From contig NZ_JAILNU010000030.1 in the NCBI RefSeq assembly GCF_024691275.1, forward strand, positions 1 through 64,000: a stretch of 64,000 nucleotides of DNA, written 5' to 3'. The position numbers and the translations under genes are program-made. Every line of letters begins with the position of its first letter. The stretch's first letter is position 1. The notes below the pieces were generated by a model. That model was given only the letters and a program-made list of their open reading frames with translations, did no database searches and was not told where the DNA came from. Of the stretch, positions 1 to 64,000 are shown piece after piece. Source of the DNA: Ruminococcus sp. (GTDB lineage: Bacteria; Bacillota; Clostridia; Oscillospirales; Ruminococcaceae).

Positions 1-1
1 T

Positions 2-1057
2 GTTAATTTGGAAATAAGAGATAAGGAGTTCATCGTTCTCGTTGGACCTTCCGGCTGCGGTAAGTCAACAACTCTCCGTATGATCGCCGGACTCGAAGAG
101 ATCTCGGAAGGTGAGCTTTATATAGGCGATAAGCTCGTAAATGATATCGCTCCAAAGGACAGAGATATCGCAATGGTTTTCCAGAACTATGCTCTTTACC
201 CTCACATGACAGTTTTTGATAACATGGCTTTCGGACTTAAGCTCCGTAAGGTACCAAAGGATGAAATAGAGAGAAAGGTAAACGAGGCTGCAAAGATCCT
301 CGACCTTACACACCTTCTTGACAGAAAGCCTAAGGCAATGTCAGGCGGTCAGAGACAGAGAGTTGCCCTCGGCCGTGCTATCGTTCGTTCACCTAAGGTA
401 TTCCTTCTCGACGAGCCTCTCTCAAACCTCGATGCAAAGCTCCGTGCTCAGATGAGAACCGAGATCGCTAAGATCCACAAGAAGCTCGGTACAACATTTA
501 TCTACGTTACTCATGACCAGACAGAGGCTATGACAATGGGTGACAGAATCGTATGTATGAAGGACGGCTTCGTTCAGCAGATCGACACACCTCAGAACCT
601 CTATGAGAACCCTGTAAACAAGTTCGTTGCAGGCTTCCTTGGCTCACCTCAGATGAACTTCATCGACGCTGTACTCAAGGAAGAATATAACCAGTACGTT
701 GTAGAATTCGGCGGAAGAAACCAGAAGTATCAGATCATCGTTCCTGAGTCAAAGGTAAACGAGAGCCTCAGTGACTATGTTGGCAAGGAGATAATCCTCG
801 GTGTACGTCCTGAGTCTATCCACGATGAGGAAATGTACCTTTCAAATGCTTCAACAGGCGTTATCGACGCAAACGTTGAAATTACAGAAATGATGGGTGC
901 TGAGACATACCTCTACCTCCTCTGCGAGGGTATCCCGCTTACAGCAAGAGTAAGCCCAAGATCAACAGCAAGACCTGGTGATGATATCAAGGTTGCTATT
1001 GATCCTAACAGAATCCACCTCTTTGACAAGGAAACTGAGAAGGCAATTGTAAACTGA
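2..1057 (+). CDS. msmX: Sugar ABC transporter ATP-binding protein, MsmX/UgpC/MalK family (5' end cut by window)
   Basis: This is the ATPase of a carbohydrate importer; members of this family often power several different sugar ABC permeases from the cytoplasmic face. The frame is open from the first base of the window and begins 'NLEIRDKEF', which matches the family about 20-25 residues after its usual N-terminus, so the true start lies upstream; the TTG at 8 is not the start. Visible motifs in order are Walker A GPSGCGKST, Q-loop FQNYALYPHMT, signature MSGGQRQRVALGRA, Walker B VFLLDEPLSNLD and the switch histidine in THDQTEAMTMGDR. A C-terminal regulatory OB/TOBE-like half of about 130 residues follows. 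A strong double hairpin lies just downstream. The family is certain; the transported sugar cannot be read from this gene. Confidence 0.93.
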   Translation, partial: VNLEIRDKEFIVLVGPSGCGKSTTLRMIAGLEEISEGELYIGDKLVNDIAPKDRDIAMVFQNYALYPHMTVFDNMAFGLKLRKVPKDEIERKVNEAAKILDLTHLLDRKPKAMSGGQRQRVALGRAIVRSPKVFLLDEPLSNLDAKLRAQMRTEIAKIHKKLGTTFIYVTHDQTEAMTMGDRIVCMKDGFVQQIDTPQNLYENPVNKFVAGFLGSPQMNFIDAVLKEEYNQYVVEFGGRNQKYQIIVPESKVNESLSDYVGKEIILGVRPESIHDEEMYLSNASTGVIDANVEITEMMGAETYLYLLCEGIPLTARVSPRSTARPGDDIKVAIDPNRIHLFDKETEKAIVN

Positions 1058-1086
1058 TTAATTCTTTTCATATTTATCCTTTCTTT

Positions 1087-1150
1087 GTACACAGTGCCGA
1101 GCGGCACTGTGTACACGCAAATTACCGCAGTATTTTTACTGCGGTTTTTT
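1087..1150 (+). terminator. Double hairpin terminator after the ABC ATPase
   Basis: The first hairpin (1087-1114) has a perfect 12-bp stem, GTACACAGTGCC and its complement, around a GAGC loop. The second (1124-1145) has a 9-bp stem, ACCGCAGTA with TACTGCGGT, and runs into T5. The second has the intrinsic-terminator form. The rest of the gap to 1352 shows no further feature apart from the ribosome site of the next gene. Confidence 0.85.
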
Positions 1151-1352
1151 GTATATTTGATCTCATGAAAAAGCCGAAATACAGGTGTCAAGTAACTCTT
1201 TCGCCCCTGAAAACAGCGATGAAAAGAGGGTATTGCTTTACTTTTTCTGCTTGCTGTTTTATGATAAAAGCGGAGATGAAAAAAAACATCGGAAAAAATA
1301 TCCGAGATATCAGAACTCAAAATAATATGTCACATGAAAAGTGAGGTAAAAT

Positions 1353-2648
1353 ATGTCAGAAATAAAAAAGTATATTAATGAACATAAAGATGAAATGATC
1401 GACTTTTTAACTGAGCTCGTGGCTGTGCCAAGTGTACAGGGAAAGACTGAGGAAGGCTTTCCATTCGGCGAAATGCCTGCAAGAGCGCTGGAAACTATGC
1501 TGAAAAAATGTGAGGAGTACGGTTTTCATGTGGAGAATGTGGAAAACTACGCAGGCTCGGCAGACGTGAACGATATGCCTGCACAGCTTGCCGTGCTCAC
1601 CCACCTTGACGTAGTTCCCGTGGGCTCGGGCTGGACTACAGACCCATTTGTACTGCGCTATGAGCCCGATACAGACAAGCTCATCGGACGCGGAGCTATC
1701 GACGATAAAGGCCCTGCTGTTGCAGCTCTGTTCGCCGCAAGAGCAGTCAAAGAGCTGGGACTGCCGCTGAAAAAGGGCATACGCCTTATCTTCGGCACCA
1801 ATGAGGAGAACGGCTCGGCTGACCTTGCGTACTACCGCAAAAAGCGCGATTTACCGCCAATGGTGTTCACTCCCGACGGCGAGTACCCACTTATCAATGC
1901 TGAAAAGGGTATGCTGAGAGTGTACTTCTCGTCGGACTTCGACGACGACGAAATAGCCGAAATACAGGCAGGAACAGTGATAAATGCTGTGCCGCAGTTC
2001 TGCACAGTGAATATGTATAACGACGACGGCGAGAAGGAAGAAGCCGTCTATGAGGGAGTTTCTGCACACGCTTCAACTCCCGAAAAGGGCGACAATGCCA
2101 TAACTCAGTTCTTGCAGAGCTACTGCGGCGAGAATCTGCTGCTCATGTCTCTTGCGGAGCTCTTCCCCCACGGAGAGCTGAACGGAAAGAGCTGCGGACT
2201 TGGCTTACGTGACGATATTTCGGGCGATATGACCTGTGTGCTGTCTATGCTGAACACTGAAAACGGACGCATCAGGGGCGGTATCGACATACGCTTTCCG
2301 CTTGACCGCACAAAGGCTGAGATCAGCGAAATTATATGCAGGGCTCTTGAGGAGGCAGGATTCACTGTTGACAGCTGCGACGGCGTAGAACCTCACTGCA
2401 CCGACGAAAACAGCGAGTTCGTGCAGGCACTGCTCCGTGTGTATGAGCGCGTTACAGGCGATAAGGGACACTGTATCGCCATCGGCGGCGGTACTTATGT
2501 CCATGAGATAGAGGGCGGAGTTGCTTTCGGTGCGGAGTTTCCAAACGAGGACGGTCGTATGCACTGTCCCGACGAGTTCATAACCGTGGAGAATCTGCTG
2601 AAGAATGCCGAGATCATGGCGGAGGCTATGGCAGAGCTGTGTAAATGA
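1353..2648 (+). CDS. pepV: M20 family dipeptidase, PepV-like (Xaa-His/carnosinase type)
   Basis: This is a cytoplasmic zinc dipeptidase of the M20 family that splits dipeptides left by peptide uptake. At 431 aa it is close to PepV of lactic acid bacteria (about 470). Metal-binding signatures are visible: THLDVVP (His84, Asp86), GRGAIDDKGP (Asp117), the catalytic and metal glutamates in TNEENGS (Glu151/152), FTPDGEYPL (Asp175), and a C-terminal GGGTYVHEIEGG that supplies the last histidine. The lid or dimerisation domain lies between about 185 and 310. The start is supported by a GAGG ribosome site about 7 bases upstream. The gene stands alone between two terminators. M20 membership is clear; PepV rather than another M20 subgroup is inferred from the order of motifs. 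Confidence 0.88.
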   Translation: MSEIKKYINEHKDEMIDFLTELVAVPSVQGKTEEGFPFGEMPARALETMLKKCEEYGFHVENVENYAGSADVNDMPAQLAVLTHLDVVPVGSGWTTDPFVLRYEPDTDKLIGRGAIDDKGPAVAALFAARAVKELGLPLKKGIRLIFGTNEENGSADLAYYRKKRDLPPMVFTPDGEYPLINAEKGMLRVYFSSDFDDDEIAEIQAGTVINAVPQFCTVNMYNDDGEKEEAVYEGVSAHASTPEKGDNAITQFLQSYCGENLLLMSLAELFPHGELNGKSCGLGLRDDISGDMTCVLSMLNTENGRIRGGIDIRFPLDRTKAEISEIICRALEEAGFTVDSCDGVEPHCTDENSEFVQALLRVYERVTGDKGHCIAIGGGTYVHEIEGGVAFGAEFPNEDGRMHCPDEFITVENLLKNAEIMAEAMAELCK

Positions 2649-2654
2649 CAATTT

Positions 2655-2682
2655 GTAGGGGCGGATATTATCCGCCCTTTTT
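2655..2682 (+). repeat. REP-like hairpin (GGGCGGAT class) serving as terminator
   Basis: GTAG (2655-2658) is followed at once by an 8-bp stem, GGGCGGAT / ATCCGCCC, with loop ATT, and then T5. It is one of the dispersed hairpins with a GTAG or GCAG foot and probably also ends pepV transcription. Near-identical stems lie at 33361, 34956 and 50669. Confidence 0.7.
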
Positions 2683-2710
2683 ATTATAATTAGATCAGAA
2701 ACACGAACTT

Positions 2711-2779
2711 TTCAACATTTTATTTCTGAATGTTGAAAAACTCAGGCAGCTGAAAAGGCGGACATATAGTCCGCCTTTT
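2711..2779. terminator. Convergent terminator hairpins
   Basis: A 9-bp inverted repeat, TTCAACATT / AATGTTGAA (2711-2737), is followed by an 11-bp stem, AAAAGGCGGAC / GTCCGCCTTTT (2753-2779). The second has A and T tracts on its two sides and can work for the minus-strand lipoprotein gene and for readthrough from pepV. Confidence 0.65.
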
Positions 2780-2780
2780 G

Positions 2781-3128
2781 TTATCGGTCTTTCTTTTTTG
2801 TGGTGGTGGTTTTCTTGCTGTCGTCTTCCTTATCGCCGTCGAGGCCGTCTATAACGTCGTCGGCAGCGTCCTTAGCGCCGTCGATGATGTCCTTTCCTGC
2901 TTCACCTGCACCGCCTATAATGTCTTTTCCTGCGTCACCGACACCGTCGGCAGCGTCATCAACTCGGTCGCGGACGCTCTTGTTTTCTGATTTTTTGTCA
3001 GTAGTACCGTCTTCGATAACAGCTCCGTTTCCGTTATCTGTATAATGACCGTCGTTATTATTGCTGCATGATGTCAGAGATGCACAAACGGTAACAAATA
3101 TGGAGCATATTGCTAAAAGCTTTTTCAT
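2781..3128 (-). CDS. Small repeat-containing lipoprotein, unknown function
   Basis: This is a predicted surface lipoprotein of about 115 aa. The start MKKLLAICSIF (ATG at 3126-3128) is preferred over an upstream frame extension because AAAGGA lies just upstream and it gives a clean signal peptide with a lipobox ending SLTSC. The mature part is a charged, low-complexity helix containing three 11-residue units, roughly GDAGKDIIGG(A), GEAGKDIIDG(A) and KDAADDVIDG(L). It ends in a Thr/Lys tail, KKTTTTKKKDR. The 11-residue period is typical of amphipathic helical stalks. No family was recognised. It ends at a shared terminator and is transcribed away from the DnaA-box-rich spacer. Confidence 0.75.
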   Translation of the reverse strand: MKKLLAICSIFVTVCASLTSCSNNNDGHYTDNGNGAVIEDGTTDKKSENKSVRDRVDDAADGVGDAGKDIIGGAGEAGKDIIDGAKDAADDVIDGLDGDKEDDSKKTTTTKKKDR

Positions 3129-3145
3129 ACAAATCATATCCTTTA

Positions 3146-3365
3146 TAAAGTATTGTTGTGGACTTGTTTTCCACAACGCAAATTTATTGTTTACACGTTT
3201 TCCCTGATTATCCACACCTTTTTCAACTTTTTAGCACTTCCAGAAAGTGTATTCTGCGTTGTTTTCCACCTTTTCCACAGAGTTATCAACAATCGAACAT
3301 ATGAATCCACACTCATTTCAACAGCTTGTGGAAAACTTTTCCACCCGATTGTGAAATAAAAATAG
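3146..3365. other. Intergenic cluster of DnaA-box-like 9-mers
   Basis: This 220-bp AT-rich spacer holds one exact DnaA box, TTATCCACA (3208-3216). It also holds TTTTCCACA at 3167, 3271 and on the minus strand at 3327-3335, plus TTATCAACA (3283) and the one-mismatch TTTTCCACC at 3262 and 3337. The 9-mers are seen directly. DnaA binding is an inference. The flanking genes are not dnaA, dnaN or rpmH, so a titration or regulatory site is more likely than the replication origin. Confidence 0.5.
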
Positions 3366-3405
3366 GACTATATTGCTGTAAAATAATGGTTAAAAGTTGT
3401 TTCGC

Positions 3406-3434
3406 TTGAATAATGTCGGAGTATGTGATATAAT
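3406..3434 (+). promoter_or_regulatory. Promoter for the DUF2461 gene
   Basis: -35 TTGAAT (3406-3411), 17-bp spacer and -10 TATAAT (3429-3434), with TGTGA directly before the -10. The predicted transcript starts just before the GCAGCGTTACGCTGC palindrome. Confidence 0.75.
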
Positions 3435-3451
3435 ATTTTGAGCAATTTGAT

Positions 3452-3466
3452 GCAGCGTTACGCTGC
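3452..3466. repeat. Short palindrome GCAGCGTNACGCTGC, copy 1
   Basis: GCAGCG-TTA-CGCTGC lies in the 5' leader of the DUF2461 gene. The same 15-mer, differing only in the middle base, recurs at 4247-4261 (on the stop codon of that gene) and at 50814-50828. Confidence 0.65.
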
Positions 3467-3494
3467 TCAGTTTGAAGCAGAAATGGAGAAAAAT

Positions 3495-4247
3495 ATGTTT
3501 GAAGGTTTTTCACAGGAGGCGCTGGAGTTCCTCCTCGGCATTAGGCATAACAACAATAAGGACTGGTTCGAGCCGCGCAAGGCGGTCTATACCGAGAAGA
3601 TATACAAGCCCTTGAAAGAGCTGGGTGAGGAGCTTTTTGCGCCGTTTGCAGATATCGAGGGAATGGTCTCGAAGGTGGGCAGGATATACCGCGACGAAAA
3701 TTTCGCGCCGTATCTGCACTACCGCGATACCTTGTGGATATATGTCCGCTATGACGCGTGGTACTGGAACAAGACTCCTACCCTGTATTTCGAGCTATCT
3801 CCCGAGGGAGCTGAGTTCGGCTTCCGTATATCCAAGCCCGAAGCCGCAGTTATGGAGCGTTTCCGCAGCGGACTTATTGAAGATTCAGCGCCGTTTTTCA
3901 ACATGATAGCAGAACTTGTTGAAAAGTACGGGCTTACGGTCGGCGGTGACGAATATAAGCGGAAAAAGCCCTGTCCAAAACCCGAATTGGAGAAATATTT
4001 CGTTAAAAAGGGACTTAGTGTATATACAAAGGTCAGTGATCCTGCGGAGCTTTTCTCCCGAAAAATAGCGGAGCATACCGCCGAGGTGTTCAAGGCTTTG
4101 CAGCAGCTCAACGACTACTTCCATGAAATTGTTGAAATTGAGGAGCTTGCCAAAGCTATACTCAGAGAAGAAAAGGAGCAGCAGCTCTCCCAGCCCGAAC
4201 CCGAAATAAACATGGTAAAAGCTCCCGATGTAGAGTTCATGTGGTAG
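3495..4247 (+). CDS. DUF2461 family protein
   Basis: This 250-aa protein belongs to DUF2461 (TIGR02453), a widespread family without a settled function. The start MFEGFSQEALEFL at 3495 is chosen because families of this type begin at that motif and GGAGA lies 5 bases upstream; the frame is open further upstream only because it runs through a palindromic leader. Family landmarks are NNNKDWFEPRK near residue 25, the YRDTLWIY region, and a FELSPEGAEFG(F)RI core. The last 25 residues are a charged extension. The promoter lies at 3406-3434. The TAG stop is itself part of a palindromic repeat. Function remains unknown. Confidence 0.85.
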   Translation: MFEGFSQEALEFLLGIRHNNNKDWFEPRKAVYTEKIYKPLKELGEELFAPFADIEGMVSKVGRIYRDENFAPYLHYRDTLWIYVRYDAWYWNKTPTLYFELSPEGAEFGFRISKPEAAVMERFRSGLIEDSAPFFNMIAELVEKYGLTVGGDEYKRKKPCPKPELEKYFVKKGLSVYTKVSDPAELFSRKIAEHTAEVFKALQQLNDYFHEIVEIEELAKAILREEKEQQLSQPEPEINMVKAPDVEFMW

Positions 4248-4345
4248 CAGCGTGACGCTGCACCCTTGCCACGCGAGCTGAGCCAGCTCGACCGCAGCCA
4301 CGTTGTCGCTCATAAACTCGCTCGCTCTGTACAAAACGTTGATCT
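4247..4345. repeat. Composite palindromic repeat block
   Basis: The block opens with GCAGCGTGACGCTGC (4247-4261), overlapping the DUF2461 stop, then CACCCTTGCCACG and a hairpin built on GCGAGCTGAGCCAGCTCG. Its reverse complement shares CAACGTGG and AGGGTGCAGCGTCACGCTGC with 50799-50828. The latter lacks the inner hairpin module, so the block looks modular. No gene is seen between 4248 and 4434. Confidence 0.6.
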
Positions 4346-4389
4346 GTAATCGCTTACGGCACTATATGCAAAATGTAACATGAAACAAC

Positions 4390-4418
4390 TGTAGGGGCGA
4401 ACACTGAGCGCCCCTACA
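4390..4418. repeat. REP-like hairpin, symmetric
   Basis: TGTAGGGGCG and CGCCCCTACA form a perfect 10-bp stem around a 9-base loop, with a GTAG foot on both strands. It sits just past the 3' end of gpr (minus strand) and may also end its transcript. Confidence 0.7.
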
Positions 4419-4434
4419 ATTCCGAAATTATGAT

Positions 4435-5283
4435 TCAAAACAGTCCCCTGACATCTTCAAATGTCAGAGTTGGATGCAAGGCGAGATTTATGCCGAACGC
4501 AAGCAGCTGTGAAGCTCTTTCTGTCAGGCGGTCTATATCACGGGGAGTTACCAGCATATTTGGCAGCTCCCTGTTTATTTTTCTCCCTGTGAGGCTTTTG
4601 ACGATAGTATGCATATCAACGACTGTTGGAACTCCAATGGCTATGACAGGGATACCGAGACTTTTTTCCGAGAGCTCCATTCGCTGATTGGAAACTCCGC
4701 TCCCGGGGGATATACCGCTGTCTGTGAGCTGTATGGCGGTACCCAGACGGCTGATATCGCTGCAAGCGAGAGCATCAATGGCGATTATGCAGTCGGGTTT
4801 TACCTCAGAAGCGACTGCGCGGACAAGTTCTGCACTTTCTATGCCTGTCTGTCCCATAACGCCTCCTGCAAATGAACATACCCGACGCAGCGATGTTAAA
4901 AACTTCTCCTCTTCGCTGTCGTAATTATCGCTGAGATGCCTTGTGGCAAGTATCTTTGCAGCCGTTTGCGGCCCAATGGCATCGGGGGTGATATCGTTGT
5001 TGCCAAGCCCGACCACCATTATCTCGCCGTCGGGAACGAGCAGAGAGAGCTCCTGTGCGAGCTCCTCAGCCATGAACTGATAATCGTCGGAAAAACGGCT
5101 CAGGCAGTCGCCTTCAAGAGTGATGTAGCGACCCTTGCCCTTTCCGATAGTGGAAAGGCAGCTGTCGTCGTCAATGGTTATCTCTGTGATGCTGAAAGCT
5201 CTGCCCCGTTCGGAGATGTGAACGCTCTTAGGGAGAGCGTCTGCGGAGAAGCTTTCGAGAGCGAGATCTGTGCGAATATTCAT
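4435..5283 (-). CDS. gpr: GPR endopeptidase (germination protease)
   Basis: GPR starts degradation of small acid-soluble spore proteins when a spore germinates. The product is about 282 aa. The start MNIRTDLALES at 5283 is chosen over a frame 7 codons longer because GGAGG lies 5 bases upstream. The family signatures VVGLGNNDITPDAIGP, GQTGIESAELV, CIIAIDALA and SGVSNQRMEL are all present, as is the C-terminal TPRDID(R)L region. Bacillus GPR is made with a propeptide of about 15 residues that is removed before an SVRTDLA-like sequence. Here the protein begins almost exactly at that site, so little or no propeptide seems to be encoded. The gene is transcribed toward the DUF2461 gene and away from rpsT. 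Confidence 0.93.
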   Translation of the reverse strand: MNIRTDLALESFSADALPKSVHISERGRAFSITEITIDDDSCLSTIGKGKGRYITLEGDCLSRFSDDYQFMAEELAQELSLLVPDGEIMVVGLGNNDITPDAIGPQTAAKILATRHLSDNYDSEEEKFLTSLRRVCSFAGGVMGQTGIESAELVRAVASEVKPDCIIAIDALACSDISRLGTAIQLTDSGISPGSGVSNQRMELSEKSLGIPVIAIGVPTVVDMHTIVKSLTGRKINRELPNMLVTPRDIDRLTERASQLLAFGINLALHPTLTFEDVRGLF

Positions 5284-5354
5284 GATTTCCTCCATATTGT
5301 GCATATTGCTTTAATTGTGGAAAATTTTTCTTACTATAATTTCACTTTTAGCTA

Positions 5355-5383
5355 TTGAAAATATTGTTGAAAAATGATATAAT
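5355..5383 (+). promoter_or_regulatory. rpsT promoter
   Basis: -35 TTGAAA (5355-5360), 17-bp spacer and -10 TATAAT (5378-5383). It leaves a leader of about 120 nt containing an imperfect hairpin, GCAGCTGTGCGTTGCAGCTG (5402-5421), a possible site for ribosomal-protein feedback; no known leader family was recognised. Confidence 0.75.
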
Positions 5384-5509
5384 TGTATTTGTCTCAGTAT
5401 GGCAGCTGTGCGTTGCAGCTGTCGGGAGTGAACGAACCCGTGTTTGCTCCTATTATCTGTAAAATGCGGGCATATATACGGTCTGCATAATTTGAGGAGG
5501 TGTAACGAA

Positions 5510-5770
5510 ATGCCAAACATTAAGTCTGCAAAGAAGAGAGTAAAGGTAAATGCTACAAAGGCTGCTGCTAACAAGGCAAGAAAGTCTAACCTTAAGACTA
5601 CCCTCAAGAAGGCTGATGCTGCTGTAGCAACAGGCGCTGCTGATAAGGCAGAGGCAATCAAGGTTGCTATCAAGAGAGTTGATCAGGCTTGCGCTAAGGG
5701 TCTTATGCACAAGAATAAGGCTGCAAGAAAGAAGTCACAGCTCGCTAAGAAGCTCAACTCTGCTGAGTAA
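5510..5770 (+). CDS. rpsT: 30S ribosomal protein S20
   Basis: S20 binds 16S rRNA early in assembly of the small subunit. The 86-aa, strongly basic product begins MPNIKSAKKRVKV, the usual S20 start, and keeps the conserved GLMHKNKAARKKSQLAKKL end. The ATG at 5510 follows a strong GAGGAGGT ribosome site (5494-5501); the upstream in-frame extension is leader sequence. Codon use is strongly biased, as expected for a highly expressed gene. It is monocistronic, with its own promoter and a strong terminator. Confidence 0.98.
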   Translation: MPNIKSAKKRVKVNATKAAANKARKSNLKTTLKKADAAVATGAADKAEAIKVAIKRVDQACAKGLMHKNKAARKKSQLAKKLNSAE

Positions 5771-5799
5771 TCGGTCTCTTTAACGATATAAGAAATGGA

Positions 5800-5843
5800 A
5801 ATCCCCTTGCGGACAACTCACGGTCGGCAAGGGGATTGTTTTT
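5800..5843 (+). terminator. rpsT terminator
   Basis: An 11-bp stem, AATCCCCTTGC / GCAAGGGGATT (5800-5837), is followed by GTTTTTA. Confidence 0.88.
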
Positions 5844-5895
5844 ATCATATGATATTTTATTCATAGTAATCACGAAAAAGCGCTAATAGTAACAC

Positions 5896-6084
5896 TTATT
5901 TGTGGTTAGCATCTTTGGTCACAATTGTAAAAGTTGTTATAGCAATAATAACCAAAGTGATAGCAGTAATAATTATTATTATTGCTGTAATTATTTTTTT
6001 ATTCTTGGCAGTATTGTTTTTTCTAATTGAAGTAATTAGACCAATAATCAATATAATGCAATAAGCATATCTCAACCAGTTCAT
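5896..6084 (-). CDS. Possible small hydrophobic protein
   Basis: This 62-aa frame encodes two hydrophobic stretches, about residues 7-20 and 31-57, separated by a basic turn, which would be consistent with a two-helix membrane peptide. There is no convincing ribosome site before the ATG, and the composition is simply that of AT-rich DNA. Its 5' end overlaps the HTH remnant on the other strand. It may be spurious. Confidence 0.22.
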   Translation of the reverse strand: MNWLRYAYCIILIIGLITSIRKNNTAKNKKIITAIIIIITAITLVIIAITTFTIVTKDANHK

Positions 6085-6169
6085 AAAAATTTCGAAGCTT
6101 TACGGAACGAGTACGGATTATATTCTTGGGCTTACAGATGAAAAGGCGAAATACCCCGTAAAAAAGTGA
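6065..6169 (+). pseudogene. C-terminal remnant of an XRE-family HTH regulator
   Basis: Translation from 6065 to the TGA at 6167-6169 gives a peptide containing KLYGTSTDYILGLTDEKAKY. This is the standard tail that follows the helix-turn-helix of small Cro/CI-type regulators. A stop codon (6062-6064) closes the frame just upstream, and no HTH core is present, so only the last 35 or so codons survive. The remnant is followed by a hairpin that may be its old terminator. The similarity is from recognition of the family signature, not from a search. Confidence 0.6.
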
Positions 6170-6180
6170 TATAAAAGCAA

Positions 6181-6218
6181 AACAGCCATAGAGAAGGGAA
6201 AGCTTCTTTATGGCTGTT
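6181..6218. terminator. Hairpin terminator
   Basis: AACAGCCATA (6181-6190) pairs with TATGGCTGTT (6209-6218), and an inner GAGAAG/CTTCTT stem extends it. It lies between the HTH remnant and the flavin reductase gene and could serve either strand. Confidence 0.55.
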
Positions 6219-6259
6219 CATATTAGAGAAGTGTCTGTGAATTTCGATAAAATATTTTA

Positions 6260-6769
6260 TTATTCTTTGACGTATACGCCGACTATTTCAGAGATGTATG
6301 CGCGGTGGTAGGGGTCGTTTCCGAAGAATTTCTCGTTAAGCCCATCATCTGTGAGGAAGCCCTCGCCTTTGAAGTCATAGCTGTAGAGCTTGCGGCAGAC
6401 GATGACCATTTCAGCCTCTGCGAATGTCATAGAGCCGTCTATCTCAGCAGGAGTAAGACCTGTTTCCTCAGCCTTGTTGCAGTCTCTGCCCGAATGTGAG
6501 CCGCAGAATGAGAGAGCATTTCTGAACTCCTCGCCGAGAAATGAAGCAGTAAAGCATTCGTTATCCTCAACGAAGCCGTATGTATAGCGGTTAGGTCTGA
6601 TATAGCAGGTGAGGACGTTTTTGTTCCAGAGAACGCCGAGCTGTCCCCATGAAGCGGTCATGGTGTTGTAGCTGTCCTTATTTCCTGCTGTGAGGAGCAT
6701 CCACTGCTTGCCTATTTTCTCGAATGGGTTGAAAGAAAGTTCGCTGATATCAATTTTTCTGAAAGCCAT
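6260..6769 (-). CDS. Flavin reductase-like domain protein
   Basis: This 169-aa protein belongs to the flavin reductase-like (FMN-binding split barrel) family. The N-terminal part has the family signature PFEKIGKQWMLLTAG, then NTMTASWGQLGVLWNKNVLT and the RPNRYTYGFVE segment, which normally contact FMN. The CGSHSGRDCNKAEETGL segment is typical of the group found in anaerobes. It has no signal peptide, so it is cytoplasmic. A good GGAG ribosome site precedes the ATG. The gene is alone between a terminator and spo0A. The physiological electron donor and substrate cannot be inferred. Confidence 0.85.
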   Translation of the reverse strand: MAFRKIDISELSFNPFEKIGKQWMLLTAGNKDSYNTMTASWGQLGVLWNKNVLTCYIRPNRYTYGFVEDNECFTASFLGEEFRNALSFCGSHSGRDCNKAEETGLTPAEIDGSMTFAEAEMVIVCRKLYSYDFKGEGFLTDDGLNEKFFGNDPYHRAYISEIVGVYVKE

Positions 6770-6841
6770 TGTAATTCTCCTTTACGTTAAAGAAATGTGC
6801 GGAATATCCGCTTAACATATCATCATCGCGGCTGACACATA

Positions 6842-7597
6842 TCAGTTTGCTTTAAGAGTTGATTTATAGCGCAGTCTTAGTTTATCTGTGATAAGCGCGA
6901 TGAATTCTGAATTTGTGGGTTTGCCCTTACCCGTATCGACGGTATATCCGAAGAAGGAATTGAGGGTATCCACGTTGCCTCTGTCCCAGGCTATTTCGAT
7001 AGCGTGTCTTATAGCGCGTTCGACGCGGGACGAGGTGGTGTCATATATACTTGCCACTGTAGGGTACAGCAGCTTAGTAACACTGTCAAGAAGGGTCTTA
7101 TCGTTTATGGAATGGAGTATAGCCGTGCGCAGGTAGTGATAGCCCTTGATATGCGCAGGAACTCCCAGCTGATGTATCATATCCGTTACGACGACTTCCA
7201 TATCGTCGCTGAAGCTGTTGACTCTTTCGCCCAGTGAAGAATTAATAGCTGTACAGAGGTCGTCTGCACTGCATGGGCGCAGCAGGAACTTAGAAGCGCC
7301 GTTTTCCATGACCTGTCTTTCGATGAATTCGTTGTCGTAAGCGGAAGTTATGATGAACACAGGTGGATTTATGCCGGAATCCTTTGTATTTTTCATAAGA
7401 GAGATCACGTCGCCGTTCTGGGTAGATATATCGAGTACAGCCACATCAGGCGGATCTTTTTTGATAGATTCCAGTATGATGCCGCAGTCCTTGCGTCTTG
7501 TATATGCATACATACCTTTTTCGCGGAGTTTGTTTGCGATACTTACACCTGTTTCTGCTGTATCGTCGCCAATGAGAACTTTTACCTTATTATTCAT
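6842..7597 (-). CDS. spo0A: Sporulation response regulator Spo0A family
   Basis: Spo0A is the phosphorylation-dependent DNA-binding master regulator of entry into sporulation. The product is 251 aa with an N-terminal receiver domain (about 5-120) and the Spo0A C-terminal DNA-binding domain (about 140-251). The latter has the characteristic [17 protein letters not shown] and [12 protein letters not shown] segments. In the receiver the acidic pair Asp11/Asp12, phospho-acceptor Asp56 and Thr84 are present. The normally invariant lysine before the cis-proline is Arg107 (LLRPC). Overall divergence in the receiver suggests altered phosphorelay input. AGGAGGT precedes the start and a promoter is visible at 7641-7669. 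It stands alone; whether the organism has a second Spo0A is unknown. Confidence 0.92.
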
Positions 7598-7640
7598 GAT
7601 TTATACCTCCTTTTGTACAGCGGTTTTCGACCGCTTAATA

Positions 7641-7669
7641 ATAATATCACATCACAAAAGGAGCGGCAA
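7641..7669 (-). promoter_or_regulatory. spo0A promoter
   Basis: On the minus strand -35 TTGCCG (7664-7669), 17-bp spacer and -10 TATTAT (7641-7646), with TGTGA just before the -10. A small hairpin, AGCGGT/ACCGCT, lies in the leader, and TGTCGCA near 7709 is one mismatch from a Spo0A box. Confidence 0.55.
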
Positions 7670-7784
7670 CGATATTTTTTAGGTTATTTCGTATTAATTG
7701 GTGTGGAAATGTCGCATATTGAGCGGGCGAAAAAAGCCGTCGGAAAATGCTGTTGCATATTCATGAATACGGGGGAAAAGGACA

Positions 7785-9095
7785 TCATTTACGTTTTTTT
7801 CTGTGAATGACAGCCTCTGACATCTCTCTTACGCGTGTGCCTTCAGGGAAAAGTCTGTCGGCGAGCTTCTGAAGAGAGTTCTTTTTGATAGTTTTTGAGT
7901 GGACAGGAGCGAGTTTCGGTTCACTTTCGGGCTTGCCCCAATTTTTCTTTTCCGAATCGTTAAGAAACGGCATGATCTTGTTCCTGTCGCCGATATAGCT
8001 GTGCTGTTCGAGGAATTCCAACGGCAGCTGACAGCCTTCGCTGCCGTATTTCCCGATGAAATCTCCGAAATGGTGGAACATCATCTCCTTGAAGTCATCT
8101 CTGCCGTCGGCGATCTTTTTATTGTTCTCCATAGCCTTTATGAGAGCTTCCTGTGTCTCGTTATCGCTGTGGAAGTCTTTGATAAGAGTCAGGGGGCCGA
8201 GCACGATGAAGCCCAGCATATACTCATCACCGCAGAAGTCGCTCTGAGGCTTTTTAGTCTGAGGGACATCGAAGCCGTATACTGCATACAGAGCCAGAGC
8301 GCAGCGCAGAGGGAAGAACTGTTTCTCGTCGATGTCGTAGAGGTGTTTTTCCTCGATATAGCCGCGGAGTCTGCCTGATTTCACCATGAGCGGCAGTATG
8401 GGCTGGAGCATCAGCGAGCGCATACCCTTTACGATAGGAGCTTCCACGTCTATGAAGTAATCTCCGCCTATGTGGAGTATATTGTTTGATTCTACCTTTG
8501 ATTTTCTTATAACAGCGTCGAGGAAGGCTGTATCAGCGGAATCGGGGATATTCAGTTCCGCAGGGATAATGAGCGTATCATAGCCGCCGTAGCCGCAGTC
8601 GCAGAGTATCTTGACGATGACATCACGGGGATAGTAGGATACAGAGGTAACGATGATATGGTTTTTGCAGTCCTTAGCCTTATCGAACAGCAATTTGCCT
8701 ATCCTGCGCGGAAAGGTGTAATGGTGGATAAGGTCGCACTCACGGTTTATGAGCTTGTCTCTGCCCGTCTGGGTGATGCCGCTCATTTTTGTAAAGATAT
8801 CGTATATCTTTTCGAGGGTGACATTGCCTTTCAGACCGTATTTTTTCTCGGCAGCCTTCTGTGCAGCTATACGCAGCTCTGTGAAGCTCTTGTCCGAGGT
8901 GCTCACCATAGCGAAGTCGTCCTCCATGAACAGGAACATATCCTCAGGCTGTGAAAAGGGCGTGATTACGAGGGTGTCCCACAGCTTGAAGCTTGTTACC
9001 CTGTGATCGTTTCTTTCCACTTCATGGAGCATCTTAACGAGTATCTCGTCCTGTGCGGCGGAGTTTGTACGATTTGGCTTGAATTCGTCGTACAT
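7785..9095 (-). CDS. HAD-like protein with substituted nucleophile
   Basis: This 436-aa cytoplasmic protein resembles the large HAD-superfamily proteins whose first motif reads SFDxFDTLL. Here that motif is SFKLWDTLV: the codon is AAG, so the expected nucleophilic aspartate is lysine. Later HAD features remain: VTSVSYYPRDVI (motif II-like, about residue 178) and ILHIGGDYFIDVEAPIVKG (motif IV-like, GD with a following acidic residue). After about residue 300 comes an alpha-helical region, and the C-terminus is strongly basic (AVIHRKKRK). It follows GH26 in the same direction with a short gap, so co-transcription is likely. It may be a catalytically dead or repurposed HAD protein; no substrate is suggested. 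Confidence 0.6.
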   Translation of the reverse strand: MYDEFKPNRTNSAAQDEILVKMLHEVERNDHRVTSFKLWDTLVITPFSQPEDMFLFMEDDFAMVSTSDKSFTELRIAAQKAAEKKYGLKGNVTLEKIYDIFTKMSGITQTGRDKLINRECDLIHHYTFPRRIGKLLFDKAKDCKNHIIVTSVSYYPRDVIVKILCDCGYGGYDTLIIPAELNIPDSADTAFLDAVIRKSKVESNNILHIGGDYFIDVEAPIVKGMRSLMLQPILPLMVKSGRLRGYIEEKHLYDIDEKQFFPLRCALALYAVYGFDVPQTKKPQSDFCGDEYMLGFIVLGPLTLIKDFHSDNETQEALIKAMENNKKIADGRDDFKEMMFHHFGDFIGKYGSEGCQLPLEFLEQHSYIGDRNKIMPFLNDSEKKNWGKPESEPKLAPVHSKTIKKNSLQKLADRLFPEGTRVREMSEAVIHRKKRK

Positions 9096-9113
9096 ATGAT
9101 ACCTCCCTTCGTA

Positions 9114-10793
9114 TTATTTTTCAGTTGTAACAGTTGTATCGGATACAGCTTCTTCCGAAGCATCTTCTGTATCTTCCTTTACTTCAAATCCTCTCAGCTT
9201 GCGGTATTCATCGAGGGTCATAGCGCCGTCGGAGTTATAGGCTCTGACGAGGGCTTCCTTGCTGTTGAATTCTTCGCTGAAATTGCCTTTATCGTTCTGG
9301 ATATACTTTCCGTACCACATACCGAAGAACGACCATACCGCGTTATCGCGGAAAGCCGTATCCATATCGGGTACACAGCCGCATTCGCTGATAGCGATGA
9401 GCTTATCGCTGCCCACGAATTTCTGAACAGCCGCGAATTCCTCGTAGTACTTGCTTCCGCAGTCCTTTTCGCCGCTGAAGTACAGATCTACCGAGGCGAT
9501 ATCGAAGGTACGCCTGTCAACGAGGGTGCTGTCGCTCTGACCGTTCCATATCCAGATGAGGTTGTCCAGTTCAAAGTACTTTGTAAAGCGGTCATAGATA
9601 AGGTTCCACAGCCATTTATAGCTGTCCGTGCCCTTAGCGCCCCACCAGTACCAGCTGCCGCAGCCCTCGGGGAGAGGTCTCCACAGCACGGGTACTCCCC
9701 TGTTTCTGAGGGAGGTGAGCTGACCTGCCATATTATCTATATCCAGCATCAGACCGTAGCATTCCTTGGAAATATTGCCCTTGCTGTAGAGCTCTCGGAG
9801 CTCTTCCTCGGTCAGCTCGGCGATATTCTTATCGGTAACAGCCTTTGAAAGGTCGAAATCAGTTTCATCTGTACGAACGCCGCTCTTTTTATCGGAAGGA
9901 GCTTTCCAGAACCAGCTCACGCAGGAGATACCGCCGTTCAGGTACCAGTCGGCAGCTGCATCGACTTCCTTGAAGCTGTCGGCGAAGTTCTGGTCGGGCA
10001 CTTCAAAGTTAGCGAAGCGGATAACGGGATATTTTCCTGTAGTTCGGTAAATGAGGTCGAGCTCGGAGTTGTCTCCGCCGTAAGCGTACTGACCTGTGAT
10101 GATGTATTTTCCGTAGTTGTCGGAGAGGAAGCTCATGAGCTCCTTAGCGGACTCCCCTGCATTTTTGTTGACGAGCTCGCCCTTAGCGTCATAGCTTATC
10201 TCGCTGAGGGAAGTATTGTTCTCGATCTTCAGGTAATCGAGGCACACATCGCCGTTTTCGGGGACAAATTCGAGTTTTTGCCTGCCCTTTGTGAGAAATA
10301 CTCCATAGAGCGTTATATAGGTGAACTGACCGTTGTTGGTCGTCCTGAAAGTGGTTATCTGCTCATCGCCGAGCTTGATGCGGCAGTTCACAGCCTTTTC
10401 CGCTAAGATATTGAAGGATAGGTCGTAGTGCTGATTGGTGGGCACATCTATATCGAATACGACAGAAGCCTTGCCCTCCTCGCCGAAGCCTGTAACGTAG
10501 CCCTCACCGCTGAATTCGGGCTTATCCGTGGCAGCTCTTGCACCGCCTTTGAGTTCAGCTTTTTCGGCTTCATACAGGCTGCCTGACTGAGTTTTCTCGA
10601 TCTCGGGGTAGGTCACGGGATAGTCAGGGAAGGTCTCAACAGGGAGAGTGGTAGTTGCCTCCGTACTTTTATCGGTAGTTTCCTCAACGATAGGCACGGG
10701 AGCAGTGATCTCTGACTTTTTGTCACAGGCTGTGAAAGCTGCCGCAGCAGCTATGACAGCGGTTATAAAAGCGGTTATCTTGCGAATATCCAT
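9114..10793 (-). CDS. GH26 beta-mannanase-like lipoprotein with a CBM35-like module
   Basis: This is a predicted cell-surface enzyme acting on beta-mannan. Of 559 aa, residues 1-23 form a lipoprotein signal ending FTAC. A Thr/Glu-rich linker follows, then a carbohydrate-binding domain (about 73-190) opening YEAEKAEL, typical of CBM35/CBM6-like modules. The GH26 barrel spans about 215-520. The acid/base glutamate is Glu376 in WRPLPEG and the nucleophile Glu470 in AISECG. The aromatic SWYWWG segment follows the acid/base as in GH26. The residue before the acid/base, His in most GH26 enzymes, is Pro375. A charged C-terminal tail follows. It forms a minus-strand cluster with the GH95 enzyme (upstream) and the HAD-like protein (downstream). 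Confidence 0.88.
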   Translation of the reverse strand: MDIRKITAFITAVIAAAAAFTACDKKSEITAPVPIVEETTDKSTEATTTLPVETFPDYPVTYPEIEKTQSGSLYEAEKAELKGGARAATDKPEFSGEGYVTGFGEEGKASVVFDIDVPTNQHYDLSFNILAEKAVNCRIKLGDEQITTFRTTNNGQFTYITLYGVFLTKGRQKLEFVPENGDVCLDYLKIENNTSLSEISYDAKGELVNKNAGESAKELMSFLSDNYGKYIITGQYAYGGDNSELDLIYRTTGKYPVIRFANFEVPDQNFADSFKEVDAAADWYLNGGISCVSWFWKAPSDKKSGVRTDETDFDLSKAVTDKNIAELTEEELRELYSKGNISKECYGLMLDIDNMAGQLTSLRNRGVPVLWRPLPEGCGSWYWWGAKGTDSYKWLWNLIYDRFTKYFELDNLIWIWNGQSDSTLVDRRTFDIASVDLYFSGEKDCGSKYYEEFAAVQKFVGSDKLIAISECGCVPDMDTAFRDNAVWSFFGMWYGKYIQNDKGNFSEEFNSKEALVRAYNSDGAMTLDEYRKLRGFEVKEDTEDASEEAVSDTTVTTEK

Positions 10794-10821
10794 TTATTCC
10801 TCCTATGGGGAGCGAGCTCCC

Positions 10822-13140
10822 TTATGCCTTTATGTTGTAGGTCTTTCCCTGTTCGGTATTGATTATGATAACGCCGTCATCAATGCATGAATCGACGGAT
10901 TCGCCGCCGCAGGCAACGCTTACGACGCAGTTTGCTCTCAGTCTGAGTTCGCCGCCCAGCTCGGAGTGTATATCCGCAGTAGTGAGCTTGCCCTCGACCC
11001 AGTTGATATCCACGGTAAATCCGCCCTTAGCTTTGAGACCGTATACGTGACCGCTGCTCCACTCCTCCGGGAGAGCAGGGAGAAGATTGATCTCACCGCA
11101 GCAGCTCTGCAAGAGAGATTCTGCAATAGCGGCAGCACCGCCGAAGTTGCCTTCTGTCTGGAAAGGCGGCTTTGTAGCGGTCATATTCGGGTTGGTGTAG
11201 TGAGAGAGCAGACGTTTGAGGTTTTCCGATACCATGCGGCTGTCGAAAAGTCTTGCCCACATATTTGATACCCATGCGCAGCTCCAGCCTGTTCTGCCGC
11301 CGCCGTTGATAAGTCTGCGGACGAGGGTAGCTCTTGCGGCATCTGCCAGCTTAGGTGTCTTGTAGGGATTAATGATATCGGCAGGGTGCAGAGCGAAAAG
11401 CTGAGAGATATGGCTGTGACCGATGTCGGTCTCATCGTAGTCCTCAGCCCATTCCATGATCTGACCGTACTTGCCTGTTTCGGGCTGCGGGAGGTATTCC
11501 AGCATCTCGGCGAGCTTGTCGGCGAGAGCCTTATCCTTTCCCAGTATCTCGGAAGCCTTGATAACGTCCCTGAAAAGCACAGTGATTATCTGTGAATCAA
11601 TGGCGGGGCCCATGCAAAGGCTTGCCTGAACGCCGTTTTCGTTGATATAGGTATTTTCGGGAGATACTGACGGGCCAGTAACAAGTCTGCCTTTGCTGTC
11701 CTTAGTGAGGTACTCGGTAAAGAACTCGGCAGCCTCTTTGAGGATATGGTATTTTTCGGCGAGGAAGTCCTTGTCGAGGGTATACTCGTAGTGTTCAAAA
11801 ATATGGAGAGCCAGCCAAGCGCCGCCCATAGGCCAGATGCTTGCTGTCCGCTCCTCGCCCTGAGGAGCTGTATCGCCCCATATATCGGTATTGCTGTGGC
11901 AAACGAAGCCCTTGTTTATGCCGTACATTTCCTTTGCGGTGACTCTGCCGTTGCCGCACACGCGCTCAAGGAGATCGAACAGCGGCAGGTGGCATTCGGA
12001 GAGGTTGCAGCTCTCAGCGAGCCAGTAGCACATTTCCGTATTAACTTTCAGGTCGTATCTGCTTCCGTTAGGCGGAGACATCTGGTCATTCCACAGACCC
12101 TGAAGATTAGCAGGCTGAGTGCCTGTGCGGCTGCACGAGATGAGGAGATATCTGCCGAAGTTGAAGTAAAGCTCAAAGAGTTTATTATCGTTGATAAGTC
12201 TGCGGCACTCCTTATTGTCCAGCTCATCGCCCTTCATACGGTCGATACGCTCGTTAGTGGTCATAAGGGAGAGGTCTTCCTCGCTGTTGTCGTTGAGGGA
12301 CAGCTCAACGCGCTCAAAGAGGTCGCGGTAGTCATTGACATGGCGGTAATATAGCTCATCGAATTCGCACTGCAAAGCCATTTCGGTGTCCACCTGAGCG
12401 GATTCCTCGAAATTCTGACTGTAGAAGCTGGTGCGGACTGACAATACGATCATGACCTCATCGGCATTTTCGGCGCAGATCTTGCTGCCGACGGTATGTA
12501 TGCTGCCGCCCTTAGCGGAAGCGCCGAGGCAGGCTGCGAAGAAAATACCGTCGCGGCTGCCTGTGCCGCCGTTGAAGAGTATCATATTCTGACCGCACGG
12601 GCGGTTGTCGTCGTAGTAGTCCTCTCTGCCGTCGATATAGCAGGAAAGGGAGACAGACGCGGGTTCAGAGGCGTGGATGCGGATCACCATTACCTCATCG
12701 GGAGCGGAAACGAAGTATTCCTTTGTATAATCAACGCCGTTTACGGTAAAGGAAGCGTCAGCAACAGCACTGCTCAGATCGAGACTGCGCGAATATTCGC
12801 GGGCTTTGCCGCCTAATTGCAGGTCGATATGTAGCTCGCCGAGTGGCATATATCTGCGCATATTCGGTGTAACGCCCTGCATTTTGCTGAAAGCAGCAAC
12901 TTCTGCTTCATCGGGTCTGCCCTCAGCGAGGAGAGCTCTTGCTTCATTGAAGCCGTTTACAGCGTCGGGGTTAATTCTATGGCGGAGACCGCCTGACCAT
13001 ACGGAGTCTTCATTTATGACAATAGACTCCGAAGCGGCGCTTCCGTAGATCATAGCGCCAATTCGTCCGTTTCCGATAGGGAGAGCTTCAAAGACGCTCT
13101 CAGCTGGGGAATCATATTTCATTAAAGTTTCGGTACTCAT
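10822..13140 (-). CDS. GH95 family glycoside hydrolase (alpha-L-fucosidase/alpha-L-galactosidase type)
   Basis: GH95 enzymes remove terminal alpha-L-fucose or alpha-L-galactose from plant or mucin glycans by inversion. The product is about 772 aa, normal for the family, with no signal peptide, so it should act inside the cell on imported oligosaccharides. The start MSTETLMKY (ATG at 13138-13140) has GGAG about 9 bases upstream; a TTG three codons earlier is less likely. The N-terminal FEALPIGNGRIGAMIYG, the YDLKVNTEMCYWLAE segment (substrate-binding Asn), MEWAEDYDE, and GHSHISQLFALHPAD are the family landmarks. It lies directly upstream of the GH26 lipoprotein gene and is driven by a promoter at 13253-13281. 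Pairing with a mannanase suggests hemicellulose use. Confidence 0.9.
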   Translation of the reverse strand: MSTETLMKYDSPAESVFEALPIGNGRIGAMIYGSAASESIVINEDSVWSGGLRHRINPDAVNGFNEARALLAEGRPDEAEVAAFSKMQGVTPNMRRYMPLGELHIDLQLGGKAREYSRSLDLSSAVADASFTVNGVDYTKEYFVSAPDEVMVIRIHASEPASVSLSCYIDGREDYYDDNRPCGQNMILFNGGTGSRDGIFFAACLGASAKGGSIHTVGSKICAENADEVMIVLSVRTSFYSQNFEESAQVDTEMALQCEFDELYYRHVNDYRDLFERVELSLNDNSEEDLSLMTTNERIDRMKGDELDNKECRRLINDNKLFELYFNFGRYLLISCSRTGTQPANLQGLWNDQMSPPNGSRYDLKVNTEMCYWLAESCNLSECHLPLFDLLERVCGNGRVTAKEMYGINKGFVCHSNTDIWGDTAPQGEERTASIWPMGGAWLALHIFEHYEYTLDKDFLAEKYHILKEAAEFFTEYLTKDSKGRLVTGPSVSPENTYINENGVQASLCMGPAIDSQIITVLFRDVIKASEILGKDKALADKLAEMLEYLPQPETGKYGQIMEWAEDYDETDIGHSHISQLFALHPADIINPYKTPKLADAARATLVRRLINGGGRTGWSCAWVSNMWARLFDSRMVSENLKRLLSHYTNPNMTATKPPFQTEGNFGGAAAIAESLLQSCCGEINLLPALPEEWSSGHVYGLKAKGGFTVDINWVEGKLTTADIHSELGGELRLRANCVVSVACGGESVDSCIDDGVIIINTEQGKTYNIKA

Positions 13141-13552
13141 ATAATGCAACTCCTATGGGAAAAAAGTTTATATTCATGTGAAACGTGCGAAGATACGCAC
13201 ATTATAGTAAATAGTTGTGGTCCTGCAACGCAGAACCATAATATATCATTATATTATAGCACAAAACGTACAATATTGCAAATCCGCAGGTAATTTCCGC
13301 AAAAATTCCAGATAAAGCATAAAACTTAATGACGTAACAGGCAGTGATTTGGAAAAAATCATGAAATATCGGGCAATGGACAGCAAATCAGCTCCAACAG
13401 ATCGTTTCATGTTACGTTTAGGACAAATGCGGACGCGCAATGCGTGTTTCTACAATGAGCTGTTGAAATATTTTTATTTTAACTATTAAAATTTCGTCTT
13501 TTTGGCTGCTGAAAATCACTTATATATGTATACTGCCGAAAGGAGAAACAAT
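13141..13552. promoter_or_regulatory. Divergent intergenic region with GH95 promoter
   Basis: For the minus strand, -35 TTGCAA (13276-13281), 17-bp spacer and -10 TATAAT (13253-13258) give a leader of about 110 nt. The leader contains GTGCG-AAGATA-CGCAC and GGTTCTGCGTTGCAGGACC-type inverted repeats, possible operators. For the plus strand, TTGAAA near 13463 followed by AT-rich -10-like sequence is a weaker candidate. No gene is seen in this 410-bp gap. Confidence 0.55.
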
Positions 13553-15019
13553 ATGAAAAAGATATTTGGTATATTAGCAGCAGCTGCAATGCTCGTGAGC
13601 TGTTATTCATGCGATGACAGCAAGAATAAGAAAAACGACAACGAAAATACAGAGATAGTTTCCGATGCTTCGGGAGAACAGGCGCTTGACGAGCCTGTAG
13701 AGCAGGAATTCAAGGAATACAGCGCAGACTATTTCCGCACTGTGAATCTCAATGTCAACAGAACCGATAATAAGCCGCCTTTTACCGAGTATTCCATGAA
13801 CATTGACGATCCCGATTTCGGTACACGTATATCGCCGTGCAGGGACGAGAAGTATATCGACCGCTACAAGCCTGATTTCAGCAGTATTGTCGATGCAGAA
13901 TACAGACAGCAGGCTGAGGATATGTGGGAAAACAGCAAGACTGTTCCTGTGAAAGGTGTAGTTGTATCGTACAATGCTTATAAAAACTATCTTTATGCTG
14001 CTGTAAACTATGATTACTGTATCGGTACTGAGGGTTATCATGAACTGTCCATATTCCGTGTAAACGGTGATACAGGCGAAAAAGATGAGATATTCAGACA
14101 TTCCGATCCCGAAAACGGCATAAATATTGATTCTATGTATTATTATAATGGGGTGCTTTATGTGGTATTATACAATAAAAGCATCTGTTATCTTGACGAG
14201 AAAAAGCAGGAGCTCGTACCTATAAAGGAGCTTGCCGCGGATCAGAACGTTACATTTCTGCCTAATAGTTCAGGCAGGTTCATTATCGAGACAACAGTAT
14301 ATGATAAGGAGTTCGTTACTGAGGATTATAAGCCGCAAAACGCTGAATATGTGTATGATGACGGCGGTGGTCAGCCTTATCTGATAAAAGGCATAGAGTA
14401 TACCCTTGAGGAGTACGATCCGAATACAAATGAGTGGACGGCTCTTTACAGTGCATATGAAAACGAAGATGATGAACCTGTAAGCGGTACGGCAGAATAT
14501 CCCTATCTTAAAGGAAAGTATTTCTCATGGCTTGAAAAGCCGGAGGGTAAGCGAAAGTACGATGTTGTCACCGAGAATTACAGGGTGTCAACAGGTCTTA
14601 CAAGCTGTGATATAGTGTATGTTGACGACAGCAAGGTAATGGTATCGCAGGTGAATATAAACGGCGGCGGCGGTAACAATACCCGTCTGCACGTATATGA
14701 CTTCGTGAAGGCTGAGCATTATATTATTGATACATCAGGCTTTGGAACGCTGTATTCGGTGTTAGGAGACGGGCTCATTGTTTCCTCTGATGACAGATGC
14801 TGCTATTTCAGACCAGAGCTTGGACTTATGTTCAAACTTGCGGAATATGACGGCGATGAAACCCTCGTCCCCTATAGGAATACCTTCATAGAAAACGAAA
14901 ATACTGTCGCATTAAATACCGTTCTGAAAAAGGGTGACTATGAAGAAGAGTTTAACGGCGAAACATACACAGTAAATGATTACGAAAACATTATCCACTG
15001 GTTCGTACTGGAGGAGTAA
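13553..15019 (+). CDS. Lipoprotein, first of a tandem paralogous pair
   Basis: This is a predicted surface lipoprotein of 488 aa with no recognised domain. The start MKKIFGILAAAAML (13553) follows an AAAGGAG ribosome site; the upstream open frame is untranslated leader. The signal peptide ends near residues 18-24 (LVSCYSC). The mature region is rich in Tyr and acidic residues, with repeated beta-strand-like segments such as YNAYKNYLYAAVNYDY, which suggests a beta-propeller-like fold. The segment KPEGKRKYDVVTENYRVSTG is matched in the next gene by KPEGKRKLDIVCDSYRVGTG, so the two arose by duplication. The next start codon is one base after this stop, so they form one operon. Function is unknown. 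Confidence 0.85.
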   Translation: MKKIFGILAAAAMLVSCYSCDDSKNKKNDNENTEIVSDASGEQALDEPVEQEFKEYSADYFRTVNLNVNRTDNKPPFTEYSMNIDDPDFGTRISPCRDEKYIDRYKPDFSSIVDAEYRQQAEDMWENSKTVPVKGVVVSYNAYKNYLYAAVNYDYCIGTEGYHELSIFRVNGDTGEKDEIFRHSDPENGINIDSMYYYNGVLYVVLYNKSICYLDEKKQELVPIKELAADQNVTFLPNSSGRFIIETTVYDKEFVTEDYKPQNAEYVYDDGGGQPYLIKGIEYTLEEYDPNTNEWTALYSAYENEDDEPVSGTAEYPYLKGKYFSWLEKPEGKRKYDVVTENYRVSTGLTSCDIVYVDDSKVMVSQVNINGGGGNNTRLHVYDFVKAEHYIIDTSGFGTLYSVLGDGLIVSSDDRCCYFRPELGLMFKLAEYDGDETLVPYRNTFIENENTVALNTVLKKGDYEEEFNGETYTVNDYENIIHWFVLEE

Positions 15020-15020
15020 T

Positions 15021-16409
15021 ATGGATAAAAAAGCTTTATGCGCAGCTCTGGTGCTTGCGGTGTCGGCAGTTACCGCAGGCTGTGACGACAAGGAAAAACC
15101 GAAGCCGAAGGACGAGGATATCCCCGTGACTTCGGACTCGTTCGGCGACTATGCCGAGGATACCGCAGAATACAGAGAGATAGCCGACAACGAGTTCAAA
15201 AACATAAATTTAGCTACCAATATCATTAAAAGCGAAGCTCCCGTGGAAGTAGAATGTATAGATCTCAGCGGCATAGAGCTCGGGGAGAGAGTTCCCGTAT
15301 GCTTTAATGAGCAGAATGTCGAGGCATACGTAAGAGCAAAGCAGGTATATGTATATGATCGGAATGAACACGCTGACTTTCCGTTCTACGACTGGCACGA
15401 TTTTGTAAACAAGCCCGTAAAAGGCTGTATAAAGAGTATTTACGTGCGCGGCAGGGAGTGCTTCCTGAATGTTGTGTATGAGGTAATGCTGGACTATACT
15501 GTTTACGACCAAGCTGTACTGCGCTATGATGCCGACAGCGGTGTTGCCGAGGAAATATACAGCTGGTCATCGTCCGATGTTGATGAATATGCCGACAGAA
15601 GGTGCATATTCGCCTATGATTCGGTATTTTTTACATACTGTAAGAAGTTTGAGGACAACTCCGATGTGGTACTTACGACCGTAAAAAGGCTTGATCTTGA
15701 TACAGGAGAGGTAACGACAGTGACACAGACAAGTCTTGAAGATGATGATACCCATGACAGAATGACGGTCTATATTGATACATACGGAGAACTGAAAATG
15801 AGCCGCAGCATCGTGGACGATACTTCGGGAGAGGTCATATCGAGTGAAACTCTCGTATATAATAATGAGAGCGACAGGTTTGAAAAGTCAGCGGAGATGT
15901 ATGTTTCCGATGAAGTAAAGACACAGGCGTACTTCGGCGGAAAAAGGTATTATCTTGTGAAGCCCGAGGGCAAGCGCAAGCTCGATATAGTCTGCGACAG
16001 CTACAGGGTAGGTACAGGTCAGACAAGCGGCGATATAGTATATGCGGACGACGCTTGCATTGTACTGAAGACAAAAGAAAAGGTGCATTACTACGACCTG
16101 ACTAAGAAAGAGCACTGTATATTTGACGCAACAGGCTTCGGTGACAATGCGGTAATGTGTGACGGGAAGCTTTTCATGGGCAGGAACGCCAGCTTTGAGC
16201 TGCCTGTGTACTGCATAATACCGCAGCTTGGAATGGCATATCCCATAACAGAGAGCGGATTATATGACGATTTCGTCAGCAAAGACGGCAAGGTCATATT
16301 CAGCGGCGGACATATGGAGAATATAGAGATAAGAAGCAATGACAGCGAATCTTATCAGTCGCATTCTTTTGATGTCATAGACAGAATATATATAGTGAAC
16401 AGCCGATAG
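15021..16409 (+). CDS. Lipoprotein, second of a tandem paralogous pair
   Basis: This 462-aa predicted lipoprotein starts MDKKALCAALVLAV at 15021 with GGAGG inside the end of the previous gene, so translation is probably coupled. The signal peptide ends VTAGC. The mature protein aligns along much of its length with its upstream neighbour, including the regions around QTSGDIVYADD and the final third, where an HYYDLTKKEHCIFDATGFG block matches HVYDFVKAEHYIIDTSGFG. The pattern of alternating hydrophobic strands suggests the same propeller-like architecture. A hairpin repeat and a bidirectional terminator follow. Function is unknown. Confidence 0.85.
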   Translation: MDKKALCAALVLAVSAVTAGCDDKEKPKPKDEDIPVTSDSFGDYAEDTAEYREIADNEFKNINLATNIIKSEAPVEVECIDLSGIELGERVPVCFNEQNVEAYVRAKQVYVYDRNEHADFPFYDWHDFVNKPVKGCIKSIYVRGRECFLNVVYEVMLDYTVYDQAVLRYDADSGVAEEIYSWSSSDVDEYADRRCIFAYDSVFFTYCKKFEDNSDVVLTTVKRLDLDTGEVTTVTQTSLEDDDTHDRMTVYIDTYGELKMSRSIVDDTSGEVISSETLVYNNESDRFEKSAEMYVSDEVKTQAYFGGKRYYLVKPEGKRKLDIVCDSYRVGTGQTSGDIVYADDACIVLKTKEKVHYYDLTKKEHCIFDATGFGDNAVMCDGKLFMGRNASFELPVYCIIPQLGMAYPITESGLYDDFVSKDGKVIFSGGHMENIEIRSNDSESYQSHSFDVIDRIYIVNSR

Positions 16410-16414
16410 TACCT

Positions 16415-16453
16415 ATGCAGGGGACGGTCTACCCGATATACCGTGCCCTGCAT
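16415..16453. repeat. REP-like hairpin
   Basis: ATGCAGGGGACGGT (16415-16428) pairs with ACCGTGCCCTGCAT (16440-16453) at 13 of 14 positions around an 11-base loop. A GCAG foot is present on both strands. Confidence 0.65.
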
Positions 16454-16467
16454 GATAACACACCCGC

Positions 16468-16497
16468 AAAAAAGGACTGCAAGAGCAGTCCTTTTTT
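16468..16497. terminator. Bidirectional terminator
   Basis: A stem of AAAAAAGGACTGC with GCAGTCCTTTTT around AAGA serves the converging lipoprotein and DUF2726 genes. The same GGACTGC stem is used by terminators at 22102, 46184 and 61542. Confidence 0.85.
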
Positions 16498-16509
16498 GTT
16501 TGCAGCTAT

Positions 16510-16983
16510 TCATTTGCTGAGGTATTCCTCGATGCTGTCGGTATTACCGTAGGTACGCAGGAGGGTATACCCCGTATTTTTTAGCACAGCGTTTACGAAT
16601 TCATCGCGCTCGATGCGATCCTGACGTTCGTGGGACTTGTCATCAAGCTCGATAAGAGCAACGATAGAGGTCTCGTCATCGGCGAGAGCGAAGTCGATAT
16701 GCTTAGCCTTGATTTTGTTGAAGCATTCCATCCAACAGGGATTCTCGGCTTTGGGTTTAGGCTCGATGAGGTCGGCAAGGCGCACCTTGGTGTAGATGCT
16801 CAGACCGTACTCGTCGGCGATGGGCTTGAGCCGTTTATAGAACGCATACTCCCTGTCAGTGAGAATGGTCTTGGCGTTGTAGAGCTTAGTGATATCGGGC
16901 TTTCTTAGCTTGAAATAGAGCCTGATACAGAAAGCAATGATAAGCGCGATGACAAAAAGCGCAGTAAGTTCGTTTACATTCAT
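16510..16983 (-). CDS. DUF2726 domain membrane-anchored protein
   Basis: This 157-aa protein has one N-terminal membrane helix (about 5-25) and a cytoplasmic DUF2726 domain. Features are LTDREYAFYKRLKPI, then VRLADLI, IDFALADD and IALIELDDKSH, followed by RDEFVNAVLKNTGY. The ID-x-(A/V)LxD and ELDDxSH positions resemble the restriction-endonuclease-like core proposed for DUF2726. There are paired Cys in the middle of related proteins, but here only one (NPCW) is seen. The ribosome site is weak. It follows the lipoprotein gene at 17012 by 28 bp and is probably co-transcribed. Confidence 0.75.
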   Translation of the reverse strand: MNVNELTALFVIALIIAFCIRLYFKLRKPDITKLYNAKTILTDREYAFYKRLKPIADEYGLSIYTKVRLADLIEPKPKAENPCWMECFNKIKAKHIDFALADDETSIVALIELDDKSHERQDRIERDEFVNAVLKNTGYTLLRTYGNTDSIEEYLSK

Positions 16984-17011
16984 ATGTTTGTACAGTGCCT
17001 GACAGAGGGGA

Positions 17012-18139
17012 TCATCTTTCGATACCCGTCTTATATTCTTTGATGAGCTTGCCGTCCTCGTCTATTTCGGCGATGCAGTTCCAGAAGGCAGCCGAACCGC
17101 CGCTGACAAAGAGCTTGTCACCAATACAGCAGACGCGGGAGATGTAGTCACATTTAGTGAGCTTATCCGCGCTGAATATTTTTTCAGCCTTTCCGTTTTT
17201 ATCAAGAGAATAGACATTTGTAGCGTCTGCGAAGAATATTTTCTCGTCCGATATGCAGAAGTCCGAGCATCTTTCGTCGGTGAGCTTTTCCTCGTCGCCG
17301 CCGCCGAGTGGTTTTTTGTAGAGGTCGGATACACGGGTATAGTAGATATCATCTCCCGAAATATAGGCATTGCTGCCTGATATGACATCATCTGAGAAGC
17401 CGTCGCTGTCCACAGCGATGATATTTTCGGAAGTGCCGATATAGTATCCGCAGACCATGCATGACCTGCCGTTCACCTCGGAAATACCGATTATGCGGGC
17501 ATTTTTATGATCGACGGAGAAAACTTCATCGGTGAGCTTTCCCGAATAGTCCATAGACCTTATCTCGGTGCTCTCATCGTCCGACGAAGCGAAGTATATC
17601 TTGTCCTTGGTGAAAAGGAACTCCTCGCGCTCGGGGATATCGCCGTCAGAGGTAACAGTCTCCTTATTGAGCTTGGAAGTTTTGCCGTCGCTGTATTCGC
17701 ACAGTCCGTCCTCGGGAGCGTAGAAATAGAGCTTCTTGCCGTCCGAGTAGTAGACGCGGCTTTTCTCAGGGAGCTTCAGCTCCGTGGGTTCGCCCTTGCC
17801 GTCGTCGCTGACATAGGTCTCAACAGGGCCGTCGGAGCCGTTTCTTATCATGGGGTAGACATAAGCGCCGTCGTCCATGACAAAGAGTATCTGGGAGCGG
17901 TTCTGCGGATTGACTTCCTCCTGATCGGGGAGATCGGCGAAGGTCACAGTCTTTTTCACTGACTTCTTTTCGGTTTTTTCAGCCTTTGTAGTCGTTTCGG
18001 CAGTTTTTTCCTCAGATCCCGTGGTATATTCGGTGCTTTTCTCGGCATCGAAGTCCTTCGAGTTGTTATCTGAGCAGGCGGTAATGGAGGGCGCTGCGAG
18101 GAGCGCCCCTATAAAAGCCGCAGTAATACGGTACTTCAT
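17012..18139 (-). CDS. Lipoprotein with propeller-like (DUF5050-type) repeats
   Basis: This is a predicted surface lipoprotein of 375 aa. The signal peptide ends ITAC near residue 22 and is followed by a Thr/Lys/Glu-rich linker. From about residue 80 there are repeated units of the form 'I(Y/F)F....(D)...I......G', for example KIYFASSDDESTEI, DIYYTRVSDLYKKPL and KIFFADATNVYSLDKNG, which is the pattern of DUF5050/beta-propeller lipoproteins in Firmicutes. The ATG overlaps the stop of paaK (TGATG), so it is translationally coupled to that gene. Function is unknown. Confidence 0.8.
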   Translation of the reverse strand: MKYRITAAFIGALLAAPSITACSDNNSKDFDAEKSTEYTTGSEEKTAETTTKAEKTEKKSVKKTVTFADLPDQEEVNPQNRSQILFVMDDGAYVYPMIRNGSDGPVETYVSDDGKGEPTELKLPEKSRVYYSDGKKLYFYAPEDGLCEYSDGKTSKLNKETVTSDGDIPEREEFLFTKDKIYFASSDDESTEIRSMDYSGKLTDEVFSVDHKNARIIGISEVNGRSCMVCGYYIGTSENIIAVDSDGFSDDVISGSNAYISGDDIYYTRVSDLYKKPLGGGDEEKLTDERCSDFCISDEKIFFADATNVYSLDKNGKAEKIFSADKLTKCDYISRVCCIGDKLFVSGGSAAFWNCIAEIDEDGKLIKEYKTGIER

Positions 18140-19374
18140 CAGTCAAATCTCTCGTCGATAACACGAGCGGTCTTCTTCATGCTTCTCGGGAGCACTCCGA
18201 CCTCAACGACCTTGACTATAGGAGTAAAGCCTATTCTGCTCTTTACCTTTTCGGAAATTCTCTTGCTGAGTGAATCAAAGTCCACATCGCCTGTGGATTC
18301 AACGTAGATACGCATAGTATCCTTGCCGTCGAGGTGAGAGATACGGATCTGGTACTCGCTGGAGATCTCCTCGAAGTTAGCGAGAACTTCCTCGATCTGG
18401 CTCGGGAACACGTTTACGCCCTTGATCTTCATCATATCGTCTGTACGACCCATGATAACGTCGATTCTCGGGTAGCAGCGTCCGCACTTGCACTTGCCCG
18501 GAACGATCCTTGAAAGGTCGTGGGTTCTGTATCTTATGAGCGGAGCGCCTTCCTTGACGAGGGTAGTGATAACTATTTCGCCCAGCTCGCCGTCGGGAAC
18601 GTTTTCGCCTGTCTTAGGGTCGATTATCTCGATGTAGAGGAAGTCGTCCCAATAGTGCATAGCCTTTTCACCGGGGCAGTTTATACCGATACCGGGACCG
18701 TATATCTCTGTAAGACCGTAGATGTCGAAAAGCTCGATGCCAAGCTCGTTGTGGATACGCTCGCGCATCTTGTCGCTCCAGCGCTCGGAGCCGATAACGC
18801 CTTTCTTGAGGTGTATCTTGTCCTTGATGCCGCGCTTCTCTATCTCCTCAGCAAGAAGGAGAGCGTATGAGGAGGTCGAACAGAGAACTGTTGACTTCAT
18901 GTCCTGCATCATCTGGAGCTGCTTGTCGGTATTTCCGGGACCCATAGGTATGACCATAGCGCCCAGCTTCTCGGCACCGTTCTGGAAGCCGATACCTGCT
19001 GTCCAGAGACCGTATCCTGGAGTTATCTGTATACGATCCATATTTGTGATGCCTGCTGTCTCGTAGCAGCGCTTGAACATGATAGCCCAGTCGTCAACGT
19101 CCTTGGCTGTATAAGGGATAATAACAGGAGTACCTGTAGTACCCGATGATGAGTGTATACGAACTATCTCCTCCTCGGGAGCTGTCATAAGTCCGAGAGG
19201 GTAAGCGTCACGGAGGTCTTTTTTCTCCGAGAACGGGAGCTTTGTGAAGTCCTCGGGAGAGTCAACGTGAGTGATGCCTGCCTCCGCAAGCTTTTTTCCG
19301 TAAAAGCTGCCTGCCTCAACGAGAGCCTTTATACGGTCGTTGACGAGGTCGAGCTGTTTCTGTGATATCTGCAT
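18139..19374 (-). CDS. paaK: Phenylacetate-CoA ligase (PaaK-type)
   Basis: This enzyme activates arylacetates to aryl-acetyl-CoA with ATP in the cytoplasm. The 411-aa product starts MQISQKQLDLVND at 19374, with GGAAG 7 bases upstream; a GTG six codons earlier overlaps that ribosome site and is less likely. The adenylation motif HSSSGTTGTPVIIPY is clear, followed by YGLTEIYGPG and the C-terminal GRTDDMMKIKGVNVFPSQIE hinge and lid. A CxCGRC-type cysteine pair (KCKCGRCYP) precedes the hinge. It is downstream of iorB-iorA in the same direction, the usual anaerobe arrangement in which aryl-pyruvates from aromatic amino acids are oxidised to aryl-acetyl-CoA and interconverted with free acids. Confidence 0.93.
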   Translation of the reverse strand: MQISQKQLDLVNDRIKALVEAGSFYGKKLAEAGITHVDSPEDFTKLPFSEKKDLRDAYPLGLMTAPEEEIVRIHSSSGTTGTPVIIPYTAKDVDDWAIMFKRCYETAGITNMDRIQITPGYGLWTAGIGFQNGAEKLGAMVIPMGPGNTDKQLQMMQDMKSTVLCSTSSYALLLAEEIEKRGIKDKIHLKKGVIGSERWSDKMRERIHNELGIELFDIYGLTEIYGPGIGINCPGEKAMHYWDDFLYIEIIDPKTGENVPDGELGEIVITTLVKEGAPLIRYRTHDLSRIVPGKCKCGRCYPRIDVIMGRTDDMMKIKGVNVFPSQIEEVLANFEEISSEYQIRISHLDGKDTMRIYVESTGDVDFDSLSKRISEKVKSRIGFTPIVKVVEVGVLPRSMKKTARVIDERFD

Positions 19375-19395
19375 ATTTTTTCTTCCTTTCACTGT

Positions 19396-19479
19396 TTTTG
19401 CAGGGAACGCTGTCCTCGGCGTTCCGTTATAAACGTTTATCTTGCAGGCGGAGCGGCGAGGGTGCCGTTCCCTGCAAAA
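19396..19479. repeat. REPIN-like element: two inverted REP hairpins
   Basis: TTTTGCAGGGAACG (19396-19409) and CGTTCCCTGCAAAA (19466-19479) are perfect 14-base inverted repeats. Each belongs to a GCAG-footed hairpin: GGAACGC..GCGTTCC on the left and GGAGCGGC..GTGCCGTTCC on the right. The two hairpins face each other over 84 bp, which is the REPIN arrangement. It fills the paaK-iorB gap. Confidence 0.7.
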
Positions 19480-19489
19480 GATAGCGCAA

Positions 19490-20062
19490 TTATAAAGTGT
19501 ATCTGAGAGCCTTGCTGTTTAGCTCCACGAACTGCGGTTTTACGGTCTTTTTCATGGTTGCCTCGATGTCGTCCACGGAGAACGGCAGAACGTCATTGCG
19601 CACGGAAGCTCCCAGCATTATCATGTTGAGGACCTTCGGCGAGCCTATCTCCTCGCAGGCTTTTGTGCCGTCAACGAGAAGAACGTTCTTGACATTGCGC
19701 TGCAAATACTCTATCATTTCGTTTCCCGTGTAGTCGGAACCGCTGAGAGTAGCTGTTACAGGCATGATAGGGTGGGTATTGACTACCACCTGACCGCCGT
19801 CTTTGAGGTAAGGCAGCATACGAACTGCCTCGGCAGGCTCGAAGCCGATGATTATATCCGCAGTCTTTTCGGGAAACATCGGGCAGTAGAGGTCATCGCC
19901 AAGTCTGAGGAAGCTGAAAACGCTTCCGCCCTTCTGAGCCATACCGATAGTTTCGGCGCTCATAACGGGTATATCGTGCTCCATAGCAGTTGCAGCGATA
20001 AGCTTCGATGTGAGGACGATACCCTGACCACCTACGCCGCATATAAGGATATTACTCTGCAT
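19490..20062 (-). CDS. iorB: Indolepyruvate:ferredoxin oxidoreductase, beta subunit
   Basis: IorB is the gamma-like domain subunit that pairs with IorA to oxidise aryl-pyruvates to aryl-acetyl-CoA with ferredoxin. The 190-aa product begins MQSNILICGVGGQG, the family's opening glycine motif. The ATG at 20062 follows AGGAGGT by about 7 bases; a GTG three codons upstream sits on that ribosome site. Further landmarks are MSAETIGMAQKGGSVFS and DIIIGFEPAEA. The gene overlaps the end of iorA by 11 bases, so the subunits are translationally coupled. Confidence 0.95.
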   Translation of the reverse strand: MQSNILICGVGGQGIVLTSKLIAATAMEHDIPVMSAETIGMAQKGGSVFSFLRLGDDLYCPMFPEKTADIIIGFEPAEAVRMLPYLKDGGQVVVNTHPIMPVTATLSGSDYTGNEMIEYLQRNVKNVLLVDGTKACEEIGSPKVLNMIMLGASVRNDVLPFSVDDIEATMKKTVKPQFVELNSKALRYTL

Positions 20063-21869
20063 CTTTGCCACCTCCTATTGCTCCGAAAGGACATACCTGC
20101 GAACAGAGTCCGCAGCCTGTACAGAGGGAATTTTCTATAGTTACCTTGCCGTTGCTGAGAACTATTCCGGGACAGCCCAGCGACTTTATGCACTTCTTGC
20201 ATGAGGTACACTTTGCGCTGTCGATGACAGCAGGCTTTCCGCTCTTGATAATGACAGCACACGGCGACTTGAATACGATAGCCTTCACGCCCTTTTCGGC
20301 AGCCACGCGCTTGACAGTCTCAACAGAAGTTTTCAGGTCGAGGGGGTTCACAGTCTCAACAGTCTTTACGCCCACGCCCTTGAGGACTTCCTGTATGCTC
20401 ACCTTTTCAACGACCTCGCCCATCATGGTACGGCCTGTACCGGGGTGCGGCTGATGACCTGTCATGGCAGTTGTGGAGTTATCGAGAACTACCAGCGTCA
20501 TATCTGCCTGATTGTACACGGCGTTCACAGCTCCTGTGATAGCGGAAGCGAAGAATGTGGAGTCGCCCACGAATGCGAAGCAGTTTGTATCAGGCTCTAT
20601 CTTGCCGATGCCCTGTGTTATGTTCACGCCTGCGCCCATGCAGAGGCAGGTGTCTACCATATCGAGAGGCATAGCGTTACCGAGAGTGTAACAGCCGATA
20701 TCTCCGCAGAAAACGGACTTCTTGCCCTTCATAGCTTCCTTTACCGCATAGAATGAAGCTCTGTGCGGACAGCCTGCGCAAAGCACGGGAGGTCTTACAG
20801 GGAGCGGCGGCGGAGTTTCGGTCTCAGGAGCGGAAGGCTTCTCCCAGCCCATGAAATCGGCAATATTTCCTGCCACAGAAGCACAGGTGTTCTCGCCTGC
20901 GGTCTTTACATTGTGGCTGAGCTTGCCCAGTATCTTTGTATTGAGGTGATACTTTCCGCAGATGTAAGTGAGTTCGCGTTCGATTATGGGGTCGAGCTCC
21001 TCGATACAGAGCACCTCGTCCAGTCCTTCGAGGAATTTCAGTGCAGCCTGTTCAGGGAACGGGAATGGTGTTGACACTTTGAACAGCTTAGGAGCGTCCT
21101 TTCCGCGGAGAGCCTCCATAGTGTATGTGTAGCTTATACCGTGAGTAGCGATACCCTTGCGGCAGCTCTTATCGGCAGCATCTGTGATGATATTGCGCTT
21201 GTAGTCCGAAAATACCTGCGATAGTTCCACATTGCGCTCCTCGATGTGGATATGCGCATTGTAGGAAAGCCGTGGGAATATTACCCATTTTGAGGAGTCC
21301 TTCACAAAGCCCTCGGGCTTGTTTATCTTGTATTCGTTCTCGTCCTTGACTTCGATGGAAGCGTAGCCGTGACAGACTCTTGTGGTAGGTCTGAAAAGCA
21401 CGGGAGTATGGTACTTCTCGGAATACTCAAAGGCTTCCTGTATCATGTCATAGGCTTCCTGAACCGATGACGGGTCGAAGCACGGGAGCTTTGAGAATGA
21501 AGCAAAATGGCGTGTATCCTGTTCGGTCTGAGATGATATCGGACCCGGATCGTCGGCAACGAGTATTACCATGCCGCCCTTTACGCCGATATAGGCAAGG
21601 CTCATGAGTGGGTCGGAAGCCACATTCAGACCCACCTGCTTCATGGTGACCATTGAACGTGCGCCGCTGTATGCTGCACCTGCGCCGAGTTCGAGAGCGG
21701 CTTTTTCATTTACCGACCACTCGACGTATATTGAGCCGTCGTTGACTTTTGCAGTAGTTTCGAGCACCTCTGTCGATGGTGTTCCGGGATAGCCTGAAAC
21801 GAGATTCAGACCTGCCGCCACAGCTCCCCTTGCTATTGCGGCATTACCCATTAAAAATTCCTTATGCAT
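20052..21869 (-). CDS. iorA: Indolepyruvate:ferredoxin oxidoreductase, alpha subunit
   Basis: IorA carries the thiamine diphosphate site and iron-sulfur clusters of the aryl-pyruvate oxidoreductase. The 605-aa product starts MHKEFLMGNAAIARG with a strong GGAGAG site. The pyrimidine-binding domain comes first (SGYPGTPSTEVLE, then YVEWSVNEKAALELG). The TPP-binding domain follows (CAGCPHRASFYA, FCGDIGCYTLG, VGDSTFFASAITG). Two [4Fe-4S] motifs close the protein: CTSCKKCIKSLGCPG and CTGCGLCSQVCPFGA. The length fits the family. It heads the iorA-iorB-paaK operon. Confidence 0.96.
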   Translation of the reverse strand: MHKEFLMGNAAIARGAVAAGLNLVSGYPGTPSTEVLETTAKVNDGSIYVEWSVNEKAALELGAGAAYSGARSMVTMKQVGLNVASDPLMSLAYIGVKGGMVILVADDPGPISSQTEQDTRHFASFSKLPCFDPSSVQEAYDMIQEAFEYSEKYHTPVLFRPTTRVCHGYASIEVKDENEYKINKPEGFVKDSSKWVIFPRLSYNAHIHIEERNVELSQVFSDYKRNIITDAADKSCRKGIATHGISYTYTMEALRGKDAPKLFKVSTPFPFPEQAALKFLEGLDEVLCIEELDPIIERELTYICGKYHLNTKILGKLSHNVKTAGENTCASVAGNIADFMGWEKPSAPETETPPPLPVRPPVLCAGCPHRASFYAVKEAMKGKKSVFCGDIGCYTLGNAMPLDMVDTCLCMGAGVNITQGIGKIEPDTNCFAFVGDSTFFASAITGAVNAVYNQADMTLVVLDNSTTAMTGHQPHPGTGRTMMGEVVEKVSIQEVLKGVGVKTVETVNPLDLKTSVETVKRVAAEKGVKAIVFKSPCAVIIKSGKPAVIDSAKCTSCKKCIKSLGCPGIVLSNGKVTIENSLCTGCGLCSQVCPFGAIGGGKDAE

Positions 21870-22030
21870 AATATCTCTCCTTTTTATCGTACCTTACGGG
21901 AAGGTATCAGTTTTCTGATACAGGTACGAGCTGATATGATCCATACATAAAATAATTATATCACCACGGATACGCATTGTCAAAGGGAAATGAACAAAAT
22001 GCGTAAAATTTAGCCCATAGCCTTTAGTAA

Positions 22031-22057
22031 TGCAGGGACGCATGAGCGCGTCCGCGA
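22031..22057 (+). repeat. REP-like hairpin
   Basis: TGCAG is followed by GGACGC-ATGAGC-GCGTCC and then GCGAA. The tail TCCGCGAA is shared with the copy at 50724. The rest of the 21870-22128 gap holds only an AT-rich leader of iorA. Confidence 0.65.
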
Positions 22058-22101
22058 ATAAAAATACAACGATGCTGTTTGGAAATATGGGCATGAATAA
22101 A

Positions 22102-22125
22102 AAAGGACTGCAAAAGCAGTCCTTT
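22102..22125 (-). terminator. Terminator of the GKWE lipoprotein cluster
   Basis: A 10-bp stem, AAAGGACTGC / GCAGTCCTTT, around AAAA runs into a T-tract on the minus strand, just after the stop codon at 22129. Confidence 0.8.
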
Positions 22126-22128
22126 GTA

Positions 22129-23052
22129 TCATGTAGAAGGTTCTTCTTCGGTGGGATCGAGGAGAATATTCTCATCGGGAATATCCTCGGCAGCCGAAGT
22201 GAAGTCGTAATCTGTGAATTTATCCACTTTTTTCAGCTTTATGACAAGACCTGCCTCGTCGTCGATAATGAGTGAGTCCCCGTCGTGCTTGATAACGAAT
22301 CCTTCGTAGTCGCTCCACATATAGAGCTGTTCCTTTTTCTCGGGTTCCCATTCGTAGTCCTGAGGTTCGCCGAACACGTTCATAGTTGAAGTGCGGTCGT
22401 TTTTGAGCTCAAGGCAGAACGAGACATTTACAGGGTAAACTCCCAGAGTATCGGTATAGGTTACGCCGTCGGAGGTCACTTCATAGGACTCCCACTTGCC
22501 CATGAATTTGCTGAAATCAGCCTTATCGAGCCCTGCCTCTGTAGTTTTTTGCGGAGTTGAGAACTCTGACTGCGGCGTGAGGAATATCTGGGTATCCTCG
22601 TCGATATCGGCGTATGTCATTACCATTTGTCCGCGTTCGAGAATGCAGTCATACGGGTCATCGGGGTTGCGCAGGTGCAGTGTATCCACGCCGTCCTCGT
22701 TGGTGATATCCCACGTATAGTCGTAAGAATGTTCCTTGCCGTGGGGGTTCAGTGCAACTATCATAGTTGCGGTATGGTCATCGAATATTTCTACCTTTGC
22801 AACTGCACTGAGCGGGTAGCCTGCATATTCAGTCTCGTACTCCTTGCCGAAGACGATGGCTTTGTAAGCCTCCCACTTTCCAAGGAAATGCTTGCCTGAG
22901 TTATCGGCTTGCGTAGTAGGTTCGGGGGGAGCCGAAGTAGTTGTATTGACTGTAGTATTTTCGGGCTTTTTAGTGTTTTTCTTGGTGTTGCAGCCTGACA
23001 GGCAGCTTGTTAAGATAGCAGCCGCCGTACAAAAAGTAAATAATTTTCTCAT
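22129..23052 (-). CDS. Lipoprotein with two GKWE-type domains
   Basis: This 307-aa predicted lipoprotein has a signal ending CLSGC near residue 21, then a Thr-rich linker. Two similar domains follow, each opening with GKWE: FLGKWEAYKAI (about residue 57) and FMGKWESYEVT (about residue 185). Each has a strand pattern ending in a 'Y.W' segment and an IxLKK-like or IFLT-like close. The arrangement suggests small lipocalin-like beta-barrels. It is the last of three adjacent paralogous lipoprotein genes. A good GGAG site precedes the start. No function is known. Confidence 0.8.
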   Translation of the reverse strand: MRKLFTFCTAAAILTSCLSGCNTKKNTKKPENTTVNTTTSAPPEPTTQADNSGKHFLGKWEAYKAIVFGKEYETEYAGYPLSAVAKVEIFDDHTATMIVALNPHGKEHSYDYTWDITNEDGVDTLHLRNPDDPYDCILERGQMVMTYADIDEDTQIFLTPQSEFSTPQKTTEAGLDKADFSKFMGKWESYEVTSDGVTYTDTLGVYPVNVSFCLELKNDRTSTMNVFGEPQDYEWEPEKKEQLYMWSDYEGFVIKHDGDSLIIDDEAGLVIKLKKVDKFTDYDFTSAAEDIPDENILLDPTEEEPST

Positions 23053-23065
23053 AACCGCTCCTTAA

Positions 23066-23548
23066 TCAGTTATTGATGCCGAAGTTTTGTATAGCGCTTG
23101 CGGCACTGTTGAGCAAAGCAGGGTCTATCTGTGTAAATTCATCGACTTTTTTGAGGTATATTGCAGAGCCGCCCTCCTCGATGACCAGCATATCATCGCG
23201 GTAATTGAGGTTCATGGTCTGGGTAGCTTCCTTGCCTGAAATGTCAGTGACTTTGAATTCTATCCTGTTTTTCTCTGTTTCTTTCCATGTAATGTCCATG
23301 TTTGATTTTGCGTTCTGAATGATATTGTTATCGACAGCCGAACGCCATTTGACTTTGCCGTCGTCCGTTACTTCAAATCTGAAAAGGGCAGACAGCGGCA
23401 CGCCCATTACCGCAGTTGAGCTTTCGCCGCCCAGGTTCATGCTGTCGGCTTCCCATTTTCCGATATACTTAGGATCGCGCTTGCCGCAGCCGACGATGCA
23501 CAAAGTCAGCATAACAGCTGCGATCATAAGTGAAAGTATCCTTCTCAT
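23066..23548 (-). CDS. Lipoprotein with one GKWE-type domain
   Basis: This 160-aa predicted lipoprotein has a signal ending CIVGC (about residue 21) and a single domain opening YIGKWEADSMNL. It keeps the family features SALFRFEVTDDGKV, MDITWKE and the closing AIYLKKVDEFTQI, which matches LVIKLKKVDKFTDY in the downstream gene. The next gene starts 13 bp after its stop, so the three genes probably share a transcript. Function is unknown. Confidence 0.8.
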   Translation of the reverse strand: MRRILSLMIAAVMLTLCIVGCGKRDPKYIGKWEADSMNLGGESSTAVMGVPLSALFRFEVTDDGKVKWRSAVDNNIIQNAKSNMDITWKETEKNRIEFKVTDISGKEATQTMNLNYRDDMLVIEEGGSAIYLKKVDEFTQIDPALLNSAASAIQNFGINN

Positions 23549-23563
23549 TTAGTTATCTCCTTT

Positions 23564-24004
23564 TTATTCTGCTTTTTCGGTAAACGCAGCTACTTTGACG
23601 ATATGGGTCTCGCGCTTGCCGTTCACGTATACCAGATCACAGCCGATGAAATCGTAGCTTTCGGTGAGTTCTCCCATATCCTCGTACAGTATCTTAACGC
23701 CGCCGAGTGGGGTGATCGTCCATCTTATGGTCTGTTTATTACCGTTGGCATCGTAATAAAGACCCGTTCCGTTTTCGTCGAAAAGGTATCTTTTGTAAAC
23801 TTTTTCGATCTCGTTCCCGTCGAGCATTTCGTAGGAAGTTTCCCATTTTCCTGTGACTTCCTCGATTATCTCGTCGGTGGATTTATTGCTGAATGCTTCG
23901 GCGGAGGCTTTTACACCGCTGTTTGAAACGGGGTGGCTTCCGCATGAGGCGGAACAGCACAGCAGAGCAGCAGCTGCTGCGGTGATGCAAATAAGCTTTT
24001 TCAT
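23564..24004 (-). CDS. Lipoprotein with a GKWE-type domain, first of three
   Basis: The product is 146 aa from MKKLICITAAAAALL; the frame is open further upstream but only this start follows a GGGAGA site and gives a signal peptide (SASC lipobox). The domain opens VTGKWETSYEMLDGNEI and contains KRYLFDENGTGLYYDANG followed by IRWTITPLGGVKILYE, the same strand order as its two neighbours. It heads the three-gene set. The upstream gap to 24237 holds only a truncated GCAG-footed repeat near 24130. Function is unknown. Confidence 0.78.
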   Translation of the reverse strand: MKKLICITAAAAALLCCSASCGSHPVSNSGVKASAEAFSNKSTDEIIEEVTGKWETSYEMLDGNEIEKVYKRYLFDENGTGLYYDANGNKQTIRWTITPLGGVKILYEDMGELTESYDFIGCDLVYVNGKRETHIVKVAAFTEKAE

Positions 24005-24237
24005 AATGTCTGTCTCCCTTCGGTATAAAGGTATTATACCGCATAAAACGCTGTATGTAAAGTATTTTTTGAGAAAAATGGCTGTAACAGTAAGTGTTCC
24101 GTAATATTTTATCAAAAAGCAATGCTGTATGCAGGGACGGCAGCTCATACGCTCTCTTATTCCCAATCAAAACAGCCGCCGCCCTCAGGCTATAGGCTAA
24201 GGGCTGACGGCTGATGACTTGATCGGGCTGGAACCGA

Positions 24238-26184
24238 TTATTTTACTTTCTTTGCGATATCGTCAAGAAGCTTGCCGATGAGGTCGTTCTGGCTCATAGA
24301 ACCAAGATCGCCTTCACGTCTTGAAGATACTGAAACAGTACCGCTCTCGACTTCCTTATCACCGACAGTTACCCATACAGGGAGCTTTTCAAGTCGTGCG
24401 TCACGAACCTTCTTGCCCACCTTTTCAGCTCTGTCGTCGATAGCTGCACGGATACCTGCTGCGTCAAGCTTAGCAAGAAGCTCGTTGCAGTAGTCAAGGT
24501 GACGGTCTGCAACAGGAACGATACGTACCTGCTCGGGAGCGATCCAGAGAGGAAGTGCGCCTGCATACTTCTCGATGAGGTATGCGAGAGTTCTCTCGTA
24601 GCAGCCCAGTGATGTTCTGTGAATGATGTAAGGAGTTTTCTTTGAACCGTCAACGTCAACGTACTCCATACCGAAACGCTGTGCGAGGAGCATATCTATC
24701 TGGATAGTAACGATAGTATCTTCCTTGCCGTAAACGTTCTTGTACTGGATATCCAGCTTAGGACCGTAGAATGCAGCCTCGTCGATACCGATAGTGTACT
24801 TTACTCCAAGGTGATCGAGGATCTTGCCCATTACTGCCTGAGCTTCGTCCCACTGTTCCTTAGTGCCCTCGTACTTGTTCTTCGGGTTTGCGGGATCCCA
24901 CTGTGAGAAGCGGAAAGTGCAGTCCTCGAGCATACCGACTGTTTCGAGCATATACTTAGCAAGCTCCAGACAGCCCTTGAACTCTTCTTCGAGCTGCTCG
25001 GGGCGGAGAATAAGGTGTCCTTCGGAGATAGTGAACTGACGAACACGGATAAGACCGTGCATCTCGCCTGAATCCTCCTTACGGAACAGAGTTGAAGTCT
25101 CGCCCAGACGCATAGGAAGATCACGGTAAGAACGCTGTCTGTTGAGGAATACCTGATACTGGAAAGGACAAGTCATAGGACGGAGAGCGAAACATTCCTT
25201 CTCCTCGTCGTATGGATCGCCCATAACGAACATACCGTCGAGGTAGTGATCCCAGTGACCTGATATCTTGAAGAATTCTCTCTTAGCGAATAAAGGTGTC
25301 TTTGTGAGGAGATAGCCGCGCTTCTGCTCAACGTCCTCAACCCAGCGCTGGAGGAGCTGAACGACTCTTGCGCCCTTTGGAAGAAGTACAGGGAGACCCT
25401 GACCGATAACGTCAACAGTTGTGAAGTACTCCAGCTCACGTCCGAGCTTGTTGTGGTCGCGGAGCTTAGCTTCCTCACGCTGTTTGAGGTCAGCTTCGAG
25501 GTCAGCAGCCTTCGGATAAGCTGTAGCGTAAACACGGCTGAGCATCTTGTTCTTCTCGCTGCCGCGCCAGTAAGCACCTGTACATGAGATGAGCTTGAAT
25601 GCCTTTACGGGAGCAGTTGTCATAAGGTGAGGGCCTGCGCAGAGGTCGATGAACTCGCCCTGCTTGTAGAACGAGATAGGCTCGCCCTTGTCAGCGTGTT
25701 CCTCGCAGAGCTCTACCTTGTAAGGTTCGTCCATTTCCTTGAGCTTAGCGATAGCGTCAGCAGGAGAGAGCTCGAACTTTTCAAGCTCGATGCCTTCCTT
25801 GACGATCTTCTTCATTTCAGCCTCGATCTTTTCGAGCTCCTCGGGAGTGAAAGGCTTTTCGAGGTCAAAGTCGTAGTAGAAGCCATTGTCGATAGCAGGG
25901 CCGATAGCAAGTTTAGCAGCAGGGTAAAGTCTCTTTACAGCCTGTGCAAGGATATGTGAAGCTGTGTGCCAGAAGGTCTTCTTACCGTCGATAGAATCGA
26001 AAGTGCATACCTCGAACTGACAGTCGCTGTCGATAACAGTGCGGAGGTCTTTTACCTCTCCGTTGACTTTTACGCAGCAGGCAGCCTTGTAAAGTCCCAT
26101 ACCAATACCCTTGATGATCTCTGCGGCTGACTGAGCAGACTCGATCTCACGAACGCTGCCGTCAGGTAATGTTAATTTAATCAT
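24238..26184 (-). CDS. thrS: Threonyl-tRNA synthetase
   Basis: ThrRS charges tRNA-Thr. The 648-aa product has the full bacterial layout. A TGS domain (1-60) comes first, then an editing domain with HTASH (His73, His77) and CAGPH (Cys182, His186). The class II catalytic core includes RPMTCPFQYQ (zinc-ligand Cys), TSTLFRKEDSGEMHGLIRVR (motif 2) and HRTSLGCYERTLAYLIEK (motif 3). The anticodon-binding domain begins near WIAPEQVRIVPV. AAGGAGAG precedes the ATG. No separate promoter was recognised directly upstream. A threonine-type T-box leader lies 1.35 kb upstream, beyond three small genes in the same direction, and probably controls it. Confidence 0.97.
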   Translation of the reverse strand: MIKLTLPDGSVREIESAQSAAEIIKGIGMGLYKAACCVKVNGEVKDLRTVIDSDCQFEVCTFDSIDGKKTFWHTASHILAQAVKRLYPAAKLAIGPAIDNGFYYDFDLEKPFTPEELEKIEAEMKKIVKEGIELEKFELSPADAIAKLKEMDEPYKVELCEEHADKGEPISFYKQGEFIDLCAGPHLMTTAPVKAFKLISCTGAYWRGSEKNKMLSRVYATAYPKAADLEADLKQREEAKLRDHNKLGRELEYFTTVDVIGQGLPVLLPKGARVVQLLQRWVEDVEQKRGYLLTKTPLFAKREFFKISGHWDHYLDGMFVMGDPYDEEKECFALRPMTCPFQYQVFLNRQRSYRDLPMRLGETSTLFRKEDSGEMHGLIRVRQFTISEGHLILRPEQLEEEFKGCLELAKYMLETVGMLEDCTFRFSQWDPANPKNKYEGTKEQWDEAQAVMGKILDHLGVKYTIGIDEAAFYGPKLDIQYKNVYGKEDTIVTIQIDMLLAQRFGMEYVDVDGSKKTPYIIHRTSLGCYERTLAYLIEKYAGALPLWIAPEQVRIVPVADRHLDYCNELLAKLDAAGIRAAIDDRAEKVGKKVRDARLEKLPVWVTVGDKEVESGTVSVSSRREGDLGSMSQNDLIGKLLDDIAKKVK

Positions 26185-26261
26185 AATGATCTCTCCTTTT
26201 TATTGATTCATAATTCATAATGCTTAATGCATAATTATTGTTTTGCATATGCGATGATATA

Positions 26262-26786
26262 CTATTCCTTGCAGAATAATTCATCGTTTTCCCAATTTAA
26301 AGGATTGTTTTCAATGTAATCCCAAATCGCGGCTAATTCCTTGTCATTGCGTATTATATGATCGTAATAATTTCGCTGCCAAGGTGAAAATCCCGATTCT
26401 TTGGTTACAAGGATTTTAAACGAACGTATCAGTTTAGGTAACGATCGTGTAGGGGGCGATGCCCACATCGCCCCGTTATTGGGTACATAATTATTTTCGA
26501 TTCTCAAAATAATATGAATGTGATCCGGCATTATCACATATTTTATTATTCCATTTATACTTACAATATATTTCCGAACAATTTGCCCGATTTCCGATAA
26601 TTCGTACGGTAATGATGTTGAAATATCATTTATTGGCGGGGCGATGTGGGCATCGCCCCCTACAGGTTTACTGTAATCCCAAAAATAATGCTGTTTATTA
26701 TGTGTACATATCGTTACGAAATACGCGCCGTTACGAGAATAATCGTATCCCGACAATCTGTGTTCTTTTCTTATTGGTCTGTCCAT
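26262..26786 (-). CDS. REP-associated tyrosine transposase (RAYT), Y1 transposase family
   Basis: This 174-aa protein belongs to the Y1-type HUH transposases of the RAYT/IS200 group. N-terminal landmarks are YSRNGAYFVTICTHNKQ, then the metal-binding HUH motif in MPDHIHII (His89, His91). The catalytic region SPWQRNYYDHIIRNDKEL carries the candidate Tyr140/141, followed by YIENNPLNW. No terminal hairpins or partner tnpB are seen, which fits a single-copy RAYT rather than an active IS. Two perfect inverted copies of a 28-bp REP-like hairpin lie inside the gene, encoding residues 41-50 and 104-113. The ATG overlaps the upstream stop (TAATG), so translation is coupled. It sits between a Thr T-box leader and thrS. 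Confidence 0.85.
   Translation of the reverse strand: MDRPIRKEHRLSGYDYSRNGAYFVTICTHNKQHYFWDYSKPVGGDAHIAPPINDISTSLPYELSEIGQIVRKYIVSINGIIKYVIMPDHIHIILRIENNYVPNNGAMWASPPTRSLPKLIRSFKILVTKESGFSPWQRNYYDHIIRNDKELAAIWDYIENNPLNWENDELFCKE
26448..26475 (+). repeat. REP-like hairpin inside the RAYT gene, copy 1
   Basis: GTAG (26449-26452) is followed by GGGGCGATG-CCCA-CATCGCCCC, a perfect 9-bp stem. The 28-base unit is the exact reverse complement of 26637-26664. It encodes residues 104-113 (NGAMWASPPT) without breaking the frame. Confidence 0.85.
26637..26664 (-). repeat. REP-like hairpin inside the RAYT gene, copy 2
   Basis: This is the perfect inverted partner of 26448-26475, with its GTAG foot on the minus strand at 26660-26663. 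It encodes residues 41-50 (PVGGDAHIAP). The pair, 162 bases apart, could also fold the mRNA into a large stem. Confidence 0.85.
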
Positions 26787-27166
26787 TATTCGACCCAGCC
26801 GGTTATTTCAAATATATCCGCAAAAAGCTCGATATGGGCATCTCCTTTCATAAATCCGTCCGAAGTACCTGTATCGAAGCAGACAACGATATCCTCGCCG
26901 TCCATATCCACGTATACATTTGACAGCTTCAATATCTTAGCGAGAGCCTCTGCATCGCTGCCCTCATAAAAACCGTCGTCGATAAGTATACCTGCAACGG
27001 TACTCTTGCTGCTGTCGAGTTTAGCGAGCTTCTTTGCAATAACGGAGAGGTTCTTCATGATAGTATCCTCGCTCTCGGTATAAAACCGAACGGTAAGCTC
27101 CTCGTTCCATATTTTATACGGCAGCTCATAGGCTTCTTCACGCTCGTTGTACTTTATATTGCTCAA
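26786..27166 (-). CDS. Conserved-looking small acidic protein, unknown
   Basis: This 126-aa cytoplasmic protein is acidic and mixed alpha/beta. It reads from YNEREEAYELPYKIWNEE through VRFYTESEDTIMKNLSVIAKKL to a closing FDTGTSDGFMKGDAHIELFA. Its size and acidity resemble immunity-type or SMI1-like small proteins, but no family was recognised. Its stop overlaps the RAYT start (TAATG), and it lies 35 bp after the gene at 27202. It is part of the T-box-led transcript. The start at 27166 follows GGGAGGTGAG. Confidence 0.7.
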   Translation of the reverse strand: MSNIKYNEREEAYELPYKIWNEELTVRFYTESEDTIMKNLSVIAKKLAKLDSSKSTVAGILIDDGFYEGSDAEALAKILKLSNVYVDMDGEDIVVCFDTGTSDGFMKGDAHIELFADIFEITGWVE

Positions 27167-27201
27167 ACACTCACCTCCCTGCTTTTAAAAAGTCATATCT
27201 A

Positions 27202-27513
27202 TCAATAGAATTCGCCTTCGTCGCCCTGCATGACAGCTCCGAGAGCTTCGGCGAGAGGACGTAATATTTCGTCAACATCATCGTTGCGGCAGGCAACATC
27301 TATCATACCGTCATCGAGCATAAATATTGCATCACCATAGGAATACATATTATCCATATCCGTACTGAGCGTAAGACCTGTTCGGGGATCTGTTATCGGC
27401 GGCTGACTGAATTCCGAAACGCCGTCAACTGCGAGCAGTTCTTCGGGAGTTATCGGATCGTCTGCGCCGTCAGTCCATTCTGTACCTCTGAAAATATGCA
27501 ATGTGTAAGCCAT
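27202..27513 (-). CDS. Small acidic protein, unknown, first gene after the Thr T-box
   Basis: This 103-aa acidic protein starts MAYTLHIFRGTEW with a strong GGAGG site just after the T-box terminator. The middle is PITPEELLAVDGVSEF, and the C-terminal half (GDAIFMLDDGMIDVACRN, then EILRPLAEALGA) looks like a small alpha/beta domain. No family was recognised. Being the first gene downstream of the T-box, it should be induced when tRNA-Thr is uncharged, unless an internal promoter exists. Confidence 0.7.
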   Translation of the reverse strand: MAYTLHIFRGTEWTDGADDPITPEELLAVDGVSEFSQPPITDPRTGLTLSTDMDNMYSYGDAIFMLDDGMIDVACRNDDVDEILRPLAEALGAVMQGDEGEFY

Positions 27514-27530
27514 GATTTCCTCCTGAAAAC

Positions 27531-27775
27531 AAAAAAACCCTTATGCCTATAATTAGACACAAGGGACGATAGACTACCGTGGTTCCACCCTGATTCACAC
27601 GGAGTTTTCTCCGTATCTCAAGTGCTCTGTAACGGGAGCTCCCGACGCTTATTGGGCGCACTCAGAGGCGGTATGCCAGAACCCTGAACGCTGCTGCCTC
27701 GCACCGAATGGCAGCTCTCTGTGAACGTTACTGTCGGGAAAAAGCCTTCCTCATCGACGTTTTTGGAATATTGTA
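27531..27775 (-). promoter_or_regulatory. T-box leader, threonine specifier
   Basis: The minus strand shows a T-box riboswitch. An AGAGAG/GGTGCGAGG stem I region is followed by a specifier segment, ACC-GCCTCTGAGTGC, with ACC (27670-27672, a Thr codon) at the specifier position. The T-box sequence AGGGTGGAACCACGG is at 27577-27591. A terminator stem (CCCTTGTGTC / GGCATAAGGG, 27538-27565) runs into T7. Uncharged tRNA-Thr should favour the antiterminator. The Thr specifier agrees with thrS downstream, but three other genes come first. Confidence 0.9.
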
Positions 27776-27781
27776 CAATTA

Positions 27782-27810
27782 TCTTAACACATATTCAGCG
27801 GTTTGTCAAG
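27782..27810 (-). promoter_or_regulatory. Promoter of the T-box operon
   Basis: On the minus strand -35 TTGACA (27805-27810), 17-bp spacer and -10 TAAGAT (27782-27787), a few bases before the T-box leader. Confidence 0.85.
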
Positions 27811-27900
27811 GGGGTATGACATAAAAGACAAAAAATTCCTTTTGCCGCTGTGAAAATCAACAGTTTGTTTAATAAACGTGAAAAACCACAATTTGACGGG

Positions 27901-27929
27901 TTGAAATCTATTTAAAAATGTGATATAAT
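27901..27929 (+). promoter_or_regulatory. Promoter of the radical SAM-kinase-ppk operon
   Basis: -35 TTGAAA (27901-27906), 17-bp spacer and -10 TATAAT (27924-27929) with TGTGA before the -10. Confidence 0.82.
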
Positions 27930-27958
27930 GTTATAAATATAGAGAGGAACTAACAGCT

Positions 27959-29056
27959 ATGAACAATAATTTTGACCTTCAGGAATACCTGACAAAAGGC
28001 GTTGAGAACATAGTCGAAGGAACTTTGCGGGCTGTAATGAAAGACCCGAAGGAGACAGCTTTCATGCTGAAATTCGCTGCTGCCAGCCGAAAGGCTTCAA
28101 AAAAGCGCAGAAAAAGCTCCGAAAACGGCGAACACATACCGCCCTTTCTCATTGCGAGCATTACTTCAAGCTGCAATCTCCACTGTGCAGGCTGCTATTC
28201 AAGATGCAGCAGTGCAACTACAGACGCACCTCCGCAGGATCAGCTCTCGGCAGACGAATGGCTGAGGATATTCCGCGAAGCCGATGATATGGGCATAAGC
28301 TACATATTACTTGCAGGCGGAGAGCCTCTTATGCGCCGCGATGTCATCACGGCGGCTGCCGCTGTTAAAAACGTCATCTTTCCTATATTTACCAACGGAA
28401 CTTTCATAAATGAGCAATATTTTCAGCTTTTCGATAAAAACCGCAACCTTATACCCGTAATGAGCATAGAGGGCGGACGCGATATCACAGACACAAGACG
28501 CGGCAAGGGCGTATACGACCTGCTGTGCGGGAATATGGACAAATTCCATGACAAACACCTTATTTTCGGCGCTTCCGTAACTGTTACCACCGAGAATATA
28601 GCAGAAGTTGCCTCTGACAGCTTCATAGGCGGACTCGCCGAAAAGAACTGCAAGCTGGTAATATTCGTGGAGTACGTCCCGATGAGCGAAAACAGTGCGC
28701 ATCTTGCTCCCACCGACAAAGAACGGGAAATGCTTGCAGAGCGCATAGCTTCGCTGAGAGCTGCCTTTACGGAAACTGTCTTTCTGTCGTTTCCGGGGGA
28801 CGAAAAGACATCGGGCGGCTGTATTGCGGCAGGCAGGGGATTTTTCCATATAAATTCCCGCGGCGGTGCAGAACCGTGTCCGTTTTCGCCGTATTCCGAC
28901 ATAAATGTACGCGATACATCTCTGAGGGAAGCCCTCGGTTCAAAGCTTTTCACAGCTCTCCGCAGCGGTGATATCCTCTCGGACGACCATGCAGGCGGCT
29001 GCGTTCTGTACGAAAAACGCGCAGAAGTAGAAGCTCTGCTGAATAAAAATACGTAA
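27959..29056 (+). CDS. Radical SAM protein with SPASM-like C-terminus
   Basis: This 365-aa cytoplasmic enzyme has the radical SAM cluster motif CNLHCAGCY (Cys72, Cys76, Cys79) after an N-terminal helical segment of about 60 residues. The SAM-binding glycine motif is LLAGGEPLMR, and the barrel continues through FTNGTFIN and VMSIEGGRD. The C-terminal part has further cysteines in GGCIAAGRG, AEPCPFS and GGCVLYE, the pattern of an auxiliary-cluster SPASM/Twitch-like region. The substrate is unknown; no precursor-peptide gene is seen nearby. It begins an operon with a P-loop kinase and polyphosphate kinase, with gaps of 15 and 35 bp. Confidence 0.88.
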   Translation: MNNNFDLQEYLTKGVENIVEGTLRAVMKDPKETAFMLKFAAASRKASKKRRKSSENGEHIPPFLIASITSSCNLHCAGCYSRCSSATTDAPPQDQLSADEWLRIFREADDMGISYILLAGGEPLMRRDVITAAAAVKNVIFPIFTNGTFINEQYFQLFDKNRNLIPVMSIEGGRDITDTRRGKGVYDLLCGNMDKFHDKHLIFGASVTVTTENIAEVASDSFIGGLAEKNCKLVIFVEYVPMSENSAHLAPTDKEREMLAERIASLRAAFTETVFLSFPGDEKTSGGCIAAGRGFFHINSRGGAEPCPFSPYSDINVRDTSLREALGSKLFTALRSGDILSDDHAGGCVLYEKRAEVEALLNKNT

Positions 29057-29071
29057 AACAGGTGAAATTTA

Positions 29072-29992
29072 ATGAATATTGAGATAGCAAGAATAAATCA
29101 GGGAATAGAAAAAGACCCGAAAGAATACGTCAGGCTTGTAAATGAGGATTATCAGTACAAGCTTTCAAAAATCGTTGACGAAATAATCAAAAACCGCAAT
29201 GACAAGCCCGTAATACTTCTCTCAGGACCTTCGGGTTCGGGCAAGACCACTACTGCTCTTATGATCGAGAAGCTCCTTGACGAGCGCGGTCTCGAGACAC
29301 ATACCCTGTCTATGGACAACTGGTTCTGCCCGCTGACAGAAGCCGAAAAGAAGCTGGCTTCCGAAGGAAAAATGGATCTGGAATCGCCCATGCGCGTTGA
29401 CAGCGACCTCCTCAACAGGCAGATAGAGGATATCAGCGCCTGCCGTGAGATAGAGCTTCCGAAGTACAACTTCAAGACCTCCACACGTACAGGCTCGGGC
29501 AAGAAATTCAAGCGCAACAAGGGCGAGATAGTCATATTCGAGGGCATACACGCTCTCAATCCCTCTGTCATCACAGTTCCCGACAGCATGATAAACAAGA
29601 TATACGTCAGCGTCCGCACAAGAATATCAGGGGAAGGTATCCTCCTTCACCCCTCAAAGGTGCGTCTTATGCGCCGTATGATAAGAGACAAGAACTTCCG
29701 CAAGCGCTCACTGCGCGAGACTATGAATATGTTCCACAGTGTGGAAGCAGGCGAAAACAAGTACATTATGCCGTATAAGTACCGTTCAGATTATGATGTG
29801 GATACATTTATGGCGTATGAGCTCTCCGCATACCGCGGCGACCTCCTTGAAAGACTTCAGGAACTGAAAGACGTTCCCGAAGTACGGGAATGCATCAGTG
29901 TGCTGGAAAAACTTACACCTATAGACAAGAAGGATATTTCGCCCGATTCGCTCATATGCGAATTTATCGGCAACGGACAATTCAAGTACTGA
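29072..29992 (+). CDS. Uridine kinase-like P-loop kinase
   Basis: This 306-aa protein belongs to the phosphoribulokinase/uridine kinase superfamily. Walker A is GPSGSGKTT (about 52-60), then the LSMDNWF segment that holds the substrate-binding aspartate. LPKYNFKTSTRTGSGK and IVIFEGIHALNP (Walker B-like with the catalytic acidic residue) follow. The N-terminal 45 residues and the C-terminal 90 exceed a minimal uridine kinase, as in the long clostridial group that sits apart from Udk. It is sandwiched between a radical SAM gene and ppk, so a plain pyrimidine-salvage role is uncertain. Confidence 0.82.
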   Translation: MNIEIARINQGIEKDPKEYVRLVNEDYQYKLSKIVDEIIKNRNDKPVILLSGPSGSGKTTTALMIEKLLDERGLETHTLSMDNWFCPLTEAEKKLASEGKMDLESPMRVDSDLLNRQIEDISACREIELPKYNFKTSTRTGSGKKFKRNKGEIVIFEGIHALNPSVITVPDSMINKIYVSVRTRISGEGILLHPSKVRLMRRMIRDKNFRKRSLRETMNMFHSVEAGENKYIMPYKYRSDYDVDTFMAYELSAYRGDLLERLQELKDVPEVRECISVLEKLTPIDKKDISPDSLICEFIGNGQFKY

Positions 29993-30027
29993 TTTCTCAT
30001 TTAAAATAAATCGTTAGGAGATAATAT

Positions 30028-32226
30028 ATGGAACACCTCGAAAATCGGGAGCTTTCATGGATAAAGTTCAACAAGCGTGTGCTTGAAGAAGCCTCAGCCC
30101 CCGAAAATCCCCTGCTGGAAAGGCTCTCTTTCTCAGCGATATATCAGAGCAACCTCGATGAATTCTTCATGGTCAGAGTGGGCTCTGTTACAGATAAAGC
30201 CAAGGAAAATAACTCCAAGAAGGACAAATTCTCTGGCATGACCCCCTCACAGCAGCTCGACGCTATCTTTACGGCTGTGCGCAGATTGCAGCCCTCTGTG
30301 GAGGATACTCTCCTTGCCACAATGAAGGAGCTCCAGCCCTACGGCTTCGAGCACGTAAGCTTCGACAAAGCCACAAAAGAGGAGCAGTCCTTCCTCGAAA
30401 TGTACTTTAAGCGCGAATTGAAGCCGTTTATCTCAGGCATGGTGGTGAACGACGCTCTGCCTTTCCCCTTCCTCAAGAACAAGGAGATATACGCAGTGGT
30501 GCAGCTCGCATCGAAAAAGGGCGTGTCTATAGGCATTATCCCTGCGAATACCAACAGCGCCGACAGGATAATCAGTCTGGGACGCGACGGCAAGCGCTTC
30601 ATACTCGAAGAAGAAGTGGTGCTGCACTACGCTCACCATATGTTCAAGAACTACAAGGTCATGGACCGCGCACTTATAAGAGTAACAAGAAGTGCCGATA
30701 TCATGGTATCGGGCAGAGGCCCCGAATTCCGTCAGCGCATGGAGGAGCTCGTTGACAAGCGCAAGCGCCTTGCACCTGTACGCCTTGAGATATCCGACGT
30801 TTTCAGCCGCGACGCTCTGGACTACCTCTGCAAGAAGCTGAAGCTGAAGAATGTCCGGGTATTCACATCGCGCATACCTCTTGACCTGTCCTATCTGTAT
30901 ACATTGCAGGAATACGACAGCGACCCGAAACTGCACTATGCTCAGCGTACACCGCGAAAGCCGGCGGCTCTTTCGGATACACGCCCTGTTTTTGCGCAGG
31001 TCAAGGCGAAGGATATACTCCTGAGCTACCCCTTTGAATCCATAAATCTCTCGTTCATAAGACTTTTGCAGGAGTCTGCCAACGATCCGAAGGTAACCTC
31101 CATAAAGATAACCCTTTACCGCCTTGCACGAAACAGCAAGGTCATAGACGCACTTTGCACGGCTGCCGAGCAGGGCAAGGAAGTCCTTGTTATGATAGAG
31201 CTCCGCGCACGTTTTGACGAGGAAAACAACATAGAATGGTCGAAGCAGCTGCAAGAAGCAGGCGTTAAGGTCATATACGGTCCCAAAGACTACAAGGCAC
31301 ACTCAAAGCTGCTGCTCATAACGAGAAAGGCTCAGGGCGGCAATTTCGACTACGTTACCCAGATAGGTACGGGTAACTACAACGAAAAGACATCAGCGCT
31401 CTACACCGACCTCATGCTGCTCACTGCCGACAAGGACATTGCTGCCGACGCAGAAGCGGTATTCAGCGGACTTCTCAACGGAACTTTCGTGGAAAAGACC
31501 AACAAGCTCCTTGTGTCTCCCCTTGCACTCAGACCGCAGGTGCTCGCCATGATGGATCAGCAGATAGAAATTGCAAGAAACGGCGGAAACGGCTATATTG
31601 CGGCAAAGGTCAACTCGCTCAACGACAGAGTTATCATCGGGAAGCTTATAGAAGCTTCTCAGGCAGGCGTTAAGATCGAGCTCGTTATCCGCGGACTATG
31701 CTGTCTTATCGCAGGAGTTCAGGGGTATACCGAGAATATCACCGTCCGCAGCATCGTCGGACGCTTCCTCGAACATAGCCGCATCTTCATCTTCGGTGAG
31801 GACGGCGCTGACCAGAAGATATACATTGGTTCTGCTGACTATATGAGCAGGAACACTATACGCCGTGTAGAGGTCGCTGCTCCCGTTGAGGACGAAAGGC
31901 TCAGAAAGCGTATCCGCGATATGTTCCGCATAATCATGCGCGACAACGTGAAGGCTCGCATCATGCTCAGCGACGGAAGCTATATCCATGAGCGCAGAAA
32001 TCCCGATATTCCGCTGAATTCGCAGGAATACTTCTACGAAGAAGCATACAAGCGCCTCGATGACAAGAAGAATCGTCAGGAGCAGCTCCGTATAAACCGC
32101 GAAAAGGGCGCAGCAAAAAAAACAGCTGCGAAAACTGCACGTAAACCTGCTGCAACTAAGTCCTCAGCCGCTAAAAAAGCTGCACCTGCTGCAAAAAGAG
32201 GACGTAAGAAAAAGACCTCGGAATGA
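30028..32226 (+). CDS. ppk1: Polyphosphate kinase 1 with a Lys/Ala-rich tail
   Basis: PPK1 reversibly builds inorganic polyphosphate from ATP. The 732-aa product has the N-terminal domain (RELSWIKFNKRVLEEA), the head domain, and two phospholipase D-like C domains. YKAHSKLLLITR contains the likely phosphorylated histidine, and IGTGNYNEKTS and RRVEVAAPVED are further family segments. After the normal end near residue 675 there is a tail of about 55 residues rich in Lys, Ala and Arg (GAAKKTAAKTARKPAA, ending AKRGRKKKTSE). This histone-H1-like tail is not part of the usual family and could bind polyphosphate or nucleic acid. It is the third gene of the operon, with GGAG upstream. Confidence 0.93.
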   Translation: MEHLENRELSWIKFNKRVLEEASAPENPLLERLSFSAIYQSNLDEFFMVRVGSVTDKAKENNSKKDKFSGMTPSQQLDAIFTAVRRLQPSVEDTLLATMKELQPYGFEHVSFDKATKEEQSFLEMYFKRELKPFISGMVVNDALPFPFLKNKEIYAVVQLASKKGVSIGIIPANTNSADRIISLGRDGKRFILEEEVVLHYAHHMFKNYKVMDRALIRVTRSADIMVSGRGPEFRQRMEELVDKRKRLAPVRLEISDVFSRDALDYLCKKLKLKNVRVFTSRIPLDLSYLYTLQEYDSDPKLHYAQRTPRKPAALSDTRPVFAQVKAKDILLSYPFESINLSFIRLLQESANDPKVTSIKITLYRLARNSKVIDALCTAAEQGKEVLVMIELRARFDEENNIEWSKQLQEAGVKVIYGPKDYKAHSKLLLITRKAQGGNFDYVTQIGTGNYNEKTSALYTDLMLLTADKDIAADAEAVFSGLLNGTFVEKTNKLLVSPLALRPQVLAMMDQQIEIARNGGNGYIAAKVNSLNDRVIIGKLIEASQAGVKIELVIRGLCCLIAGVQGYTENITVRSIVGRFLEHSRIFIFGEDGADQKIYIGSADYMSRNTIRRVEVAAPVEDERLRKRIRDMFRIIMRDNVKARIMLSDGSYIHERRNPDIPLNSQEYFYEEAYKRLDDKKNRQEQLRINREKGAAKKTAAKTARKPAATKSSAAKKAAPAAKRGRKKKTSE

Positions 32227-32253
32227 TATATAGGGGCAAATGAAAAAATATAC

Positions 32254-32282
32254 TTGAAAAGTTGCAATATTTATGTTATAAT
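32254..32282 (+). promoter_or_regulatory. Promoter of the PS synthase-like gene
   Basis: -35 TTGAAA (32254-32259), 17-bp spacer and -10 TATAAT (32277-32282). Confidence 0.8.
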
Positions 32283-32342
32283 GTATGGTACTGATATTAA
32301 AAACACTTTTACTTGATAATATTGTTCATTGAGGTTTAAATA

Positions 32343-32987
32343 ATGATTGGATATTATAACTATACGGTTATTCTCACATATATGAGTCTTATCTCCTCTG
32401 TTATCGGTATGTTCTTTGCAGCAGGCTACGGCGGACTGAGACCTCACCCCGAATATGCCATAATATGTCTTATGGTATCGGGCCTTTGTGATATGTTTGA
32501 CGGTAAGGTCGCCCGTACCAAAAAAGACCGTACCGAAAGCGAGAAAAAATTCGGCATACAGATAGATTCGCTCTGCGATGCTATCTGCTTCGGCGTTCTT
32601 CCCGCAGTTATCGGCTATTCCGTAGGCATGAGAGACTGGTGCGATCTGCCCATTCTTGTGATGTTCCCGCTCTGTGCGGTCATCAGACTTGCCTATTTCA
32701 ACGTCGCCGAAGAGGAAAGGCAGAAAAAGACCACCGAGAACCGCAAGGTCTACGAAGGTCTGCCTGTTACAAGCGTCGCGCTGATACTTCCGCTTTTATA
32801 CAGCTTCCATAAGGATATTGGCAGAGAATGGTTCCCCGAGGTTTACGGCGGAGCTCTCTTCCTTATCGCTCTTGCCTTTATAACACGTTTCAAGGTCAAG
32901 AAGCCAAGCATGAAGACCATGCTCTGCTTTATCGGAGTTGGCATCGCTGAGCTTATATGGATGCTCTATAAGACAAAAACAAGGTAA
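32343..32987 (+). CDS. pssA: CDP-alcohol phosphatidyltransferase, phosphatidylserine synthase-like
   Basis: This 214-aa integral membrane enzyme carries the CDP-alcohol phosphotransferase signature. It reads GLCDMFDGKVAR (Asp50, Asp53-Gly54, Ala57-Arg58), and after a 12-residue insertion GIQIDSLCDAICFG (Gly71, Asp75, Asp79). That longer spacing and the following YEGLPVTSVALILP fit the PssA branch, which makes phosphatidylserine from CDP-diacylglycerol and serine. About six membrane helices can be traced. It is a single gene with its own promoter and terminator. Substrate assignment is by family only. Confidence 0.85.
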   Translation: MIGYYNYTVILTYMSLISSVIGMFFAAGYGGLRPHPEYAIICLMVSGLCDMFDGKVARTKKDRTESEKKFGIQIDSLCDAICFGVLPAVIGYSVGMRDWCDLPILVMFPLCAVIRLAYFNVAEEERQKKTTENRKVYEGLPVTSVALILPLLYSFHKDIGREWFPEVYGGALFLIALAFITRFKVKKPSMKTMLCFIGVGIAELIWMLYKTKTR

Positions 32988-33041
32988 AATAATGGGCTGC
33001 TGCATACAGTTAGTGCCCATATAACAGCTTTATATTGTTGA

Positions 33042-33067
33042 AAAAGCCCTTCTGATGAAGGGCTTTT
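33042..33067 (+). terminator. Terminator of the PS synthase-like gene
   Basis: A perfect 11-bp stem, AAAAGCCCTTC / GAAGGGCTTTT, around TGAT, with A- and T-runs on its flanks. Confidence 0.82.
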
Positions 33068-33138
33068 AGTTTTCTCCGAACGTGAGCCGAGCAGCTTGTC
33101 CGCAGCCGCCCGTGCCTTTTAACATATAAGCGGGGTGC

Positions 33139-33240
33139 TCATATAGTAACTTTACACGAAATTATCGGGGGAAACCTTTTTCCAAAGGGTTTTCCTCAAT
33201 ATCTCACGTAAAAACTTCTGTCTAAGTACCTCGCTTAGAC
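33139..33240. repeat. Long imperfect hairpin, MITE-like family, copy 1
   Basis: The left arm (AGTAACTTTACACGAA, then ATTATCGGGGGAAACC) pairs imperfectly with the right arm (GGTTTTCCTCAATATC, then TCACGTAAAAACTTCTG). A 7-bp terminal hairpin, GTCTAAG/CTTAGAC, lies at 33220-33240. The right arm matches 60021-60047 at 26 of 27 bases. The 32988-33458 gap has no gene; it holds this element and the hairpins listed next. Confidence 0.65.
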
Positions 33241-33360
33241 AGTTCGGACACGGGAATCCTCAACGGTCAGAAATTATCCATGTGTGTGTCGCAGGCTGAT
33301 AAATACGTCGATGACGGCATATTCTTCGGAAGATACCGCAAGGTACAGGTTACGAAAAAA

Positions 33361-33383
33361 GGGCGGATATCTCCGCCCCTGCA
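33361..33383 (-). repeat. REP-like hairpin (GGGCGGA class)
   Basis: GGGCGGA-TATC-TCCGCCC is followed by CTGCA, giving a TGCAG foot on the minus strand. Confidence 0.65.
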
Positions 33384-33392
33384 CAGACATAT

Positions 33393-33421
33393 AAAAAGGG
33401 CGCACACTGTGCGTCCTTTTT
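33393..33421 (-). terminator. Terminator of glyS
   Basis: AAAAAGGGCGCACA pairs with TGTGCGTCCTTTTT over 14 bp (one G:U), with an A-run that reads as a T-tract on the minus strand. Confidence 0.75.
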
Positions 33422-33430
33422 GTGGATTGC

Positions 33431-33457
33431 GGAACGCCGAGGAAGGCGTTCCCTACG
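33431..33457 (-). repeat. REP-like hairpin (GGAACGCC class)
   Basis: An 8-bp stem, GGAACGCC / GGCGTTCC, with loop GAGGAA and CTAC at 33453-33456 (GTAG on the minus strand). It abuts the glyS stop codon. Confidence 0.7.
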
Positions 33458-33458
33458 A

Positions 33459-34865
33459 TCAGAATTCCATTTTAGCTTCGAGGTAAGCAACGAGGTCGTC
33501 GATAGCTACACGCTCCTGCTGCATTGTATCGCGGTCACGAACTGTTACGCAGTTGTCCTTTTCGAGTGTATCGAAGTCGTATGTGATGCAGAACGGAGTA
33601 CCGATCTCGTCCTGACGGCGGTATCTCTTACCGATAGTACCTGCCTCGTCGAAGTCTACCATGAACTTCTTGGAGAGCATCTCGTATACTTCCTCAGCCT
33701 TTGGTGAGAGCTTTTTAACGAGCGGGAGTACAGCAGCCTTGAAAGGAGCAAGAGCAGGGTGGAAGTGCATAACTGTTCTTGTTTCCTTCTTCTCGTTGCC
33801 GTTCTTGTCAGTGGAAACGAGTTCCTCCTCGTCGTAAGCCTCGGTAACGACAGAGAGGAAGAGTCTCTCTACGCCGAGAGAAGGCTCGATAACGTAAGGG
33901 ATATACTTCTCGTTTGTCTCAGGATCGAAGTATTCGAGAGACTTGCCGCTGGTATTGATGTGCTGAGTGAGGTCGTAGTCAGTTCTGTCAGCAACGCCCC
34001 AGAGCTCGCCCCAGCCGAACGGGAAGAGGTACTCGAAGTCTGTAGTAGCCTTTGAATAGAAGCAGAGCTCCTCCTTATCGTGGTCACGGAGGCGGATATT
34101 CTCCTCCTTGAGACCGAGAGAGAGAAGGAAGTTCTTGCAGTAGCTTCTCCAGTAGTCGAACCACTCAAGGTCAGTACCCGGCTTGCAGAAGAATTCAAGC
34201 TCCATCTGCTCGAACTCACGTACACGGAAGATGAAGTTACCGGGAGTGATCTCGTTACGGAAGGACTTACCAACCTGAGCAACGCCGAAAGGAACCTTTT
34301 TACGTGTAGTTCTCTGGATATTAGCAAAGTTTACGAAGATACCCTGTGCAGTCTCGGGGCGGAGATAAAGCTCGGACTTGCTGTCCTCTGTAACGCCCTG
34401 GAATGTCTTGAACATAAGGTTGAACTGACGGATATCGGTGAAGTTCTGCTTGCCGCAGTTAGGGCATACGATGCCTTTTTCCTTGATGTAGTTCATCATC
34501 TGCTCGTTTGACCAGCCTGCAACGTTAGTGCCGTCGAAGTCTTCGATGAGGTTGTCGGCACGGTGACGAGTCTTACACTCCTTACAGTCCATGAGAGGGT
34601 CTGAGAAGCCGCCGATATGACCTGAAGCGACCCAAGTCTGTGGATTCATGAGGATAGCGGAGTCAAGACCGACGTTGTACTTGTTCTCCTGAACGAACTT
34701 CTTCATCCAAGCTCTCTTGATGTTGTTTTTGAGCTCAACGCCCAGCGGGCCGTAGTCCCATGTATTAGCAAGACCGCCGTAGATCTCAGAGCCCGGGTAT
34801 ACAAAGCCCTTTGATTTACAAAGGTCAACTATTTTGTCCATAACTTTTTCATTGTTTTTAAGCAT
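33459..34865 (-). CDS. glyS: Glycyl-tRNA synthetase, dimeric (eukaryote/archaeal-like) type
   Basis: This single-chain class II enzyme charges tRNA-Gly. The 468-aa product starts [15 protein letters not shown]; the ATG at 34865 is preferred over a TTG three codons upstream. It shows [21 protein letters not shown], a zinc-type cysteine pair region (CKECKTRH and CPNCGKQNF), motif 2 ([20 protein letters not shown]), and motif 3 near [14 protein letters not shown] class-typical anticodon-binding C-domain starts near [15 protein letters not shown]. No T-box leader was found; instead the promoter carries an 11-bp palindrome over its -35 region. Confidence 0.96.
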
Positions 34866-34905
34866 AACAAGCAACCTCGCTTTTATTTTTTAATAGTCAA
34901 CTTAT

Positions 34906-34945
34906 ATTTTACCGCAAATGCGCTAAAAAGTCAAGACTTTTTAGC
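34906..34945 (-). promoter_or_regulatory. glyS promoter with a palindromic operator candidate
   Basis: On the minus strand -35 TTGACT (34929-34934), 17-bp spacer and -10 TAAAAT (34906-34911). A perfect 11-bp inverted repeat, GCTAAAAAGTC-AA-GACTTTTTAGC (34922-34945), covers the -35. Confidence 0.7.
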
Positions 34946-34955
34946 CGTTAACCAT

Positions 34956-34981
34956 GTAAGGGCGGATATTATCCGCCCTTA
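34956..34981. repeat. REP-like hairpin (GGGCGGAT class)
   Basis: TAAGGGCGGAT-ATT-ATCCGCCCTTA, a perfect 11-bp stem with the foot GTAA instead of GTAG. A further degenerate copy with a GCAG foot starts at 35032, and CGGACTG/CAGTCCG forms a hairpin at 35084-35104. No gene lies between 34866 and 35111. Confidence 0.6.
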
Positions 34982-35111
34982 AATAACGCGATAACGAAGC
35001 CCTTATGTAAAGATGAGCATGAATCAAAGTGCAGGGGCGAGCCGAGCCCGTTCCGACTTGCTTGCTTACAGCACAAAAATCAACGGACTGTCAAAGGCAG
35101 TCCGAAATGAT

Positions 35112-35294
35112 CTATTTGAAATTGAAGAAGGTAACGCCCGAAGCGAACAGACCTGCGCCTATAAGAACTGCCATAAAAATTGTCTTTTTTATCTTATGCT
35201 TTATCTTTATAAGCAGTACGAGTACGACAGCGAATAAGATGATAGCCCAGTATTGAGTGAAAAATGCAGATATTGAGTTTGTAATAGAGTCCAT
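35112..35294 (-). CDS. Small two-helix membrane protein
   Basis: This 60-aa protein starts MDSITNSISAFF with AAGGAGA 7 bases upstream. Two hydrophobic helices (about 16-29 and 38-56) are separated by KIKHKIKK. It follows the GT2 glycosyltransferase gene by 17 bp on the same strand, so it may be a helper of that enzyme, but no family was recognised. Confidence 0.65.
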   Translation of the reverse strand: MDSITNSISAFFTQYWAIILFAVVLVLLIKIKHKIKKTIFMAVLIGAGLFASGVTFFNFK

Positions 35295-35311
35295 TTTGAT
35301 CTCCTTGAAAG

Positions 35312-36289
35312 TTATTTTTCTTCTTTTTTATTGGTATCGCTGAGAAATTCCGCGATTATGTACCGCGGACGCTGTTTGACTTCGGCGTATATCTTGCCTA
35401 TGTACTCGCCGATTATGCCGAGACAGAAAAGCTGCAAGCCGCCTATTAGCCATATTGAACATATGGTACTCGACCAGCCGTGCTCGGTAAAGCCTGTTAT
35501 TTTTGTAATAAACGCCCATATAAAGGCAAAAAAGCTGACTACCGACATGATAAGACCCAGAGCCGTGATGAGTTTCAGGGGTTTTGTGCTGAACGAGGTT
35601 ATGCCGTTGACGGCAAAGGAAAGCATACGTTTCAGGGGGTATTTGCTCTCGCCTGCGGCTCTTTCGTGGCGTTCGTAGTACACCTTGCAGTTCTGGAAGC
35701 CTATAAGGGGTACCATTCCGCGAAGAAACAGGTTGACCTCCTTGAAGCCTGAAAGCTCCTGCAAAACTCTTTTGCTCATAAGGCGGAAGTCCGCGTGGTT
35801 GTATACCACATCAGCGCCCATGATCTTCATGAACTTGTAGAAGCCCTCAGCGGTTGTCTTTTTGAAGAAGGTGTCGGTGTCGCGGGCGCTTCTCACGCCG
35901 TATACGACCTGATTTCCCTCGTAGTACTTTTTTACCATCTCGTCGATGGTGTTGATATCGTCCTGAAGGTCGGCGTCCATAGTTATGCACATATCGCAGA
36001 TGTCTTTGACTGTCATAAGCCCCGCAAGGACTGCGTTCTGGTGACCGCTGTTATGAGCGAGGTCGATGCCCGAGAAGTAATTGGGTTCTTTGGCATGAAG
36101 TTCGCTTATGATCCCCCATGTCTGGTCAGCTGAACCGTCGTTTACGAATACGATGCGGCTTTCGGGAGAGATAAGCCCCTGGGATATCAGTGAGGAATAT
36201 TTTGCTTTTAACTGCTGTGCAGTCTCTCTGAGAACTTCCTGCTCGTTATAGCACGGAACTACCATATAAAGTATTTCGGGGGGATTCAT
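35312..36289 (-). CDS. GT2 glycosyltransferase, polyprenyl-phosphate type (GtrB/CsbB/DPM1-like)
   Basis: This 325-aa enzyme moves a sugar from a nucleotide donor to undecaprenyl phosphate. The GT-A domain has MVVPCYNEQEVL, VNDGSADQTW, HNSGHQNAVLAGL and the metal-binding TMDADLQDD. Two membrane helices follow near residues 235-260 and 270-300, with a cytoplasmic basic end. The layout is that of GtrB/CsbB enzymes, which feed glycosylation of wall polymers or lipids. AAAGGA precedes the ATG. The small membrane protein gene is downstream. The sugar is unknown. Confidence 0.92.
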   Translation of the reverse strand: MNPPEILYMVVPCYNEQEVLRETAQQLKAKYSSLISQGLISPESRIVFVNDGSADQTWGIISELHAKEPNYFSGIDLAHNSGHQNAVLAGLMTVKDICDMCITMDADLQDDINTIDEMVKKYYEGNQVVYGVRSARDTDTFFKKTTAEGFYKFMKIMGADVVYNHADFRLMSKRVLQELSGFKEVNLFLRGMVPLIGFQNCKVYYERHERAAGESKYPLKRMLSFAVNGITSFSTKPLKLITALGLIMSVVSFFAFIWAFITKITGFTEHGWSSTICSIWLIGGLQLFCLGIIGEYIGKIYAEVKQRPRYIIAEFLSDTNKKEEK

Positions 36290-36382
36290 AGCTATTCCTT
36301 TCGATACGTTTTTTCTTTAGTATATCACAGGGGTGGAAAAAAGTCAACAAAAGCATTTTTGCAGGTATTGGCGTAGTTAGGG

Positions 36383-36417
36383 GGAGCGGCTGACAGCTCC
36401 TGCGTGTCGGGCGCTCC
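36383..36417. repeat. Hairpin repeat, REP-like
   Basis: GGAGCGGCTGACA pairs with TGTCGGGCGCTCC at 11 of 13 positions, with GTTAGG just upstream and GCAGG just downstream. It lies between the GT2 and aspartokinase genes. Confidence 0.5.
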
Positions 36418-36433
36418 GCAGGTGTGAATAAAA

Positions 36434-36456
36434 AACGCCCTGCAAGAGAGGGCGTT
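36434..36456 (-). terminator. Terminator of the aspartokinase gene
   Basis: AACGCCCT and AGGGCGTT form an 8-bp stem, and the plus-strand A-run reads as T6 on the minus strand. Confidence 0.8.
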
Positions 36457-36481
36457 CCATAAATAAGTGCAGTTTTTGAGA

Positions 36482-37819
36482 TCACTGCTTTTCTGAGTCG
36501 ATGAACATATCGTATATTCTTCTGATAGCCTCAGGGAGGTCGTTCTCGCTCACGCCGATGATAACGTTGAGCTCGCTTGAACCCTGATCTATCATCTTTA
36601 CGTTGATACGCGCATGAGCCATAGAAGCGAAGATACGAGCAACAGTACCTCTTGTGTTCTTCATTCTTCTGCCGACTACAGCGAGGAGAGCGATGCCGTC
36701 CTCGATCTCAAGGTGATCGGGATTAACAGCCTTGCGAAGTTCTGCAAGCACCTTGTCGCGTACAGGAGAGAGCTTCTCTGTGCTGACAGTGATGCTCATA
36801 GTGTCGATACCCGAAGGCATATGCTCGAATGAGAGCCCGTTGTCGTAGAGGACTTTGAGTACCTTCATACCGAAGCCTGTCTCGTTGTTCATCATAGCCT
36901 TTTCGATATTGATAGTGCTGAAGCCCTTTTTGCCTGCGATGCCTGTGATAGTATGGTTAAGACTTTCCCTGCTGAAATCGAAGTCGTTGCCCACGATCAT
37001 AGTGCCTGCGTCCTCGGGAGCGTTGGTATTTCTGATATTTATCGGGATACCTGCTGAACGTACAGGGAAAATAGCGTCCTCATGGAGAACAGAAGCGCCC
37101 ATGTAAGCGAGCTCACGAAGCTCGCGGTAAGTGATGACCTCGATAACGTCGGGCTTTTCGACTATTCTCGGGTCAGCAACGAGGAAGCCCGAAACGTCGG
37201 TCCAGTTCTCGTAGATATCAGCCTTTACAGCGTTTGCGATGATAGAGCCTGTAACATCTGAGCCGCCTCTGGAGAAGGTCTTGATGCAGCCCTCGGTAGT
37301 TCTTCCGTAGAATCCGGGGATAACAGCGTTGTCCAGACCGCTGAGCTTCTCGCGTACAGCCTTTACAGTCTCGTCGAGGAGAAGAACGCCGTTTGTATCG
37401 AAGATGATAACGTCAGCAGCGTCAACAAAGTTGAAGCCGAGGTAGTTTGCGAGGACCTTGCCGTTGAGGAATTCGCCGCGGCTTGCAGCAAAATCCTTAG
37501 CAGGGCGGGCTTTGAGCTCCTTGACGATAGAATCGAACTCAGCGTCGAGGGACATATCTATTCCCAGCTCTGAGATGATGCCGTTATAACGGTCCTTTAT
37601 GATCTGGAAATCCTTTGAGAAGTCCATACCGCTTCCTGCGAGCTCGCAGCACTTATAGAGCATATCGGTTATCTTGATATCGTCAGAGAAGCGCTTTCCG
37701 GGAGCTGACGGTACAACGTATCTGCGCTTGTCATCGCTCTTGATGATAGCAGCGACCTTTTTGAACTGGTTAGCGTCTGCGAGGGAGCTTCCGCCGAACT
37801 TTACGACTTTATTACTCAT
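36482..37819 (-). CDS. lysC: Aspartate kinase
   Basis: Aspartokinase commits aspartate to the Lys/Thr/Met and diaminopimelate pathway. The product is about 445 aa from MSNKVVKFGGSSLA; the ATG at 37819 has AAAGGA about 9 bases upstream, while an ATG three codons earlier overlaps that site. The kinase domain has KFGGSS, the SRGEFLNGKVLA segment, FSRGGSDVTGSIIA, and SVLHEDAIFPV. Two ACT-type regulatory domains make up the last 150 residues (GKKGFSTINIEK and LLAVVGRRMKNTRG, then INVKMIDQGSSELNVIIGV). There is no fused homoserine dehydrogenase. It has its own promoter and terminator. Confidence 0.95.
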   Translation of the reverse strand: MSNKVVKFGGSSLADANQFKKVAAIIKSDDKRRYVVPSAPGKRFSDDIKITDMLYKCCELAGSGMDFSKDFQIIKDRYNGIISELGIDMSLDAEFDSIVKELKARPAKDFAASRGEFLNGKVLANYLGFNFVDAADVIIFDTNGVLLLDETVKAVREKLSGLDNAVIPGFYGRTTEGCIKTFSRGGSDVTGSIIANAVKADIYENWTDVSGFLVADPRIVEKPDVIEVITYRELRELAYMGASVLHEDAIFPVRSAGIPINIRNTNAPEDAGTMIVGNDFDFSRESLNHTITGIAGKKGFSTINIEKAMMNNETGFGMKVLKVLYDNGLSFEHMPSGIDTMSITVSTEKLSPVRDKVLAELRKAVNPDHLEIEDGIALLAVVGRRMKNTRGTVARIFASMAHARINVKMIDQGSSELNVIIGVSENDLPEAIRRIYDMFIDSEKQ

Positions 37820-37863
37820 ATATATCATTCCTTTATTACATTGATAAGTTTATAGCAATAATT

Positions 37864-37892
37864 ATTATATCCCTTTTTCTGTCCGAAATCAA
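37864..37892 (-). promoter_or_regulatory. Aspartokinase promoter
   Basis: On the minus strand -35 TTGATT (37887-37892), 17-bp spacer and -10 TATAAT (37864-37869). No leader riboswitch (lysine or other) fits in the 40-nt leader. Confidence 0.78.
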
Positions 37893-37994
37893 TTGACAGA
37901 AAGTCGAATTTATACACTTTCACAACTGTGTTTTTGGTGAATACGCTTGTACGCCACTCGTGGACAATTCAGGCTCGGATAAAATGAGAACTAA

Positions 37995-38098
37995 TGTCGA
38001 ATATTAGACAAATATTTTTTGAAATATATATTTTTATATTGACAAGAACACACAGTTGATGTATAATTAAAAAAACGAATATTGACATATTAATGTCA
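37995..38098 (+). promoter_or_regulatory. Promoter of the small lipoprotein gene with possible operator and Spo0A box
   Basis: An exact TGTCGAA (37995-38001), the Spo0A-box core, lies 38 bp before a consensus promoter, TTGACA (38039-38044), 17-bp spacer, TATAAT (38062-38067). A perfect palindrome, TGACAT-ATTA-ATGTCA (38083-38098), follows the transcription start and could be an operator. The sites are seen; their use is inference. Confidence 0.6.
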
Positions 38099-38151
38099 TA
38101 AAATTCGATACGCAATACTGATAAGATCTGCTAAGAAAGGAAGTTTTAAAC

Positions 38152-38562
38152 GTGAAAAAGAAACTATCAATATTTTTAACTGTATTAATGCTCATCAGTG
38201 TAATGGCTTTCACAAGCTGTGACAGCAACAGCAAGTACAAATCAAGCTATAATGCTGTTGGATGTGTGCATTCTAATTTGCCTAAATCGGGCTCGTTGAA
38301 GTTCTCATCATTCAGCGGTGTTATGTCATTTGAGCTGAAAGCGAAGGAAGATGCCGGAAAGCTTACATATTCTGGAGAACTCGGCAAGGGAAGCGCAAAA
38401 GTTTACTATGATGCTGACGGAACTAAAAAGGAACTGTTTTCTGTTGAGGCAGGCAGCAGCCAGAAAGGCGAGATACCTGATCTTAAAGAAGGAACAGTAT
38501 ATGTAATAGTCGAAACAAATGAGAAGTGTTCAGACGGAAAGTTTGAGTTCAAGATAAAATAA
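38152..38562 (+). CDS. Small lipoprotein, unknown function
   Basis: This 136-aa predicted lipoprotein starts with GTG (MKKKLSIFLTVLML), with AAAGGAAG about 8 bases upstream. The lipobox is FTSC (about residue 23). The mature part (KSGSLKFSSFSGVMSFEL, then KLTYSGELGKGSAKVYYD) has an all-beta pattern, like small single-domain surface proteins. No family was recognised. It is monocistronic with a strong promoter and a perfect 14-bp terminator, so it may be well expressed. Confidence 0.78.
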   Translation: MKKKLSIFLTVLMLISVMAFTSCDSNSKYKSSYNAVGCVHSNLPKSGSLKFSSFSGVMSFELKAKEDAGKLTYSGELGKGSAKVYYDADGTKKELFSVEAGSSQKGEIPDLKEGTVYVIVETNEKCSDGKFEFKIK

Positions 38563-38567
38563 AAGAC

Positions 38568-38602
38568 AGACCCGAAAGTGATATCTCACTTTCGGGTCTT
38601 TT
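38568..38602. terminator. Bidirectional terminator
   Basis: AGACCCGAAAGTGA and TCACTTTCGGGTCT form a perfect 14-bp stem around TATC, followed by TTTTG. It separates the converging lipoprotein and MFS genes. Confidence 0.88.
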
Positions 38603-38609
38603 GTTACGA

Positions 38610-39887
38610 TCAAGCTTTCTCTTTTCTGAGTATCGCGCTGAATACAGTGCATACCGCTACACCTGCCGCGCCGAGAACGGCGAATAGCATAGCAGCTCCC
38701 GAGCCTTTTCCCATGCCGAACAGCGAGACAAATATACTGTCTGCGGACTGCTGTGACATAAACGGCTCTGAAATGTTGTCGATAAGGAAACCGCTTGACA
38801 GGTAGCCGATGGGGATAGTGAAGAATTGCAGGGTATTCCTGCATGAATAGACACGTCCCTGCATATCAGCAGGAATGGTGCTGCGGAAGATAACGTCCAG
38901 ATTAGCTCCCATATACGGTATGAGGAGCCAGCCCATTGACGCGCCGATGTACCATACAGCAGGGGTATCGGCGAATGCCAGCAGGAAGTTCTCCGTGCTC
39001 ATGGCGAAGAACAGCGAAAGGCATATTGCACGGACGCGGTTTTTCGGAGCAGGTGCGAAAGAAGCTATCATGCTTCCTGCGAGAGAAGCCGCTCCTGCGA
39101 AGAAATTTACCGCACCGAGGACGTTTTTGCCGCCCGATGCCTTTGAGAGCAGCATTGCGGGCAGAGCCGCTGTATGAGCCGAAGCGATGAGGTTTATGCC
39201 TGCCAGAAAGAATATCAGCTTCAGAACGAGAGTATTCTTTCTGAGCCATGCAAGACCTGCTTTTGCCGAAGCAAGAAGCGTTTCTTTTGACTTTTCAACG
39301 CTTTGGGGTTCGGGTATGTGTATAAACAGCAGCAGTACAGTGAACGCAGCCGCGAACGTTATGAGGTCGATGCTCATAACTGCCGATATACCGCCGAATG
39401 TAAAGAGAATTGTTGCCAGTACGGGAGTTAGCAGCGAATTGAGCGACTGCGAAAATGAGCGCAGACCGCTGGTCTTCTGGTAGTACTCCTTTGGTATTAG
39501 CTGTGTTGAAGCGACCTCGCTTGCAGGCTGCTGAACGGTATTCATAAGACCGTTCAGAGCGTTTATGACGTACAGATGCCACGGCTGAAGCGAGTCTGAC
39601 TTTATGAGTATGAAAGCCGCAGCGGTAGTCATTGCCGCGAAGAGGTCACACACCAGCATGGTGCGTTTTTTGTTCCATTTGTCGCTGAGAGCTCCTGCGA
39701 ATATGCTCATGAGCACATACGGAGTGTATGAGCATATAGTGAGCATAGCGGTTTTCAGTGCAGAACCGCTGTTCATGTAGAGCCACAGCACCAGCGCATA
39801 GCTGGTCATAGAGCTGCCGAGGGCAGATGCGGACTGTGTGCTCCAGAGTAAAAGGTAGTATTTAAGATGTTTTATTGAATATTTCAT
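38610..39887 (-). CDS. MFS transporter, macrolide-efflux/enterobactin-exporter-like
   Basis: This 425-aa membrane protein has the 12-helix MFS layout. After an N-terminal WSTQSASALGSSMTSYAL segment comes the loop 2-3 signature GALSDKWNKKRTMLV. The second half has IPADMQGRVYSCRNTLQFF, typical of the MFS_3/MefA-like group. It has no signal peptide, and GGAG precedes the ATG. It is a single gene after a terminator. Export of a small hydrophobic compound is the family expectation; no substrate can be named. Confidence 0.85.
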   Translation of the reverse strand: MKYSIKHLKYYLLLWSTQSASALGSSMTSYALVLWLYMNSGSALKTAMLTICSYTPYVLMSIFAGALSDKWNKKRTMLVCDLFAAMTTAAAFILIKSDSLQPWHLYVINALNGLMNTVQQPASEVASTQLIPKEYYQKTSGLRSFSQSLNSLLTPVLATILFTFGGISAVMSIDLITFAAAFTVLLLFIHIPEPQSVEKSKETLLASAKAGLAWLRKNTLVLKLIFFLAGINLIASAHTAALPAMLLSKASGGKNVLGAVNFFAGAASLAGSMIASFAPAPKNRVRAICLSLFFAMSTENFLLAFADTPAVWYIGASMGWLLIPYMGANLDVIFRSTIPADMQGRVYSCRNTLQFFTIPIGYLSSGFLIDNISEPFMSQQSADSIFVSLFGMGKGSGAAMLFAVLGAAGVAVCTVFSAILRKEKA

Positions 39888-40038
39888 ATGACTTTGCTCC
39901 TTTGGATAGTATTATCGTCGGAAATGCAAAGTCAGAGAGAGCGAAGTTTCAGCTTTTGATCTCCATGCAGATTCCCTCAGACCTTGCATGGAGCATTTAC
40001 AATGCACATTCTCATAAAATTATCACCTTGACAGAGTG

Positions 40039-40078
40039 AAAAGTTGAGAGTTTGTATGTACGCAGACTCTCAACTTTT
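40039..40078. terminator. Hairpin terminator between MFS and GH13 genes
   Basis: A 13-bp stem, AAAAGTTGAGAGT / ACTCTCAACTTTT, lies after the GH13 stop codon on the minus strand. Confidence 0.75.
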
Positions 40079-40096
40079 CTTATATACGTATACGTT

Positions 40097-41983
40097 TTAC
40101 TTGATGAATTTAGCCTTGATAATGGTATATCCGTAAGGCTTTACAGTTAAGGTGTCGTCCATGAACGTACCGTAGAACGCCTGCAAGCCTTCAAAGCGAT
40201 CGAGGATAGAGCTCATATTGCTGAGCTGAACTGTATCGCCGCTTCTGTTGATGAAGAAGATATAGTCCATTTTCTGTCCCTGACGGGTGAAGCCGATAAG
40301 ACGGCTGTCGTGGACTTCCTTCTCGTTGATGACGAAGTATATTCTTCCGTCCTTCATATTCGGGATAGACTTTCTGATACGGCTGAGAGCCGAAACATAG
40401 GAGATAAGCTCCTTATCCTCGTGTCCCCACGGGTAGCAGCGGCGGTTGAACGGGTCCTTGTAGCCCTGAAGACCTGCCTCGTCGCCGTAGTAGATACATG
40501 GTATACCCGGAAGGAAGAAGAGCAGAGCCATAGCAGCCTTGAGCATTTCTTTTCCGTGGTTGTACTGTTCGTCCGAGAGGTAGCGTTCTGCCATCCAGTC
40601 CTTGCTCTTGTCGTCGCAGTTGTCGCCGCCGAGGCGGTTTATAGCGCGTTCGATGTCGTGGGTGGAGACAAAGTTCATGAGCACATCTATAGTAGGCTTG
40701 GGGTAGTTCTCGACGATATTCATGACAGCGGTTATGAATTCTATAGGCTTGCAGCCCTTCATGAAGGAGATTATAGCCTCACGGAAGGGGTAATTCATAA
40801 CCGAGTCGAGCTGATCTCCGAGGAGGTAGCGGCGCTTGATTCCGTAGCTTTCCTTAGTGGTAGCGTCCTCCCAGACTTCGCCGATAATCACCTTTTCCTT
40901 ATCGTAGCCCTTTACGCATTTTCTGAGGTTGCAGAGGAACTCCTCGGGAAGCTCGTCGGCAACGTCAAGTCTGAAGCCTGCTGCGCCCTTGTCGAGCCAG
41001 TAGCGGAGAACACCTTCCTCGCCGCAGATGAACTCGGTGTAGTCCTCGTTGTTTTCACATACGTTAGGGAGGGTATCAATACCCCACCATGCTTCGTAGG
41101 TATTCGGGTAGTCGATGAAGGTATACCAGTCATAATAAGGGCTGTCCTTGGACTGGAAAGCGCCGACAGTATCATATCGTCCGAATTTATTGAAGTAAAC
41201 GCTGTCCGCACCTGTGTGAGAGAATACACCGTCGAGAATTATTGATATACCGTAATTTTCGGCGACCTGACACAGCTCCTCGAACTCATCGTTCGTACCG
41301 AGGAGGGGGTCGGCTTTCATATAATTAGCGGTATTGTAGCGGTGGTTCTCGTGAGACTCGAATATCGGGTTGAGGTAGATGCAGGTAACGCCGAGGTCGT
41401 GGAGATACGGGAGCTTTGACTGTATTCCCGCGAAATCTCCGCCGAAATAGTCGTTGTTCCATACGTGACCGTTCTTGTCGGGCTTATAAAGAGGAGTTCC
41501 GCCCCAATCTTTGCGGAGAATACGTCCGTCGGGGATATTTTCCTTTGGCTTGCCGCTGTTGCAGAAGCGGTCGGGGAAAATCTGGTACATTATGCCGCCC
41601 TTGAGGAAGTCGGGAGTCTCGTAGCGGTTCTTGTAGACAGTGAGCTGGAACATTTCGCCGTGGTCGAGACCGCCCTCATGGATATTGATCTTCTTGATAT
41701 AGTGGCGGATTCCACCCTCGGTATACGAGAAGTAATAGAAATGAACGTCGGTATATCTTGCGTTATACACCGCGGAGTATGCAAAGCAGTCGTCCTCCTC
41801 GGTAACTTCGTTCATGTTGATGAAACGCTCCTTGAAGCCTGTTCGGAAGAGAACGAGAACAGGCGAAAAGTCGGGATTAACGTCCTTTGGCAGACGTATA
41901 GTGAAGCGGCAGGTCTCGAATTGCCTTACAGCTCCGAAAATTGATTTATAGCCCAGATTCCATGTATCATATAAAGGTCTCAT
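40097..41983 (-). CDS. GH13 alpha-glucan hydrolase (neopullulanase/cyclomaltodextrinase-like)
   Basis: This 628-aa enzyme cleaves alpha-1,4-glucans. The start MRPLYDTWNLGYK (ATG at 41983) is preferred over a GTG four codons earlier that overlaps the GGAG site. An N-terminal beta domain (about 1-125) precedes the barrel, which opens GIMYQIFPDRF. Catalytic residues are in GFRLDVADE (nucleophile Asp), IIGEVWED (acid/base Glu) and VSTHDIERA (transition-state Asp); DGVFSHTG is conserved region I. There is no signal peptide, so it should act in the cytoplasm on maltodextrin or glycogen. It lies directly downstream of glycogen phosphorylase in the same direction. Confidence 0.92.
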   Translation of the reverse strand: MRPLYDTWNLGYKSIFGAVRQFETCRFTIRLPKDVNPDFSPVLVLFRTGFKERFINMNEVTEEDDCFAYSAVYNARYTDVHFYYFSYTEGGIRHYIKKINIHEGGLDHGEMFQLTVYKNRYETPDFLKGGIMYQIFPDRFCNSGKPKENIPDGRILRKDWGGTPLYKPDKNGHVWNNDYFGGDFAGIQSKLPYLHDLGVTCIYLNPIFESHENHRYNTANYMKADPLLGTNDEFEELCQVAENYGISIILDGVFSHTGADSVYFNKFGRYDTVGAFQSKDSPYYDWYTFIDYPNTYEAWWGIDTLPNVCENNEDYTEFICGEEGVLRYWLDKGAAGFRLDVADELPEEFLCNLRKCVKGYDKEKVIIGEVWEDATTKESYGIKRRYLLGDQLDSVMNYPFREAIISFMKGCKPIEFITAVMNIVENYPKPTIDVLMNFVSTHDIERAINRLGGDNCDDKSKDWMAERYLSDEQYNHGKEMLKAAMALLFFLPGIPCIYYGDEAGLQGYKDPFNRRCYPWGHEDKELISYVSALSRIRKSIPNMKDGRIYFVINEKEVHDSRLIGFTRQGQKMDYIFFINRSGDTVQLSNMSSILDRFEGLQAFYGTFMDDTLTVKPYGYTIIKAKFIK

Positions 41984-42035
41984 ATAGAAAAACACTCCGT
42001 TTTCTTATTTTATAGACTGCATACCTCAGAATAGT

Positions 42036-42064
42036 TTAAAAAGGGGACGAAGTTGACCCGCCCC
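42036..42064 (-). terminator. Weak terminator after glgP
   Basis: On the minus strand AGGGGGCG and CGTCCCCT flank a short loop before T5. The stem is short, and readthrough into the GH13 gene seems possible. Confidence 0.45.
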
Positions 42065-42080
42065 CTATTTTGGATATTGC

Positions 42081-44489
42081 TTATCTTAAATGCCAGATAT
42101 TTTCAGCGTACTCGGTAACAGCGCGGTCTGCGGAGAAGATACCCGCACCTGCGATATTATTGAGTGACATCTTAGCCCACTTGAACTTGTCGTTGTAACA
42201 TTCGGTGATGTACTGCTGAGCCTTTCTGTAGCTGTCGAAGTCTGCGAGGACCATATACGGATCTCTGTCCTTCAGTGAATTTGCCACATCGTTGAATGTA
42301 CAGCCGTTGATGCCGTGGTACATACGGTCGATGCCCTCACGTATACGCGCGTCGCTGTTGTAGAATTCGATAGGTCTGTAGCCTCTTGCCTTGAGATCGT
42401 TTACCTCGGGAGTCGTCATGCCGAAGATAACGATATTATCGTCGCCGCAGGCTTCCTTGATCTCGATGTTAGCACCGTCGAGAGTACCGAGGGTCACAGC
42501 GCCGTTGAGCATGAGCTTCATATTGCCTGTTCCCGAAGCTTCCGTACCTGCGAGAGATATCTGTTCTGATACATCAGATGCAGGCATGAGGTGCTCGGAG
42601 AGAGTTACGCAGTAGTTCTCAAGGAATACAACAGAGAGCTTCTGGCTGATCTTGGGGTTCTTTCTGATCTCCTCGGAGATAGCCCAGATCATCTTGATGA
42701 TCTGCTTTGCAAGGTAGTATCCCGGAGCAGCCTTTGCAGCAAAGATATAGGTCTTTGGAGTGAAAGGAGCGTCGGGGTCATTGAGCAGATATGCGTAATC
42801 TGCAAGTATATTCATAACGTTGAGGTGCTGTCTCTTATATTCGTGGAGACGCTTTACCTGAACGTCGAAGATGCTGTCGGTATTGAGGATAATGCCTGAT
42901 TCGTTCTTGACGTACTTTGCGAAGGCTTCCTTGTTTGCCTTCTTTACGTCCATGAGCTTTGCGAGAACTTCCTTGTCGTCCTGGAACTTGCGGAAGTTTT
43001 CCAGCTCAGCGCCGTCCTTGATGAACTTCTTGCCGATAGTCTCGCTGAGGAGGTCTGTGAGTCCCGGGTTGGACTGATAGAGCCATCTTCTGTAAGCGAT
43101 ACCGTTGGTAACGTTCTTGAACTTTTCGGGAGTATTCTCATATTCCTCGTGGAATACAGACTGCTTGATTATCTCCGAATGGAGCTTTGATACACCGTTT
43201 ACGCTGTGAGAAGCAGCAACGCAGAGAGTTGCCATGTGTATCTGATTGTCCTTGATTATGGACATACGTGTAGTTTTAGCGCTGTCGCCGCCGTTTCTCT
43301 CCATGAGAGACTGGCAGTAGCGGTTATTTATCTCAACGATTATGGAGAATATTCTCGGGATAACTGTCTTTACGAGGTTAACGTCCCATTTTTCGAGAGC
43401 TTCTGCCATAACTGTGTGGTTTGTGTAAGCGAAAGTTCTTGTAACGATGTCCCATGCCTGATCCCAGCCGTATCCGCAGTCGTCAAGGAGTATTCTCATG
43501 AGTTCGGGGATAGCGAGGGTCGGGTGAGTATCATTTATGTGGATAGCTACCTTGTCTGCAAGGTTTTCAAGAGTGCCGTAAACGTTCATATGAGTGTTTA
43601 CGATATCGCCTATCGAAGCTGCGCAGAGGAAGTACTGCTGACGCAGACGGAGGCTCTTTCCTTCGTGGTGGTTATCGTTAGGATAGAGAACCTTTGATAT
43701 AGCATTTGCGATAGAGTTCTGAGCAAGAGCCTTATCGTAGTTGCCCTTATTGAACATCTCCATGTCGAAGTTAGGAGCTTTTGCGGTCCACAGACGGAGA
43801 ACGGATACGCCGTCAGAGCCGTAGCCCGAAACATACATATCGTAAGGTGTAGCCACAACGGTGCTGTAGTTCACATGGGAGATGTAGTGGTACTGATTGT
43901 CCCAGTACTCCTGAAGATCGCCCTCGAAATGGATATCAATGGAGAGCTCGGGCTTCGGAACGAGCCATACCGAACCGCCCGGGAGCCAGTTGTCGGGAAG
44001 CTCTGTCTGCCAGCCGTCCTCAAGCTTCTGCTGGAAGATACCGTACTCATAGCATATGGAATAGCCCATAGCAGGGAAGTTCATGGTTGCGAGCGCGTCC
44101 AGATAGCAGGCAGCAAGTCTGCCGAGACCGCCGTTTCCGAGACCTGCATCAGGCTCGTACTCATAGATCTTGTCGAGGTTTATATCATACTGCTTCAGCA
44201 TATCCTTTATGCCGTCAGCAAGCTCTAAGTTATAGATGCTTGTTTTGAGGGAGCGTCCCATGAGGAATTCCATGGAAAGGTAGTAGATCTGCTTGCCGCC
44301 CACTGAGTGTGTATGATTAATGAAGCTCTGCCTCTTTGAGCCAAGCAGCTCGACAATAATAGCAGAGAGTACATGATAGACCTGCTTGTCGGAAGCTTCC
44401 TCGGGAGAAACGCTGTATAAAAGCTGGAGTTTTTTGGGAAACTCTTCTTTGATTCTGTCCATAAGAGGGTTTGCTTTTCTTGTAGTCAT
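42081..44489 (-). CDS. glgP: Glycogen/maltodextrin phosphorylase
   Basis: GlgP releases glucose 1-phosphate from alpha-1,4-glucans. The 802-aa product has the family layout. Landmarks are YYLSMEFLMGRSL, GNGGLGRLAACYLDA (active-site glycine loop), INDTHPTLAIPELMR and the VKRLHEYKRQHLN segment. EASGTGNMKLMLNGA contains the lysine that binds pyridoxal phosphate. AAGGAGA precedes the ATG, and a consensus promoter lies about 120 bp upstream. With the GH13 gene downstream it makes a cytoplasmic glycogen-use pair. Confidence 0.97.
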   Translation of the reverse strand: MTTRKANPLMDRIKEEFPKKLQLLYSVSPEEASDKQVYHVLSAIIVELLGSKRQSFINHTHSVGGKQIYYLSMEFLMGRSLKTSIYNLELADGIKDMLKQYDINLDKIYEYEPDAGLGNGGLGRLAACYLDALATMNFPAMGYSICYEYGIFQQKLEDGWQTELPDNWLPGGSVWLVPKPELSIDIHFEGDLQEYWDNQYHYISHVNYSTVVATPYDMYVSGYGSDGVSVLRLWTAKAPNFDMEMFNKGNYDKALAQNSIANAISKVLYPNDNHHEGKSLRLRQQYFLCAASIGDIVNTHMNVYGTLENLADKVAIHINDTHPTLAIPELMRILLDDCGYGWDQAWDIVTRTFAYTNHTVMAEALEKWDVNLVKTVIPRIFSIIVEINNRYCQSLMERNGGDSAKTTRMSIIKDNQIHMATLCVAASHSVNGVSKLHSEIIKQSVFHEEYENTPEKFKNVTNGIAYRRWLYQSNPGLTDLLSETIGKKFIKDGAELENFRKFQDDKEVLAKLMDVKKANKEAFAKYVKNESGIILNTDSIFDVQVKRLHEYKRQHLNVMNILADYAYLLNDPDAPFTPKTYIFAAKAAPGYYLAKQIIKMIWAISEEIRKNPKISQKLSVVFLENYCVTLSEHLMPASDVSEQISLAGTEASGTGNMKLMLNGAVTLGTLDGANIEIKEACGDDNIVIFGMTTPEVNDLKARGYRPIEFYNSDARIREGIDRMYHGINGCTFNDVANSLKDRDPYMVLADFDSYRKAQQYITECYNDKFKWAKMSLNNIAGAGIFSADRAVTEYAENIWHLR

Positions 44490-44607
44490 AACTGATCTCC
44501 TTCTGCCGCACGAGCGGCTATATTACCTGTTGTATAATCTCCCCTGCTGTATACAGTAGCCCTTTTGCGAAAAGCCAAAAGCCACTTTACAAGAAGTATA
44601 CAAACAA

Positions 44608-44636
44608 ATTATACTATGATTTAATAAATATTTCAA
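44608..44636 (-). promoter_or_regulatory. glgP promoter
   Basis: On the minus strand -35 TTGAAA (44631-44636), 17-bp spacer and -10 TATAAT (44608-44613). The remaining divergent gap (44637-44845) is AT-rich with no further gene. Confidence 0.8.
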
Positions 44637-44845
44637 GTGGTTATTTCAACAAATATTTATCCACTAAATATACGTATTACGGAAAATCGCCAAAAAACAG
44701 AAAAAATAATCGCGGAACAGCGTGAGCTCAGTATACATTATGCCCAAAACGTCAGAAAACATCTTTAAAAATTGTGCACAAACACTATAGAAAAATGGCA
44801 GAAAAACGAAAAATATATTTTTAAAATATAAAACTTAGAAAATGT

Positions 44846-44874
44846 TTGAAATTTGCTATATTATGTGATATAAT
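44846..44874 (+). promoter_or_regulatory. Promoter of the signal-peptidase-like gene
   Basis: -35 TTGAAA (44846-44851), 17-bp spacer and -10 TATAAT (44869-44874) with TGTGA directly before. Confidence 0.8.
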
Positions 44875-44960
44875 AGATAAAGCGGTTTGCGAAAAACAGA
44901 GCCGCATGGGAAAGTGTAGATCAAATATAAGACAACAAAAAATATGAAAAGGTGATATCT

Positions 44961-46175
44961 ATGGAAAAGAAAAAAGGTTTTTCAATACTTAAATTCGTTC
45001 TCATTCTGATATGTGTGATACTGATCGTACTGTCGATCGTGGTTAATATAGCTTTTTCAGGCGGCAAAACTCCGAAGATACTGGGCAATTACGTTTATAT
45101 CGTCAAGGAGTCCGACAATATGGGCAGCAATGTCACTAACGGCGCAGCTCTCGTAGCTCCCGACGCAAAGGATCTCTCGATAGCGAAGGGCGATATAGTT
45201 CTTGCATATCCTGCAAACGATCCCGATAAGCTCCATGTGCTCAGCATATTCGATATCGTTACCGCTGAGGACGGCACAGAAAAGTATATAACCTCCGATG
45301 CTTCCAATATCGGAAGTGAGGAGTCCATTCCGAAGGAGAAGATAGCTGCTCTCTGTACAGGTCATATGGAAAGTGCAGAGCTGGGAACACTCATCTCGTT
45401 CGCTTCAAGTGTAAAGGGCATACTTGTTCTGCTCGTTCTTCCGTGTGTGCTTCTTGTAATATTCCTCATCGCTAAGATCGCTTCCTCAAAGGACGACGAC
45501 GAGGACGACTTTGGCTTCTACCAGTACGACGAAAAGGAGAAGCAGAAGGAGCTTTCGGAAAACAGGAAAAATGCTCACGACAAGACAGGCAATCCGCTGT
45601 TTGAACCTTCACAGGAGATACAGCCAAGCAACGAGCTTGAGCGCAAGAAGATGTCTATTGCCGAGAATTTCAGCCAGAAGAAGGTAAATCCCGATTCTCC
45701 TTACCAGAAGGAAAAGGAGCGTACAATGCAGTTCAAGGCACAGCGCAGTGCTGAGAGCACCTTTGCTGCAAAGAATGTGGGAAGTTCTTCTTCAACAGCT
45801 CCTACAGCCGATGCCCTCAGAGAGGAAATGCTCCGCAAGACCGCTGAGGCTGAGCGTACAGGCACATTCAACATCAAGACAACAAGCACTCCTCAGCAGC
45901 CCGCAGCTCCTGCCGAGCCGATACCCGATAATACAGGTATCCTTTCCAAGAGCCAGCTTGCTGAAATGTCAAGAAACGATGTTCCTAAGACAACTCCTCT
46001 GAGAAGTCAGTCAGCACCTTCCACAGCAGCTCCAAAGCCGCCAAAGAAGAGCAGCACTCCTGATATCTCGGATATAATCAATAAGACCGAGCGCAATGAG
46101 CGCAAGAAGAAGGCTGCGGATATGTCCGTTGACGACCTCCTGAAGCTCATCGAGGAAGAAAAGAAAAAGCTCTGA
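44961..46175 (+). CDS. Membrane protein with a signal-peptidase (S26)-like extracellular domain
   Basis: This 404-aa protein has two membrane helices (about 9-31 and 145-170). Between them is a domain that reads like a degenerate type I signal peptidase: YVYIVKESDNMGSNV, then IAKGDIVLAYPAND, and a TSDASNIGSEESI segment. In true peptidases the first motif contains Ser-Met; here the residue before Met is Asn, so catalysis is doubtful. The cytoplasmic C-terminal 230 residues are a long low-complexity, Lys/Glu/Gln/Pro-rich region ending MSVDDLLKLIEEEKKKL, probably disordered with a closing coiled coil. The ATG at 44961 follows AAAAGG. It is a single gene with a terminator. Confidence 0.6.
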   Translation: MEKKKGFSILKFVLILICVILIVLSIVVNIAFSGGKTPKILGNYVYIVKESDNMGSNVTNGAALVAPDAKDLSIAKGDIVLAYPANDPDKLHVLSIFDIVTAEDGTEKYITSDASNIGSEESIPKEKIAALCTGHMESAELGTLISFASSVKGILVLLVLPCVLLVIFLIAKIASSKDDDEDDFGFYQYDEKEKQKELSENRKNAHDKTGNPLFEPSQEIQPSNELERKKMSIAENFSQKKVNPDSPYQKEKERTMQFKAQRSAESTFAAKNVGSSSSTAPTADALREEMLRKTAEAERTGTFNIKTTSTPQQPAAPAEPIPDNTGILSKSQLAEMSRNDVPKTTPLRSQSAPSTAAPKPPKKSSTPDISDIINKTERNERKKKAADMSVDDLLKLIEEEKKKL

Positions 46176-46183
46176 TAAAACGT

Positions 46184-46212
46184 AAGGCAGTCCATTCGGA
46201 CTGCCTTTTATT
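46184..46212 (+). terminator. Terminator after the signal-peptidase-like gene
   Basis: A perfect 10-bp stem, AAGGCAGTCC / GGACTGCCTT, around ATTC, followed by TTATTATT. Confidence 0.85.
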
Positions 46213-46219
46213 ATTGCCA

Positions 46220-46999
46220 TTAAATAATTATTAACATCGTTATCATCATAGCAAGCGGCATAGCAACGAACATCAAGCCGAAAATTATTGCAAAAAAGTG
46301 GCTGTTGACTCTGGCAGGCTCATAGATGACCTTTGGGTCGTCAGGGTCTATCATGATATCATAGTTCATATTCTTTTCGCGTATTTCATTGATGTTATTT
46401 ATGTAGCTCTTGTATGTCTCTCCCTCGTAGGTGTATTCATATGTTGGATTGTAGTATATTTTTGTGATCCTGCCGTTTACACGGGTCGTTGAGGTGCTGA
46501 CATCGACACAGGTCGCCGTGACGAATATCGTGCACCTTTCGGCATTGCCCTTTGAACCGCGAAAATCCGCTATAATTACAACGATACCGATAACAATGAA
46601 TATCATGAAGAACAGGCATAAACCGATCTTTATAAGAACTTTTTTAATGTCATCGGAGCCGTTACGGTACGCAAATATAGCTAAAATTGCCGATATACTG
46701 ATAACTGTCATCACCAGACACGCGATATCGAGCTTATGCTTTTTGACAGCACTGGAAATAAGTCCCAATATGCCGAACACAGCGAACAGCTGCACAAACG
46801 ATATTATTATCTTGTAGTCATTGCCTTCGGTTTGTGAAAGTCTGAACATATAGAAAATGGTTGCAAAAAAGTACAGTACCACCAGTATTCCGATTATTTT
46901 TTTGATCAAAGATGAACTATTGTTGTCAGTCTGCGGCTTTTCGTCGGTATAGTAGCCGTTTTCGTCGTAGTTCATCATGTCGTCTTCGTGTCTTTTCAT
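46220..46999 (-). CDS. DUF3592-like membrane protein
   Basis: The product is about 259 aa from MKRHEDDMMNYDEN (ATG at 46999). An acidic N-terminus is followed by five or so membrane helices. Between the last two lies a soluble segment, CTIFVTATCVDVSTSTTRV, then YYNPTYEYTYEGETYKSY and DIMIDPDDPKVIY. This 'Y.Y.Y.G..Y' and 'DPxDP' pattern is that of DUF3592. The next gene upstream is a paralog with the same segment. The AAAAGGGGG leader is both its ribosome site and one arm of an inverted repeat around the -10. Function is unknown. Confidence 0.7.
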   Translation of the reverse strand: MKRHEDDMMNYDENGYYTDEKPQTDNNSSSLIKKIIGILVVLYFFATIFYMFRLSQTEGNDYKIIISFVQLFAVFGILGLISSAVKKHKLDIACLVMTVISISAILAIFAYRNGSDDIKKVLIKIGLCLFFMIFIVIGIVVIIADFRGSKGNAERCTIFVTATCVDVSTSTTRVNGRITKIYYNPTYEYTYEGETYKSYINNINEIREKNMNYDIMIDPDDPKVIYEPARVNSHFFAIIFGLMFVAMPLAMMITMLIII

Positions 47000-47002
47000 A
47001 AA

Positions 47003-47050
47003 AACGCCCCCTTTTGCGGAAATTATACCACAAAAAGGGGGCGTTGTCAA
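47003..47050 (-). promoter_or_regulatory. Promoter A with a C-run/G-run inverted repeat
   Basis: On the minus strand -35 TTGACA (47045-47050), 17-bp spacer and -10 TATAAT (47022-47027). The spacer holds CGCCCCCTTTTTGTGG. AACGCCCCCTTTT and AAAAGGGGGCGTT flank the -10 as inverted repeats, and the second also provides the ribosome site. Promoter B at 47698 has the same design. Confidence 0.8.
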
Positions 47051-47061
47051 TTATTCGTTTA

Positions 47062-47676
47062 TTAATTAAATAGCGTTTTATATTGGAAAGCCACCAATGT
47101 AAATACCATAATTGCAAGTAGTACTATTGTCTGAATAACAGCTTCGGCTATTACAACCGATGTTTTTCTGCGCTGCGCAAAGGGATCGTATATCATCAGC
47201 GGATCAGACGGATTTATCATTATAGGATAAACCTCGCCTTTTTTGCGTTTTGTTTCGGTTTTGCCGATAGAAGCTGCGTATTTGACACCGTTCCAGATAT
47301 ACTTATATGCAGGATGGTATGTGAATCTGTTATCTGATATGTATGTTACAGGCGAAACGGAGAAACACTGAGCATTTACAAGCTGTGTGCATTTAGTTAC
47401 GAGTGTAAGATGAGTGTGTATTTTCTTATAGGAATCATAGAAGGCTATTGCAGCGAATATCAGTACATAAACATATATTATAACTTTTTTTGTGAAAGCA
47501 TCAGATATTGATCCAAGCAGCATATTAAAAGGTATTACGCCAATAATAACAATAGAATAGAGTAAAATATCCAGCCTGATATGTTTTTTTATCTTTTTGT
47601 TATCTGAAATGTCATCATATTTATAGCTGTCTTCCTGAAAGTAGAACGAATAATCATTATCATCAAAATCAGACAT
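47062..47676 (-). CDS. DUF3592-like membrane protein, paralog
   Basis: This 204-aa protein has an acidic N-terminus, two membrane helices near 35-55 and 64-82, a soluble segment, and a final helix near 175-198. The soluble part reads CTQLVNAQCFSVSPVTYI, then FTYHPAYKYIWNGVKYAAS and PIMINPSDPLMIYDP. It matches the downstream gene in the 'NxxDPxxIYxP' close of DUF3592-like proteins. The start follows AAGGGGTGAG. Twin promoters drive the two genes. Function is unknown. Confidence 0.7.
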   Translation of the reverse strand: MSDFDDNDYSFYFQEDSYKYDDISDNKKIKKHIRLDILLYSIVIIGVIPFNMLLGSISDAFTKKVIIYVYVLIFAAIAFYDSYKKIHTHLTLVTKCTQLVNAQCFSVSPVTYISDNRFTYHPAYKYIWNGVKYAASIGKTETKRKKGEVYPIMINPSDPLMIYDPFAQRRKTSVVIAEAVIQTIVLLAIMVFTLVAFQYKTLFN

Positions 47677-47681
47677 ATGCT

Positions 47682-47726
47682 CACCCCTTTTTCACAGATT
47701 ATACCACAAAAGGGGGAGATTGTCAA
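47682..47726 (-). promoter_or_regulatory. Promoter B with a C-run/G-run inverted repeat
   Basis: On the minus strand -35 TTGACA (47721-47726), 17-bp spacer containing CTCCCCCTTTTGTGG, and -10 TATAAT (47698-47703). CCCCTTTT in the spacer and AAAAAGGGG in the leader are inverted around the -10. The -35 overlaps the stop of the HTH gene by four bases. Confidence 0.8.
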
Positions 47727-48697
47727 TTTTTCTTTTGCGAGAAGATGATATTAACGACAGGTGAAAGAACAGCTGCAACAGGCCATACTATCCATGTTCT
47801 TCCCCAATCGAACGTGAGGAAGCTCCAGCCGAGATAGCCGGCGGTCACTATACACCAGTAAATCGACATTGCACCGGAAGCATACTTCTCCCTTGCTTTC
47901 TTATCCCTTGCGAAGTTATCTTCTTCAAGAAGCTTCTTGTAGCCGCCCATTATAATGCTTGCACGGACTATCAGAAATACTCCGGCAGCAACTATAACGA
48001 AAAATATCGCACCCGGGAATACGTCTGACAAAACGGTATCAGGAAACAGCTCATCGAAGAGTATGGCAGGTATGAACGAAAGTATGAACATAACAACGCC
48101 TGCAATGATGCTTATGATGAATTTAGGCTCAAAGTTCGTTTTTTTCTCCTTTACCATGCCGGAGATGCCGTATTCCGTATCAATGCCCTCTTTTCCAAGG
48201 TACTCGTATTTTTTCATTTTTGATCCTGAGATAATGAAAAGAGTTACTGCAATAGCTATAAGTATGAACATAAATGGTATACCTATAACATCTGCCAGAT
48301 GTTTTGATTTTACAGTTCCATCAAGAAGTATAGTGGGAACGGCGCAAATTATGCAGAGCACAACTCCGATAGAAGTGCGGACAGCTCTATTACGGTTTTC
48401 TGCAAGGAAATTATTAGCCTCTTCCATAGAAACTTTGTGCAGAGGCGGTTCTGTATCAACAGCTGCCTCAACAGCAGGAGCGGTGTCGTCAGGGAGAACA
48501 GCTTCATCTTTAAGTAAAGTGTCGGTGCTTACATTGAATATCTGTGATAGCTGTAATATACGGTTAAGGTCGGGAGTAGACTGTGCGCCCTCCCATTTTG
48601 AAACAGACTGGCGGCTCACTCCGAGCTTCTCGGCGAGTTCTTCCTGTGACATCCCTGATTTTTTTCTTAGTTCGATTATCTTGTCTGCGAGTATCAT
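47723..48697 (-). CDS. Membrane-anchored XRE-family HTH regulator
   Basis: This 324-aa protein has an N-terminal Cro/CI-type helix-turn-helix (about 1-60) with [22 protein letters not shown], the usual recognition helix. Six or so membrane helices follow after an acidic linker. The start [13 protein letters not shown] (ATG at 48697) follows GGAGG by 8 bases; the longer open frame upstream is leader. Such fusions in Clostridia probably couple membrane or envelope state to transcription. It lies just upstream of two DUF3592-like genes, whose matching promoters are possible targets. An 8-bp inverted repeat lies in its own upstream region. Confidence 0.85.
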
Positions 48698-48782
48698 ATA
48701 CGTATCCTCCATATCATTTATTTCCTCGGGAACGTCCCTCGGTCTATGGTCATATTCTAACATTTTCGGCAGTTACATACAA

Positions 48783-48818
48783 GCAACCGCGCTTTACAAT
48801 TTGTCAATCGGCGGTTGC
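48783..48818 (-). promoter_or_regulatory. Inverted repeat upstream of the HTH gene, operator candidate
   Basis: GCAACCGC (48783-48790) and GCGGTTGC (48811-48818) are perfect inverted repeats around a minus-strand TTGACA (48802-48807). No good -10 sits at the standard distance, so the exact promoter is unclear. Confidence 0.45.
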
Positions 48819-48873
48819 AATTGCCTGTATTTTGGCAAATTTGAGATTACATGGGTGCAGATCCAAAAAAATA

Positions 48874-48902
48874 TTGATTTTTTATGAATGATGTGATATA
48901 AT
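48874..48902 (+). promoter_or_regulatory. Promoter of the small helical protein gene
   Basis: -35 TTGATT (48874-48879), 17-bp spacer and -10 TATAAT (48897-48902), with TGTGA before the -10. Confidence 0.78.
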
Positions 48903-48938
48903 AAAAGTACAAATTTTTACGAAAGAAGGTATCCCATC

Positions 48939-49133
48939 ATGGAGATCAAAAAAGCAATAGAAACCGTTGAGAAAAAAACAGGCATCGACCTTCCCGATGA
49001 GAAGATCGAAAAGCTTGCTACAAAAGAGAACCTCGAAAAGGCAAAAGACATGATAGGCAAGGTGGCTACCAAGGAAAATATCGCTAAGGTCAAGGACAAG
49101 GTCGGCGATATCGTGGATAAGATCAAGAAATGA
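48939..49133 (+). CDS. Small amphipathic helical protein, unknown
   Basis: This 64-aa protein begins MEIKKAIETVEKKTGIDLPDE and contains a near repeat, LATKENLEKAKDMIGK then VATKENIAKVKDKVGD. It is Lys/Glu-rich with hydrophobic spacing typical of amphipathic helices and has no signal peptide. It has its own consensus promoter, an AAGGT site and a terminator, which supports a real and probably abundant product. It may be a stress-type or membrane-surface protein; no family was recognised. Confidence 0.72.
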   Translation: MEIKKAIETVEKKTGIDLPDEKIEKLATKENLEKAKDMIGKVATKENIAKVKDKVGDIVDKIKK

Positions 49134-49137
49134 TCGC

Positions 49138-49170
49138 AAAGGGGCATTTCAGTTATGAAATGTCCCTTTT
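49138..49170 (+). terminator. Terminator of the small helical protein gene
   Basis: AAAGGGGCATTTCA pairs with TGAAATGTCCCTTT (one G:U), followed by TATACTTATTT. Confidence 0.75.
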
Positions 49171-49196
49171 ATACTTATTTCGAGATGGGGGCATTA

Positions 49197-50087
49197 ATGA
49201 ATAAAATAATAGAGAGCGTTAAAAATATCGGATTGTTCCGATTTTTCATGCTTACAATAGCAGGAGTTGTGAACGCATTTGGCATCACGCTGTTCCTCAT
49301 GCCTGTGAAGCTCTATGACAGCGGCATTTCGGGAACTTCCATGCTGCTGGCTCAGGTAACGCCCGACGCATTATCGCTGTCGCTGTTCCTGATACTGCTC
49401 AATATACCGCTGTTCATGTACGGACTGAAGAAGCAGGGCGGGAGCTTCACCGTATCTGCCATATACACCGTAGCCGTGTATTCCGTGATGTCGTGGCTGA
49501 TAACGGATGTTCTGCCCATAGATGTGAGCATAGCCTCGCCGCTGGCAGGTACGGACCTGCTGCTGTGTGCGCTGTTCGGCGGCGTGATATCGGGAATAGG
49601 CAGCGGTCTTGCCATACGCTTCGGCGGAGCGATGGACGGCATCGAAGTCATGGCGGTAATATTCGCAAAGCGCATAGGACTGTCCGTGGGTTCGTTTGTA
49701 ATGGCTTATAACGTGGTGCTGTATATCGTGTGCGGAACTGTCATACACAGCTGGATACTGCCGCTGTACTCAATAGTCACATACGGAGCAGCTCTCAAGA
49801 CCGTGGACTACATCGTGGACGGCTTGCAGCGCGAAAAGGCAGCCATGATAATAACGGCAAAGCCCGATGATATAAAAAAGCAGCTCATGGAGGAGTTCGG
49901 CTGCGGAATGACACTTATAAAGGCAATGGGCGGATATTCGGGCGAGGAACGCACACTGCTGTACTTCGTGGTGAACCGCTTTCAGGTCATGAAGATGAAG
50001 GACATTGTCCAGAAAATAGACCCCCTTGCCTATATCACCCTTACCGAGGTGGCGGATATTTTCTCCGTAAATCAGGACAGGACTTAA
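49197..50087 (+). CDS. YitT family membrane protein (DUF161/DUF2179)
   Basis: This 296-aa protein has five or six membrane helices of the YitT family, including the glycine-rich FGGVISGIGSGLAIRFGGAMDG (split here by short hydrophobic stretches). A soluble DUF2179 domain of about 80 residues closes the protein (AAMIITAKPDDIKKQLMEE, then GYSGEERTLLYFVVNR). The start MNKIIESVKNIGLF at 49197 has a GGGGG stretch upstream. YitT proteins are common in Firmicutes, with no firmly established transport activity. It is downstream of, and separated by a terminator from, the small helical protein. Confidence 0.9.
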   Translation: MNKIIESVKNIGLFRFFMLTIAGVVNAFGITLFLMPVKLYDSGISGTSMLLAQVTPDALSLSLFLILLNIPLFMYGLKKQGGSFTVSAIYTVAVYSVMSWLITDVLPIDVSIASPLAGTDLLLCALFGGVISGIGSGLAIRFGGAMDGIEVMAVIFAKRIGLSVGSFVMAYNVVLYIVCGTVIHSWILPLYSIVTYGAALKTVDYIVDGLQREKAAMIITAKPDDIKKQLMEEFGCGMTLIKAMGGYSGEERTLLYFVVNRFQVMKMKDIVQKIDPLAYITLTEVADIFSVNQDRT

Positions 50088-50164
50088 TAACTTGCCGCGC
50101 CCATGAACGGATTCCCAAGTCGTCCCCTAATGGGCTGTCGAGAACGCCGTTTCCAACAAAAATA

Positions 50165-50650
50165 TTACAATGGCTTGCGCTCGAACATGAGCACAGGGTA
50201 GCCTTCGTAGTATGGCTTGACGATCTCGGGGTGCAGGTCTGCGTAGGCGAAGATAGTGTCTGCCAGTCCTTCTTTGAGGAAGTCCACAAGCTGAGAAAGC
50301 GGGCGGTGGTAGAGCTCGTCGCAGATAGAAGCGAAGGTTATGGCGCGTCTGCCGCCGACTTCCATTATTCTGTAAGGCCATATGCGGCAGTCGAAGGGCT
50401 TCTCGTCGCCTAACATACAGCCGTTTTCCGTAAGTGCAGGACACGAGAAGAGTTCGTCGCCGCGAAGCTCATGAACTTTGAATATATAGCCGCCGTCCTT
50501 TGAGATGAACTCGGTCTCAGGGCGGACGGCTTTTATTTTTTCGCAAAGCTCCGCCGTAAACACGGGGGTCTCCCAAACGTCATAGCGGTCGAAGATGCAG
50601 CAAAGTCTGCATTTAGCGCAGCTCTCGCCGCTGAGAATTTTTTTCAGCAT
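50165..50650 (-). CDS. YkgJ-type cysteine-cluster protein
   Basis: This 161-aa protein starts MLKKILSGESCAKC (ATG at 50650) with GGAGG upstream. The open frame that runs further upstream is only translated repeat DNA. Cysteines in SCAKCRLCC, then FSCPAL, NGCML and FDCRIWPYR form the zinc/iron-binding CxxCxxCC family pattern. The function of the family is not established. It ends convergently with the YitT gene, with no clear terminator between. Confidence 0.82.
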   Translation of the reverse strand: MLKKILSGESCAKCRLCCIFDRYDVWETPVFTAELCEKIKAVRPETEFISKDGGYIFKVHELRGDELFSCPALTENGCMLGDEKPFDCRIWPYRIMEVGGRRAITFASICDELYHRPLSQLVDFLKEGLADTIFAYADLHPEIVKPYYEGYPVLMFERKPL

Positions 50651-50668
50651 ATAAAGTCCTCCTGATCT

Positions 50669-50690
50669 TGCAGGGCGGATATTCCCCGCC
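50669..50690 (+). repeat. REP-like hairpin (GGCGG class)
   Basis: TGCAG followed by GGCGG-ATATTC-CCCGCC, a short stem, in the leader of the YkgJ-type gene. Confidence 0.55.
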
Positions 50691-50723
50691 AACACCTTGC
50701 ATAAAATGTGACCTGACCCGATA

Positions 50724-50752
50724 TGTAGGGGCTGCCTTTGGCAGTCCGCGAA
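50724..50752 (+). repeat. REP-like hairpin (GGGCTGCC class)
   Basis: TGTAGGG, then CTGCC-TTT-GGCAG and TCCGCGAA. Foot and tail match the copy at 22031 but the stem is different. Confidence 0.68.
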
Positions 50753-50813
50753 TAACAGTGCCGTGACTTGATGAACCGTAAGTCCGTGGAACAAGCGGCA
50801 ACGTGGTTAGGGT

Positions 50814-50853
50814 GCAGCGTCACGCTGCAAAAAAACGGGCATAACGCCCGTTT
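50814..50853 (-). terminator. recR terminator beside a GCAGCGTNACGCTGC palindrome
   Basis: On the minus strand a stem of AACGGGC with GCCCGTT runs into T7 right after the recR stop (50831-50853). The third copy of the 15-base palindrome GCAGCGTCACGCTGC follows at 50814-50828. Confidence 0.8.
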
Positions 50854-50854
50854 T

Positions 50855-51457
50855 TTACATATCGTTTCTGTTTTCAAGCGCTTTGAACAGCGTTACCTCG
50901 TCGGCGTATTCCAGTATACCTCCTACAGGCAGACCAAATGCAAGACGAGTTACCTTGATGCCCATTGGTTTGAGCAGACCTGCGATATACATAGCAGTAG
51001 CGTCGCCCTCGACAGTGGGATTGGTAGCCATTATGACTTCCCGAACACCGCCCTCGGCAATTCTCGCAAGGAGCTCCTTGACGCGGAGCTTATCGGGAGT
51101 AATGCCGTCCATAGGTGAGAGCAGACCGTGAAGCACATGGTAAACGCCGCCGTATTCTCTTGTACGTTCAAAGGCTGTAACGTCCTTGGGGTTCTCGACA
51201 ACGCAGATGACGCTCTTGTCGCGCTCGGGGTCGTCGCAGATAGGGCAGATATCCCTTTCCGTGAGATTCTGGCAGCACTTACAGCAGTGAACGTTTTTCT
51301 TTGCGTCGATCAGCGCCTTTGCGAAGTCCTCGACAGCCTCCGTATCCATAGACATTACATGGTAAGCAAGACGCTGAGCCGATTTCATGCCGATACCCGG
51401 GAGCGAAGCGAACTTCTCCGCCAGTATTACCAGTGGGAGCGCGTTATGGTCAGCCAT
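50855..51457 (-). CDS. recR: Recombination protein RecR
   Basis: RecR works with RecF/RecO in recombinational repair. The 200-aa product has the helix-hairpin-helix FASLPGIGMKSAQRLAYH, the C4 zinc finger CKCCQN(LTERD)ICPIC, and the Toprim domain (ICVVENPKDVTAFE, then ATNPTVEGDATAMYIAGLL). The C-terminal LAFGLPVGGILEYADE is diagnostic. It follows ybaB by 6 bp and has a weak ribosome site, so it is probably translationally coupled. It is the last gene of the dnaX-ybaB-recR run. Confidence 0.97.
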   Translation of the reverse strand: MADHNALPLVILAEKFASLPGIGMKSAQRLAYHVMSMDTEAVEDFAKALIDAKKNVHCCKCCQNLTERDICPICDDPERDKSVICVVENPKDVTAFERTREYGGVYHVLHGLLSPMDGITPDKLRVKELLARIAEGGVREVIMATNPTVEGDATAMYIAGLLKPMGIKVTRLAFGLPVGGILEYADEVTLFKALENRNDM

Positions 51458-51463
51458 TATCTA

Positions 51464-51814
51464 TCAGAAAAGACCGGGGAGAGAAACGCCGCCTGTGATT
51501 TTGCTCATTTCAGCTTCTGTAGTAGTCTCAACATTGTTGATAGCTTCGTTTACAGCGCTGATGATGAGATCCTGGAGCATATCGATATCCTCGGGATCAA
51601 CGACCTCAGGCTTGAGAGTAAGGGACTTGATAGTTTTCTTGCCTGTTATAGTAACTTCAACAGCTCCGCCGCCTGCTGTAGCGGAGAACTCTCTTGCTTC
51701 GATATCTTCCTGGAGCTCAGTGATCTGATCCTGCATTTTCTGAGCCTGCTTTATCATCTGGTTCATGTTCTGAGCGCCGCCGCCGTTTACGTTCTTTGGT
51801 ATTCTTGCTTTCAT
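51464..51814 (-). CDS. ybaB: YbaB/EbfC family nucleoid-associated protein
   Basis: This 116-aa DNA-binding protein of the YbaB family has a Gln/Met-rich N-terminal helix (MNQMIKQAQKMQDQITELQE) and the core EFSATAGGGAVEVTITGKK, then VVDPEDIDMLQDLI. It normally forms a tweezer-like dimer. GGAG lies 9 bases before the ATG. It sits between dnaX and recR in the conserved order, although a 206-bp spacer with three REP-like hairpins separates it from dnaX. Confidence 0.95.
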   Translation of the reverse strand: MKARIPKNVNGGGAQNMNQMIKQAQKMQDQITELQEDIEAREFSATAGGGAVEVTITGKKTIKSLTLKPEVVDPEDIDMLQDLIISAVNEAINNVETTTEAEMSKITGGVSLPGLF

Positions 51815-51892
51815 TTTAAAATTCTCCTTTGAAAATATGATTTCTTAATTTTTATATCAAGCAAAGTTAATTGCTTTTGAACTTGATTACGC

Positions 51893-51918
51893 TGAACGCC
51901 GAGGACGGCGTTACTACA
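51893..51918 (-). repeat. REP-like hairpin (AACGCC class)
   Basis: AACGCC-GAGGAC-GGCGTT then ACTACA, giving a GTAG foot on the minus strand. Confidence 0.62.
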
Positions 51919-51939
51919 TATGAGTTTCATGTTATATTT

Positions 51940-51966
51940 TGCAGGGACGGTCATTGGTCGTCCGCA
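51940..51966 (+). repeat. REP-like hairpin (GGACG class)
   Basis: TGCAG, then GGACG-GTCATTGGT-CGTCC and GCAAG. Its tail resembles the copies at 22031 and 60138. Confidence 0.6.
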
Positions 51967-51992
51967 AGGGTCGAATATTAATTTTCTCATGA

Positions 51993-52017
51993 CGGGCGAA
52001 AACAGTTCGCCGCTACA
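51993..52017 (-). repeat. REP-like hairpin (GGCGAA class)
   Basis: GGCGAA-AACAG-TTCGCC then GCTACA, with GTAG on the minus strand, six bases from the dnaX stop. The spacer 51815-52020 therefore holds three such hairpins and no gene. Confidence 0.62.
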
Positions 52018-52020
52018 AGA

Positions 52021-53628
52021 TCACTGCTTATCCACTGCAGTCTCTATCTGGCTTTCCATAGCCTTTTTAATGAGGTTCTCGGCGAGATTCTTCTGTTCGG
52101 TGACAGTAGTTGAGCATCTTGCCTTGATTATGAATCGCTGACCGAGCACATTGGCGATAGCCATACCCAGTGAATTTGCGTTCTCCTTGACCTTGAACAG
52201 CTCCATGAAGAAGCGGTTCTGAGCGGTGATGAAGATATAATTGCCTGCTGTGCCTGCGAAAGAGCCGTCGAGACTTCCCGCAACGGCAGGATTGATCTTC
52301 CTGAACTCCTCGAGTACGTCCTCCCAGCGGTCGCAGGGGACGATATCTTCGGGCTTCAGCTTTTTGATATCTATGGAAGGAACGATCTTCTCGTCCGCAG
52401 GAGCGGCGCTTGCTTCCATAACTTCCGGTTCTTCGGGAGCTTGTGAAGCCGCAGCAGCGGCTCTCGGAACTGAGTTGATCTTGTTCTCCAACTGTTTTAT
52501 TTTATCATAAATTTCAGAATTGTCAATACTTTCGGTTGTATTCCTGATATTTCCGCAAAGCTTTATGAGCGACATCTCGAACTCGACGCGCTTGTTCATA
52601 GCCTTTTGCATACGCTCGCGGCACTCCTGCAAAGCGGAGAGCCTGTCCATAACAGTGGAAAGATCGCTTTTTTCGGCGATAGCTTTGAGCCTTTCCAGCT
52701 CATCGGGCATACATACGATAAGGCTCTCGGCGGTATCGGGAGAAGCCTTTATGAGCATGATATTGCGGAGCTGAGTTATGAGCTCCTCACAGAGTCTTGA
52801 CAGATCCTTTGACATATCGTAAAGGTTGGCGGTTATAGCCAGAGCCTTTGGGGTATCGGAGTCGGAAACAGCGTCGAGCATATCGTACAGGTAGTCTCTG
52901 CCTGCGATGCCTGCGGCATTTGAGACAGTTTCCGCGTTGATGATATCTGCGCAGACCGAGCACTGGTCGAGGAGGGATACTGCGTCACGCATACCTCCGT
53001 CGGCGAGCTTTGCTATCATGGCAGCGCCGTCGTCGGTGAGGTTGAGTTCTTCCTGCTGAGCGATATAGCTTATGCGCTTTGCGATGTCCTCAGCCTTTAT
53101 CCTGCGGAAGTCGTAGCGCTGACAGCGGGAAACGATGGTCGCAGGGACTTTGTGTATCTCGGTGGTAGCGAGAATGAATTTCACATACGGGGGCGGCTCT
53201 TCCATTATTTTGAGCAGGGCGTTGAAAGCGCCTGCGGAGAGCATATGCACCTCGTCGATGATGTAAATTTTATAAGCTCCGCGTTCTGGAGTATAAACGG
53301 CAGCGTCGCGGAGGTCGCGGATATTGTCAACGCCGTTGTTGGAAGCAGCGTCTATCTCGACGATATCTGTGAGCGCACCGCTGTCTGCATCGCGGCATAT
53401 GTCGCATTCGAGACAGGGATTGCCGTCCTTCATATTGCGGCAGTTCACGGCTTTTGCGAGTATACGTGCGCAGGTGGTCTTACCCGTGCCGCGTGAGCCT
53501 GTGAAAAGGTAGGCATGGGCGGTCTTACCGCTGATTATCTGATTTTTCAGCGCTTCAGTAGTGTACTGCTGAGAGATAACGTCGTCAAAGGTCATCGGAC
53601 GCCATTTGCGGTAAAGAGCCTTATACAC
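52021..53628 (-). CDS. dnaX: DNA polymerase III subunit gamma/tau
   Basis: DnaX is the clamp-loader ATPase of the replicase. The 535-aa product starts with GTG (MYKALYRKWRPMTFDDV), with GGAG about 8 bases upstream. Walker A is GSRGTGKTTCARI. The zinc module is NCRNMKDGNPCLECDIC. The DEVHMLS box and the SRCQRYDF arginine finger follow, then a helical C-terminal part with an acidic, Ala/Pro/Glu linker near residues 395-430. The order dnaX-ybaB-recR downstream and SRP RNA upstream is the usual Firmicute neighbourhood. Confidence 0.97.
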   Translation of the reverse strand: MYKALYRKWRPMTFDDVISQQYTTEALKNQIISGKTAHAYLFTGSRGTGKTTCARILAKAVNCRNMKDGNPCLECDICRDADSGALTDIVEIDAASNNGVDNIRDLRDAAVYTPERGAYKIYIIDEVHMLSAGAFNALLKIMEEPPPYVKFILATTEIHKVPATIVSRCQRYDFRRIKAEDIAKRISYIAQQEELNLTDDGAAMIAKLADGGMRDAVSLLDQCSVCADIINAETVSNAAGIAGRDYLYDMLDAVSDSDTPKALAITANLYDMSKDLSRLCEELITQLRNIMLIKASPDTAESLIVCMPDELERLKAIAEKSDLSTVMDRLSALQECRERMQKAMNKRVEFEMSLIKLCGNIRNTTESIDNSEIYDKIKQLENKINSVPRAAAAASQAPEEPEVMEASAAPADEKIVPSIDIKKLKPEDIVPCDRWEDVLEEFRKINPAVAGSLDGSFAGTAGNYIFITAQNRFFMELFKVKENANSLGMAIANVLGQRFIIKARCSTTVTEQKNLAENLIKKAMESQIETAVDKQ

Positions 53629-53645
53629 AGCCTTTTCTCCTTTCG

Positions 53646-54533
53646 TTATTTGTTGTGGCTTTCAAGCGCGACTGCTGCCTGTATCTCTTTATAGTAGCGT
53701 GTAAATCCAACGGAATCTTCAATATGGTTAAGGATCGCCTGTGTGTACAGGGCTTCGCTCTTCTCGGGATTGTGGAGAAGTATCTGGGCGATGGCAGCTC
53801 CGCCGAGAGCGTTTGCGAACTGTTCGCGGCGTTCGATGGCTTCATTGAACCATTTCAGGGCAGTTTCGCCGTCATTGAGCTTTAGGTACATATTTCCCAG
53901 CTCGCAGCGTACTCTGCTGTAGTATTTATAGTCCTCGCGCATCAGTCCGATAAAAAGCTCCTCAGCTTTTTTGATGCTGCCGTTCTCTGCGTAGCAGCGG
54001 GCGATAAATATGGGCAGTTCAGGGATACTGAAGCCGTTTTCCACTGCATTTTCGTAGCATATTATAGCATTGGGGAAGGCTTCAAGGATATGATAGCAGC
54101 GTCCGCGGTAGAATTCGTTCACGCTTTTTTCCTTGACGGACATATCTTTTTCTTCCTTGCTGAGGTCGGTAAAGACTTCGAGAGCGTTTCTGAAATCGCC
54201 TCTGTGAAATAGGTTCAGCCCCTTCTCAAAGCACCTTGACCTGTGGTTGATGCCTGTAAAGGCATTGCCGATGAGGTCGTCGTCGAACTGGTGGAAGATG
54301 GTTTTCTTTAGCCGTGATATTTCATAGAATGATATGATGACCCAGATGAGCATGAAGGTCGTGAGCATGGAGGTGATCTCCTTTGAAGCAGTGGTCTCTT
54401 CGTCACCTGATGCCATAAGCGTTATCAAAACAAACACTGAGAACACGAAGGAAGCTGAAAAAGCCTTCGGAATACTGCGCCAGAAACACAGCAGGACGCG
54501 TTTTGTACGTGCTGCAAGAATGGAACGGAACAT
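53646..54533 (-). CDS. Membrane-anchored TPR protein
   Basis: This 295-aa protein has two N-terminal membrane helices (about 18-38 and 50-70) and a cytoplasmic array of tetratricopeptide repeats from about residue 100, for example FHRGDFRNALEVFTDLSK, then AIICYENAVENGFS and LKWFNEAIERREQFAN. The start MFRSILAARTKRV (ATG at 54533) has AGGGAGGA upstream; a longer open frame would run into the SRP RNA gene and is rejected. It lies between the SRP RNA gene and dnaX. It may be a scaffold at the membrane; no partner is known. Confidence 0.8.
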   Translation of the reverse strand: MFRSILAARTKRVLLCFWRSIPKAFSASFVFSVFVLITLMASGDEETTASKEITSMLTTFMLIWVIISFYEISRLKKTIFHQFDDDLIGNAFTGINHRSRCFEKGLNLFHRGDFRNALEVFTDLSKEEKDMSVKEKSVNEFYRGRCYHILEAFPNAIICYENAVENGFSIPELPIFIARCYAENGSIKKAEELFIGLMREDYKYYSRVRCELGNMYLKLNDGETALKWFNEAIERREQFANALGGAAIAQILLHNPEKSEALYTQAILNHIEDSVGFTRYYKEIQAAVALESHNK

Positions 54534-54557
54534 TCTTATCCTCCCTATCAAAGAAAA

Positions 54558-54684
54558 ATTCCGAAACATAGATGTGCAGGCTTGCTGCGGCACACAACAC
54601 GCACCGCTTAATGCTGCTCGGTCTCCCGCCTGACATGGTTCACGGGGTCTTGTTGCACAGGGCCCACACATCTATATTCCGGAA
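54558..54684 (-). ncRNA. ffs: Signal recognition particle RNA, small bacterial type
   Basis: The minus strand carries the conserved SRP core, GAACCATGTCAGGCGGG then AGACCGAGCAGCATTAAG, whose apical stem is CGG-GAGA-CCG. The ends pair: ATTCCGGAATATAGATG at the 5' side (from 54684) with CATCTATGTTTCGGAAT at the 3' side (to 54558), followed by T5. The length of about 127 nt and lack of an Alu domain fit the small type. The GNRA loop is GAGA, where GGAA is the usual sequence. Confidence 0.92.
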
Positions 54685-54723
54685 TTCAATAACGGATCAT
54701 ACGAGCAGATAATGCTCTTCTAA

Positions 54724-54752
54724 TATGATATCATAAACCGAGCAGTTTGTCA
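54724..54752 (-). promoter_or_regulatory. SRP RNA promoter
   Basis: On the minus strand -35 TTGACA (54747-54752), 17-bp spacer and -10 TATCAT (54724-54729). Confidence 0.82.
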
Positions 54753-54796
54753 AGAATTTTTTTCACTTGTATCAAACACACGGTATATCAATGAAA

Positions 54797-54915
54797 AGAG
54801 GGTACTTATACGGAAGTTTACATGAATTATTGAGGGAAACCTTTCCTCAGAAAGGCTTCCCCGATGATCCCGCGTAAAGAATCCCGTATAAGTATTACGT
54901 TTAGGACGTACCCTC
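54797..54915. repeat. Long imperfect hairpin, MITE-like family, copy 2
   Basis: Outer arms GAGGGTAC and GTACCCTC enclose inner arms GGTACTTATACGG...AGGGAAACCTTT and AAAGGCTTCCCC...CCCGTATAAGTA. The two halves pair over most of about 45 bases each. It fills the space between the SRP promoter and the next gene. Confidence 0.72.
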
Positions 54916-54922
54916 GTTATGA

Positions 54923-55717
54923 TTATTCAGCAGCAGAGAAATAATTTTCAAATGTTGAGATATCGTCGTCCATATTGTAAGCTGTGCATGAGATAAGAAG
55001 TATGAAATCGCCTTCACGTCTTAAATAATATGCCTGTTCAAGCTCAATATTGTTCATTTCTGCCTTGAAAACAGCCTTTAAGAAGTCCTTGCCTGCCATC
55101 TGGATAGTTTCGGGGCCTGATGTCTTTGTGTATTTGATAGTTGGGACAGCAGAAAGCTGAGCTTCGAGTATTGCGTAGTAGTCATCAGCAGTAGTATCGG
55201 TGTTGAGAACAATGTTTTTATTGAGATTTTCGTATGTGATAGTAATATTCTGTGTTGAAGTTGAATTCATGCAAAGTGCGTCGCTGATAGTAGCCTGCTC
55301 GACGATCTTCTTTACTAAGTCAGCGTTGTCGCTGTAGGCAGTTTCAGCACCCAGATTCATCATCTTGAGAATTGTTTCGTCATCTGCAAATTTCCAGCCG
55401 TCAGGAGCTGTAAGCTTGATGCCTGCGAATTCGTTTGTGTAGACATTATTTTCCACAACGCCTCTCTTGAAGTCTGTGCCTTCAGCAGCAGGAGATGCGT
55501 CTGTGTCTTTGGAAGTTGTTGTTTTTTCTTCCGTAGAACCCTCGGTTGCAGCTTCTTCTGTTGTAGATTCTTCGGTTGTCTTTTCCGCAGCAGTTGTGGT
55601 TTCGACCTTGCTTTCCTTGCCTGAATCCTTGTCAGAAGAAGAAGAGTCTCCGCAGCCTGTAAGTGTGCATACTGCAAGGAGAAAAGCCAGTGTGAGCTTT
55701 AAAGCTGATTTTTTCAT
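54923..55717 (-). CDS. Lipoprotein, unknown function
   Basis: This 264-aa predicted surface lipoprotein has a signal ending CTLTGC (about residue 22) and a long Thr/Glu/Ser linker (to about residue 80). A domain follows opening FKRGVVENNVYTNEFAGIKL then TAPDGWKFADDETI, which resembles the PsbP/MOG1-like 'fAGi.f..P.gW' lipoprotein domain of Firmicutes. GGAGG precedes the start. It has its own promoter and lies next to two hairpin elements. Function is unknown. Confidence 0.8.
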   Translation of the reverse strand: MKKSALKLTLAFLLAVCTLTGCGDSSSSDKDSGKESKVETTTAAEKTTEESTTEEAATEGSTEEKTTTSKDTDASPAAEGTDFKRGVVENNVYTNEFAGIKLTAPDGWKFADDETILKMMNLGAETAYSDNADLVKKIVEQATISDALCMNSTSTQNITITYENLNKNIVLNTDTTADDYYAILEAQLSAVPTIKYTKTSGPETIQMAGKDFLKAVFKAEMNNIELEQAYYLRREGDFILLISCTAYNMDDDISTFENYFSAAE

Positions 55718-55763
55718 AGTTTTAAATCCTCCATATTATCGTTTTAATTTTAATAATAGCATA

Positions 55764-55792
55764 ATTATAGCACTTAATTGATAAAAAATCAA
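55764..55792 (-). promoter_or_regulatory. Lipoprotein promoter
   Basis: On the minus strand -35 TTGATT (55787-55792), 17-bp spacer and -10 TATAAT (55764-55769). Confidence 0.78.
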
Positions 55793-55828
55793 CACTTGCT
55801 TCAAAATTTTTGCTGATAACCGCACACT

Positions 55829-55905
55829 GGTGTAGAATTTTTTACATAAACTACCAAGAAAACCTTTCAACGATAATCCCACGCAAAAATTCTGCATAAG
55901 CTGTG
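55829..55905. repeat. Long imperfect hairpin, MITE-like family, copy 3
   Basis: GGTGTAGAATTTTTTACATAA pairs imperfectly with CACGCAAAAATTCTGCATAA across GAAAACCTTTC and AACGATAATCC, with the same internal GGAAACC/CACGTAAA-like landmarks as copies 1 and 2. Confidence 0.6.
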
Positions 55906-55979
55906 GGCATTTGCCGCTATTGACAAAATCAGGCGTGGAATGTATAATAAAAGCAGTATGCATTTGAAAGGAAATAGCA

Positions 55980-56795
55980 ATGATAAAAAGGAACAATGTT
56001 GTCAGGGCGATCCTGATATTTACACTTATAATGGGCGTTTCGGCGTTTGTGATGATGCTGACCAATACCCTTTCGGCGCGTCAGACGAACTATATAACCA
56101 TTGATGCCGCGACTATGAAGCTGGTACAGCTCGACGGTCCCAAGGAGGGCGATCCCATCGCTATTGTGGAGACTTCCATAGGCGAGTACAGATTTGTGCT
56201 GTATCCCGAATATTCTCCAAATGCCGTGGCAAACTTTACAGAGCTGGCGAAACAGGGGTACTATGATAATACTTATGTGTTCCATTCAGAGAGCGGAGCT
56301 TACTCCGCAGCAGGTGCGCCCAACAAGGACGGAACTGCCAATGATAAGTCGCATGAGCTGGTAGAGCGCGAGCTGCATCAGAATCTGTGGCCGTTCAAGG
56401 GCGCAGTCCTCTCGATGAATACCACTATCGACCAGAACTGGAAGGAGAAGCTCTTCGGCGGCGGTACTTATTATAATGGGAGCCGCTTCATGGTTTTGAA
56501 CACAGTCGAGTTCAACGACGAGTTCAAGGAGGAGCTGAAAGAAGTCTCCGAGAGCGAGGTGCTGGCGGACGCATTCATCAAAAACGGCGGTATACCGAAC
56601 TTTTCGCAGCAGATGACCGTTATCGGTCAGACCTACAGCGGCATGGACGTTGTTGAAAAGCTCGCTTCCCTTGAAACGCAGAATACAGGCAATTACAAGT
56701 ATCCCGTGGACGATGTTATGATAAATTCCATAAAGATCGGCACATATTCGTCCAAGGACGAAAAAGAAACTGCTGCAAAAGCAAAAAATAAATGA
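55980..56795 (+). CDS. Divergent membrane-anchored cyclophilin-type PPIase
   Basis: This 271-aa protein has an N-terminal membrane helix (about 9-29) and an extracytoplasmic cyclophilin-like domain from about residue 55. It shares IAIVETSIGEYRFVLYPE and AVANFTELAKQGYYDNTYVF with cyclophilins. The usual HRVxxxFMxQGGD motif is degenerate here (FHSESGAYSAAG), so isomerase activity is doubtful. The C-terminus is Lys-rich. GGAAA precedes the ATG. It is upstream of a two-domain cyclophilin lipoprotein in the same direction, though that gene has its own promoter. Confidence 0.8.
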   Translation: MIKRNNVVRAILIFTLIMGVSAFVMMLTNTLSARQTNYITIDAATMKLVQLDGPKEGDPIAIVETSIGEYRFVLYPEYSPNAVANFTELAKQGYYDNTYVFHSESGAYSAAGAPNKDGTANDKSHELVERELHQNLWPFKGAVLSMNTTIDQNWKEKLFGGGTYYNGSRFMVLNTVEFNDEFKEELKEVSESEVLADAFIKNGGIPNFSQQMTVIGQTYSGMDVVEKLASLETQNTGNYKYPVDDVMINSIKIGTYSSKDEKETAAKAKNK

Positions 56796-56874
56796 AAGTA
56801 GTTGCATTTCAATTGAAATAAGACGTTTTCGGAGCGGTTTTTTGCCTTAAAACAACAAATTTGTTAGGAAAGTA

Positions 56875-56903
56875 TTTACAAATTGATTTTTATGATGTAT
56901 AAT
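56875..56903 (+). promoter_or_regulatory. Promoter of the double PPIase gene
   Basis: -35 TTTACA (56875-56880), 17-bp spacer and -10 TATAAT (56898-56903). Confidence 0.7.
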
Positions 56904-56979
56904 ATATAAGTTGAAGTGTAAATACTCATAATAAAATAAAAATAATAATTGTTCTCTCGATATGAGGAGTGAAATTTTT

Positions 56980-58473
56980 ATGTACAAAAAGGTTCTTGCA
57001 GCAATTTTCTGCGCGGCTCTTACGGCTTCTTCATTCGCTTCGTGCGGCAAAGATGAAGGCACAGGCACAACAGATGCGGATAATACTGCAACAACAGGCT
57101 CTACAGAGGCATATGTTCCTCCAACAGCCGAAAATGTTGATATCGCAAACTTTACTGAGCCTCAGAAAGGCGATACGATCATAGAAATGAAGATAAAGGA
57201 CTACGGCACTGTAAAGTTCAGGCTCTTCCCCGAATACGCGGACAAGGGTGTGCAGAACTTCGTGGAGCTGGCTAAAAAAGGCTATTATGACGGTCTGAAG
57301 TTCCACAGAGTTATCCAGGACTTTATGATACAGGGCGGCGACCCTCTCGGAAACGGTACGGGCGGCGAAAGTATCTGGGGCGGTAAGTTCGACGGCGGCA
57401 CAGACCCGCACCTCATTCACGTAGCAGGCGCTCTTGCATATGCAAACAGCGGCGGTACTTCCTCTGACGGAAGCCAGTTCTACGTGGTAACGGGAACTAA
57501 ATATACAGACGAGGATCTCACCTCACTTGAGCAGAAAGGCTACGCTTTCTCCGATAATTCAAAGGCTATGTACAAGACGATCGGCGGAGCTCCGTGGCTC
57601 GACGGAAACTATACGGTATTCGGACAGGTCATAGACGGCCTTGATATCATCTTCAAGATACAGTGCGTAAGCGTCAACCAGAGCTCCTCAATGCCTCTGA
57701 AGGACGTTATAATGGAGTCGGTAACTGTCGGCGAGTACGACGGTGAGGAGATACGCTGGTATATCACCGACTACGACGAGTTCGATGCAGATGAGATCAA
57801 AGCGTCCACAGGCAAGGAGAATGTTACGGTATCAAACTTTACCGCACCTGTAGAAGGCGAAACTATCGTCAGCATGAAGCTCAAGGGCTATGACCACCCT
57901 GTCAGGATAAAGCTTTTCCCCGAGTACGCAGATCAGGGCGTTGAAAACTTTGTCGAGCTTGCTAATAGGGGCTATTACAACGGTCTTACCTTCCACAGAG
58001 TGATAAAGGACTTCATGATACAGGGCGGAGATCCAAACGGTGACGGTACAGGCGGAGAATCCATATACGAAAGAGGCTTCGACGGAGGTACTGACCCGCA
58101 TCTTATCCACGCCGCAGGAGCTGTTGCCTATGCGAACAGCGGCAATACAGCTACGAACGGCAGCCAGTTCTATATAGTTACAGGCGAAAAATACGACGAA
58201 AGTACCATACAGCAGCTTGAAGACGGCGGTTATGCTTTCACGGATAACGAGAAGAAAGTGTATTCCACATACGGCGGAAGCCCGTGGCTCGACGGCAGCT
58301 ATACTGTCTTCGGACAGGTCTTTGACGGTCTTGACGTAGTTTTCGACGTTCAGAACGTTGAGGTCGATGATGCTACAGACAAGCCAAAGGAAGATGTCAT
58401 TATCGAGTCTGTAACAGTCGAGAAGTACGACGGCGGAGAGGTTCGCTGGAATATTTCCGATTATAATGGATAA
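56980..58473 (+). CDS. Lipoprotein with two tandem cyclophilin-type PPIase domains
   Basis: This 497-aa surface lipoprotein should speed prolyl isomerisation of exported proteins. The start MYKKVLAAIFCAAL (56980) gives a signal ending FASC. Two complete cyclophilin domains follow, each with the active-site pattern FHRVIQDFMIQGGDP (domain 1, about residue 110) and FHRVIKDFMIQGGDP (domain 2, about residue 350). Each also has the later YANSGG(T/N)..GSQFY(V/I)VTG segment. The domains are close duplicates joined by an acidic linker. Most bacterial cyclophilins have one domain, so the tandem layout is a duplication. GAGGAG lies upstream. Confidence 0.92.
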   Translation: MYKKVLAAIFCAALTASSFASCGKDEGTGTTDADNTATTGSTEAYVPPTAENVDIANFTEPQKGDTIIEMKIKDYGTVKFRLFPEYADKGVQNFVELAKKGYYDGLKFHRVIQDFMIQGGDPLGNGTGGESIWGGKFDGGTDPHLIHVAGALAYANSGGTSSDGSQFYVVTGTKYTDEDLTSLEQKGYAFSDNSKAMYKTIGGAPWLDGNYTVFGQVIDGLDIIFKIQCVSVNQSSSMPLKDVIMESVTVGEYDGEEIRWYITDYDEFDADEIKASTGKENVTVSNFTAPVEGETIVSMKLKGYDHPVRIKLFPEYADQGVENFVELANRGYYNGLTFHRVIKDFMIQGGDPNGDGTGGESIYERGFDGGTDPHLIHAAGAVAYANSGNTATNGSQFYIVTGEKYDESTIQQLEDGGYAFTDNEKKVYSTYGGSPWLDGSYTVFGQVFDGLDVVFDVQNVEVDDATDKPKEDVIIESVTVEKYDGGEVRWNISDYNG

Positions 58474-58476
58474 TTT

Positions 58477-58522
58477 TTGAGCATCATGCTCAATAATTTA
58501 TATTGTCGGCGTTTTATGCCGA
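58477..58522 (+). terminator. Hairpins between the PPIase and murA genes
   Basis: TTGAGCAT-C-ATGCTCAA (58477-58493) followed by TAATTTAT, and TCGGC-GTTTTAT-GCCGA (58506-58522). These are weak terminator-like structures; readthrough to murA is possible. Confidence 0.4.
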
Positions 58523-58587
58523 GGAACAAGAGAAAGAAATTCGGGAACAGAAAAATATAACCCCCGAAAAATAAGGAGAGAAAATAT

Positions 58588-59892
58588 TTGGATAAGTTTG
58601 TTATTAAAGGCGGCAGACGCCTTGAGGGTGAAGTTACTATAAGCGGCGCTAAAAATGCAGCTGTAGCAATTCTTCCGGCAGTCATACTTTCAGACGAACC
58701 ATGCGTTATCGAAAATGTTCCGTATATCAGCGATGTCAGGATCTGTATCCGTATTCTCGAAGAAATGGGTGCAGAAGTAACAAACATCGGCAAGGACGCA
58801 TACAGAATTGATCCTACCACTATAAATAAATTCTGTGTTCCTTATGAATATGCAAGAAAAATGCGTGCTTCTTACTATTTCCTCGGTGCGCTTCTCGGTA
58901 AATTCAATAAAGCAAGAGTGTCGATGCCGGGCGGATGTCCCCTCGGTGATCGTCCTATAGACCAGCATCTGAAGGCTTTCACAGCTCTCGGTGCGAAGTA
59001 TACCCTCAGTCAGGGCATGATCGACCTTACATCAGACAAGCTCATGGGCAGCCAGATATTCTTTGACGTTGTTACCGTCGGAGCTACTATGAACGCTATG
59101 CTCGCAGCTGTCAAGGCAGAGGGTCTCACAATAATCGAAAATGCAGCTAAAGAGCCGCATATCGTGGATCTTGCCAACTTCCTCAACTCCATGGGCGCTA
59201 ATATCATGGGAGCAGGTACAGATGTTATCAAGATCAGAGGCGTGGAGCACCTCCACGGCACTACTTACGCAGTTATACCCGATCAGATCGAAGCAGGTAC
59301 TTTCATGGTAGCTGTTGCGGCAACAAAGGGCGATGTTCTTATAAAGAACGTTATCCCAAAGCATCTTGAGTCCATCACAAAGAAGCTTGAAAAGATCGGC
59401 GTAAACATCGAGCAGTTCGACGACAGCATAAGAGTATGGGTAGACGGTCCGCTGGTCAAGACCAATGTAAAGACCGCTCCTCACCCGGGATTCCCTACGG
59501 ATATGCAGTCACAGATAGCAACTCTGCTCTGTTTTGCACAGGGTACAAGTATCATTACCGAGAATATCTGGGAACAGCGTTTCCGCTATGTTGACGAGCT
59601 GAGAAGAATGGGCGCGGATATCACTGTAAACGGCAAGGTCGCTCTTATCGAGGGCACAGGTAAACTCATGGGCGCACCTGTCAAGGCTTGTGACCTGAGA
59701 GCAGGAGCTGCGCTTATCATTGCAGGACTTGCTGCAAGCGGAGTTACTGAGATAGAGGATATCTACCATATCGAAAGAGGTTACGACTGCATGGAAGGAA
59801 AGCTCCGTGCGCTGGGTGCTGATATCGAAAAGGTAAGCATACCCGATAAGGCTGAAGAAACAAAGCACAACAGCGACAAGGCTGCTGTTTAA
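58588..59892 (+). CDS. murA: UDP-N-acetylglucosamine 1-carboxyvinyltransferase
   Basis: MurA makes the first committed step of peptidoglycan synthesis. The 434-aa product starts with TTG (MDKFVIKGGRRLEG) behind AAGGAGA. Catalytic residues are in place: Lys22 in SGAKNA, Arg93 in KMRAS, and Cys117 in MPGGCPLGDRPID, the fosfomycin target (a fosfomycin-sensitive form). The C-terminal part has GFPTDMQSQIATLLCFAQG and the DLRAGAALIIAGLAA segment. The tail after about 415 is a short charged extension. It is followed by a cluster of REP-like hairpins. Confidence 0.97.
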   Translation: MDKFVIKGGRRLEGEVTISGAKNAAVAILPAVILSDEPCVIENVPYISDVRICIRILEEMGAEVTNIGKDAYRIDPTTINKFCVPYEYARKMRASYYFLGALLGKFNKARVSMPGGCPLGDRPIDQHLKAFTALGAKYTLSQGMIDLTSDKLMGSQIFFDVVTVGATMNAMLAAVKAEGLTIIENAAKEPHIVDLANFLNSMGANIMGAGTDVIKIRGVEHLHGTTYAVIPDQIEAGTFMVAVAATKGDVLIKNVIPKHLESITKKLEKIGVNIEQFDDSIRVWVDGPLVKTNVKTAPHPGFPTDMQSQIATLLCFAQGTSIITENIWEQRFRYVDELRRMGADITVNGKVALIEGTGKLMGAPVKACDLRAGAALIIAGLAASGVTEIEDIYHIERGYDCMEGKLRALGADIEKVSIPDKAEETKHNSDKAAV

Positions 59893-59941
59893 ATAAGAAT
59901 AATTGCTGCTGCACATATGTGCGGCAGCTTTTTCGTCATCT

Positions 59942-59972
59942 TGCAGGGAACGCCTTCTTCGGCGTTCCCCTC
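59942..59972 (+). repeat. REP-like hairpin (GGAACGCC class)
   Basis: TGCAG then GGAACGCC-TTCTTC-GGCGTTCC, followed by TGTCAC-TGC-GTGACA (59973-59987). It sits just past murA. Confidence 0.68.
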
Positions 59973-60018
59973 TGTCACTGCGTGACATCTCCCAGCAGTG
60001 CGGGGAGTCACCCCCGTG

Positions 60019-60047
60019 CCTCACGTAAAAACTTCTGTATAAGTACC
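60019..60047. repeat. MITE-like hairpin family, right-arm fragment
   Basis: TCACGTAAAAACTTCTGTAT and the following AAGTACC match the right arm of the element at 33139-33240 at 26 of 27 positions. No left arm is present, so it is a fragment or a recombination product. Confidence 0.6.
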
Positions 60048-60077
60048 GTGCTTATGTGCGGCAGTTTTTTGTCATCT

Positions 60078-60109
60078 TGTAGGGAACGCCGCCCTCGGCG
60101 TTCCCTACA
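60078..60109. repeat. REP-like hairpin, symmetric (GGAACGCC class)
   Basis: TGTAGGGAACGCCG and CGGCGTTCCCTACA are a perfect 14-bp stem around CCCT, with GTAG on both strands. Confidence 0.75.
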
Positions 60110-60137
60110 AAGTTTATCGTTGGACGTTGTTTCATCA

Positions 60138-60163
60138 GCGGACGACCAAAGGTCGTCCCTACA
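60138..60163 (-). repeat. REP-like hairpin (GGACGACC class)
   Basis: GGACGACC-AAA-GGTCGTCC then CTACA (GTAG on the minus strand), 16 bp before the MATE start. The gap 59893-60178 holds four repeats and no gene. Confidence 0.7.
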
Positions 60164-60178
60164 GAATAAAGGAGAAAT

Positions 60179-61522
60179 ATGCAGGAAAATAAAAGTATAT
60201 ACAAAAAATTGTTCACCATTGTAGCGCCCATAGCCTTCCAGTACCTGATGATGTCGTTGGTATCGGCTTCGGACGCTTTTATGCTGGGTTTTCTCGATCA
60301 GGATTCGCTGTCGGCTTCGTCGCTGGCAGCGCAGATAGGCTTTGTCTACAGCCTGTTCGTCAACGCATTCATGTCGGGCTGCAACGTCCTTGCGGCTCAG
60401 TACTGGGGCAAAAAAGACAAGAACACCGTCGAGGAGATACTTGCGATGACTATGCGGTATTCGCTGCTCGTGGGAGCTGTATTTACTCTGGCGGCGCTTA
60501 TTGTTCCCGAGCAGATAATGCATATATTCACAAACGACCCCCAGCTCATACATCTTGGCGGAGTATACCTTCGTACAGTGGCGCTGTCGTATTTTCTTGC
60601 AGGTTTTTCGCAGGCGTATTTTGGCATAATGAAGGTCTGTGACCTTGCAGGTATGAGCTCGCTGATAGGCAGTCTGGCGGTCGTACTGAACATACTCATG
60701 AACTGGCTGCTGATATTCGGTATCGGACCGTTTTTCAAGATGGGCATAGCAGGTGCAGCTGTGGCAACAGTCATAGCGAGGGCATTTGAGTGCCTGTTCA
60801 TTCTTGCGGTCATCATGCGCGGAAAGTGCATACCGCTGCGAGTAAAGCTGATGTTCCGCACCAATGACCGCTCGCTGCACAAGGACTACGGGAAGTATAC
60901 CCTGCCGCTGCTGTTCAATCAGCTTGGCTGGGGCGGCGGAGTAACCATGTACTCGGTAATAATGGGACATCTCGGAAGCAGTGCGGTCGCAGCCAACTCC
61001 ATAGCGAGCATAGTCCGCAGCATGATAGCGAGCCTTTGCTGGGGCATTGCGGCAGGTGTAGGCATAATCCTCGGCGGTATGCTGGGCAGGAACGAGATCG
61101 AGGAGGCGAAAAAGGCAGGCGGCAAGTTCGTGCGGCTGTCCATATGGATAGGCATTGGTTCGGGAATAGTTATACTTGCAGTAACGCCGCTTATCCTGAA
61201 TGTAATAACACTTAACGGCAAAGCGCAGTATTATCTGAAGTTCATGATGTTCATGGCGGCTTACTATATCATTGGAAATTCTCTGAATTCCACTGTGATA
61301 GGAGGGATCTTCCCTGCGGGCGGAGACACGAGATTCGGCATGATATGCGACATTGTAACGCTCTGGTGCGTGGTAGTGCCAATGGGTATGATAGCAGCCT
61401 TCTGGCTGAAGCTCCCTGTGCTTGCAGTGGCGTTTATACTCACGCTGGACGAGTTCGTGAAAATACCTGTTGTATATAAGCATTACATGAAGTATAAATG
61501 GCTGAAGAACATCACCCGATAG
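60179..61522 (+). CDS. MATE family efflux transporter
   Basis: This 447-aa membrane protein has the two-bundle, 12-helix MATE layout. The first half reads LFTIVAPIAFQYLMMSLVSA then DAFMLGFLDQDSLSASSLA, the usual membrane-1/2 signature. The second half repeats this at YTLPLLFNQLGWGGGVTM. MATE proteins expel cationic drugs or metabolites using Na+ or H+. GGAG lies 6 bases before the ATG. It is a single gene with a terminator, upstream of a convergent TetR gene. Substrate is unknown. Confidence 0.9.
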   Translation: MQENKSIYKKLFTIVAPIAFQYLMMSLVSASDAFMLGFLDQDSLSASSLAAQIGFVYSLFVNAFMSGCNVLAAQYWGKKDKNTVEEILAMTMRYSLLVGAVFTLAALIVPEQIMHIFTNDPQLIHLGGVYLRTVALSYFLAGFSQAYFGIMKVCDLAGMSSLIGSLAVVLNILMNWLLIFGIGPFFKMGIAGAAVATVIARAFECLFILAVIMRGKCIPLRVKLMFRTNDRSLHKDYGKYTLPLLFNQLGWGGGVTMYSVIMGHLGSSAVAANSIASIVRSMIASLCWGIAAGVGIILGGMLGRNEIEEAKKAGGKFVRLSIWIGIGSGIVILAVTPLILNVITLNGKAQYYLKFMMFMAAYYIIGNSLNSTVIGGIFPAGGDTRFGMICDIVTLWCVVVPMGMIAAFWLKLPVLAVAFILTLDEFVKIPVVYKHYMKYKWLKNITR

Positions 61523-61541
61523 GCAGTCCGTATAAAACAAT

Positions 61542-61570
61542 AAAGGCAGTCCGTATGGACTGCCTTTTGT
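61542..61570. terminator. Bidirectional terminator
   Basis: An 11-bp stem, AAAGGCAGTCC / GGACTGCCTTT, around GTAT, followed by TTGTTTT, between convergent MATE and TetR genes. Confidence 0.85.
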
Positions 61571-61571
61571 T

Positions 61572-62186
61572 TTACTTTTCGCCTTTCAGTTCATGCTGGG
61601 AAATAATGAGCCTGATAGAATCATACAGGTATGGTTTGAGCTTGTCCAACGAGCACGGTTCCTTATACAGGATAGCCGAATAGCAGGTAGAGCTGACGAG
61701 CTCGATTATCATAAACAGCATTATCTCGGGGTCGCGGAAGCCGTTCGGTGATTCTTCGAGCATATTGTAGTATACCTCTGCGAAATTAATATCATCTTCC
61801 GATACAGGAGAGGTTATTGCGTTCTTGAATATGCCCCAGCTCAGGTTCTTGGAAATAAAAGTCAGGAGTGACTGGTTGTTATTGAGCTGATTTACGATAT
61901 TATCGACGATTTTTATGATCTTATCTTCAAAAGGAATGTCATCGAGTTCACTTCCGAGCTCGTTCAGCGCGGTCTTGAACAGCAGACTTGATTTATGAGA
62001 CACAAGTTTATTGCGGATATCGTATTTATCCTTGAAATACAGATAAAAAGTTCCTTTTGCAACACCCGCTTTGCTTACGATGTCGGTTATGGAAGTCTTA
62101 CTGAAGCCCTTTGTCGTAAAGAACTCAAAGGCAGTTTTCAGCAGTGAGCTTTCTTTAAGCTTTTTATTTGTATCGACCTTTCCCAT
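61572..62186 (-). CDS. TetR family transcriptional regulator
   Basis: This 204-aa regulator has an N-terminal TetR helix-turn-helix (about 15-60) with FTTKGFSKTSITDIV and AGVAKGTFYLYFKDKYD, which is the family signature. The C-terminal ligand domain is unassigned. AAAGGTG precedes the ATG. It is divergent from an MMPL-type transporter, and three TGACY-N3-RGTCA palindromes in the shared region are the probable operators, one overlapping the transporter promoter. The usual logic would be repression of the transporter until a ligand binds. Confidence 0.92.
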   Translation of the reverse strand: MGKVDTNKKLKESSLLKTAFEFFTTKGFSKTSITDIVSKAGVAKGTFYLYFKDKYDIRNKLVSHKSSLLFKTALNELGSELDDIPFEDKIIKIVDNIVNQLNNNQSLLTFISKNLSWGIFKNAITSPVSEDDINFAEVYYNMLEESPNGFRDPEIMLFMIIELVSSTCYSAILYKEPCSLDKLKPYLYDSIRLIISQHELKGEK

Positions 62187-62231
62187 TTTTACACACCTTT
62201 CCGCTGGCTAACAACTGATTTGCTTGTATTT

Positions 62232-62260
62232 ATTATAGCCCGAAAAACAGAGCCTGTCAA
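62232..62260 (-). promoter_or_regulatory. tetR promoter
   Basis: On the minus strand -35 TTGACA (62255-62260), 17-bp spacer and -10 TATAAT (62232-62237). Operator 1 lies 12 bp upstream of its -35. Confidence 0.85.
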
Positions 62261-62271
62261 GGGCGTAAAAT

Positions 62272-62370
62272 TGACCAATGGTCAAGGTAAATCCTGCCGC
62301 TGTTTGTGCAACCATACAAAAATATGACCGAAAGTCATTTTTTAACGTTTCAAGTGTTGACTATCAGTCA
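62272..62370. promoter_or_regulatory. Three TetR-type operators
   Basis: TGACC-AAT-GGTCA (62272-62284), TGACC-GAA-AGTCA (62325-62337) and TGACT-ATC-AGTCA (62358-62370) share the form TGACY-N3-RGTCA. Centre spacings are 53 and 33 bp. The third overlaps the transporter -35. Confidence 0.78.
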
Positions 62371-62385
62371 TTTTTGTAATATACT
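62357..62385 (+). promoter_or_regulatory. MMPL transporter promoter
   Basis: -35 TTGACT (62357-62362), 17-bp spacer and -10 TATACT (62380-62385). Operator 3 covers the -35 and the start of the spacer. Confidence 0.82.
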
Positions 62386-62391
62386 ATGAAA

Positions 62392-62542
62392 TAACAAGAG
62401 AAACGGGCGTATATTGTAAGTCCGTGAAGTCTGTGTTAAGCTTTCTGTTTTCCCAGGCAGGATCGCATATTTCTCCTAAAGGTATCCTTGGCTCGCGGAC
62501 TTTCAATATACGCTCGGAATTTATCAGGAAAGGAACGATAAT
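62392..62542 (+). other. Structured leader RNA of the MMPL transporter
   Basis: The leader of about 150 nt has GCGTATATTGTAAGTCCG (62407-62424) pairing with CGGACTTTCAATATACGC (62496-62513) at 17 of 18 positions, closing a 71-nt internal region with a smaller AGGAT/ATCCT stem. No T-tract follows, so it is not an intrinsic terminator. No known riboswitch family was recognised. Confidence 0.55.
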
Positions 62543-64000
62543 ATGCTGAAATTCGGTGAATGGATAGCAAAGCACAGAGGTCTTATCCTCGTTTTTGGTG
62601 TGCTTATGCTGATCCCTTCGGCGATCGGGTTCGTGAATACCCGTGTAAACTATGATATTCTTTCTTATCTGCCGAAGGATATAAATACAATGATAGGTCA
62701 GGATATTCTGAAAGATGAATTCGGACAGGGCGGCTTCTCCCTTGTGATGCTCGAAGGCATGAGCGACAAGGACGTTGCGGCGACTGCCGATAAGATCGGG
62801 AACATCGACCATGTTTCAAGTGTAGTCTGCTACCAGTCGCTTACAGACTGCAAGATACCTATGGAGATACTTCCCGACAATATCCACGATTTCTTCAATA
62901 AGGGCGATACCACTATGATAGCGGTATTCTTTGACGATACGACTTCCGCAGACGGCACTCTTGATGCAGTTGAGGAAATGAGGAACATTACCTCAAAAGA
63001 GTGCTTCATAAGCGGAATGTCAGCAATAACTCTTGATATGAAGAAGCTCACACAGAGCGAGACTCTCATATACGCAGTTATTGCAGTCATACTCACGAGC
63101 ATAGTTCTTATGCTCACCATGGATTCCTTCCTTATCCCTGTATTCTTTATGCTGAGCATAGGATTTGCAGTAGTCTGGAACCTTGGTTCAAACATCGTAC
63201 TTGGCGAGATATCCTTTATCACACAGGCTCTTGCAATGGTATTGCAGCTGGGCGTTACGATGGACTACTCCATATTCCTATGGCACAGCTACAAAGAGCA
63301 GCAGAACTACTACCCCGAAGACAGACAGGAGGCTATGGCACACGCTATAGCAGCTACCATAACATCAGTTGTAGGAAGCTCGTTCACAACAGTTGCAGGC
63401 TTCCTTGCAATGTGCTTCATGACATTCACACTTGGTCTTGACCTCGGCATCGTAATGGCAAAGGGCGTTGTATGCGGCGTTATCTCCTGCGTAACAGTTC
63501 TCCCTGCAATGATACTCATATTTGATGCGGCTATCGCAAAGACCTCACACAAGGATTTCCTCCCGAGCTTCTCACGTACATCATCATTCATCGTAAGAAA
63601 CTCATGGATATTCCTTACAGCTGCGATCGTAGTTCTTATCCCTGCACTCTACGGCAATAACAACTACGGTGTGTACTACAAGCTGGACAGCACGCTCCCC
63701 GCTCATCTCGACAGCGTTATCGCCAACACAAAGCTGGCTGAGGATTACAATATGAACAGCACGCATATCCTCATGGTAAAGTCGGATATGACCGCAAAGG
63801 ACGCAAACAAGATGCTCAACGAGATAAACAATGTTGACGGCGTTCAGTTCACGATGGGCTTCAATTCACTGGTAGGCTCGGCTATACCGGAGGAAGTCGT
63901 TCCACAGGAATTAAAGAGCATACTCAAGAGCGACAAGTGGCAGCTCATGCTGATAGGCTCTGAATATGAAGTAGCTTCCGATGCGGTAAACGCACAGGTA
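62543..64000 (+). CDS. MMPL/RND-type membrane transporter (3' end cut by window)
   Basis: The frame starts MLKFGEWIAKHRGLIL at 62543 with AAAGGAAC 8 bases upstream and stays open to the window end (486 codons). After the first membrane helix (about 13-31) comes an extracytoplasmic domain (NYDILSYLPKDINTMIGQD onward). A block of helices follows (YAVIAVILTSIVLMLTMDS, then LGVTMDYSIFLWHSY with the conserved MDYS motif of MMPL/RND proteins). A second half begins near residue 345 (FIVRNSWIFLTAAIVVLIP). It is probably an exporter of a lipid or hydrophobic compound under control of the divergent TetR. The substrate is unknown. Confidence 0.9.
   Translation, partial: MLKFGEWIAKHRGLILVFGVLMLIPSAIGFVNTRVNYDILSYLPKDINTMIGQDILKDEFGQGGFSLVMLEGMSDKDVAATADKIGNIDHVSSVVCYQSLTDCKIPMEILPDNIHDFFNKGDTTMIAVFFDDTTSADGTLDAVEEMRNITSKECFISGMSAITLDMKKLTQSETLIYAVIAVILTSIVLMLTMDSFLIPVFFMLSIGFAVVWNLGSNIVLGEISFITQALAMVLQLGVTMDYSIFLWHSYKEQQNYYPEDRQEAMAHAIAATITSVVGSSFTTVAGFLAMCFMTFTLGLDLGIVMAKGVVCGVISCVTVLPAMILIFDAAIAKTSHKDFLPSFSRTSSFIVRNSWIFLTAAIVVLIPALYGNNNYGVYYKLDSTLPAHLDSVIANTKLAEDYNMNSTHILMVKSDMTAKDANKMLNEINNVDGVQFTMGFNSLVGSAIPEEVVPQELKSILKSDKWQLMLIGSEYEVASDAVNAQV

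Follow-up and report, generated by a model that had tools for sequence, protein, structure and literature searches.

In the Ruminococcus flavefaciens group, the TetR-regulated gene of an MMPL-family exporter is preceded by a long-stemmed element that probably has a function in control or stability. We propose that it is a structured 5′ leader RNA, specific to this clade and acting in cis, most likely by way of mRNA decay or processing; the chances of this mechanism, stabilisation of the message from its 5′ end, appear to us evenly balanced, an estimate that also covers whether the element functions at all. It would represent an undescribed, selectively maintained leader RNA of an efflux gene in one of the major fibre degraders of the rumen. 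Close relatives share the TetR promoter whether or not they have the element, and thereby offer a natural comparison for the gain, keeping and loss of a leader structure.

The gene pair and its leader

The window, i.e. the whole stretch of 64,000 nucleotides that was analysed, comes from Ruminococcus sp. (assembly GCF_024691275.1, contig NZ_JAILNU010000030.1, positions 1-64,000, forward strand). It contains a tetR-family gene divergent from an MMPL-family gene (Table 1). The two genes adjoin in 29 of the 30 relatives examined by tblastn, and in the exception (L047) a contig end lies close by. The MMPL gene starts with ATG at 62543. Judging from the promoter, its transcript would begin near 62392, a predicted rather than mapped position about 12 nt before the stem, so that the MMPL message would include the element as its 5′ leader.

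Table 1. Positions of genes, promoter signals and leader parts in the window
Feature	Position	Strand	Basis or remark
tetR-family regulator gene	61572-62186	-	divergent from MMPL gene; PF00440, E 4.8e-13
tetR promoter TTGACA-17-TATAAT	62232-62260	-	12/12 consensus match
TetR-type operator TGACCAATGGTCA	62272-62284	.	regular position, about -85 from the -35 box, in most orthologues
TetR-type operator TGACCGAAAGTCA	62325-62337	.	regular position, about -32, in most orthologues
MMPL promoter TTGACT-17-TATACT	62357-62385	+	overlaps operator TGACTATCAGTCA at 62358-62370
P1, 5′ arm of basal stem	62404-62427	+	folding, repeat search, covariation
P2, small hairpin TTCTGTT(TTCCCA)GGCAGGA with conserved UUUCC(C) loop	62443-62462	+	comparative
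Conserved segment TTTCTCCTAAAGGTAT	62470-62485	+	1 change/98 sites over seven disjoint pairs
P1, 3′ arm of basal stem	62493-62516	+	folding, repeat search; slower-evolving arm
Shine-Dalgarno (SD) region AGGAAAGGA	62526-62534	+	outside stem; mean unpaired probability 0.80
MMPL-family transporter gene	62543-64000	+	PF03176, E 2.3e-26; runs past window end

A repeat search recovered the two arms of an imperfect stem (24 nt each, 88% complementary, 65 nt between them), which takes up the greater part of the leader that runs from the MMPL promoter to the ribosome site. The 18-bp stem with one mismatch around 71 nt described in an earlier note on this DNA is the central part of this longer stem. The segment 62392-62542 folds with a minimum free energy (MFE) of -50.1 kcal/mol; 200 dinucleotide shuffles average -33.3 +/- 3.4 (z -5.0), and none of them reached the native value. 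Inner hairpins are present but weak on the window sequence alone, and support for P2 comes mainly from relatives.

The Rfam search proposed in the earlier note gave no match at the gathering score for 62190-62600; when the threshold was relaxed to E<=10, only eukaryotic families at chance level appeared. Elsewhere in the window, positions 54571-54669 on the minus strand match the bacterial small SRP RNA (RF00169) with 62 bits.

Distribution, anatomy and constraint

We searched 125 genomes of the genus by DNA and by covariance model; in 16 of them, all of the R. flavefaciens group, the element precedes the MMPL gene, always between the -10 box and the SD and in conserved orientation. In three genomes (G001, G020 and G043) it occurs at a second, unrelated locus as well. 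No further copies were found in the 125 genomes, which leaves one or two per carrier, and the single-arm pattern matches examined lacked the second arm. A set of 398 genomes drawn from the family yielded no element beyond chance, viral contigs no match, and plasmids short, weak matches only. A scan of GTDB species contigs returned only R. flavefaciens YAD2003, YL228, MA2007 and ATCC 19208, together with one Ruminococcus MAG.

The 19 copies share a common plan, composed of the basal stem P1, the hairpin P2 with its UUUCC(C) loop, the segment UCUCCUAAAGGUAU and, in some lineages, a further hairpin P3. P1 has the form CGGGCGCATATTGAA-n-GTCCGYG plus its complement, usually with one unpaired position mid-stem; it measures 24-26 bp and the spacing of its arms varies from about 62 to 111 nt. 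Among P1 cells 92.3% are paired, and seven pairs have changed on both sides, compared with 0-2 when the partners are slid. Double-change cells number 23, versus 7.1 in shuffles and 0-4 with slid partners. The covariation analysis of orthologous leaders suggested in the earlier note thus gave a positive answer for P1. In P2 the loop is kept while the stem varies (CTGTTT/AAACAG, CTGTCTT/AAGACAG, ATCTGTT/GACAGAT, AGCTTT/AAAGCT), which lends moderate covariation support; single-sequence folds of P2 are not always better than shuffles. In three leaders (G068, G015 and G070) the core diverges, reading CCCTAAAGAG, and a clear P2 is missing. By eye, pairing between the UUUCCC loop and the SD is inconsistent between species.

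The element changes slowly. Among the 15 leaders examined, the mean pairwise divergence of 0.465 at fourfold-degenerate sites of the MMPL gene compares with 0.15 for the P1 arms and 0.10 for the promoter. When species are compared in seven disjoint pairs, 321 of 1499 fourfold sites have changed (21.4%), as against 18 of 287 positions in the P1 arms (6.3%, p 7e-11), with 6 of 140 in the right arm, and a single one of 98 in the conserved segment (1.0%, p 6e-9). Compared with the fourfold-degenerate sites, arms and segment evolve more slowly by a factor of 3-20, which excludes a recently dead insert. For the second locus the figures are 0.20-0.38 for fourfold divergence and 0-1 changes in the arms, although its upstream flank is fairly conserved too. 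Such rates indicate that the element is under purifying selection; they do not distinguish RNA from DNA as its target. Taken with the P1 covariation, the 16 orthologous leaders and the lack of an Rfam match, they agree with the earlier description of an unassigned structured leader RNA.

In P1, G.U combinations occupy 24 cells and A.C combinations 14, a moderate difference without clear excess, so that selection on the RNA strand is unproven for this stem. The stem is moreover conserved in sequence itself, beyond pairing, which would fit recognition as DNA too. The arms might then be inverted sites to which a second regulator binds, downstream of the promoter, and it is in keeping with this that the right arm has been kept where the left one drifted (G001, G020 and G014) and that the leader in an outgroup clade has a third TetR operator in the corresponding region. 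We nevertheless consider an action of the arms as DNA improbable, given the compensatory changes in P1 and P2, the conserved single-stranded core between the arms and the variable spacing of the latter.

Proposed mechanism and competing readings

In the 5′-stabiliser mechanism that we prefer, the nascent leader would fold, its 24-26 bp basal stem closing a small domain with P2, the single strand that carries the conserved segment and, in some species, P3, and leaving the ribosome site free downstream. Being close to the 5′ end, the stable stem may limit or direct ribonuclease attack and in this way set the life of the mRNA, while the conserved core could be the part recognised by a trans-acting factor; conservation of this core suggests recognition by a protein or a ligand. 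Control at the level of the leader would be added on top of TetR repression.

No terminator was found in the MMPL leader, and in ensemble predictions the SD region is unpaired in all 15 element-bearing leaders (0.59-0.94). Together these results disfavour premature termination and SD sequestration and leave the standard switch of a riboswitch unsupported. They also qualify the "second, RNA-level control" that had been suggested for this leader: it remains plausible, but both observations weigh against its usual forms. The predicted layout, with a stable stem near the 5′ end and a free SD, is instead that of a 5′ mRNA stabiliser. Stem-loops that stabilise mRNAs from their 5′ end, including the leader of Bacillus subtilis aprE, have been reviewed (PMC7509114). 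The aprE leader and the Escherichia coli ompA 5′ UTR likewise have a stable stem at a short distance from the 5′ end and a ribosome site free downstream; they differ from the present leader, in which interior and stem are conserved in sequence, the stem is longer and the effect on stability is a prediction.

The same core lends itself to a reading as an orphan riboswitch, in which the P2 loop and UCUCCUAAAGGUAU would form a binding site within P1 and a ligand would alter MMPL expression. An unpaired core conserved inside a covarying frame of variable length, upstream of an exporter gene, is what such a leader would present, and other orphan structured leaders and riboswitch candidates are similarly clade-conserved, with covarying stems, a conserved unpaired core and a transporter gene downstream. 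Here, in contrast, there is no Rfam match and no recognised expression platform (the absent terminator and open SD argue against a standard one, although other platforms are possible), and the distribution is narrow, being confined to one species group and one main target gene. We therefore regard a ligand-binding leader as fairly unlikely. A translated leader peptide is far less credible. An open frame does span the leader in the window and overlaps the MMPL start, and in one frame the conserved segment would read SPKG, but the frame is stopped or shifted in most relatives, and these broken, unconserved frames largely refute the idea.

Gain, loss and possible origin

Of the two refuting conditions set in the earlier note, the lack of covariation did not materialise; as for the other, the stem is indeed missing from many relatives that have the same gene pair. 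In a tree of 30 MMPL genes, monophyly of the element-bearing leaders is rejected (AU p 1e-11), yet all of them fall within a 20-gene MMPL clade (support 99) that has five members without the element. One gain and about four losses would be the simplest history, which we prefer; several gains are also allowed. Absence from these five members and from all more distant relatives seen indicates that the element is dispensable, not essential. Distant relatives keep the tetR/MMPL promoter, and their leaders are mostly short or contain a third TetR operator.

Several observations would fit a palindromic mobile repeat of MITE or REP type, or its remnant, with no role in the mRNA. Empty leaders of the same clade resemble near-precise excisions that left the base of the stem (CAG|CTG in G076, ACGG|ACCG in G105), with no clear target-site duplication; the element occurs at a second, unrelated locus, where G105 shows a deletion between TTTCAAT repeats; and a hairpin repeat of the form TAGGGGCG-N-CGCCCG is present in 68 of the 125 genus genomes, with up to about 150 copies each. 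Each P1 arm resembles one unit of this repeat (best 15/21, shuffle p ~1e-4, in a comparison chosen post hoc). Against a mere repeat stand the one or two copies per genome, which are neither multiple and dispersed nor evidence of an active pool, and the slow change of arms and core despite strongly diverged synonymous sites. Like MITE- or REP-like families, among them the TAGGGGCG repeat of the genus, the element is built from inverted repeats, is present or absent at orthologous sites and shows weak arm similarity, but those families have dozens of copies per genome, whereas the element is scarce, fixed in position and orientation and strongly constrained in sequence. Similarity of the second copies also passes beyond the left arm to the -10 region: TACTATGAAATA, upstream of the left arm at the second locus, occurs at nearly the same distance in the MMPL -10 region (mononucleotide shuffles, p ~0.001 for two copies and 0.02-0.04 for the third). 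A repeat devoid of function is thus, in our judgement, unlikely. The earlier suggestion of a remnant of an inserted element is disfavoured as an account of the present state, in which arms and core evolve slowly; as an account of origin it is possible, in view of the arm-repeat similarity and the deletion at the second locus. The element may have arisen by insertion of a pair of TAGGGGCG repeats and been recruited later. If this origin is true, a palindromic repeat has been recruited as a regulatory RNA. Intergenic copies of the TAGGGGCG palindrome also lie in the window at 2656-2663, 4392-4416 and 18104-18111 (e.g. TAGGGGCGGATATTATCCGCCC).

The second-locus copy follows a PF06541-domain gene at a distance of about 60 nt; in two genomes it is flanked by convergent genes and so does not form a leader there. 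The locus has a weak promoter-like match, TTGAAA-16-TACTAT. Together with the -10-region similarity, this is suggestive of a copied unit that may include the -10 region and of a second copy that may have its own transcription. A bolder proposal, which we hold to be a long shot, would see in the element a new class of RNA, particular to the R. flavefaciens group, that arose from an inserted palindromic repeat, senses a ligand or binds a protein, and serves as exporter leader at one locus and as a small RNA with its own promoter at the other. In G043, the PF06541-type gene beside the second copy (L132) has an in-frame TAG near its presumed start, and is possibly a pseudogene or has been assigned a wrong start.

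Other leaders of this gene show structures of their own. Two long-stem leaders, L144 (G071) and L143 (G026), share CCGCAG..CTCCTTCT..CTGCGG and have otherwise different stems. Their homology to the element is unproven, as the model gives G071 only 6.8 bits (E 8.7) and does not list G026; they may represent an independent or older leader RNA. The MMPL leader of G051 (L054) contains an insert of about 160 bp with the ends GAGCCTGTTCAG and CTGAACAGGCTC, which is absent from its sister L053 and constitutes another MITE-like insertion at an MMPL leader. Both sister leaders possess a segment, TCTCCATAAAAGGTAC, that resembles the conserved TCTCCTAAAGGTAT and is followed by a hairpin, without P1.
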